The notes under the pieces: model-generated | Database searches by the model: none | The model's input: only the letters and a program-made list of their open reading frames with translations | Told to the model about the DNA's origin: nothing | Made by a program: the position numbers and the translations under genes | Virus record (IMG/VR): IMGVR_UViG_3300005581_000114 | Coordinates: 1 to 25,626 of that record | Strand: one strand, 5' to 3' | Source: a virus | DNA: 25,626 nucleotides | Part shown: positions 1 through 25,626 of the stretch, in pieces | How positions within the stretch are numbered: position 1 is the stretch's first letter | How the letters are laid out: each line of letters begins with the position of its first letter

Positions 1-654
1 CCGAAACCCGTAAACGTAGTGAGCCAGCAGGCTTGTTTGCCAGAACACGGACGGCTTCACGCTCCCCAGTCGCGGCCATTTGCAGCCGTCCACAACGGAC
101 AGCATCGCCTGAAGTTCAGCGACCGTGACAGGAACCGCTTTGACTCGTCTCTGCTCCTCAGTCCGCGGCCTCAGCAGATTGATCGTTGATTTGCTGACCG
201 TCTCCGGCTTCTGCTTCAGCATTCCTGCCCGAACACACGCCCCGGCCAGCTTGCCGATTGAGCACAAAGCCTTGCAAGCCATTGCCGACGAATTGCCCTT
301 TGGCTGCGCCCGCAAAACCTCAGCATAGCTCCGCAGAATCTTTGGCTGCTCGAGCAAGCTCAGCGGCCTGCCACCCACAACTCGATGCTGCGTGCGGCCC
401 CATGCTTCGAACTTGTCGAGTGCAGCTCGGTTGTCTCTGATCGTCTTGATTGACACTCGTTTCTCCAAGTCACTGGCTGACAGCAGCTCGTTGTACAGAT
501 CCACCAAACTCCGGGACTCGATCACTTCCGGTTTTGCAACCTCAATAACTCGCATCTGCGGTTCCGGAAACACCCTCAGAGGCATCTGGCCCACACAACA
601 CGCATCGAACGTAAACTGAAAATCACTGAGAACTGCGGACATTGCATGACTCAC
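1..654 (-). CDS. int: Tyrosine recombinase (phage integrase), N-terminal part, cut by window edge
   Basis: The frame is open for about 218 codons from the start to the left edge with no stop. Residues 45-135 look like a SAM-like core-binding domain of a tyrosine integrase. The visible part ends in the motif YVYGFR, which fits catalytic box I (the Arg of the TGLR-type motif), so the catalytic domain with the other catalytic residues and the Tyr lies outside the window. It would integrate and excise the phage at an att site. I chose GTG at 654 because AGGA lies 8 bases upstream; ATG at 642 is the alternative but has no clear ribosome site. It is the last visible gene of the early operon, separated from the upstream gene by about 60 bp. 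Family assignment is confident; the specific attachment site is unknown. Confidence 0.85.
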   Translation of the reverse strand, partial: MSHAMSAVLSDFQFTFDACCVGQMPLRVFPEPQMRVIEVAKPEVIESRSLVDLYNELLSASDLEKRVSIKTIRDNRAALDKFEAWGRTQHRVVGGRPLSLLEQPKILRSYAEVLRAQPKGNSSAMACKALCSIGKLAGACVRAGMLKQKPETVSKSTINLLRPRTEEQRRVKAVPVTVAELQAMLSVVDGCKWPRLGSVKPSVFWQTSLLAHYVYGFR

Positions 655-659
655 ACAAA

Positions 660-674
660 GATTCCTATGGAATC
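660..674. promoter_or_regulatory. 15-bp palindrome covering the integrase ribosome binding site
   Basis: GATTCC-TAT-GGAATC is a perfect inverted repeat with 6-bp arms and a 3-bp spacer. On the minus strand it contains the AGGA that would serve the GTG start at 654. It could be a protein operator, or a small mRNA hairpin that hides the ribosome site and limits integrase synthesis. Only the symmetry and position are seen; the function is inferred. Confidence 0.35.
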
Positions 675-715
675 ATCCGTGAGGGTTTCGGCGCTCCGTC
701 CGATGTCTTAACCAA

Positions 716-1120
716 TCAACTGACCTTGATATTGAACGCCGCGGCCACTCGGTCAACTGTGCCCTTCAACGGCTTGTTTGGATCCGCCTGAGTGACCTGT
801 TTGGTTTTCTTCTGCATTTCAACCTGGCATTTCGCGACGACTTTTCCGCAATCTGGAAACTGATCCGTTGAGAGTGCTATTTCCAAAATCGCACGGTTCA
901 CAACCTCTGGCGGAAAGATGCTCAGCGTTGCCAACCACGTCTCGAGCTGATGCGTCGTGAACTGTGCTTGATTTTTAAGTGAGCAGAGCCGTGTCAGAGC
1001 CTCGCCAATCTTCGGACGCATCTCGACCGCTTTGGGCAGCAGCGGCGGCGTCGAAGGCTGCGAAGGCGTCTGCATTGGCCTGCTCTCTGGTCGCCGCTGA
1101 ATGTCGTGGTTTTGTGCCAT
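716..1120 (-). CDS. Hypothetical protein, possible helicase loader
   Basis: A 134-residue protein directly downstream of the replication protein, overlapping its 3' end by 146 bases in another frame. The N-terminal 35 residues are Pro/Gln-rich and probably disordered. Residues 60-100 are helical with the pattern FPPEVVNRAILEIA followed by FPDCGKVVAKCQ, which resembles small phage helicase loaders of the G39P type (a fold in which a short helical domain is followed by a disordered tail). Together with its place behind the replication gene this suggests loading of the host or phage helicase at the origin. The start at 1120 has AAGGGAG 11 bases upstream; ATG at 1024 would shorten the unusual overlap to 50 bases. 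Function is inference from weak similarity and context. Confidence 0.6.
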   Translation of the reverse strand: MAQNHDIQRRPESRPMQTPSQPSTPPLLPKAVEMRPKIGEALTRLCSLKNQAQFTTHQLETWLATLSIFPPEVVNRAILEIALSTDQFPDCGKVVAKCQVEMQKKTKQVTQADPNKPLKGTVDRVAAAFNIKVS

Positions 1121-1817
1121 TGCTGTACAAACTCCCTTGCTGATTCCGATTCTGCCACTGGCGGACAGTCGCCCGCCAGTCCTTCATTGGGTTGCGACCA
1201 ACCCGCCAGCCGTTGCTTTCGTAGTAGTCCCAAAAGCTCCTTGCGTCGACCGTGCTTCCAATCTCCTGCACGTAACCGATGATTTGCTGCACTGTCGGTT
1301 TCTCGAATGCCTTGCTGCGATTCTTTGGAGCATTGACCGAAGCCGCATCCTGTTTCACAACAACTGGGACAGTGGACGCATTCGCGTCCTGTGTTTCTGT
1401 ATTACTATTCTTCTCTTCTCTTCTCTTCTCTGGTAACGCTTTTGTAACGCTGTCACCGTTACATTTGCGTTTCACTTCTCGATGCGTTTCCACCCGTTTC
1501 GCTGATAAAGCCCGTGTTTTGCATGAGTTGCCGTTGTGGCGGTCAAAATTGCAAAAGTGAATACCACCCGTAGTGATGTCGAGCCACCCAACTGATTGCA
1601 GTGCGTCCGCGAAACCTGTAACGCAAGAAATGCGATCTAGTAACGCTGATGTAACGCTGGGAGCGTTACCGTCTCGCGTCTGCTGGTCAGCCCAGATCCA
1701 GACCCGCACCAACTTTCCAACAACCGCATCGGGGTCGATTCCGAGCATGTCAGCGATCTGAAACACTTCCGGCTTGTCTGGAGTCGTGTGTTCAATCTTG
1801 ATCCATTGCGAGGCCAT
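975..1817 (-). CDS. Phage replication initiation protein, DnaD/DnaT-like
   Basis: A 280-residue protein with the layout common in phage replication proteins. Residues 1-95 form a winged-helix-like region (ADMLGIDPDAVVGKLVRVWIW), followed by FDRHNGNSCKTRALSAKRV, a signature seen after that domain. A basic, low-complexity linker covers 100-170. Residues 192-225 (SFWDYYESNGWRV, then DWRATVRQWQNR) match the C-terminal motif of DnaD-type primosome proteins. It probably binds the origin and recruits helicase. The gene contains two clusters of GTAACGC repeats that look like the origin itself, as lambda ori lies in gene O. The stop codon of the preceding gene abuts this ATG. A four-copy TTCTC repeat encodes part of the linker, where slippage would break the frame. 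Confidence 0.75.
   Translation of the reverse strand: MASQWIKIEHTTPDKPEVFQIADMLGIDPDAVVGKLVRVWIWADQQTRDGNAPSVTSALLDRISCVTGFADALQSVGWLDITTGGIHFCNFDRHNGNSCKTRALSAKRVETHREVKRKCNGDSVTKALPEKRREEKNSNTETQDANASTVPVVVKQDAASVNAPKNRSKAFEKPTVQQIIGYVQEIGSTVDARSFWDYYESNGWRVGRNPMKDWRATVRQWQNRNQQGSLYSNGTKPRHSAATREQANADAFAAFDAAAAAQSGRDASEDWRGSDTALLT
1408..1430. repeat. Homopyrimidine/homopurine tract, (TTCTC)4 plus a partial unit
   Basis: Four exact TTCTC units (1411-1430) follow a partial TTC, giving a pure pyrimidine run on the plus strand and a pure purine run on the minus strand. It lies 2 bp from the first iteron cluster and inside the replication gene. A strand-asymmetric tract next to iterons is a feature of lambda-type origins, where it helps duplex opening; here that role is inferred. 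Confidence 0.5.
1433..1462. repeat. Iteron cluster 1 (three GTAACG-type elements, 11-bp period)
   Basis: GTAACGCT occurs at 1433-1440 and again at 1444-1451, then an inverted copy with one mismatch (ACCGTTAC) lies at 1455-1462. Starts are exactly 11 bp apart, so all three sites face the same side of the helix. It is likely a binding array for the replication protein encoded by the surrounding gene. Confidence 0.6.
1618..1669. repeat. Iteron cluster 2 (four GTAACGC elements, 11/22-bp period)
   Basis: GTAACGCA at 1618, GTAACGCT at 1640 and 1651, and an exact inverted copy AGCGTTAC at 1662-1669. Starts are separated by 22, 11 and 11 bp. The last two elements form a perfect palindrome with 8-bp arms and a 3-bp spacer. 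Cluster 1 repeats the same direct-direct-inverted order about 207 bp away. With cluster 1 this is the best replication origin candidate in the window. Confidence 0.6.
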
Positions 1818-2099
1818 TTACTCATCATCCCCGAAAAGATTTCTTTGCGCGACCAAAGGTTTCTTTGCCTCTGGCTGCTCCGTAATCCACGCCTGGAGCT
1901 CCTCCCACGTCTTGACTGGAAGGCTGCTCCTGTGGACCAATGCAGATCCATCACGAGCCGCCAGCCAGAATTCTTCTGTCTCGCCCTGGCGTTCTCCTGT
2001 GACAAGCGAGCAAGTGCCGAGCGTACCGTGGATGATTCCCCGGTCTTGTGCGGTAAAACCGAGCGTCTTCAGCCAGTAAAGTCGTTGGTTGTGGCTCAT
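1818..2099 (-). CDS. Hypothetical protein
   Basis: A 93-residue protein of unknown function between a 65-residue gene and the replication gene. The start overlaps the stop of the upstream gene by one base (TGATG), and its own TAA touches the ATG of the replication gene, so translation is probably coupled. There is no membrane segment or recognisable motif; the middle is rich in Trp (FWLAARDG, KTWEELQAWI) and the C-terminus is short and acidic. The context suggests an accessory role in replication or recombination, but nothing in the sequence shows this. Confidence 0.65.
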   Translation of the reverse strand: MSHNQRLYWLKTLGFTAQDRGIIHGTLGTCSLVTGERQGETEEFWLAARDGSALVHRSSLPVKTWEELQAWITEQPEAKKPLVAQRNLFGDDE

Positions 2100-2296
2100 C
2101 AGAACTCCTTGTGCCCGTCCCAGGCTTTGAGATCGTCATCATTGCCAGCCGTCTCGCTTACCGGCTGATGCTTCTTCCGGCCGAACTCAATCGCTTCTTG
2201 AATCTGCCCGATCGGCAATCGTTCCACGTGAGCAGGCATTTGATAGCCATAGATTGCGTACCACTCATCGTGGAATCGCGTTTTGCGTTTGGTCAT
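2099..2296 (-). CDS. Small hypothetical protein
   Basis: A 65-residue charged, soluble protein with a basic N-terminus (MTKRKTRFHDEW). It shares a 4-base ATGA overlap with the upstream gene and a 1-base overlap with the downstream one. No known domain is visible. It is accepted as a gene because of its place in an unbroken chain of overlapping early genes. Confidence 0.6.
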   Translation of the reverse strand: MTKRKTRFHDEWYAIYGYQMPAHVERLPIGQIQEAIEFGRKKHQPVSETAGNDDDLKAWDGHKEF

Positions 2297-2502
2297 CGAA
2301 TCACCTCCACGCCTTTGACCTTTGCCCTCAGCAACGCAGGCTCTTTCGGATGTCGCAGAATTACTTCCTCGCAGTCCTCAAATTCTGCAGCCTGTGCAGC
2401 GTTCAGGGATGCACGAAGAACGATCAGGTAATCAACTGGCTTGTCTGATGGCCGCTGCGATAACTCCACGTTGCCATCCGGGCCGATGGTGATGCCGCTC
2501 AT
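2293..2502 (-). CDS. Small hypothetical protein
   Basis: A 69-residue protein starting in an ATGA overlap with the stop of the putative annealing-protein gene. Residues 22-65 suggest an alpha/beta fold (VDYLIVLRASLNAAQAAEF, then EEVILRHP). No catalytic motif or membrane segment is seen. Coupling to the recombination gene suggests a partner or modulator, which is only an inference from position. Confidence 0.6.
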   Translation of the reverse strand: MSGITIGPDGNVELSQRPSDKPVDYLIVLRASLNAAQAAEFEDCEEVILRHPKEPALLRAKVKGVEVIR

Positions 2503-3461
2503 GCTGCACCGCCTTTCAGCTCCGCTTGCCGAGCCTGATAGTATGGCCGCACCAGTGACAGCACTTGCTGACTGACGCTGGCTTTCATCGCCGCCAATTC
2601 CTTACCGGCCTCCTCAAGCTTCTCCTGAGTCCTTGCCGCTGCAATCTCATTCCAGACCGATTCCACAAACGTTAGCTGGTCCGGATTGTCACCGAGAATC
2701 TTCCGGATGCGGGTCAGCGAAGGTTCGTGCTTTTCGGTTTCTGATGGCTCAGGCTCGACCGCCACTGGCTGTCGAGGCTCCTCAATCAGCATCGTCTGCG
2801 GCATAACTTCCACTTCGTCCGCCTGATCATCATTCAGAATCGGTGAGACCTTCGTCCACAAAGCCTTCAGAAGCTGCCTGCGGCCCTTGGCAGTGATTCC
2901 CGCCACATTGTCCGACTCATAGCCCGGCAGCCCCAAGGCCATCGCCCCACAGAACTCCACCGCGTATTCCTTGCCACCGTAGGAGCAGGACGCCTTGCCT
3001 TCGACTCTCCAGATTTTCTTGCCTGACTTTCCAAGCGGCACGAACTCAGGATGCCCAACCGAAACCTCTGGCACAATTCCAAGATGAGCAAACAGCGTGC
3101 GAAAGCCTGCTTCCTTCGTGTAGAGCTTTCCGCCGCCCTTGCCGCCGAACACGGCAAACTGATCATCGCCAGGACAGAACCCGCTGAGGATGGCAATCGC
3201 ACAAACCCTGATTCGATCTTCGTCCGTTGGATTATTGGCGAGTTCAACCATGTTGATTCGTGGATCAGTCATCCGCAGCAGACGGGCTTTGATGTTCTCA
3301 TCGGTCAGCGATTCGATTAACTGAATGCGAGCCTCTGCCATCGCAAACGCCGCGTTGATTCGTGATCCATTCTTTGCTGCGTCAATCAGTTCGTTCCGGC
3401 TTGCGTCAATTCGCGTGAGCCAGTCTCCGACCGTGTTGGTTGTAGTAGTGATCGTGCCCAT
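2499..3461 (-). CDS. Putative RecT-like single-strand annealing protein
   Basis: A 320-residue protein in the recombination/replication block. Residues 65-205 carry a pattern seen in RecT/Bet-type annealing proteins: a helical start (VCAIAILSGF), a beta-rich core with KLYTKEAGFRTLFAHLGI at 112-129, a strand pair around 150-168, and a basic helix KGRRQLLKALW at 192-202 in the place of the usual KARTKALGRAL helix. The C-terminal 100 residues are a charged linker and a helical tail. Such proteins anneal ssDNA during phage recombination. The start has GAGG 10 bases upstream, although it overlaps the preceding gene by 76 bases. Similarity is weak, so another ssDNA-binding role (Erf or Rad52-like) is possible. 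A nuclease partner is not obvious nearby. Confidence 0.5.
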   Translation of the reverse strand: MGTITTTTNTVGDWLTRIDASRNELIDAAKNGSRINAAFAMAEARIQLIESLTDENIKARLLRMTDPRINMVELANNPTDEDRIRVCAIAILSGFCPGDDQFAVFGGKGGGKLYTKEAGFRTLFAHLGIVPEVSVGHPEFVPLGKSGKKIWRVEGKASCSYGGKEYAVEFCGAMALGLPGYESDNVAGITAKGRRQLLKALWTKVSPILNDDQADEVEVMPQTMLIEEPRQPVAVEPEPSETEKHEPSLTRIRKILGDNPDQLTFVESVWNEIAAARTQEKLEEAGKELAAMKASVSQQVLSLVRPYYQARQAELKGGAA

Positions 3462-3781
3462 TGTCTTATTGCCTCGATTTCTAAAAAGATTGTTTCGTCG
3501 GTTAATTGTTCAGCGAGCACCTGCACTCGCTGTTCTGATTTGTGCTTCTCAATGTCTCGTTTTGCCTTCTCAATCCTCGCCCGCCACATCGGATGAGTGA
3601 TCGGCTTTCGTTCGTCGTCGCGATATCGTGCGTAAGCATCGACAACGTCATACGTTCCAAGCCCGAGCCAATACGAGTCTCCGGCCGTCGCTCCGCAACT
3701 GCGCTCATTCATGTACCGCCGATTGATGTGCTCACGGTATTCGTGCGACGGCGTAAAACTAATGCAGATAACCTCACTCAT
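3386..3781 (-). CDS. Hypothetical protein
   Basis: A 131-residue protein that starts in an ATGA overlap with the stop of the RuvC-like gene and overlaps the next gene by 76 bases. Residues 85-120 are predicted helical and charged (ARIEKAKRDIEKHKSEQRVQ). The first 60 residues contain many aromatics. No domain is recognised. The codon-coupled start and the neighbouring recombination genes support it being real; its role is unknown. Confidence 0.6.
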   Translation of the reverse strand: MSEVICISFTPSHEYREHINRRYMNERSCGATAGDSYWLGLGTYDVVDAYARYRDDERKPITHPMWRARIEKAKRDIEKHKSEQRVQVLAEQLTDETIFLEIEAIRQWARSLLQPTRSETGSRELTQAGTN

Positions 3782-4221
3782 CGCCCGTTCCTGATCTGCC
3801 TGCAGAACTCGGCAATCAGCAAAGCATCAGCATTAGCGTGAGTGATCTTCACCAATGGCCAGAGCCGCTGTGCAGCCGCCTTACTCACGTTCTTGTTGCC
3901 CTTTGTTAAGCATCGCATGTGCTTCTGCCAAATCTGTGGTCGATACGATTCGTAAGGCACTTGCAACGCTGTCAGGATGCCGATCAGGAAGCCAAATGAC
4001 TTGCCAAATTTGAACGTAGACGATACGCCCTGCTTTGGCATTGCGTTGACTTGCTCGATTACTGCTGCCAGTTCATGCGACGAAGCCAACTCACGAATCC
4101 AGTTTGCCAGTTCGTGTTCTGTGCTGTCGTTCTTGATCCAGCAAACATTGCCTGAGCCGAAGACGACTGCGATTGCACCGGATGCTCCGGGGTCAATTCC
4201 AATCCATGCTGGTGGTTTCAT
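3778..4221 (-). CDS. RuvC-like Holliday junction resolvase
   Basis: A 147-residue RNase H-fold nuclease. The first strand carries IGIDPGASGAIA with D10, the second acidic residue is E56 in AAVIEQV, and the C-terminal helix has HANADALLIAEF with D132; these match the metal-binding acidic residues of RuvC. The run NAMPKQGVSSTFKFGKSFG is typical of phage RuvC homologues. The length is slightly shorter than cellular RuvC (about 170). It probably resolves branched DNA during replication and packaging. It is coupled by 4-base overlaps to both neighbours. No RuvA or RuvB is seen, as is usual for phages. Confidence 0.85.
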   Translation of the reverse strand: MKPPAWIGIDPGASGAIAVVFGSGNVCWIKNDSTEHELANWIRELASSHELAAVIEQVNAMPKQGVSSTFKFGKSFGFLIGILTALQVPYESYRPQIWQKHMRCLTKGNKNVSKAAAQRLWPLVKITHANADALLIAEFCRQIRNGR

Positions 4222-4454
4222 CCCTGCCCCCTCAAAACGCCGCTGCCACTCGGAAGCATCCGCGTTGAATAAACCTTATCTTCCTTCACCCATGTCCCGC
4301 ACGGATCGACCGGACCTGCTGCAATCTTCTCAGCGAGGATCTCGGCCTGTATCCGCTTTTGCTCTGCGATCTCTTCCGCGCTTGGATACTCCTGCGGAAA
4401 GTATCGGCCCGTTGTGTTCAATTTTGCGTCTGCCCGCTTAGTCGATCCTGTCAT
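4218..4454 (-). CDS. Small hypothetical protein
   Basis: A 78-residue charged protein with a helical, Glu/Lys/Ala-rich centre (AEEIAEQKRIQAEILAEKIA, about residues 26-45). It overlaps csrA upstream and the RuvC-like gene downstream by ATGA. No domain or membrane segment is seen. Real by context; function unknown. Confidence 0.6.
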   Translation of the reverse strand: MTGSTKRADAKLNTTGRYFPQEYPSAEEIAEQKRIQAEILAEKIAAGPVDPCGTWVKEDKVYSTRMLPSGSGVLRGQG

Positions 4455-4720
4455 GATTTCCTCCGCATCAGTTCGCCTGGGAGTCGTTCGCCAATTCGGA
4501 TCACTGGCACGAGCGGAGCAATCGGAAACGCCTCCGGATTGAAGCCAGTTTCCTGAATCGCGTCGTGAATCTCCTTGCGATCAATCCGCACGTTCTTAGA
4601 TGCTGTAAAGCCGAACCGTGCGTGGTTAGTTCCGATGGTGTCAACCAGCTTGACGACGATCGTTTCCTCTCCGACCGTGATGATAATTTCTTCTGATACG
4701 GCACGTCTGAGCACTAGCAT
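4451..4720 (-). CDS. csrA: CsrA-family RNA-binding translational regulator, phage-encoded
   Basis: An 89-residue protein whose first 55 residues follow CsrA/RsmA closely: MLVLRRAVSEEIIITVGEET, then strands ending in the signature VRIDRKEIHDAI. L4, R6 and R48 stand where CsrA has L4, R6 and R44, the residues that contact RNA. CsrA dimers bind GGA motifs in mRNA leaders and block or promote translation. Compared with the usual 60-70 residues it has a short insertion (TIGTNHARFGF region) and a 30-residue C-terminal tail ending in Arg/Lys. The start has AAAGGA about 9 bases upstream, itself part of an ANGGA-type CsrA site, so self-repression is possible. A highly structured leader lies just upstream. 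It may control phage or host mRNAs; the targets are unknown. Confidence 0.85.
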   Translation of the reverse strand: MLVLRRAVSEEIIITVGEETIVVKLVDTIGTNHARFGFTASKNVRIDRKEIHDAIQETGFNPEAFPIAPLVPVIRIGERLPGELMRRKS

Positions 4721-4746
4721 TTTGAAGTCCTTTCATTGAGTAAAAA

Positions 4747-4806
4747 CCTGCGAACAGTCTCGGCATGACTGCTAAGAATGCCGAACCCTTGGTGACTGTT
4801 CGCAGG
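4747..4806 (-). terminator. Nested stem-loop followed by TTTTT, 26 bp before csrA
   Basis: A perfect 12-bp outer stem (CCTGCGAACAGT with ACTGTTCGCAGG) encloses a 7-bp inner stem (TCGGCAT with ATGCCGA at 4760-4766/4778-4784). The two are separated by one base on one side and ten on the other. On the minus strand it is followed at once by TTTTTA, so it can act as an intrinsic terminator or attenuator before csrA. It could also be the 3' end of a small RNA. Confidence 0.6.
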
Positions 4807-4814
4807 AGTACAAT

Positions 4815-4888
4815 TCAGAGCCTGCTGGCCTTCATTGGCTTGCGGGGGCCAGCCGTTGAAAATCATTTTTCAATGCAGCAGGCTCTGA
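4815..4888. ncRNA. Candidate structured RNA element: three-way junction
   Basis: A perfect 13-bp outer stem (TCAGAGCCTGCTG at 4815-4827 with its complement at 4876-4888) encloses two hairpins: a GC-rich one (CTGGCC/GGCCAG, 4825-4852, with alternative pairings) and TTGAAAA-TCAT-TTTTCAA at 4856-4873. It lies between the 46-residue membrane-protein gene and csrA and contains no plausible gene. Strand is not certain; the minus strand is expected from the operon. Pairing is seen; being an RNA element is inferred. Confidence 0.45.
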
Positions 4889-4899
4889 GGGAGTAAAAT

Positions 4900-4923
4900 C
4901 CGGTGAACCCTCGCTCTCGCCGG
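4900..4923. other. Third small hairpin of the csrA leader
   Basis: CCGGTGA pairs with TCGCCGG (7 bp including one G-T wobble, 10-base loop), directly after the stop of the membrane-protein gene on the minus strand. With the two larger structures it fills almost all of the 4721-4923 interval. Each structure is bordered by an AGTA on the plus strand. Confidence 0.3.
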
Positions 4924-5064
4924 TTAGTAAGTTGGTGGGTAGTTGTCTCTCGCCCACTTGTTGCCACGCCTGATCTGGCTTCGCTCGTCAGCGAGTTGCG
5001 ATGATCCAGCCGCAAACCACGCCAACACGATCAGTAACGCCGTTGCGATAATTTCATTGAGCAT
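4924..5064 (-). CDS. 46-residue single-span membrane protein
   Basis: A small gene with a strong ribosome site (AAAGGAG, 8 bases before ATG at 5064) and an 11-base overlap with the upstream gene. Residues 4-19 form a hydrophobic helix (EIIATALLIVLAWFAAG), followed by a charged 26-residue tail (ADERSQIRRGNKWARD) ending in PPTY. It is likely anchored in the inner membrane with a short soluble tail. It does not resemble a full holin and has no lipobox Cys. It could be an early host-takeover, exclusion or lysis-timing peptide; the sequence does not decide. Confidence 0.6.
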   Translation of the reverse strand: MLNEIIATALLIVLAWFAAGSSQLADERSQIRRGNKWARDNYPPTY

Positions 5065-5356
5065 TTACCAGTCTCCTTTGCTTTGCCGCCTCGACATGAG
5101 CGTCCTGAGCTTTTTTGATTCGCTCCCGAGCCATCTCACGACGCAGGCATCCGCATGATTTCGTTCCGCCACTCTGAATGCGTGAACGATGGGTGTCAAA
5201 AATCTCACCGCATGAACAACGGCACCGCCAAACCTGATACCCGCCTGCGTTGTCCCATTTTGAGACTGTAAACATGTAACGGATCACCGTGAGCCGCGAC
5301 CCTGCTGGCGGGATCGGTGGTGTTCTTTTTTGCGGTCGTCCGACGCTTGCTGTCAT
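5054..5356 (-). CDS. Small zinc-binding phage protein (SCGCL motif)
   Basis: A 100-residue protein with a Cys cluster: WRCRCSCGEIFDTHRSRI followed by SGGTKSCGCLRRE. The pattern C-x-C-x-CG ... SCGCL is frequent in small phage proteins and next to AP2/HNH modules, and probably binds zinc and nucleic acid. No nuclease residues follow, so it is not a complete homing endonuclease. I chose ATG at 5356 because it forms an ATGA overlap with the upstream stop; a longer reading would invade the upstream gene by 70 bases. A regulatory DNA- or RNA-binding role is likely but not shown. Confidence 0.7.
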   Translation of the reverse strand: MTASVGRPQKRTPPIPPAGSRLTVIRYMFTVSKWDNAGGYQVWRCRCSCGEIFDTHRSRIQSGGTKSCGCLRREMARERIKKAQDAHVEAAKQRRLVNAQ

Positions 5357-5679
5357 GTCTGCTCCTTTGCTGTGAATGTCATCGCTGACTTGCCAGTCAG
5401 CCGACACTGCCTTTCGCCGCACTCAAATGCCAAGCCTCGCTTAACCAGATCAAGCATCCGTTTGCGGTACGTATCCTCCATGCCAGTACATCGCCGCGAT
5501 GTCTCCTGTGCCGCCTCCCGTGCTGTGACTGGCTGGCTCAGTGCCCGCAGAACGGCCCACAACTCTTGCTGATATCGCGGAAGTTCTTTTTCCGCCACAG
5601 CAGCACTTTGCTGCGAAGTAGTTGGGTCAGACTTACGGCTGATCTTTGCGGGGGTGTCGAAGAGGGTTTTCTGTATCAC
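5353..5679 (-). CDS. Winged-helix DNA-binding protein
   Basis: A 108-residue protein with the plan of a family of phage winged-helix proteins: RKSDPTTSQQSA near the N-terminus, a helical region QQELWAVLRAL, the HTH TAREAAQETSR, then RKRMLDLVKRGLAFECGER (recognition helix and wing) and CRLTGKSAMTF at the end. It probably binds phage or host promoters. It starts with GTG in a 4-base overlap with the upstream gene. It is one of three small nucleic-acid-binding proteins at the head of the early operon and a possible ligand for the TGATATCA sites, though nothing proves this. Confidence 0.65.
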   Translation of the reverse strand: MIQKTLFDTPAKISRKSDPTTSQQSAAVAEKELPRYQQELWAVLRALSQPVTAREAAQETSRRCTGMEDTYRKRMLDLVKRGLAFECGERQCRLTGKSAMTFTAKEQT

Positions 5680-5831
5680 GCTTTCCGCCCCTTAAAATAC
5701 TTTGCCGCAATCCGCCACAGCACGCCCTGCCGACTTTCGCCGGTCTTCGCTGATTCATCCGCCAATGGCTTTTGCAGTTCCGGCGGAACACGCAGCAGCA
5801 GTTGGGGATTGCCTTTCAGTTTCTTTGTCAC
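5676..5831 (-). CDS. Ribbon-helix-helix-type small protein
   Basis: About 51 residues from GTG at 5831: a basic start (TKKLKGN), a strand QLLLRVPPELQKPL, then two helices (LADESAKTGESRQGVLWRIAAKYF), a typical ribbon-helix-helix pattern as in Arc/CopG repressors. RHH dimers insert the strand in the major groove of short palindromes. I prefer GTG at 5831 because GAGG lies 8 bases before it. The longer GTG start at 5867 has no ribosome site and lies within a few bases of a stem-loop and T-run. This is the best candidate for a small repressor acting on the operon promoter; this role is inferred. Confidence 0.65.
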   Translation of the reverse strand: MTKKLKGNPQLLLRVPPELQKPLADESAKTGESRQGVLWRIAAKYFKGRKA

Positions 5832-5873
5832 GCCAGTTACCTCGCTGCTTTTTCCCGAATTCTTCACAAAAGT

Positions 5874-5907
5874 GAGGCGGCTGACCTGTGTCCCGTCCAG
5901 CCGCCTC
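5874..5907 (-). terminator. Stem-loop with T-run after the first early gene
   Basis: GAGGCGGCTG (5874-5883) pairs perfectly with CAGCCGCCTC (5898-5907) around a 14-base loop. On the minus strand it is followed by ACTTTTG. It sits 26 bp after the stop of the 80-residue gene and before the ribbon-helix-helix gene, so it may be a leaky terminator that lowers expression of the rest of the operon. Confidence 0.6.
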
Positions 5908-5933
5908 GGTTCTATCGGGCTTGCCGTGGTTCC

Positions 5934-6176
5934 TTAGAAGCTAGTGCGTCCAGTGGCGATCTCGTCGAATGAGTGATCGAAAGAAGAGCCGTCTGTTCCA
6001 AAGCAAACTTTGAACTTGCCAGCTACTCGGCCCTGTCCGGTGCAGTCAATGCTGATGGTCTTGCGTCCGTAGACGTTGCGGCCAAAAACCTGCTTCTGTG
6101 TTGCTGCTGGAAGAACTCCTTTAAATCCGTCAAGGTCGGCCAGTGTCAGGTTAGCGGCGATATCGTACTTTGTCAT
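5934..6176 (-). CDS. Hypothetical protein, first gene of the early operon
   Basis: An 80-residue protein. ATG at 6176 is preceded by TAAGGA at about 9 bases and lies roughly 35 bases downstream of the predicted transcription start, so I reject the longer starts at 6260 and 6218, which would cover the promoter. The sequence is soluble and beta-rich in the second half (TISIDCTGQGRVAGKFKV), with no recognised domain. Being first in the operon and followed by a stem-loop terminator, it is probably made earliest and in largest amount. It could be a regulator or host-directed protein; unknown. Confidence 0.6.
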   Translation of the reverse strand: MTKYDIAANLTLADLDGFKGVLPAATQKQVFGRNVYGRKTISIDCTGQGRVAGKFKVCFGTDGSSFDHSFDEIATGRTSF

Positions 6177-6216
6177 CGTTCTTTTCCTTACCAGTGTTTT
6201 GCGTCTCGGTGCGGGC

Positions 6217-6244
6217 ATGATATCACTATCGGCAAGAGCGTCAA
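6217..6244 (-). promoter_or_regulatory. Sigma70-type promoter of the early operon
   Basis: Minus strand TTGACG (6244-6239), 16-bp spacer, TATCAT (6222-6217). Both boxes differ from consensus by one base. A-tracts lie upstream at 6260-6305 (UP-element-like). The expected start is near 6210, giving a leader of about 35 bases to the first gene. This is the only strong promoter match I found in the window. Confidence 0.65.
6218..6225. promoter_or_regulatory. Candidate operator O1, TGATATCA, over the -10 box
   Basis: An 8-bp palindrome that covers the -10 hexamer of the early promoter. An identical copy lies 34 bp upstream. A repressor bound here would block polymerase directly. Binding protein unknown; the ribbon-helix-helix and winged-helix proteins of the operon are candidates. 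Confidence 0.5.
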
Positions 6245-6251
6245 TGGATGG

Positions 6252-6259
6252 TGATATCA
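6252..6259. promoter_or_regulatory. Candidate operator O2, TGATATCA, upstream of the -35 box
   Basis: A second identical 8-bp palindrome, centred 34 bp from O1 and just upstream of the -35 hexamer. Including one extra base, O1 and O2 form an inverted pair TGATATCAC/GTGATATCA. The spacing of about three helical turns would let bound dimers interact across the promoter. Confidence 0.5.
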
Positions 6260-6348
6260 TTTTGTGAGATTGCGGAAAAGATTTTTTGAAATCGTGTTTT
6301 TATTGGGCTTTCTGATCAGCATGACGGCCGAACGGCTCGCGGCGGGCT

Positions 6349-6402
6349 AAAACGCAGTGAGCCGCACCCGATCGGATGCGGCTCTTCCCAGACTGCGTTT
6401 TT
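6349..6402 (-). terminator. Terminator of the late operon, probably bidirectional
   Basis: AAAACGCAGT (6349-6358) pairs with ACTGCGTTTT (6392-6401), and an inner 7-bp stem AGCCGCA/TGCGGCT (6360-6366/6377-6383) lies inside. T-runs follow on both strands. It begins 26 bp after the stop of the last late gene on the minus strand. The rest of the 6177-6427 interval holds the early promoter and no gene. Confidence 0.75.
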
Positions 6403-6427
6403 GCGGGTCATGACGCCGCTGCCGTAA

Positions 6428-6919
6428 CTATGATTTCCACGCCACCGCGTAAGTGTCTCGCCAGTGTTCATTGCCGCTGACTTCGATCTGCACAAATCCT
6501 GCGTAGTGCAGTTCCTCGGCCAGCTCATCTTGGCTGATGTTTCCGTAATGCTCATCGACCTGCAATGCCCCGCCGTCGAATGCTGAGTGGGGATCTCTGC
6601 CGGGACCGCCGCACGTGATCAGGATTCGACCGCCCAGCTTCAGCCAGTTCGCCGCGTGTGTCAGGATCTCGCCCCAGTTCGGTGCGTGCTCGAATGCCTC
6701 GCAGCAGATCACAAGATCGACCAACTGTGCCGGAACGTAATCCGTTGCATCGCACACAACGTCGACTGCTGGGCCTGCGATGAGATCAAGGCCGATCCAT
6801 GTGGCTCCGGGAAAGTGTGCCCGAACACTGCCGTTGATGTCGCGGCTGCCAACTTCAATCACGCTGATTGCGTCACGTGTCGCATACCGCCCAACAAATT
6901 CAAACGCGCCGGGGTGCAT
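6428..6919 (-). CDS. Class I SAM-dependent methyltransferase
   Basis: A 163-residue Rossmann-type methyltransferase. Motif I is VIEVGSRDINGSVR (20-33), the acidic end of strand 2 is WIGLDLIAGPAVDVV (41-55), and LVICCEAFEHAPNW (69-82) corresponds to motif IV as in small phage and cell-wall methyltransferases. LKLGGRILITCGG follows as strand 5. I chose ATG at 6919 because AGGGAG lies 5 bases upstream; longer starts would overlap the upstream gene by up to 122 bases, against 20 here. It is the last gene of the late operon, next to two glycosyltransferase-like genes, so a sugar or protein substrate on the virion or host surface is more likely than DNA. Substrate not visible. Confidence 0.75.
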   Translation of the reverse strand: MHPGAFEFVGRYATRDAISVIEVGSRDINGSVRAHFPGATWIGLDLIAGPAVDVVCDATDYVPAQLVDLVICCEAFEHAPNWGEILTHAANWLKLGGRILITCGGPGRDPHSAFDGGALQVDEHYGNISQDELAEELHYAGFVQIEVSGNEHWRDTYAVAWKS

Positions 6920-7619
6920 GGCATCTCCCTGAATTGCAAAACCTTGACGTGAGCTTATTCCCATCCGGCCGCCAGGAGTTGCTGTCGTTGGCCGTCGCGA
7001 AGTAGTTCGCGTTTTCTTCATCCAGATTCGTCGGGTCGAGATACCAGGGCATGTGGCGGGCTGTGTATGGCTCGCCGGTTCTCAGTGTCGGCATCCCTAC
7101 AACTCGCGTCGCGAGCGATACGGGAAGTGATGCCGGATACATACAGAGCGTCGTGTCAATCGGTGCTCGATAATACTTGCCGCCAACAATCGGTGATCTC
7201 CAGAAACGTCGCTCCCAGTTCACAACGTCCGTTTGCCAGCTTGGCAAATCATTGATTCGCAGGCTTACTCCACACTTCTTGATTCCGCAGGTTCCACGGA
7301 CGCAGCTGGTTAGCGGTGCACGAAGCACTTCCATGAGATCGGACGGCACGCCGTCCAAGTCGAGATCGCAGTCAGTGACGCAGTAAAACCCATCGTTCGG
7401 CCTTCCCGTCGCTCCGCATTTCCACGGGGCATGGTGGCCCATGTTCTCGGACAATCGAATCACCTCGAATGGGCAGTGCTGATACCAGTCCAGCAACGGC
7501 TCCCACGTCGATGCGTTGTCGATGATGACCGGAACAGCGTTGTCGAGTGCTGCGATCTGCTCACAAAGTCTGCGCGTGGTAGTCAGCCGGTTGAATGTGT
7601 TCACATAGGCTGGTGTCAT
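6900..7619 (-). CDS. Glycosyltransferase, GT-A family 2-like
   Basis: A 239-residue protein starting directly with a GT-A fold: the first strand and PVIIDNAST (30-38) replace the usual nucleotide-binding start, FEVIRLSENMGHHAPW follows, and the acidic motif VTDCDLDLDG (81-90) provides the metal/nucleotide-sugar Asp residues. No membrane segment is present, so it acts in the cytoplasm. It has an ATGA overlap with the upstream gene and overlaps the following methyltransferase. Donor and acceptor are unknown; with its neighbours it may glycosylate virion proteins or modify host glycans. Confidence 0.75.
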   Translation of the reverse strand: MTPAYVNTFNRLTTTRRLCEQIAALDNAVPVIIDNASTWEPLLDWYQHCPFEVIRLSENMGHHAPWKCGATGRPNDGFYCVTDCDLDLDGVPSDLMEVLRAPLTSCVRGTCGIKKCGVSLRINDLPSWQTDVVNWERRFWRSPIVGGKYYRAPIDTTLCMYPASLPVSLATRVVGMPTLRTGEPYTARHMPWYLDPTNLDEENANYFATANDSNSWRPDGNKLTSRFCNSGRCHAPRRV

Positions 7620-8797
7620 TCAAACCCCCTCGCTGCTTTCCAAGCTGTCCATTCCGGCTCAACGTGCTCCGCAAAATAGCCGTGATTCAAAACCGATGAC
7701 GGCACAAGATCGTGGAAGATGCAGGCAGAATCTGAGAACTGAAATAAATGAGATGGCACGTATTCCACAATCCACCGATTATCTTCCTTCCATGTCCAGT
7801 CTCGCTCGAATAACTCTTTAGCTCGTGCCCACCAAAAAGAACCCGCGAAAAAGAAGTCGCCCGGCTTTTTCTTGACCAAAGGAGTTTGCGACCGCATCAC
7901 ACCGCACGTCGAATGACTCGCCAGGGCATCCTCTACAGATGGCAGATCCATGTTGGCCGCCCACATGATTTCCGCCCACTTTTGCTCCACGGCATCGAGT
8001 GTTTTTGTCACGCCCTTTGTGTGAGCCCGGAAGATAATCGCGTTCGGGTCATTGGTGTGCAGCAGGCTCAGCATTTCCAAGTGGGTCAGTGTTTCGGCCA
8101 ACTTGTTGTTATCCGCTCGCAGCCAATGGTCAACGCGAATGCCATCAAACAACGCCTGCACCTCTTCAATCGTTGCTGTGTTCTTGTCGACTCCCACGCC
8201 GATGACGATCCGACCGTTGAACTTGTCCTGATGCTTTCTGATCTGCTCAATGTGCCAATGCCAGTTCCACTCCTTGCCCTTCAGCGGATACAAATGAAAC
8301 ATCAGGCTTCGAGCCGGATTCACTAGCGGCCTGTATTCGTCTCGATATGCCGACCACTTCCCGAGCGGACACGATGACGAACGAGGCTTGACCTTCAGAG
8401 TCAGATTGCACCCGCAGCCGCCTTTGGTGTCGTCGCACCATCCATCGTTGTTCAGCGGACAACTGGCACAGATTGCAGATCGATGGGCTTGCTGTTCGTC
8501 TGTGGCTACGCGCATTCCGTCAGCGAGGAAATTGACAGCAGCATTCTTGAGGCTCACGACGCGATCGACGGCGCGGGATAATGCTGATTTCTGTTTGCAG
8601 GTTGTGCATGGCTTGCGGCATGATTTCGCAACAGCCTTGACTGGTTTTCGCTTAGGCTCCTTCGGTGCCCACTTTTGACCTGCCAGCATCGCGTCAATTC
8701 GCGGCTTATTTTCGCGACAAATCATCTGGTGAGTTTTTTTCAATGCGATATTTCGCACCGTGCAAAATCCAGATAGTTCGCACTGGCAATCACTCAC
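7616..8797 (-). CDS. Cys-cluster protein with C-terminal glycosyltransferase-like domain
   Basis: A 393-residue protein. The N-terminal third has three Cys groups: C4/C6/C12/C27, C60/C64/C67 and C110/C113/C121/C128/C130/C143 (AICASCPLNNDGWC and GGCGCNL), which probably bind zinc or iron-sulphur. From residue 165 to the end there is an alpha/beta domain (FHLYPLKGKEWNWHW, NGRIVIGVGVD, AIIFRAHTKG) that resembles capsule-type glycosyltransferases acting on polysaccharides; no clear DxD is seen. Translation starts at GTG, 11 bases after a GGAG, overlapping the 50-residue membrane-protein gene by 8 bases. Located after the tail fibre candidate. The fusion of a Cys cluster with a transferase domain is unusual; the assignment of the second part is moderate. 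Confidence 0.6.
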   Translation of the reverse strand: MSDCQCELSGFCTVRNIALKKTHQMICRENKPRIDAMLAGQKWAPKEPKRKPVKAVAKSCRKPCTTCKQKSALSRAVDRVVSLKNAAVNFLADGMRVATDEQQAHRSAICASCPLNNDGWCDDTKGGCGCNLTLKVKPRSSSCPLGKWSAYRDEYRPLVNPARSLMFHLYPLKGKEWNWHWHIEQIRKHQDKFNGRIVIGVGVDKNTATIEEVQALFDGIRVDHWLRADNNKLAETLTHLEMLSLLHTNDPNAIIFRAHTKGVTKTLDAVEQKWAEIMWAANMDLPSVEDALASHSTCGVMRSQTPLVKKKPGDFFFAGSFWWARAKELFERDWTWKEDNRWIVEYVPSHLFQFSDSACIFHDLVPSSVLNHGYFAEHVEPEWTAWKAARGFE

Positions 8798-8942
8798 GAT
8801 TTGCGTTCTCCGTTAATCTGGCAAGGTCATTTTTCCACGACTGTACCGCATGATCTCCGCTGGCTGCCGCAAACTCAGACCATCCATGCACAATAAACTG
8901 TGCGACAACAGCCAGAAACAAAACGCCGATCAGTCGTAACAT
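8790..8942 (-). CDS. 50-residue single-span membrane protein
   Basis: ATG at 8942 overlaps the stop of the large Cys-rich gene by one base (TGATG), and its TGA lies inside the start of the next gene. Residues 1-18 form a hydrophobic helix (MLRLIGVLFLAVVAQFIV), followed by a charged soluble tail (SWKNDLARLTENANRE). No lipobox Cys is present. Its late-operon position after the tail genes is where small lysis proteins (holin, spanin) often lie, but one span and 50 residues do not decide. It fills what would otherwise be a 144-bp gap. Confidence 0.6.
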   Translation of the reverse strand: MLRLIGVLFLAVVAQFIVHGWSEFAAASGDHAVQSWKNDLARLTENANRE

Positions 8943-10858
8943 CAGCAGTTGCTTTCCAGTTCGTAGACCGTCACATCTGAAATCTGATACCCAAAAGGAT
9001 TGCCCGACGTAAATCCGTCGATGACATCCAAAATCGCAGGGCAGTCACACGTCACAGTGTACGCGAGCTGATACCACGTTGTGGGAGTGTCGCCCTCTAG
9101 CCACCGGTAGTATATGCAATAAGTGCATCCGATACACTCGCAAACAAGGATCACCTCTAACGTGTCCTCGCGCGTTCCGCCCATTGGCAGCGGAAATGTT
9201 CCAGAGACGCTGCCACGATATCCGGGGAACGCACTAGGTGACCACGGCTCGCAACTGATTCCATCTTCGTCCTGCATTCCGTAGTAGAGCAAAAACTCTC
9301 TAGCCGCCGAGCCATGCGTGCCGTTGCCTGATGACCAAAGCAGTCGCAATGTTTCGCCCATGGGACGACCGCAGATGCAATCACCGATTATGGGAGGTAT
9401 TTCCTCGCAGTCACACTGCTTGCATCTGACCTCAATCAGGTCGCCATTCGGCAGCGTTACGCTAGCCGACAAATCCGCACAGCCGGTGACTGCAACTGGC
9501 TCCTGCTCCTCGCCGTCAGCGGTCAGCGTGATAACACACTCACCAGTGTACTGATCTCGGCCCAGCGCAATCGACAGATCGTAATAGCCGACCGTGCCTT
9601 CCCAGACCGGCGGATCACAAGGATATGATGTATCGCAAATCTCACCCGCGACAATATCGCCGCTGTACGGAGTAATTGTCACGCACAAGCAATCACACGA
9701 GCACCGGCAATCCCCGCAAAAAAAATCATTGCAGCCCGTGTCAGGATCAACAATCAACGCCAATTCTCGTGGCTCGTGCTTGCTCCAGCTCAACGTGCCT
9801 TCGAGATATGCCGTCGCCACTGCCACCGTGCCGCTCGGATCTCGGCAGCTTGCCCCCTCGTAGCAGTTCGCGCGATAAACTTCCTCGTCGTCAAGAGTGA
9901 CGATGTACTCGCATTCGCCGAACTGAGGTATCGGGGACCGAACCATCACAACCCGAAAGCCGATGTCGTTTCGTTTCGTCGTTTCGGCAATCAGCGTGCG
10001 GCTTGCTGATCTGCATTCCGCAGCAGTAGAATTCCAGCCGCCACCGCGAATGACCTGATCACCGGCAGAACCGTCTGCTCTTGAGTTTTGCGCCCACTCC
10101 CAGACGTTGCCGTGAGCGTCGACAAGGCCCTGAGCATTAGCCGGTTTGCCGCCCACATCGTGAGTTTCTGCCGCGCTGTTTGTAACAAACCAACCATTGT
10201 CTGGAAGGTCCGCAGAATTTGCCCCGAAGTTGTAGGCTGTCGTTGTTCCAGCTCGGCAAGCAAACTCCCATTCCGCTTCCGTTGGCAGCCGATAGGACCG
10301 TCCCATTAGGATTTCAGCAGGCAACGCCGACAACGCCGTGCAAAATGCCTGAGCATCCGCGTAAGACACTTTTTCAACTGGCCTGCCGCTGCCGCTAAAA
10401 TGACTTGGACTCAATCCTCGCACAGTTAGGTACTGCGATTGCGTGACCTCAGTTGTACCGATCACGAATTCATCGACACTTGTTGAGACCTCAGTTTCGT
10501 CGGCATCTCGCCCGGTTTCCGATCCGGGGCTGCCCATCGTGTATGTGCCTGCTTCGATCAGGGCGAACGGCATCCCGATCGAATTGCTACTGACTGGCGG
10601 AGTGATGTCCGGGAGGATTTCGCGTTCCCAGTACGATACAAACGCATGGCCGCCAACCGTGCCTGTCCATGATGTTCCGGCGAATGTCGCTGAACCGTAG
10701 GAGATGCCGTCTCCGTAGGTCTCCCATTCAAGACAAAGCTTGCAGGGCAACGTTCCGCAGCATTGATCAGCCGGAGCCGTGTCGCAAGTTTCAACCGTGA
10801 ATTCTGCACAAGGTTTCAGTCGCGTTGGCGATGCTTTGCGAAGATAACGCGGAGGCAT
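8942..10858 (-). CDS. Cys-rich virion protein with inserted FGE-sulfatase (formylglycine-generating enzyme fold) domain
   Basis: A 638-residue protein, probably a tail fibre, baseplate or receptor-binding protein. Residues 95-306 are an FGE-sulfatase domain: IEAGTYTMGS, TTEVTQSQY, PVEKVSYADAQAFC, YRLPTEAEWEFACR, DAHGNVWEW, VIRGGGWNS and DIGFRVV occur in family order. Of the two Cys of true FGE only C282 is present; the first is S277, so oxidase activity is unlikely and binding is more likely. FGE folds serve as receptor-binding lectin domains in some phages. Around it lie three Cys-rich repeats (each with a W/Y-x-G-x-V motif at 64, 419, 547 and clusters such as CGDCRCSCDCLC). The FGE domain interrupts the first repeat. 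I chose ATG at 10858 (TGATG overlap) over an upstream reading that covers the previous gene. Confidence 0.75.
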   Translation of the reverse strand: MPPRYLRKASPTRLKPCAEFTVETCDTAPADQCCGTLPCKLCLEWETYGDGISYGSATFAGTSWTGTVGGHAFVSYWEREILPDITPPVSSNSIGMPFALIEAGTYTMGSPGSETGRDADETEVSTSVDEFVIGTTEVTQSQYLTVRGLSPSHFSGSGRPVEKVSYADAQAFCTALSALPAEILMGRSYRLPTEAEWEFACRAGTTTAYNFGANSADLPDNGWFVTNSAAETHDVGGKPANAQGLVDAHGNVWEWAQNSRADGSAGDQVIRGGGWNSTAAECRSASRTLIAETTKRNDIGFRVVMVRSPIPQFGECEYIVTLDDEEVYRANCYEGASCRDPSGTVAVATAYLEGTLSWSKHEPRELALIVDPDTGCNDFFCGDCRCSCDCLCVTITPYSGDIVAGEICDTSYPCDPPVWEGTVGYYDLSIALGRDQYTGECVITLTADGEEQEPVAVTGCADLSASVTLPNGDLIEVRCKQCDCEEIPPIIGDCICGRPMGETLRLLWSSGNGTHGSAAREFLLYYGMQDEDGISCEPWSPSAFPGYRGSVSGTFPLPMGGTREDTLEVILVCECIGCTYCIYYRWLEGDTPTTWYQLAYTVTCDCPAILDVIDGFTSGNPFGYQISDVTVYELESNC

Positions 10859-11295
10859 CAGTCGCACTCCGGCTGGGCACAAAGGTCGTCGATGATCCAT
10901 TTTGGCGTACACGCACCGGTTAGCGGGTACATGTAGGTGGCTCGGCCTGTCGTTCCAACCAAGTCCTGCGGAGTCAATCCGTAAAGGTAATTGCAGATGT
11001 CGTAGACATAATAATCGCCACCATATTCCGCCCCCGGTGGCGTGCCAGTGCAGCTCAGATTGTACCACGTCGCAGTGGCCACCAGCGTCGTTTCGGAAAC
11101 GTAGTCAGTTTCAGGGCAAAGAACATCGGTGATTGTAAACCAGATTGTGTGCCCGCCGCCCGAACCTCCGCCTTCTCGTTGCTGCCAACGCCCTCGCACC
11201 TGAGCGGGATTCATCATTCGACGCATAACCTCACGAGCAATCTTTTTGTATTGCTCTGCGCCTTTTGCGTCGAATCCAACTACAGGATCTGACAT
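10858..11295 (-). CDS. Hypothetical tail or baseplate protein
   Basis: A 145-residue protein directly upstream of the FGE-domain protein, overlapping it by one base. A charged helical start (AEQYKKIAREVMRRMM) and a Gly-rich hinge (EGGGSGGGH) precede a beta-rich, Tyr/Thr-rich C-terminal part with five scattered Cys. The Cys and Tyr content resembles the repeats of its neighbour, suggesting the two assemble together at the tail tip. No known family is recognised. Confidence 0.65.
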   Translation of the reverse strand: MSDPVVGFDAKGAEQYKKIAREVMRRMMNPAQVRGRWQQREGGGSGGGHTIWFTITDVLCPETDYVSETTLVATATWYNLSCTGTPPGAEYGGDYYVYDICNYLYGLTPQDLVGTTGRATYMYPLTGACTPKWIIDDLCAQPECD

Positions 11296-11299
11296 TTGA

Positions 11300-11668
11300 T
11301 CACTTCTCGTAGACGATGATGCGAACGTTGCAAGATGCCGTGTTGGCCTTCAGGTATAATGTTGCTCCGGGCTCAATAGTAAACGTTGCCGGAGTCCCTG
11401 CACCGTACAGCCGCATGCCATAAACGGTGGTGGCAAAGCCGACCTGCACATAATTGACCGAGTCAAGGTTATAGACGACGCACAACCCCTCTGTTCCGAT
11501 ATCTCCAAATGCGGGGCCAGCGGTCTCTTCCGATGTGCCCACGCTCAGCGTTACATCGTAAACCAATGCCCCTGTCATCGTCATCGAGATTTGAGGCGGC
11601 GTGAACTCATGCTTGAGAGCACCTTTGAGTAGCCGAACGGACTGGTTTACTTTAATTTCATCAGCCAT
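11300..11668 (-). CDS. Hypothetical virion structural protein
   Basis: A 122-residue, beta-rich protein (repeated short strands such as ALVYDVTLSVG, VNYVQVGFAT, ATFTIEPGATLYLKANT) with the look of a small beta-sandwich tail or fibre accessory protein. It lies 4 bp from each neighbour in the tail-tip cluster. No membrane segment or catalytic motif. The name is from context and composition only. Confidence 0.65.
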   Translation of the reverse strand: MADEIKVNQSVRLLKGALKHEFTPPQISMTMTGALVYDVTLSVGTSEETAGPAFGDIGTEGLCVVYNLDSVNYVQVGFATTVYGMRLYGAGTPATFTIEPGATLYLKANTASCNVRIIVYEK

Positions 11669-11672
11669 GTTT

Positions 11673-12512
11673 TTAGCTCAGTGGCAAAGAGGAGAACGCC
11701 TTGGTTTCGTACACAGTAAACGAACCATATACGGCCGTGGCTGGTGTAGGATTTGAAAGCACAGCCCCCGATCCATTCAGCGGAACTGGTGCTGCTGGAA
11801 GCTCATCATCACCGTCGTTCCTGATGTTCGAGATTACACCAGCGATGTTTTCTCGAAAGCCCGCATCCAGCGGTTCCAGCAACCAGCCATTTTTTTGAAG
11901 ATGGATTGAAAACACCACAGTGCGAAACGCTATTCCGTTGCGTGTCTGTACCTCGCTGACCGTCACGGCCTGCATCTTTGCTTTGCCTGCGGCGATTGAA
12001 ACACCATCTACCGTGAATGTGTCTGAGTTCACCGCGTCCTGATATGTCAAAATCCATGTTGGCACTGTTGTCAGATTCTTCGTCACCGTCACGACTCGCC
12101 GGGAATCGTCCATCATGTATGGAGGATCAAACGGATCTCCAGCACTATTGACAATCGCGTTGCCGGTCTGGTCTACGATTGCCGGTCGCTGGAACTGCTC
12201 TGAATTCCATGTGATCAATACAGGGTCGGATGTTGGCGTTTCTGACAGCTCGCGTTCACTTGAGTATTCCGCCGTGACCGTCCAGCCTTTCCAGTCTTCG
12301 GTATTCTCCACACTCAGCGTCGTACACCATGCCCCAGAATCTTCTGGATGCGTCGCGCCGATTGCCGGAAGGTTTGTGTCGCTACCAACCGCATACGGTC
12401 CATCTGATCGCGATGTGGTTTCCAGCCGGAATTGTCGCGAGTAACTCCGCATTCCTTTGCTGTTGGTTGCCTTGCGACCGCTTCCAATTTCTTCTTTGAA
12501 AATTACGCTCAT
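11673..12512 (-). CDS. Hypothetical tail protein downstream of tape measure
   Basis: A 279-residue protein that starts in an ATGA overlap with the tape measure stop. This position usually holds the distal tail or baseplate hub protein. The sequence is beta-rich (WTVTAEYSSE, RRVVTVTKNL, FRTVVFSIHLQKNGWL) and lacks the classical motifs I know for distal tail proteins. A structural role at the tail tip is likely from synteny; the precise part is not shown. Confidence 0.65.
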   Translation of the reverse strand: MSVIFKEEIGSGRKATNSKGMRSYSRQFRLETTSRSDGPYAVGSDTNLPAIGATHPEDSGAWCTTLSVENTEDWKGWTVTAEYSSERELSETPTSDPVLITWNSEQFQRPAIVDQTGNAIVNSAGDPFDPPYMMDDSRRVVTVTKNLTTVPTWILTYQDAVNSDTFTVDGVSIAAGKAKMQAVTVSEVQTRNGIAFRTVVFSIHLQKNGWLLEPLDAGFRENIAGVISNIRNDGDDELPAAPVPLNGSGAVLSNPTPATAVYGSFTVYETKAFSSLPLS

Positions 12513-14011
12513 GGATTCACCGCCCCCATCGCCAAGATCATTTGCGGCTTATTTGTTTTGATGGCTTTAACGACGGCTGCCGCACCTTTTTCTGTGGCCT
12601 TCACAACGGGATCTTTCCCGCGATTCAACATAGCAGCAAAGATCGTGGAAAATGCCTCCTGAGATCCTTTCTGCATTGCTCCGGCAAGCCGTGGCTCTTC
12701 TTGCTTTTGCTTGTTCTTTTCCCAGTCAGGCGAGCCGAACCAGTTCTCAAACATTCCGCCCAGGGCTCCCGCTTGAATCTTTGCACGGTCTGCGATTCCC
12801 TGAGCACCCATTTTTGCACCGGCGAACTTGCCCTGCAGTTTTTCGAATAGGCTTGTGGCCGCTTCTGCTGTCGTCCTCGGAACTTCGCGATCCATCCACT
12901 TCCGGTTAAACCCCGGATTCGCTGCGCCTGGTTTCGTCATGTCATTTTGGGCACCAGCATTTGCCAGTTTGCCCATAAGGGCATTGAGTCGCCCCTGTGC
13001 GTCTGCCAAGTTCTGCGGCTTGCCCTCCGGTCTGAGATCGTTGATATTCACCCCAGCGAACGGGTTTAGCAATGCAGACCAGTCAATCTCACTCACCTGA
13101 TCGATCATGCTGTTCAGCATGTCTGACCAGTGAAGCTTGATTGTTTCCATGCCAACATCGAATGAGGCTACGATCACATCACCGAGGAACTTCCAGCGTG
13201 CGTCTCCGAGAGCATTAAACGCGGCTAAAATCTTATTCGCTTCGCTGACGATTTCGGTTAGTTTTGGCAGCACCATCTCGCCTAAATCTCTCCCGATGGT
13301 TTTGAAATTGTCCATGAGTGTGGATGTTTGCCCTTCAAACGTCTTGCTCATGTCCTGCATCATGCCCGCAAACGCACCGCCCTCCGATGTCATCGCCTTT
13401 AACGCACGCTCAAGATGCCCAAAGTTGACCTGCCCTTTTTCGACAGCGTCACGAACATTGCCAAACTCTTTAGCCAGTTCAGCAGTAACATTTATTCCCC
13501 GTCCCTGCAATTGGTTTATGTCCTCCATAAACAGCCGCCCCTGAATTCTGGCTTTGCCATACAGCTCGGCAAGTTCCGTAAGTGGAATACCCATGCCTGC
13601 CGACAAGTCACCCAGCGTCTGCAGTTCACTGATGACAGTTCCAGCATTTCCGCCAAACGCAATCAGCTGTTTCGCGGCTTGAGTAATCTCCATCGATTCG
13701 AACGGTGTATCCGCTGCAAACTTATTGATGTCCGCCATGACAGCCGTGGCAGACTCCGCTGAACCTGTCAGCACTTTGAACTGGACGGCCGCCGTTTCCG
13801 CCGTTGCGGCGAGATTCACCGTTTCTTTCGCAAGGCCGAAAATGCCTGTGACTGCACTTTTGCCGATGTCATACAGCGCCAGCCCGGAAACGATCTTGCC
13901 AACGTCCGCGACGAAGGAGCGTGCCTCGCCTCGTGCGTTTTGCAAACCGCTTTGAAACTTGCGACCGTCGATTCCCAGCCGTGTTACGAGATCGCCAGCA
14001 ATGACAGCCAT
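12509..14011 (-). CDS. Tail tape measure protein, short
   Basis: A 500-residue protein. Residues 1-65 are an N-terminal tape-measure start (VTRLGIDGRKFQSGL) with a hydrophobic stretch around 38-62. Residues 70-230 carry the conserved tape measure domain (AVQFKVLTGSAESA, FAADTPFESMEITQAAKQLIAFG, GRLFMEDINQLQGRGI). The rest is helical and Ala/Lys-rich. It sets tail length and is a scaffold for the tube. At roughly 0.15 nm per residue it predicts a tail of only about 75 nm, short for a siphovirus. The start overlaps the stop of the frameshift extension by one base. Confidence 0.85.
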   Translation of the reverse strand: MAVIAGDLVTRLGIDGRKFQSGLQNARGEARSFVADVGKIVSGLALYDIGKSAVTGIFGLAKETVNLAATAETAAVQFKVLTGSAESATAVMADINKFAADTPFESMEITQAAKQLIAFGGNAGTVISELQTLGDLSAGMGIPLTELAELYGKARIQGRLFMEDINQLQGRGINVTAELAKEFGNVRDAVEKGQVNFGHLERALKAMTSEGGAFAGMMQDMSKTFEGQTSTLMDNFKTIGRDLGEMVLPKLTEIVSEANKILAAFNALGDARWKFLGDVIVASFDVGMETIKLHWSDMLNSMIDQVSEIDWSALLNPFAGVNINDLRPEGKPQNLADAQGRLNALMGKLANAGAQNDMTKPGAANPGFNRKWMDREVPRTTAEAATSLFEKLQGKFAGAKMGAQGIADRAKIQAGALGGMFENWFGSPDWEKNKQKQEEPRLAGAMQKGSQEAFSTIFAAMLNRGKDPVVKATEKGAAAVVKAIKTNKPQMILAMGAVNP

Positions 14012-14331
14012 CAGGTTTTCCTTGCTCCTATCGCCTCCAATGCCGCAATCGCAACATCATCATCGACAGGCTTGTCCTTTTTGCTTTCGATCCACCACGC
14101 AAACGCTGCTGGGCTCACGTTTTCCTGCCCAAGAAATCCCGCAATCATCATTGCCAGCCGAGTCATGATTTCGTTCGTTCCGCGACTTCCGATCGGCTCG
14201 ATTAAATCCTTTGCACACCACTCGTCGAACTGAGCGTGCGTCATTCGATCCATCATTCCATCAACGTCTGTTGTGTGCTCGACAAATTCAGCCAGCCGAA
14301 GTGCCGTTAGCCTTCGATGGCTTCTTCTGAG
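14011..14331 (-). CDS. Tail assembly chaperone, T extension made by -1 frameshift
   Basis: This 106-codon frame has no stop from the slippery site to 14011 and joins the preceding G-like protein by a -1 shift, giving a fusion of about 231 residues. Read from the slip it gives TALRLAEFVEHTTDVDG followed by MMDRMTHAQFDEW, and later AAFAWWIESKKDKP. In lambda-like phages gpG and gpGT are made in this way between the tail tube and tape measure genes, and help the tape measure fold and tube assembly. An isolated start at 14256 (81 residues) is possible but leaves a 50-bp gap otherwise unusual in this operon. Confidence 0.7.
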   Translation of the reverse strand, partial: LRRSHRRLTALRLAEFVEHTTDVDGMMDRMTHAQFDEWCAKDLIEPIGSRGTNEIMTRLAMMIAGFLGQENVSPAAFAWWIESKKDKPVDDDVAIAALEAIGARKT

Positions 14332-14705
14332 TTTTTTGTGAGGGCCTCCAGGTCCTGCCCAGTGAATCCGGATAGATCCAAAGCCACGTTAACGAGTCGT
14401 TCGACAACATCCCCACGACGTTGCCCGAGTGCTGCGATCTGGTCGAACGTGAATAGTTTCACACCGTCATCATTCCGGCAGCATTCAACCAGAATTCGCT
14501 CCCGGATCTCTGTCTTCTGCTTTGCTCGCTGCACTTTCGACAACCGAGCCTGGCGATCATCGAATTCCGTCCGCTCGCGAGGTGTCATTCCCCAAACCGG
14601 GATAACTTTACCCTCTCCGAGTTCCGGGACAGGAACGTCAATTTTCTGGCGTTCCAGTGCTGGTGATGTCAAAAACTCTTCCGCCGAAACTACCGACCTC
14701 GTCAC
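14307..14705 (-). CDS. Tail assembly chaperone, G-like protein
   Basis: A 132-residue protein between tail tube and tape measure genes, the usual position of gpG. It is charged, helical in the centre (GMTPRERTEFDDRQARLSKV) and ends in EALTKNSEEAIEG. The codons ACA AAA AAC eight codons before the stop form the slippery heptamer A AAA AAC. Fold and mechanism are consistent with a chaperone that binds the tape measure. It is coupled by ATGA to the upstream acidic protein. Confidence 0.7.
   Translation of the reverse strand: MTRSVVSAEEFLTSPALERQKIDVPVPELGEGKVIPVWGMTPRERTEFDDRQARLSKVQRAKQKTEIRERILVECCRNDDGVKLFTFDQIAALGQRRGDVVERLVNVALDLSGFTGQDLEALTKNSEEAIEG
14331..14337 (-). promoter_or_regulatory. 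Programmed -1 ribosomal frameshift site A AAA AAC
   Basis: Minus strand, zero frame ACA AAA AAC TCA. It fits X XXY YYZ. Eight bases downstream AGCC-ATCGAA-GGCT can form a 4-bp GC hairpin, and further GGCT copies allow alternative or pseudoknot pairing. After the slip the new frame reads CTC AGA AGA and stays open to 14011. Confidence 0.75.
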
Positions 14706-15016
14706 TCGTCGTCCTCCTCGTTTTCGTCTTGCTCTTCATCATCGTCCGCCATGCCTTTGCCGCTTAAAAGACGGTCCATTGCTGCCTTGGCTGCCGCGAT
14801 TTGTGCCTCTGATCGATTGCACGCATTGCGACATTCCTCATCGGCTGGCGTGGCTAATCCATTAAGCACCAACGACACACAATCAGCCAGCGCAAACTCA
14901 TCACGACAAATGATGGTTCCTGCCTTGATTACCTTTTTGCCGACCGCGTTTTCGCTGACGTATTTCGGAAAACAGTTTACGTCGGCATCAATATCTCTGT
15001 TTGTTAAGCACTTCAC
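14702..15016 (-). CDS. Hypothetical protein with acidic tail, tail cluster
   Basis: A 104-residue protein between the tail tube and the chaperone genes. The first 85 residues contain five Cys, and the last 16 are almost entirely Asp/Glu. It has an ATGA overlap with the G-like gene. It may be a small chaperone or an assembly factor. No family recognised. Confidence 0.65.
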   Translation of the reverse strand: MKCLTNRDIDADVNCFPKYVSENAVGKKVIKAGTIICRDEFALADCVSLVLNGLATPADEECRNACNRSEAQIAAAKAAMDRLLSGKGMADDDEEQDENEEDDE

Positions 15017-15028
15017 AGTGTCACCTCA

Positions 15029-15466
15029 TCAGGTAGGCAATACAGGGCACCCGGAATGCTTTAGTGTCACGCTTGCTGCGAGTCCATCCGACGCTTCGCC
15101 AGTGATCGAAAAGCCAACGCCCGCCGCCACGAGCGTCATCTCCGTGGATGCCGTGTTCGCGAACACGATTTTCCAGTTGGTCTTGTTTGCCGTTCCGTTG
15201 GTATTCAAACAGGCTGACGTTACAAGATCGTGGATATCCTGATGTCCTGCCAACGCCGGATCATGCAGCAGCTCGAATGTGGTTGAGCCGCCCTCAACAT
15301 ACCCGGTCGGGTCGTATTCGACTCCGGCCGTTCCGTCCAGCGTCCGGCTGTCATACGTTTCTGTTTCCAGACCATCGACGCCGAACGATCGAACCTGAGC
15401 CACTGGCGTATATGTCGTGCCAGATGCTAACGACAGGACAGTTCCTTTTACTTTCAACTTTGCCAT
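15029..15466 (-). CDS. Major tail tube protein
   Basis: A 145-residue protein with the pattern of small tail tube subunits: a first strand KLKVKGTVLSLASG, TYTPVAQVRSF, the loop ETETYDSRTLDGTAGVEYDPTG (split here for reading; residues 35-56), then the beta-hairpin and helix SDGLAASVTLKHSG. Hexameric rings of this fold build the siphovirus tail tube. It lies after the tail completion gene and before the chaperones, which is the standard order. Confidence 0.8.
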   Translation of the reverse strand: MAKLKVKGTVLSLASGTTYTPVAQVRSFGVDGLETETYDSRTLDGTAGVEYDPTGYVEGGSTTFELLHDPALAGHQDIHDLVTSACLNTNGTANKTNWKIVFANTASTEMTLVAAGVGFSITGEASDGLAASVTLKHSGCPVLPT

Positions 15467-15479
15467 TTCTCAGGCCCCT

Positions 15480-15881
15480 TCAAGTGTTGTAATGGACCGT
15501 CAGATCCAGAGTGACCACGAACACACCAACATCTGAGCCATCTTGAGGAGGCTCATAATCGTCTGATTCATCATTCATTAAAACAGCCCCGATTGTGAAG
15601 CTGCCCGCTGTTCCGCTGTAGTCGTCGATGAATACTCTCACAGCGTTTGCTAAGCTCTCGGCCTGTACGGATGACTTGGCTTTGCAATCAATATCGAAGT
15701 CGATAAATCGCAACCGGCCACTGGCTCCATCCAACGTTGCGTTTTCTTCGCTGCCCATTTGCGTGATGATTACATGAGGAAAGATTGCATTCTGCGGGGC
15801 GCGATTGACATACACTCGGCTGCTGCAAATTGCAGACACCGTCGCTTCGCCCGTCAGAAGTGAAACCAATCCGCTTTTCAT
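15480..15881 (-). CDS. Tail completion protein, DUF3168 family
   Basis: A 133-residue protein starting MKSGLVSLLTG, then VSAICSSRVYVNRAPQNAIFPHVIITQMG, residues 16-44, the usual start of DUF3168 proteins. RFIDFDIDCKAKS and the helix AESLANAVRVFIDD complete the fold, and the end VVTLDLTVHYN is also typical. It caps the tail so that it can join the head. It shares ATGA with the upstream gene. Confidence 0.8.
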   Translation of the reverse strand: MKSGLVSLLTGEATVSAICSSRVYVNRAPQNAIFPHVIITQMGSEENATLDGASGRLRFIDFDIDCKAKSSVQAESLANAVRVFIDDYSGTAGSFTIGAVLMNDESDDYEPPQDGSDVGVFVVTLDLTVHYNT

Positions 15882-16378
15882 AGTCGTTTCTTTGCCAGCC
15901 TTGCCGCTTCTTTCTCGATGCCTACCTCGATGTTCGTTTTCAGAATTGCCGCGATTTCGCCCCTTGCTGCCCCGACGACCTCACTCACTCCGATGGCCTG
16001 TTTTGGCATTCGCCCGGTTCGTTTACCATTCTTCGTACGTCGCTCGCCAGTCCCAACGAACCACCAGTGAACGTTCCTTGCTCCGATACCAACGCCTTTT
16101 TTGCCCGATCGCTCTTTAGGGTTCGTCTCTCGTTTTCTACTGACGCCTGCTCCGACTTTATTACCGGCTAATCCGCCGTTGTATTTCGTTTTGATCGACC
16201 GCGACTTGATTGACTTCTTGATGTCCTTGTAGCGACTTGGAATGGTCGCCTTGACCTTCTTTACGGCCAACCGCCCGGCCTTTCCGAGTGCCGGTCTCGC
16301 GATTCTGTTTGCCATTCCTTTCGACAATTCGCGAAATACTCTGTCCAAATCCTCAAAACCCGACACTGCCGACATCAC
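15878..16378 (-). CDS. HK97 gp10-like neck/tail-joining protein
   Basis: A 166-residue basic protein with the gp10-like plan: N-terminal helix DLDRVFRELSKGMANRIARPAL, then KAGRLAVKKVKATIP, an Arg/Lys-rich middle, VHWWFVGTGER (the common HxxxFxEfGT motif), and a terminal helix EKEAARLAKKRL. It lies between the head-closure and DUF3168 genes, as in HK97-like phages. Very high Lys/Arg content (about one in four residues) fits contact with DNA or with the tail terminator. Confidence 0.75.
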   Translation of the reverse strand: MMSAVSGFEDLDRVFRELSKGMANRIARPALGKAGRLAVKKVKATIPSRYKDIKKSIKSRSIKTKYNGGLAGNKVGAGVSRKRETNPKERSGKKGVGIGARNVHWWFVGTGERRTKNGKRTGRMPKQAIGVSEVVGAARGEIAAILKTNIEVGIEKEAARLAKKRL

Positions 16379-16722
16379 ACCGCTCGCTTCGTCTGAATCT
16401 CGATTTCCATGTGATTCAAATCAATGTCGATCACACTCAGAATCTCGTATGTGTTGCCCTCGTGAATCAGCCGCATGGCAGGTAATGCGTCAGCTAATTC
16501 CGGCGTCCAGTCCGCTTTCCACACATGCGACACATCCGCATTTGTTTGCTGGACTTTCCAGAACTCTCTGCCGCCTTTACTCATTACCGAGCACCAAGCT
16601 GTGCAGTGCTGCCCCCAGTTTGCATTTGTTGTCTGATCAATCTGGCCGTGAGCGTCCACGGTTTGCCCGATCAGTTTTTCAATGCGAACGAGTTTGTCGC
16701 GTGTTTGGCAGTCGTGTTTCAT
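16375..16722 (-). CDS. Head closure (head-tail adaptor) protein, SPP1 gp16-like
   Basis: A 115-residue protein. The order NANWGQHCTAWCSVM, GREFWKVQQTNADVSHVWKADW (split: residues 51-72), MRLIHEGNTYEILSV and MEIEIQTKRAV matches the small beta-barrel of head closure proteins of the gp16/FII type. I chose ATG at 16722 because it makes an ATGA overlap with the upstream stop; a start 27 bases earlier has none. It joins the connector to the tail. Confidence 0.75.
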   Translation of the reverse strand: MKHDCQTRDKLVRIEKLIGQTVDAHGQIDQTTNANWGQHCTAWCSVMSKGGREFWKVQQTNADVSHVWKADWTPELADALPAMRLIHEGNTYEILSVIDIDLNHMEIEIQTKRAV

Positions 16723-17303
16723 GCCCACACCTTGTGAAACGCCGTCCATTGCAGTTCAGAAACCAACGCCTTGTAACGTGCATTCGATCCCTCGCAGCCA
16801 TCGCGATGCGTTCGGCAATACTCCACGATCGCCAGTCTCGCTGCCGGAGGAACACTGGCTGCCGTTGCACCGTATCCCGCCTGCATGGTGATGACGACTT
16901 TGTTTGGCCGCTCCTCCTGTGTGATGGGCCAGCTCTGTGATTCCTTCAACACGATTCGCGGAGGCACGCTTGTCAGGTCGGTGTAATACTTTGCCGAATC
17001 GAACGTCGTCAGCGTGTCGTCTTGATCATAATACTTGATGTGCGCGATGGACTGAATCGGAGCCATCCGGATTTCAATGTCGCCATAGGTGCCAGGAAAG
17101 TCCTGAATGTGCATTTCCACCGTCTGCGTGATCAGCCGTCGATAACATTCACTTTCAATTGTTGTTCGTGCGGACTTCAGCAGGTCTTGCAGTTCCGTGT
17201 CGAAGTGGCACGTTGTGATGCGAAGACGTGTTTTCAGTTCGTCGAGCGTGAGGGGCTCGATGGTCGGCCCCGTGGTCGTTTTGAAGGTTGGGCTTGGGTG
17301 CAT
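16719..17303 (-). CDS. Head-tail connector protein, gp6-like
   Basis: A 194-residue protein with the conserved helical start of HK97 gp6/SPP1 gp15-type adaptors (PLTLDELKTRLRITT, DTELQDLLKSARTTIESECYRR), then TVEMHIQDFPG with a beta region and RIVLKESQSWP, ITMQAGYGATAASVPPAARLAI near the end. These features define the family. It forms a ring below the portal. It overlaps the upstream 75-residue gene by 70 bases. Confidence 0.85.
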   Translation of the reverse strand: MHPSPTFKTTTGPTIEPLTLDELKTRLRITTCHFDTELQDLLKSARTTIESECYRRLITQTVEMHIQDFPGTYGDIEIRMAPIQSIAHIKYYDQDDTLTTFDSAKYYTDLTSVPPRIVLKESQSWPITQEERPNKVVITMQAGYGATAASVPPAARLAIVEYCRTHRDGCEGSNARYKALVSELQWTAFHKVWA

Positions 17304-17461
17304 TTAGAGTCCTCGTTCTCAAATTCGTTTGACCATCGAGCAATCCCGCGTCTGACCAGTTCTGCCGCTGGCCCCCGTCCGATCACCGTGTTTACGAAGC
17401 CGACTGGCAGCCCGTTCCACGGTTTAAGTAAGACAATCACAGCCCGTTTTCCTTTCGCCAT
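17234..17461 (-). CDS. Small phage head-region protein
   Basis: A 75-residue protein: KRAVIVLLKPWNGLPVGFV, residues 5-23, then AAELVRRGIARW, residues 32-43. This strand-loop-helix plan is common among tiny proteins encoded between capsid and connector genes of siphoviruses; the C-terminal 30 residues are basic and disordered. It overlaps both neighbours (25 and 70 bases). Role unknown. Confidence 0.55.
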   Translation of the reverse strand: MAKGKRAVIVLLKPWNGLPVGFVNTVIGRGPAAELVRRGIARWSNEFENEDSKCTQAQPSKRPRGRPSSPSRSTN

Positions 17462-18564
17462 TCATGCACGTAGATGTGCTTGGGTTGCAAGTCTGAATCG
17501 AACATCGCAACTGTTTCTTCTAGATGCCCGATCGACACTGAAGGAGCCACGTAAATCGTCTTTCCCGCTAGTCGCCACTGATGCCAGAACCAAATATCAT
17601 CATCAAGCTTGTTGTCCGACCAGTTCCCGCTTTCGTCGTGCTGCGACCAGAACCACGGCTTCTTCACTTCTCGCAACGCATTAACGCGAATAAGCGTCAG
17701 GCCAAAATGAGCCGTGGTCGCTTTAATTGGACGGCCGTCGACTTGTACGTGTTCATCCTGCACGCCGGTGCCAGTCGTCATCAGCGGATACTTTCCGCCG
17801 CGTCGACACTGCAAAGCTGCCAGAGCGTCGATCTGTGGATTCGCCGCAAACAGCTCGAACAAATCGGAAATATGCTTTTGATTAAAAAGGCTGTCTGAAT
17901 CCAGTGACAGAATCCAGTCGATGTTTTTGTCGACAGCGTCTTGAAACATGCGTTGCATACACTGGCCCCAGAACACGCCTTGCGTTGTCGTGAGGTCAAT
18001 CTTATGTGGCTTCAAAGCTTGCTCAATGATCGTTCTGGCTGCGACCGCTTCGTAACGCGGAAGAGTTAAATACGCACCGACTTTTACGGTCAATGCTTTC
18101 TTGGCGGCTGCCGCTGGCTTCACGCCCTCTAAATTCAGTGAGCATGGATGAGCCGCCGTGTCTGTGTTTGGCGATTCCCATCGCTTGACGCTTTGCAGTC
18201 CGAAGTGCTCCATGTGAGCCCGTAAGCGTGTTTCGTTCCATGCTGATTTATGAAAGTCGTTGTCGTCAGTTTGTCCGCCCATGATAATAAATGGCCACTC
18301 GTCCGGATCTGCCTTTTCCTTCGCCTCAATGTCTGGGACTGCCAGCCGAATACGTCCGCCGGGCTTCAGAACTCGCGTCCATTCCTTTAGGGCTTCTTGG
18401 GCGTCCGCAAAGCTGAAGTGCTCGAGGATGTGTGAGGCTCTGATCTCATCCACGGAATTGTCGGCGTACTGCAACGGAAACGCCTCCGAACCAAACTTGC
18501 GGTCGATCGGAGTGAATCCTGGGATAACGGTTGAGCCTGCGCCGATGTTCAGTTTTAGAGACAT
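17437..18564 (-). CDS. Two-domain methyltransferase-glycosyltransferase fusion
   Basis: A 375-residue protein of two enzyme domains. Residues 1-140 are a class I methyltransferase: LNIGAG (5-10), SVDEIRASHILEHF (37-50) and WTRVLKPGGRIRLAVPD (62-78). After an Ala/Lys linker, residues 165-375 form a GT-A glycosyltransferase: YLTLPRYEAVAARTIIEQ, the acidic DSD at 222-224 within WILSLDSDSLF, DDDIWFWHQW (321-330) and H347. No membrane segments. It probably methylates and extends the same glycan. It sits in the head-tail module, an unusual place, and overlaps the FkbM-like gene by 10 bases. The substrate could be a virion glycan or a host surface glycan. Confidence 0.8.
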   Translation of the reverse strand: MSLKLNIGAGSTVIPGFTPIDRKFGSEAFPLQYADNSVDEIRASHILEHFSFADAQEALKEWTRVLKPGGRIRLAVPDIEAKEKADPDEWPFIIMGGQTDDNDFHKSAWNETRLRAHMEHFGLQSVKRWESPNTDTAAHPCSLNLEGVKPAAAAKKALTVKVGAYLTLPRYEAVAARTIIEQALKPHKIDLTTTQGVFWGQCMQRMFQDAVDKNIDWILSLDSDSLFNQKHISDLFELFAANPQIDALAALQCRRGGKYPLMTTGTGVQDEHVQVDGRPIKATTAHFGLTLIRVNALREVKKPWFWSQHDESGNWSDNKLDDDIWFWHQWRLAGKTIYVAPSVSIGHLEETVAMFDSDLQPKHIYVHEWRKENGL

Positions 18565-19145
18565 GTGTTTTCAATAAAAAGAGCGTTGCAGTGAGTCGTT
18601 GCCACGAGCGTGTAGCCTTTTGAGGCTCCAAGCTGCGTTATTTGTTCAAGTCCGGCCTGTGCCGGGTATGGCTCGCCACGCAAAGGAACTGGCATTGATC
18701 GGCCCTGCGTGCTGATTTCCACGAGCATGACTCGCGGCCTGATTTCAACCATGTCGTGCCAAAGCCAGTAGTCCTGTCCGTCAATGTCGATAATTCCGAG
18801 GTCAGGCGTGCGGTTGATTGTGGTTCGAATGAGCATGTCATCCAGGTCACCGCACGTTCCGAAAATGCACGCTGACTGCTGCCCGAATTCAGCCTGCAGT
18901 TTGTTAAAGTGCCGCTGGTCGGCCTCAATCAGCACCGCATACCAGCCAAGTTCGCGAAGTCGTAATGTATTGGAAAAGAACCGACCGTCAGCTGCTCCAA
19001 TTTCAAAGCAGTGACGGTTTTTCGGTCCAATTTTATCAAGCGCAAACGCGATCAATCCGTCCTCACCAAATTGTGTGTAGACGTTAAAGGCTTTCCCTTG
19101 CATCCAAGGTGCGACAGCCTCGTAATTGATCGTGCTTCCGCTCAT
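18555..19145 (-). CDS. FkbM-like methyltransferase
   Basis: A 196-residue SAM-dependent methyltransferase. VYTQFGEDGLIAFALDKIG precedes motif I CFEIGAADGRFFSNT (46-60), strand 2 ends in AVLIEAD (E74), and LGIIDIDGQDYWLWHDM (116-132) is the motif IV-like segment seen in FkbM-type phage and LPS-cluster enzymes. The family O-methylates sugars or small molecules. The start overlaps the stop of the preceding gene (TAATG). It sits between head genes with the fusion enzyme next to it, so both probably act on the same glycan. Confidence 0.75.
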   Translation of the reverse strand: MSGSTINYEAVAPWMQGKAFNVYTQFGEDGLIAFALDKIGPKNRHCFEIGAADGRFFSNTLRLRELGWYAVLIEADQRHFNKLQAEFGQQSACIFGTCGDLDDMLIRTTINRTPDLGIIDIDGQDYWLWHDMVEIRPRVMLVEISTQGRSMPVPLRGEPYPAQAGLEQITQLGASKGYTLVATTHCNALFIENTCL

Positions 19146-19567
19146 TACACGAACACTGTCGTGTCAGCCACACTGGTCGTTCCGTTCGGAGAATTCTCGA
19201 GGTCGCTGAGTGTTGCCACTGCGGCAAACGTGACATTGTCGTTGGTCGCAGTTGCTGTGGTGACGGCCAGTCGCAGGTATCGCTTTTTGCCTCGCAGGTC
19301 GACGCCGTAATGCACTTCACGCGCGGCAGTCAAATCCAAGCCTGTTTGTGTGTCAAGCGTTGCAAAATTCGTCACTACGGTGTCGTCAGAATGTGACAGA
19401 ACAAGCGTAGGCCCAACGGCGTTCGTGTTCAGCTCACTGGCAAACGCGACACGAATGGTGGCGTAGTTTGCCCCCTTCGTGTCAAGGTTCGCAGTGTTCG
19501 TTTGTGTGTTTGTTTGCGATCGTGGAGAGATCAGCAACCAGTCATTTACTAATCGTTCTCGAATCAT
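19145..19567 (-). CDS. Hypothetical protein after the capsid gene, possible head decoration
   Basis: A 140-residue Thr/Ala/Asn-rich, beta-rich protein (YATIRVAFASEL, GPTLVLSHSDDT, KRYLRLAVTTATATNDNVTF). No membrane segment, no Cys. The gene follows the capsid gene after 83 bp with its own ribosome site (AAAGGGG). Genes in this place often encode head decoration or head-fibre proteins. That role is an inference; the family is not recognised. Confidence 0.55.
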   Translation of the reverse strand: MIRERLVNDWLLISPRSQTNTQTNTANLDTKGANYATIRVAFASELNTNAVGPTLVLSHSDDTVVTNFATLDTQTGLDLTAAREVHYGVDLRGKKRYLRLAVTTATATNDNVTFAAVATLSDLENSPNGTTSVADTTVFV

Positions 19568-19602
19568 ATTGTTTCCCCTTTGGGATCGTTTTTTTTAGAA
19601 AC

Positions 19603-19629
19603 GCGGAGGACTCACGCCGAGCCCTCCGC
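19603..19629. other. Hairpin between capsid and following gene
   Basis: GCGGAGG (19603-19609) pairs with CCTCCGC (19623-19629) around a 13-base loop in the 83-bp intergenic space. No T-run follows it on the minus strand (an A-run does), so it is more likely an mRNA-stabilising 3' structure for capsid mRNA, or a weak attenuator, than a full terminator. Confidence 0.4.
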
Positions 19630-19650
19630 AGTCAGGCTGCCGTTAGCCGA

Positions 19651-21096
19651 TTAGCTGCCGGCCATTTCCAGACCAACAATCGGGCCGGCTGTTGAGTTGC
19701 TACCGTAGTCATGCACGACAGCGTCGAAACGCTCCGTGCCACGGACGCCAATCTGGTCACGCTCCCACATAGATTCACCACCGACAGTAGCCTCGGTCGA
19801 AAATGCGATTGTTTCCTGTCCACGGTTGCCGAACATGGCTCCGAGTGACAAGTCTCCAAAGATGACCGGGATCTGACTGTTTGCTTCCACGGACGGAAAC
19901 ACCTGACTGATTGTGACTGGGTAGCCAAGGAACATCAGCGTCGGGATGCCGTTAATGATTTCCGTTGCTGTTGAGCCACCGGCCGCCAATGCCAACCGCT
20001 GCATGACTGTGTGAGCGAACGTCTTGTGACACACCCAACCAGCACCAGGACGGTCTGCGTACTGCGGAAGCGAACCCACAACGCTCTGGAAGTTGGCGAG
20101 CGTCAGTTCAGCATAGGCGTTACCTGCTCCGAGAGTGAGCCCCGGAGCCGTTCCGGCCGTCAGTTCATCCAGCCGAGTGCGGATGCCGGTGATGTGGCCG
20201 TAAGTGCTTGTTCCGGTGCCGTTGAACACGCACTCGTCTTCCTTATTGGCAAAGGCGTAGGCGATTTCACCGACTAGCTTGTCGCCAAAGCTGATTGCAG
20301 CATCGGCATTCAGTTCGTTCGACAGGCGAGCGAGAACCATCAGTTTGCGGGCCACCAAAGTGACATCGTCAAAGCTCATGGTCGATTCGGTGCCGGCTGA
20401 ATTCTCACCAACGAAGTAAGCAGTCAGTCCCGACAACTGGCGAGGTTCTGTTTTCGTGTCTGAGGACATCGGCACGATGTTGAGCAGCCGGCGAGCCACG
20501 CCAAACTGTTCGCGCAACAGAATCAGGTCAGTTCCGAATTCGTCTGGCACGAAAATGTGTGAACCGGTGGCATCGGATCCACCTTCGCCGTGCGCTGCGT
20601 TGGTGATCAGCCCGTTTTCGAGGCAGTAGTTCACGGCCTGCTGATTGCGGAACCGGCCGCCTGACTGCTGCGACAGAGTGGCCATGGCCCACATGCCGAA
20701 TCGGTACGCTCGAACCTGAGCTTCCATGCCATCAACTTCGCCTTTGAAGTTCTTGACGGCAGATCGCTTCACATTGCGCGGAAGCTGAGAGACGCCATTG
20801 CCGACATGCGGCAGCGAAGGTGCCATTGTGCCACCAAACTGACTGAACATGGCTCGGATCGTTGGGTTGTCCGGCTTGCTCTTGGCAGCGTGCAGTTTGT
20901 TTCGCAACTCAGTCTGCTCATTTGCCTTTTTGGCGAGGTCGTCGATTGACGCTGAGACGGTGTCGACTTCATCCATTGAAGCCTTCACTTTCACTGCGTC
21001 TTCGTCGGACATCATCTGATCGCCAGCAGCGTCAATGATCTTCTGAGCGTCATCTAGCAGGGATTGACGCTTTGCCTGCAATTCCTTAAGTGTCAT
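19651..21096 (-). CDS. HK97-fold major capsid protein
   Basis: A 481-residue protein. The N-terminal 85 residues are a charged coiled coil (KELQAKRQSLLDDAQKI, DEVDTVSASIDDLAKKANEQ), the delta/scaffold domain normally removed by the head protease. The rest carries HK97-family features: the N-arm, DLILLREQFGVARRLLNIVPM, ELNADAAISFGDKLVGEIAYAF in two pieces at about 258-280, the P-domain helix, and VVHDYGSN near the end. The start at 21096 has AGGA 9 bases upstream, and an earlier start would add 14 residues before a coiled coil. Upstream is a protease and a 169-bp leader with repeats. Confidence 0.85.
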   Translation of the reverse strand: MTLKELQAKRQSLLDDAQKIIDAAGDQMMSDEDAVKVKASMDEVDTVSASIDDLAKKANEQTELRNKLHAAKSKPDNPTIRAMFSQFGGTMAPSLPHVGNGVSQLPRNVKRSAVKNFKGEVDGMEAQVRAYRFGMWAMATLSQQSGGRFRNQQAVNYCLENGLITNAAHGEGGSDATGSHIFVPDEFGTDLILLREQFGVARRLLNIVPMSSDTKTEPRQLSGLTAYFVGENSAGTESTMSFDDVTLVARKLMVLARLSNELNADAAISFGDKLVGEIAYAFANKEDECVFNGTGTSTYGHITGIRTRLDELTAGTAPGLTLGAGNAYAELTLANFQSVVGSLPQYADRPGAGWVCHKTFAHTVMQRLALAAGGSTATEIINGIPTLMFLGYPVTISQVFPSVEANSQIPVIFGDLSLGAMFGNRGQETIAFSTEATVGGESMWERDQIGVRGTERFDAVVHDYGSNSTAGPIVGLEMAGS

Positions 21097-21125
21097 TTCG
21101 TTGATTCCTGTTTCGCCAGGGTCAA

Positions 21126-21183
21126 CGAAAAACGCCAACCGCTGGCAGTGTTTCGTAAATCGAAAAACTGCAAACGACTGGCG
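21126..21183 (-). repeat. Imperfect direct repeat in the capsid leader
   Basis: CGAAAAACGCCAACCGCTGG (21126-21145) and CGAAAAACTGCAAACGACTGG (21161-21181, shown in part) share most bases at 35-bp offset. On the minus strand each ends in GTTTTTCG, the second being preceded by a 4-bp stem GCCA/TGGC. They lie in the 169-bp gap 21097-21265 between protease and capsid genes, which otherwise holds no gene. Upstream TTGACA (21283-21278) could be a -35 for a capsid promoter, but I see no good -10. Confidence 0.4.
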
Positions 21184-21265
21184 TGAAACTTATCACTTCA
21201 GATCGCAGGTGTCGGACTCGCATCGCTTGATACTATCACGGCTTGATGTGTGGACAGTAAACAGC

Positions 21266-21961
21266 TTAGCGGCGGTTTGTCAATCCTAATTTTGCAATTC
21301 GGTAATTGAGCATGGCCTGCGCAACTGCCGTTTCGTTCTTTGACTTTGACTTCTTGCCGCTGCCGGCCGTTATGATCTCATCCACGAATCCCATTTGGAG
21401 AGCTTGTGTCGCATTATACTTCGTGCCGTCGCCATTCGCTCCGAGTAACGCCGCTGCAATCTCATTCTCTGGCTTTCCAGTCCGTTCGGCGTAAGTCGTC
21501 ACCGCTGCCGCGTTAAATGATTCCAGCCAGTCGAGCGTTTCTTTAATTTCGGCAATGTGGCCGTAAGCAAAACCGATACCCTCGTGAATCATATACGTCG
21601 CGTTGCTGTACATCTTGACCTTGTCTGCGCCGATCGCCGCAAGACTGGCCGCTGATGCCGCAAGGCTTTCAATGATTGCCGTCGTCGGTCCTTTATGATC
21701 GGCCAGAGCGTTGTAAATGGCGAGCCCATCAAACGCCAACCCGCCTCCGGAGTTGATCCGCATCGTCACCGGTTTGTTCCTATTGGCAGCGAGGATTCTG
21801 GAAATGCTTCCCGCGTCTGATTCGGTGTATTCGTCACCAACGACGCCATAAAGAAACACCTCCAGTTCCTCGCTGGAATCGTTGTAAAACACGCGAAAAT
21901 TCTCGTCTTTTACCGCGTTTTCGATGCGTTTTGGCAGCGAAAGTGTAATTTTATGCTTCAT
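21266..21961 (-). CDS. Head maturation protease, ClpP-like
   Basis: A 231-residue serine protease of the ClpP/SppA fold. VTMRINSGGGLAFDGLAIYN (66-85) gives the oxyanion-loop strand, SLAASAASLAA (99-109) carries the nucleophile S103, and ATYMIHEGIGFAYG (121-134) holds H126. These correspond to ClpP S97 and H122. It cleaves the capsid coiled-coil domain during head maturation. I chose ATG at 21961 for its ATGA overlap with the portal stop; an upstream start would invade portal. Basic C-terminal tail follows residue 200. Confidence 0.85.
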   Translation of the reverse strand: MKHKITLSLPKRIENAVKDENFRVFYNDSSEELEVFLYGVVGDEYTESDAGSISRILAANRNKPVTMRINSGGGLAFDGLAIYNALADHKGPTTAIIESLAASAASLAAIGADKVKMYSNATYMIHEGIGFAYGHIAEIKETLDWLESFNAAAVTTYAERTGKPENEIAAALLGANGDGTKYNATQALQMGFVDEIITAGSGKKSKSKNETAVAQAMLNYRIAKLGLTNRR

Positions 21962-23562
21962 TTTTGCACCGCTTTCATGAGGTTTTGCACCAGATTGTCG
22001 GCCCGTGAATCCCACGACGCAACCACGTCAGACACATTTGCTTTGAGGCTCGATGTCGTGGAACAACTATGAACGTCACTGAGAAGGCGTTTCGACTCTT
22101 CAGCATGGCTGATAATTGCTAGGCGAGCGTCAGAATTCGTCAAAGCTGACACTGTTCGGTCGGTCCATGTCGCGTAAAACTCATTAACTGCCACCATAAA
22201 GTTTGCCGCCTGCATCCCTGCACGCTGAACAACACGATCGCGCTCAATCTTCAGGGCCTCGGTCACGCTACTCGTCACCATCGCCCGCAGCAGGTTTTCT
22301 GTGTTGTCCTCTTCGGCCGGCGTTTCCTTCATAGGCTGTGCTCCTGTTGCTGGTTCCGGTTCCTCACCTGAAACCATCCAGTTAGCTGGATGATAAAAAA
22401 CATCTCCTTCCGGGCCTGTGGACGGCATATTCAGTCGCGCGCGGCCTTCATTGCGTGTCATCACGCCTGATTCGATCTGCCGATAAATACCATTCACCTT
22501 AGATTCGAAGGTCATCTGAATCAGGGCCTCGCGATTGAACTCGACGACGTGCGAATCCTTTTCCTTTTCTTTTTCTGTCAGCCCCTTGTCTTCCAGCTCT
22601 GCCTCCCAAGTCTGCAGCCAAGGTTGCAGTGTGTAATCCAGATAACTCTGCCCTTCCGCTTCTAGGCTGTTGTGGCTAGTGCGTGTGGAATCTCCGAGCA
22701 TGTGCGGAGGGACACCGGTGATGTTGCTCACGGTTTGTCGCGTTTCAAATTCGCGTGTCTGCAGAAACTGAGCAGCATCGTTTGGGATCGTCATTTGTTG
22801 GAACTTTACACCGTCCTGAAGCAATGCAACTTTGTGTGAATTTGATAACCCCTGCTGCATACTGTTCCATGCCTGCATAGTGTTGCGGATCTTTTCCTCA
22901 TTAAATGAGCCTGGCACCATCAGAAGGCCGCTCATGTTCGATCCGTTGGCAAAGTATCGGCCGGCAAACTGCTGAGCCGCCATGCCAGCCCCGAGAGCGT
23001 CCTTCATTAGTTCCAAAATCGGCCATCCCATGACGCCATCACCGCCGAATCCGCGAATGTGAAGCATGTCTTCCGCAGGGACTCGAACCGGCTTGCCGTT
23101 TATGTAAGTCACATACCACAACCGCCCGCTGTCGACCTTTACCAGCGTGTTCTGCGTGTCCCACATGATGAAGCCAGCAGGACGCCCGTCGATGCGGTCG
23201 ATTGCTGCAAATGAATTCCCATGCAGGGCAGCGACGGCCGTCATGGCTCGCCGAAACGTGTAGGCGTGAATCCATCGATTCGACTTTTTTTCCAGTAGAT
23301 ACTGCAGCGGATGCCGCATGTCCACTTTTTTCCCGCCGTCGCGCTGACGACGAAAGACATCACAGGGCAGCCCCGCAACGCTCGAGCTGATCAGGTTGAT
23401 GGCTCGCCACAGAGGAGGATACCCGAGCACCGATCGCTGCGTAACTTTCACGCCAGCAGACGACTGGCCGCCGTTGGTGAACGGCATAGGATTCCACATT
23501 CGATCTTCGTTGCGACCGACCGGCGTAGCGTTGACTACGAATTGAGAAACACCGTATTCCAT
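21958..23562 (-). CDS. Phage portal protein, HK97 family
   Basis: A 534-residue portal. Typical elements are VLGYPPLWRAINLISSSVAG, ALHGNSFAAIDR, DMLHIRGFGGDGVMGWPIL (171-189 region), NGSNMSGLLMVPG and the QFLQTREFETRQTVSNITG helix, then PPHMLG. A C-terminal helical extension (about 100 residues beyond PSTGPEGDVFYHPANW) is present, longer than in minimal portals. It forms the DNA channel at the head vertex. I preferred ATG at 23562 over GTG at 23568 since GAGG lies 5 bases before it and overlaps the GTG. Confidence 0.9.
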   Translation of the reverse strand: MEYGVSQFVVNATPVGRNEDRMWNPMPFTNGGQSSAGVKVTQRSVLGYPPLWRAINLISSSVAGLPCDVFRRQRDGGKKVDMRHPLQYLLEKKSNRWIHAYTFRRAMTAVAALHGNSFAAIDRIDGRPAGFIMWDTQNTLVKVDSGRLWYVTYINGKPVRVPAEDMLHIRGFGGDGVMGWPILELMKDALGAGMAAQQFAGRYFANGSNMSGLLMVPGSFNEEKIRNTMQAWNSMQQGLSNSHKVALLQDGVKFQQMTIPNDAAQFLQTREFETRQTVSNITGVPPHMLGDSTRTSHNSLEAEGQSYLDYTLQPWLQTWEAELEDKGLTEKEKEKDSHVVEFNREALIQMTFESKVNGIYRQIESGVMTRNEGRARLNMPSTGPEGDVFYHPANWMVSGEEPEPATGAQPMKETPAEEDNTENLLRAMVTSSVTEALKIERDRVVQRAGMQAANFMVAVNEFYATWTDRTVSALTNSDARLAIISHAEESKRLLSDVHSCSTTSSLKANVSDVVASWDSRADNLVQNLMKAVQK

Positions 23563-23569
23563 AGCCACC

Positions 23570-25156
23570 TCAGAATAAAATTACGCCGGATCCGCTTTGC
23601 TTATATGCAGAACCCTCTGGATTTTCTGAAATATACAACGCCAAGGCCATTCCTAGTGCAGTCATTCCATCGATTTTATCGCCTGACTTGCCCTTGTGAA
23701 ACTTCAGATTTCCATTGCTGTCCTCCATTCCTGCTGCGTTTGATGCCATCCATCTCAAAACTTTGTTTCCGTCGTGTTTAAAACGCCCTGATCCGAGCAT
23801 CGAAAGTAGTTGCTTTATCGGCTCGTTGTATGTTGCTGTGCCCTGTGGCATCTTAACCAACACATCTTCCGGCAGTCCCAACTCTTTCATTCGCTGCGTT
23901 GGTCCTGCAGCGTTCCACGGATCAAACCCAATGCGACGAAGATCGAACGGGCTGCAAATCTGAGTGATACGCGCCGCGACGTGCATCACATCAACCTCAT
24001 TTCCTTCCGTGACTTCGACATAGCCAGCATCCGCAAACGCTCGAATGACTCGCTGATCTTGTGCCGCCCTTTTGTTGATGTTGTCTTCTGGAATCCAGAA
24101 CCACGGAAATACTTGAACGCCGTCTGCTTTTGGGAACAGTAAAACGAATGCAGTCACGTCTCTGGTCGACGACAGGTCAAGCCCCCCAAAACACACCTGC
24201 CCATCAAATTCTTCAACCTGTGCTCTCGTCTCGCATTTGTCCCACTGCTGCATCGGAATCAGTCTGCTTTCTTGTTCGGTCCACTGATTCAGGTGAAGGC
24301 GGCGGAATGAGTTCTCAAGACCTGGTATTTCCTGTGCCTGTTTACATTCCGCCTTTAGATAGTCGCGATTCAGTGAAATATCCAAACAGGGATTTGCCTT
24401 TTCCCATGTCGCTTCGTCGGTCCAATCGTCCTCTGGATCCGCCCCAAAGAGCAGCGGGTAAAAACTATCGTCCTCGATATTCCCGTTGATGATGTTTCGT
24501 GAGTACTCGTGCTGCTCCCAGCAGACGCTTGATTTGTCATGCCCTGCCGTCGTGATGGCGATAAACACCGGCTGAGAGCGAGCCCCGAAACCAGTGTGAA
24601 ACGCCTCCCACATTTCCCGATCGCGTTGCAAGTGCAGCTCATCGAAGACCACGCAATGAGGATTGCTACCGTGAACCGCCCCTGCCTCCGCTGAGCAGGC
24701 TTGAAAATATCCGTCTGCTGTGACGATTCGCTTCTTCGACTTGATCAGTTCGCACCGGCTTTTGAGCATTGGATTATTCGACACCATGCCGGCCGCAATT
24801 TCATAAACCAGCCCCGCTTGATCTCGTGTCGTCGCCGCTGAATACACTTCCTTTCCATTTTCTTTATCAACCAGAAGCATATAAAGCAGGATGCCAGCCG
24901 CCAAGGTAGTCTTGCCATTCTTGCGAGGGATCTCGCAATACGTCGTTCTGTACTTCCGGAGTCCCGTGGATTTGTGTTTCCATGCCAGCAAATTGCGAAC
25001 GTACTCATCCTGCCACGGCTCCAGAATGAACGGCTTTGGTTTTCCGCTTCCGCCCTTCGGATGGGTTAGCATCTGGCTAAAAAAACGGCTCACCTTGTAC
25101 GCTTCATTCTCGTCGTAATAAAACTCAGCCGAAGAAGAGCTTTTCGTCTGGGTCAA
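23570..25156 (-). CDS. terL: Terminase large subunit (packaging ATPase/nuclease)
   Basis: A 528-residue protein. The ATPase domain has Walker A PRKNGKTT (77-84) and Walker B VVFDE (169-173), with the motor-coupling run SAATTRDQAG at 106-115. The RNase H-like nuclease has Asp residues D327 (GGLDLSSTRDV), D412 (GFDPW) and D496 (KIDGMTA). It cuts and pumps DNA into the head. The start is TTG at 25156, supported by TAAGGAG ten bases upstream; this overlaps terS by 32 bases. I see no feature that would tell cos from pac packaging. Confidence 0.92.
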   Translation of the reverse strand: MTQTKSSSSAEFYYDENEAYKVSRFFSQMLTHPKGGSGKPKPFILEPWQDEYVRNLLAWKHKSTGLRKYRTTYCEIPRKNGKTTLAAGILLYMLLVDKENGKEVYSAATTRDQAGLVYEIAAGMVSNNPMLKSRCELIKSKKRIVTADGYFQACSAEAGAVHGSNPHCVVFDELHLQRDREMWEAFHTGFGARSQPVFIAITTAGHDKSSVCWEQHEYSRNIINGNIEDDSFYPLLFGADPEDDWTDEATWEKANPCLDISLNRDYLKAECKQAQEIPGLENSFRRLHLNQWTEQESRLIPMQQWDKCETRAQVEEFDGQVCFGGLDLSSTRDVTAFVLLFPKADGVQVFPWFWIPEDNINKRAAQDQRVIRAFADAGYVEVTEGNEVDVMHVAARITQICSPFDLRRIGFDPWNAAGPTQRMKELGLPEDVLVKMPQGTATYNEPIKQLLSMLGSGRFKHDGNKVLRWMASNAAGMEDSNGNLKFHKGKSGDKIDGMTALGMALALYISENPEGSAYKQSGSGVILF

Positions 25157-25586
25157 CTTCCAATTTCTCCTTAACTGCCAGCCGCGTTCTCGATGTCGGA
25201 GTCATCCCAAACGCCGACAGCAACTTGATCATCTGGCTTGCAAGATCCCGAGCCGCTTTGCTTGCGGGATGCTCCGTAATTGCCCCTGTTTTGAAGTTGG
25301 TTTGCCAGCGTCCATCCTTCTTTACCTGTCGTTCAAAATCATGATGTTGTTGATATGCGTGGCAGTAGCGAAGAATCGCAGGCCGTTCTGCCAAGGAAAT
25401 CACACCGAGCATTTCCAACTCAGAACAGATCCTTTTCCACTCGTTCCGGCCGACCACTCCCAACTGGCTCGGGCATGTGGGCGAGTCAGTCGACGGTTGT
25501 GGCTCTTGGTGATTTCGTCGCTGCGGATCTTTATCAAAATCGCCGTGAAGGATTTTCAGTGCTGTTGGTTTTCTTGGTCTAGCCAT
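25125..25586 (-). CDS. terS: Terminase small subunit, P27 family
   Basis: A 153-residue protein. It opens with RPRKPTALKILHGD, has EPQP and CPSQLGVVGRNEWKRI with a helical core, and ends with FGMTPTSRTRLAVKEKLE. This order is diagnostic of P27-type terminase small subunits, which bind the packaging site and hand DNA to the large subunit. ATG at 25586 has no clear ribosome site. It is the first late gene visible. The remaining 40 bp to the right edge hold no feature I can name. Confidence 0.85.
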   Translation of the reverse strand: MARPRKPTALKILHGDFDKDPQRRNHQEPQPSTDSPTCPSQLGVVGRNEWKRICSELEMLGVISLAERPAILRYCHAYQQHHDFERQVKKDGRWQTNFKTGAITEHPASKAARDLASQMIKLLSAFGMTPTSRTRLAVKEKLEVDPDEKLFFG

Positions 25587-25626
25587 GTCTAAAGGCCGTT
25601 TCGTTTTGCGGAAACAAGCGCGCCGG

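Follow-up and report, generated by a model that had tools for sequence, protein, structure and literature searches.

Exchangeable, covarying RNA modules form a mosaic leader in front of csrA in a group of metagenomic phages

The PeSL cassettes of T4-type phages are promoter-stem-loop elements that lie at gene borders where genes exchange. T4 also encodes stable RNAs, and in other phage RNA clusters tRNAs and stable RNAs are released from the transcript and act in trans. The phage non-coding RNAs GOLLD and ROOL lie near tRNA islands (PMC12286853). A csrA gene is carried by 30 phages (PMC7366521) and by phage JC1 (PMC9144972), CsrA sites are typically a GGA displayed by a hairpin loop, and the csrA of E. 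coli is subject to translational autoregulation (PMC7652899). The csrA leaders described here resemble each of these systems in part. Like PeSL cassettes, they carry stem-loops that mark gene borders with phage gene exchange, but they have no recognised sigma-70-like promoter, fall into several unrelated fold families and are tied to csrA. As in phage RNA and tRNA islands, structured RNAs of no known function stand beside tRNA-like elements, but the csrA-leader modules measure 27-76 nt and not hundreds, have no Rfam match and are found directly before csrA. With intrinsic-terminator attenuators they share a G+C-rich hairpin with an immediately adjoining U-tract, read in the sense direction ahead of a gene; unlike these, they are intercistronic, with large (60-75 nt), branched hairpins and exchangeable module families. 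They share with csrA autoregulation and the CsrB/CsrC sponges (PMC7652899) the partner gene and, possibly, a GGA-loop hairpin at the csrA ribosome site. Finally, the phages reported earlier likewise carry csrA, but the available excerpts of those reports (PMC7366521, PMC9144972) describe no structured leader.

The 25.6-kb stretch of viral DNA analysed here (the window) encodes a genuine CsrA on the minus strand, as are the neighbouring genes. Three folds on the minus strand, termed A, C and D (Table 1), lie in the gap between csrA, which starts at 4720, and the stop codon (4924) of a 46-aa gene upstream, confirming the structured leader proposed in a preliminary description of this DNA. The csrA start is located about 26 nt past module D. 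The AGTA motifs noted beside the folds are present and read TACT on the sense strand. The linker TTTTACTC occurs twice in the window, both times within the csrA leader (0.37 copies expected; 5 out of 100 shuffles reach two). A leader peptide was rejected: homologues do not preserve the single 50-aa sense frame (4714-4866), and the lengths of their modules vary by 1-2 nt.

Table 1 Features of the csrA leader in the window, listed from the upstream gene towards csrA.
Feature	Position	Strand	Remark
Module A, small hairpin	4898-4924	minus	overlaps stop codon of upstream gene
Linker TTTTACTC joining modules A and C	4891-4898	minus	
Module C, 13-bp stem closing a junction	4815-4888	minus	
Linker ATTGTACT joining modules C and D	4807-4814	minus	
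Module D, 13-bp stem enclosing a 7-bp hairpin, terminator-like	4747-4806	minus	
U-tract UUUUU, directly 3' of the D stem	4742-4746	minus	
Possible CsrA site, hairpin UGAA[AGGAC]UUCA on the csrA Shine-Dalgarno sequence	4723-4735	minus	function inferred
csrA	4451-4720	minus	PF02599, E = 2.4e-10

Two perfect 13-bp inverted repeats, 4747-4759/4794-4806 in D and 4815-4827/4876-4888 in C, are the longest of the window when arms within 150 nt are considered. The second is the junction-closing stem seen previously, while the nested stem of D keeps its nested form and measures 13+7 bp instead of 12+7. The 7-bp hairpin placed at 4900-4923 is indeed a hairpin, although homologues favour two 4-bp stems with an internal loop over a single stem. 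Out of 200 dinucleotide shuffles of the 241-nt region none folded as well on either strand (z = -4.5 sense, -5.9 antisense), in line with the earlier view that such arms are unlikely by chance. Compensatory change in homologous leaders had been named as the check to make, and two-sided pairing changes were found there. It is consequently hardly credible that these are chance or purely DNA-level inverted repeats: only the smallness of the region speaks for this, against the shuffles and against homologues in which pairing is kept through two-sided change, with G-U on one strand only. Because both strands outfold all shuffles, fold energy alone cannot assign the strand. However, when the stems of D and C are read in the csrA sense, G-U occurs in 25 cells and A-C in only 3, counts made over related and thus not independent sequences, and the RNA is therefore on the csrA-sense strand. 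Elsewhere in the window, at a border between two genes (11216-11275), lies an inverted repeat of 26 nt, imperfect (73%) and with a loop of 8 nt.

Homologous leaders were collected from IMG/VR with a csrA protein search, four DNA-pattern searches and a later search on another csrA subfamily. They come from several dozen contigs, all metagenomic and many fragmentary, and some loci are one contig fetched twice. The exact-pattern searches (C core, E core, D stem) favour conserved cores and so account for part of the conservation seen there; modules F, G and H are known from few sequences, and the covariation results concern A, C and D. Besides the order A-C-D of the window we found A-B-C-D, A-E-D, A-B-E-D, B-C-D, A-B-C, A-C-D-H, A-F-C-D, A-B-G-D and C alone. 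The three hairpins first described are real folds but do not make up one element: interchangeable modules give the leader a mosaic build. Some leaders also hold tRNA-like elements, and in some, genes are inserted between modules. In two loci (L063:6348-6415, plus strand; L054:191-258, minus strand) an element among the modules before csrA matches the Rfam tRNA family (RF00005, 48.7 bits) and was missed by ARAGORN; its anticodon loop is short by four nucleotides, and this tRNA without anticodon could be a decoy or a relic. Other cloverleaf-like elements, which ARAGORN and the Rfam gathering scores reject, occur in six further loci (L012, L013, L015, L034, L060 and L070), either ahead of the modules or interspersed with them; they contain sequences resembling a T arm, for example TTGGTTCAAATCCAA or GCAGGTGCAATTCCTGC.

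The leaders are linked to csrA even though the CsrA proteins behind them are only 27-85% identical to that of the window. Wherever it could be read, the gene behind D is csrA, with the exception of one contig (L065/L083). On that contig an HNH-like gene sits between a D+H leader and csrA. C and D are essentially single-copy, each found at one place per virus record searched, which rules out a genome-wide dispersed repeat; the D model gave one weak extra match in G003 and one in G010 that corresponds to module H, whose weak score suggests that it may be a relative of D. The window and locus L002 have A, D and csrA in common (99% over 596 nt), with C between A and D in the former and E in the latter. 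Locus L059 is 99% identical to L002 as far as the csrA start, beyond which it has the csrA of the L055 group. A whole csrA allele has been swapped here within nearly identical flanks, the left exchange point being the csrA start. Divergent CsrA proteins also have a common C-terminal tail, RIGERLPGELMRRK, which is absent from the L052 and L055 groups; 3'-end recombination or a shared function are suggested alternatives. The exchange of C for E between common A and D, and of csrA directly behind D, raises the idea that the hairpins are chiefly short common sequences for phage gene exchange, similar to PeSL. We regard this as quite improbable, as it leaves the compensatory changes, the G-U bias of the sense strand, the U-tract and the csrA linkage unexplained, and recombination would be a by-product of shared conserved sequence.

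In the outer stem of module D, compared among 23 distinct sequences, 299 out of 299 cells are paired. Both sides have changed in 6 of the 13 pairs and in 16 cells, whereas shuffles average 3.1 (not one of 500 is as high) and slid partners give 0-3; three pairs of the inner stem also show two-sided changes. All 29 distinct leaders in which D abuts csrA have a U-tract behind it, with a weighted score of 2.9 or more and a mean of 4.0; this count is not independent of the T-run, which doubled as criterion for orienting the near-palindromic D. From the end of the D stem to the start codon of csrA there are 25-39 nt, or 95-97 nt where H intervenes. D thus has the stable hairpin followed by a U-tract on the transcribed strand that defines an intrinsic terminator. 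With a d'Aubenton Carafa-type score, the D of the window reaches +6.2 and the H adjoining csrA in L063 +24.3; the opposite strand gives -55 for D and -65 for C, and modules that have further modules behind them (C and A of the window, E of L002) range from -31 to -48. The U-tract of C was compared between csrA-abutting and other positions, and the values overlap (three cases). T-counts for C and H in which both strands of the palindromes are mixed do not enter these results. Judged from these features D is terminator-like, and termination would take place at its U-tract. On the other side, scores are negative (-5 to -10) for D' variants and for leaders whose last module is C, and the anti-terminator partner that a switch needs was not found as a conserved alternative fold among the relatives. 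One candidate, pairing of the D loop repeat AGCAGUC with the 3' arm, is absent from L065, L069 and the D' forms.

Modules A and C are separate folds upstream of D. Module A, present in 33 viral stretches, consists of an outer CCGG/CCGG and an inner GAGC/GUUC stem separated by an internal loop and capped by a GAGG tetraloop (usually AAGG). Its inner stem covaries in relatives (GAGC/GCTC, GATC/GATC, GTTC/GAAC, GCGC/GTGC and GGGC/GTCC) around the AAGG-like loop. In module C the 13-bp stem closes a junction holding a hairpin P2, with a 7-nt-type loop, and a short hairpin P3. Over 16 distinct sequences 97.8% of cells are paired, with two-sided changes in 7 pairs (15 cells), which none of 500 shuffles matches. 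The core CGGCUGGCCCCCGCAAGCC..AAGGC is strongly conserved together with P3; the search with the exact core imposes part of this conservation, although csrA-based searches recovered the same core. Even inside the core, L003 and L064 differ exactly at both sides of one P3 pair (G-C to U-A). Covariance-model matches to C score 80-110 bits in the sense direction and 17-27 on the other strand (104.5 vs 21.5 bits for the C of the window). C therefore shows covarying stems around a conserved unpaired core, as expected of a riboswitch-type RNA.

A search of the leader for sigma-70-like sites gave none, and the modules begin at the upstream stop codon, both of which fit read-through from the upstream genes. 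With little room for a promoter in the linkers, this led us to favour an attenuator read from upstream. The csrA of these phages is probably controlled through the leader RNA. We tentatively propose, at a likelihood just short of probable, an intercistronic attenuator or partial terminator preceded by interchangeable modules of separate function. The leader would be an intercistronic RNA in the csrA sense, assembled from exchangeable folded modules, in which the module nearest to csrA (D in the window, but C or H in some relatives) would form a strong hairpin with a U-tract near the ribosome site and, as a partial intrinsic terminator, would gate how far transcription continues into csrA and the genes that follow. 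The modules further upstream, in the window A and C, would be independent folds with a role in tuning termination or in binding a partner, or would be processed out of this transcript. Other phage promoter types may however lie within the modules, which counts against this scheme. Genes are inserted between A and the remaining modules, which argues that A at least is not integral to one switch. The preliminary description had offered an attenuator, a small RNA or a protein-binding element; this is partly borne out, the attenuator reading gaining support from the conserved csrA-proximal U-tract and its near-constant spacing.

The main rival, although rather unlikely, is a small-RNA array, in which the modules would be freed from the transcript as stable RNAs at the U-rich TACTC linkers and act in trans, with D ending the array and csrA merely the next gene. 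The linkers are conserved, the modules tolerate genes inserted between them, tRNA-like elements (one a tRNA without anticodon) occur in the same island, and the near-invariant C core with its covarying stems is reminiscent of trans-acting or ligand-binding RNAs. Such an array leaves the strict linkage to divergent csrA alleles unexplained, and it fits poorly with leaders that consist of C alone 20-30 nt before csrA (L023 and L024).

In addition to attenuation, CsrA may block its own translation at the ribosome-binding site, which can fold as a hairpin with GGA in its loop. The stem around GGA is kept in most related csrA leaders, with changed stems in a few. This feedback is only a suggestion, since AGGA serves equally as the Shine-Dalgarno sequence and about 10% of shuffles produce stems of 4 bp. 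A wider role of CsrA, with the module loops binding the protein as a CsrB/RsmZ-type sponge in cis, would suit the partner gene, the possible GGA-loop hairpin at the ribosome site, the AAGGAAU of module E and the AAGG loop of module A. We consider it very unlikely: a sponge carries several conserved GGA motifs in hairpin loops, whereas A, C and D of the window family have no conserved unpaired GGA and the AAGG-like stretch of D varies freely. Both the sponge and the recombination joints explain less than the attenuator or the small-RNA array.

Database searches agree with the earlier impression that no known family matches. Rfam returned nothing for the leader at gathering or loose thresholds, the best loose matches being eukaryotic miRNA models far under the cut-off, and ARAGORN found no tRNA. 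The C core had no exact match in 84,980 species genomes, where no close csrA relative was detected either, and no homologous leader was found in 50,697 phage records and 72,556 plasmids at the sensitivities used; the csrA of the window had no match among the same phage records. Relatives found with the terminase are all below 60% identity and spread over many hosts, and so point to no single host. A large virion-region protein of the window (8942-11068) contains, by eye, a candidate formylglycine-generating-enzyme-like stretch, which would suit a sulfatase-rich host, e.g. among the Planctomycetes. The D model found no match in more distant csrA phages. In an exploratory comparison with uncurated control ORFs, 6 out of 25 distant phage csrA genes had a hairpin and U-run just upstream, against 20 of 313 controls (p = 0.007). 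In L107, L113 and L114, unrelated phage csrA genes stand directly behind terminator-like hairpins.

In all, these leaders add several covarying RNA families without Rfam match and clearly exemplify leader RNAs that are modular and exchangeable yet tied to a single regulator gene. The conserved terminator-like leader gives a concrete handle on the timing of phage CsrA production. A bolder, improbable extension of the attenuator is that each module, above all C with its invariant core, represents a new RNA class, sensing or protein-binding, and tunes csrA attenuation to a different host or infection signal, so that phages would retune csrA by swapping modules. If the modules are sensors, module swapping would be a new phage route to rewire a regulator.

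Follow-up and report, generated by a model that had tools for sequence, protein, structure and literature searches.

The early promoter and its twin palindromes

The stretch of viral DNA discussed here, referred to as the window, comprises 25,626 nucleotides. Its main genes are located on the minus strand and are read from high to low coordinates, with terminase, portal, protease, capsid, and tail genes followed by a methyltransferase gene (the structural gene names were read from the open reading frames, and terminase alone was searched). After these genes and the promoter that is the subject of this analysis come small early genes, up to a RuvC-like resolvase (phrog_1770) and others. The features of the region are the following.

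6349 to 6402, minus strand: terminator-like hairpin (stem 6384-6359), separating the methyltransferase gene (6428-7021) from the early promoter
6252 to 6259, no strand: TGATATCA as the distal palindrome, spanning -49 to -42 relative to the inferred +1
6239 to 6244, minus strand: -35 hexamer TTGACG, present as TTGACG in 47 of 47 informative loci found through the ribbon-helix-helix (RHH)-like protein
6218 to 6225, no strand: TGATATCA as the proximal palindrome, spanning -15 to -8 and sharing bases with the extended -10
6217 to 6222, minus strand: -10 hexamer TATCAT, with TGA directly before it (extended -10)
6210, minus strand: transcription start, inferred from the -10 spacing
5934 to 6176, minus strand: gene that opens the early operon, coding for 80 aa without a known family, part of a variable place
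5676 to 5831, minus strand: RHH-like protein, 51 aa, starting with GTG, leading candidate for reading the twin operator
5353 to 5679, minus strand: winged-helix protein, 108 aa, phrog_1123, rival regulator

An earlier note on this DNA proposed that a TTGACG-16-TATCAT promoter drives the early operon and that identical 8-bp palindromes, 34 bp apart, cover its -10 box and lie just upstream of its -35 box. The promoter sequence (TTGACG at 6244-6239, a 16-bp spacer, and TATCAT at 6222-6217, minus strand) and the positions of both palindromes were confirmed. Between positions 1 and 9000, this promoter is the sole sigma70-type match, and shuffles of the same region average 4.0. The inferred start at 6210 also agrees with the position given in the note. 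The two copies of TGATATCA, at 6218-6225 and 6252-6259, are 34 bp apart from start to start. A check of the flanking sequence for other copies, as the note had suggested, gave no further exact copy in the window; the relatives carry the twin (see below).

Located at -49 to -42 and at -15 to -8, the palindromes constitute inverted repeats inside the core promoter of the operon. The distal palindrome matches no promoter element and is contained in a nearly invariant block, AAAATGATATCACC, and the proximal one doubles as the extended -10. Moreover, once the proximal site is reverse-complemented, it has ATGATATCACYA in common with the distal site, which gives two inward-facing copies.

Taken alone, the twin palindrome is weak. 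When the window was shuffled 200 times, a pair of identical 8-bp palindromes 20-70 bp apart arose in 22 cases, and the pattern by itself therefore corresponds to only about p = 0.11. Near-copies of TGATATCA (at most one mismatch) are not enriched in the window (11 versus 7.65 expected, with 15 of 100 shuffles reaching 11). Terminator-like matches overall in the window analysis are likewise not above shuffles (12 versus 10.1); a simple terminator-hairpin pattern was matched in 19 records, and at least 300 bp upstream are present in 42 of 47. The case for the twin rests on the relatives.

Conservation of the promoter in uncultured relatives

The viral contigs were searched with the DNA pattern TGATATCA-N7-TTGAC-...-TGATATCAT, and the 43-bp arrangement is present in 46 other contigs with identical spacing throughout. 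Operator conservation in related phages was one of the points at which, according to the earlier note, its proposal could fail; the arrangement is kept. No contig of the bacterial and archaeal genome collection matched a slightly stricter promoter pattern.

Palindrome-free anchors were used as a check on the palindrome-based search. The leader anchor GAGACGCAAAACACTGGNAAGGAA, located downstream, identified 20 contigs, all 20 with the twin and all within the 46. The -35/spacer anchor CATTGACGNNNNTNCCGATAG gave 60 matches, of which 42 are in the module context and have both palindromes, while the remaining 18 have unrelated surroundings and were treated as chance. Within the 47 records (950,468 bases, five records being covered only to 20,000 bases), TGATATCA occurs at 101 sites, with 9.7 expected in all. 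Ninety-four of these are in twins and seven elsewhere, which argues that the twin is a once-per-record device. A scan for twins with loose spacing returned at least 120 stretches; screened loci lacking TTGAC in the right place, many of them AT-rich-looking, were dropped as chance.

In 49 aligned modules (34 unique), the stretches -53 to -40 (with one change, in locus L289), -36 to -29, and -21 to -7 are invariant, and the bases between them are mostly variable. Most of the aligned rows were picked for their palindromes, and the unbiased figure is therefore that of the RHH-anchored set discussed below.

Conservation of this kind might also be due to protein coding, as an open frame (MISPSIDALADSDIMP...) runs through the promoter and, from the distal ATG, enters the window's first gene without a stop codon. 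In 25 of the 47 records, however, the frame stops after 22-35 codons, the changes at variable codons are mostly replacements, the third positions within the palindromes are unchanged in 21 unique sequences, and locus L291 carries a 1-bp deletion. Coding was therefore rejected as the explanation of the conserved block and has next to no chance of being correct.

Among isolated phages, neither the promoter region nor the RHH-like protein has a match, and terminase matches are below 60% identity only. A literature search with TGATATCA gave nothing relevant among the matches listed, as judged by titles and the beginnings of abstracts.

The 51-aa protein and its link to the operator

As determined by tblastn, the gene for the RHH-like protein is present in 46 of the 47 promoter records, and the exception, G018, ends 122 bp past the start of the twin. 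Twenty-nine records extend more than 5 kb downstream. The RHH gene is found in every one of these, compared with 28 for the winged helix, 26 for the c1 protein, and 18 for a CsrA homologue. The RHH match is situated ~245 to 1,069 bp from the twin start across records, i.e., operator and gene are at most ~1.1 kb apart.

The reverse search, in which viral contigs were screened with an RHH alignment, returned 49 loci. Two of these (L283 and L293) are uninformative and were left out, since their contigs begin 62 bases and 1 base, respectively, before the RHH match. The twin is present in all 47 loci that reach far enough upstream; it is perfect in 46 of them, and the proximal copy is intact in all 47. 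Two loci that the DNA pattern had overlooked were recovered in this way. In L289, the distal site reads AGATATCA and the surroundings are much changed (62 of 98 bases). Here, the RHH gene is the first gene, ~35 nt past the inferred +1, with nothing before it. In L291, one base is lost between the distal site and the -35 box, giving a spacing of 33 instead of 34 bp, which indicates that exact phasing is not needed.

A third anchor is a recT-like protein. Of 16 loci identified with it, 10 have both RHH and twin and six have neither; for these six relatives, the records were searched whole, and no RHH and no twin were found. If 6 kb or more of upstream sequence is required, 13 loci remain, nine with both and four with neither. 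Fisher's test for RHH versus twin gives 0.00012 for the 16 loci and 0.0014 for the 13, values that flatter the case because the sequences are related. On the basis of these comparisons, RHH is the one gene that is strictly tied to the operator. Being at most ~1.1 kb apart, operator and RHH could nonetheless be co-inherited without interacting, and the relatives are not independent.

One of the recT relatives without the twin, L128, has a promoter bracketed by two GTATAC sites (L128:14039-14088) directly before a small basic protein. The GTATAC-bracketed promoter was considered as a conserved architecture and rejected, as its only occurrence in the viral contigs is its own.

With respect to the protein itself, pN/pS is 0.08 (pN 0.023, pS 0.288; 32 distinct gene sequences from 47 loci, one of the 48 RHH-matched loci having failed the length filter). 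The sequence comparison thus indicates that purifying selection acts on RHH. Residues 6-12 (KGNPQLL) and R14 are invariant over 16 aligned rows. In the predicted single-chain model (mean pLDDT 74.5), helices at 17-30 and 34-46 follow an N-terminal stretch, and no N-terminal strand is formed. Foldseek ranks 1-5 are Arc, AvtR (three chains), and a VapBC chain, with a best E of 0.66, and VIA-align gives Z values of 3.9 to a VapBC chain and 3.5 to Arc. Arc and VapB are RHH proteins. AvtR is described as one, too (PMC5569661). There is no Pfam match, and no RHH protein, Arc included, is among the PDB sequence matches. With weak fold matches and no sequence match, the name RHH is likely, not proven, and the modeled fold assignment is weak. 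The 51-aa candidate nevertheless combines a two-helix pattern with weak RHH fold neighbors and does not resemble an HTH protein. The RHH sites of MetJ and Arc are contiguous, and the 34-bp center spacing of the twin is wider than that, a point against the RHH reading.

The earlier note suggested that control may rest on one of the small RHH or winged-helix proteins. The first part of this suggestion stands, as RHH is strictly tied to the operator and is, judged from sequence, most likely the control protein. The case for the winged-helix protein (5353-5679) as the reader of the palindromes would be that its predicted model is a clear winged helix with many DNA-binding regulators among its weak fold matches (best E 0.014), and that its gene is present in 28 of the 29 long records. 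It is missing in the remaining one (G016, the record of L120), where the operator is intact. Moreover, the copies in 18 other records are only 32-56% identical to that of the window and have indels between the helices, while the operator is nearly constant. The gene can also be up to ~3.4 kb from the twin, compared with at most ~1.1 kb for RHH, which comes first in L289. Collectively, this makes the winged helix a very unlikely reader, and this part of the suggestion is weakened.

Another view is that a host protein reads the palindromes, or that the region is a plain strong host-adapted promoter, and that RHH co-occurs by descent. Much of the proximal palindrome coincides with the extended -10, and its conservation may therefore be promoter conservation. 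Moreover, a single operator variant was seen. The distal copy, on the other hand, fits no sigma70 element, yet it is nearly as conserved as the -10. RHH is also the sole gene that is always kept, though the intervening genes and the distance to the twin vary, and both RHH and twin are absent from the six recT relatives. We consider the host-factor view unlikely.

Proposed autorepression and related systems

Our preferred reading, which we regard as probable from the sequence data, is that the locus is the strong main early promoter of an uncultured tailed-phage group and is autorepressed by its own 51-aa RHH-like product. In this scenario, the host RNA polymerase would fire TTGACG-16-(TG)A-TATCAT at once on entry. 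The transcript would carry one to four small accessory genes (none in L289) and then the gene for the RHH-like protein. As RHH dimers build up, they would occupy both TGATATCA palindromes through the inward-facing ATGATATCACYA copies. With the proximal copy over the -10 and the distal one over -49 to -42, either would exclude polymerase, the early operon would be shut off, and the early burst would end. The late genes, which in the window are located upstream behind the terminator-like hairpin, would be read from elsewhere. We infer that transcription starts at this site, that the protein is an RHH protein, that it binds the palindromes, and that binding results in repression.

The interpretation offered in the earlier note is partly supported. 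Its observation that there is no recognizable CI or Cro agrees with the search for HTH_3 (PF01381, CI/Cro-type), which gave no match in the window record and a match in one of 18 records tested. Its "minimal immunity system" is not supported. Lysogenic immunity would mean that RHH keeps a prophage or plasmid-like form repressed and confers superinfection immunity. A protein that represses the main early promoter would indeed also stop a second phage that carries this operator. F55, an archaeal virus protein, has a role in the lysogeny of SSV1. It is an RHH protein and a gene-specific regulator (PMC5569661), and in this respect it favors the immunity view. Against this view, matches to tyrosine integrase (PF00589) and serine recombinase (PF00239) were found in 0 of the 18 records, which are mostly fragments (two of them, G012 and G033, have terminal repeats). 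Furthermore, no contig of the genome collection carries the promoter pattern, and an RHH-alignment scan of the genome collection revealed no relative among the 80 candidate stretches listed. RHH is also situated inside the operon to be repressed, and no separate maintenance promoter stands out at 1-9000 of the window. A temperate life of the phage group is unsupported by these sequence searches, and we judge lysogenic immunity to be quite unlikely. Transient early expression with self-shut-off most likely fits better.

How does the proposed autorepression compare with known systems? Arc of phage P22 is a small phage RHH repressor that acts at the promoter of its own operon. P22 is a temperate phage, and Arc acts beside the immunity gene mnt. 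The candidate resembles Arc in being a small phage protein for which Arc is the first, albeit not significant, Foldseek match; the temperate setting and the Mnt neighbor of Arc are points of difference, and Arc is not among the PDB sequence matches. SvtR, AvtR, and F55 of archaeal viruses are likewise virus-coded RHH proteins, and SvtR represses its own promoter, which makes it an archaeal-virus RHH autorepressor; these proteins act at archaeal promoters (TATA/BRE) with other operator sequences (PMC5569661).

Similar in layout is the RegP576 regulon of p576 and other clade II pLS20-family plasmids. There, an RHH repressor controls strong promoters that have operators on one side or on both, with transient expression of establishment genes after entry into a new cell (PMC8708921). 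The operators bracket the promoter in our case as well, with the reservation that the RHH assignment of the candidate is weak. RegP576 serves conjugative plasmids and several target promoters, in contrast to the phage with one twin per genome described here. The p576 authors describe comparable phage repressors as HTH proteins (PMC8708921).

The acr-aca operons (Aca1-Aca10) share the overall design: inverted repeat(s) over the core promoter, accessory genes, and a gene for a small DNA-binding repressor (PMC9410906 and PMC9410881, the latter describing Aca10). Their promoters have one or two inverted repeats, one of which is always in the predicted core promoter (PMC9410906). The position of the repressor gene after small accessory genes is matched here in 46 of the 47 records, while repression by RHH is predicted. 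A difference is that the ten Aca families are described as HTH proteins in these sources, whereas the phage candidate looks like an RHH protein. No bacteriophage RHH-type Aca was found in literature joining anti-CRISPR and Aca with ribbon-helix-helix, phage, and repressor, as far as the available text of those papers goes. Should RHH prove to be the reader, one autorepression logic would serve early operons of phages with two unrelated DNA-binding folds.

The first-gene place in the early operon is variable. In the 46 records, it is occupied by 15 unlinked small-gene families (no blastp links at E 1e-3; the ORFs were chosen automatically and the families counted by hand), and the family found in the window is shared only with G012. 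Representatives of 10 of the 15 families gave nothing above the Pfam family cut-offs, and nine first-gene proteins together with RHH gave nothing above cut-off against NCBIfam. No family match thus marks any of these proteins as an anti-CRISPR.

Tentatively, and with more doubt than confidence, this place can be viewed as an anti-defense slot of a widespread uncultured phage group, in which an RHH-type counterpart of Aca would let the rotating small genes be expressed after infection and then silence them. If so, the fifteen slot families would be candidate inhibitors of host defense, and the promoter-RHH pair could be used as bait for finding more such genes. In archaeal viruses, an early-promoter method finds anti-defense genes (PMC11065993). 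With the combined DNA-plus-protein bait, genes that many uncultured phages probably express first can be located. Such genes are otherwise anonymous, and host-takeover and anti-defense functions are likely to be found among them. The operator-repressor pair is testable in a laboratory strain, i.e., without the phage's own host.

Several further observations concern the early region and its surroundings. Between the promoter and the first gene, a second leader type is present in 15 of the 47 records (L187:6720-6785, minus strand, and 14 others). The one example of it that was folded has two hairpins. A single example of the other leader type was folded as well, and neither of the two did better than its own shuffles. 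A tiny conserved protein with the core TIRNLQARIIYAQHDGNHAEVLRLKKELE is encoded directly before RHH in G033 (~+270 from the twin start); it is present in 22 of the 29 long records and was not found in the window. The CsrA homologue mentioned above (4451-4720, minus strand; Pfam E 2.4e-10) is possibly a phage-coded post-transcriptional regulator in the early region. At +390 to +8064 from the twin start, the early region of 24 records encodes a helicase-like protein, and that of 17 records a DNA-methyltransferase-like protein (both names read from the ORFs); both are absent there in the window record. Finally, in the tail region of the window, 8942-11068 (minus strand) encodes a large protein, a stretch of which reads like a formylglycine-generating-enzyme/sulfatase-modifying domain.
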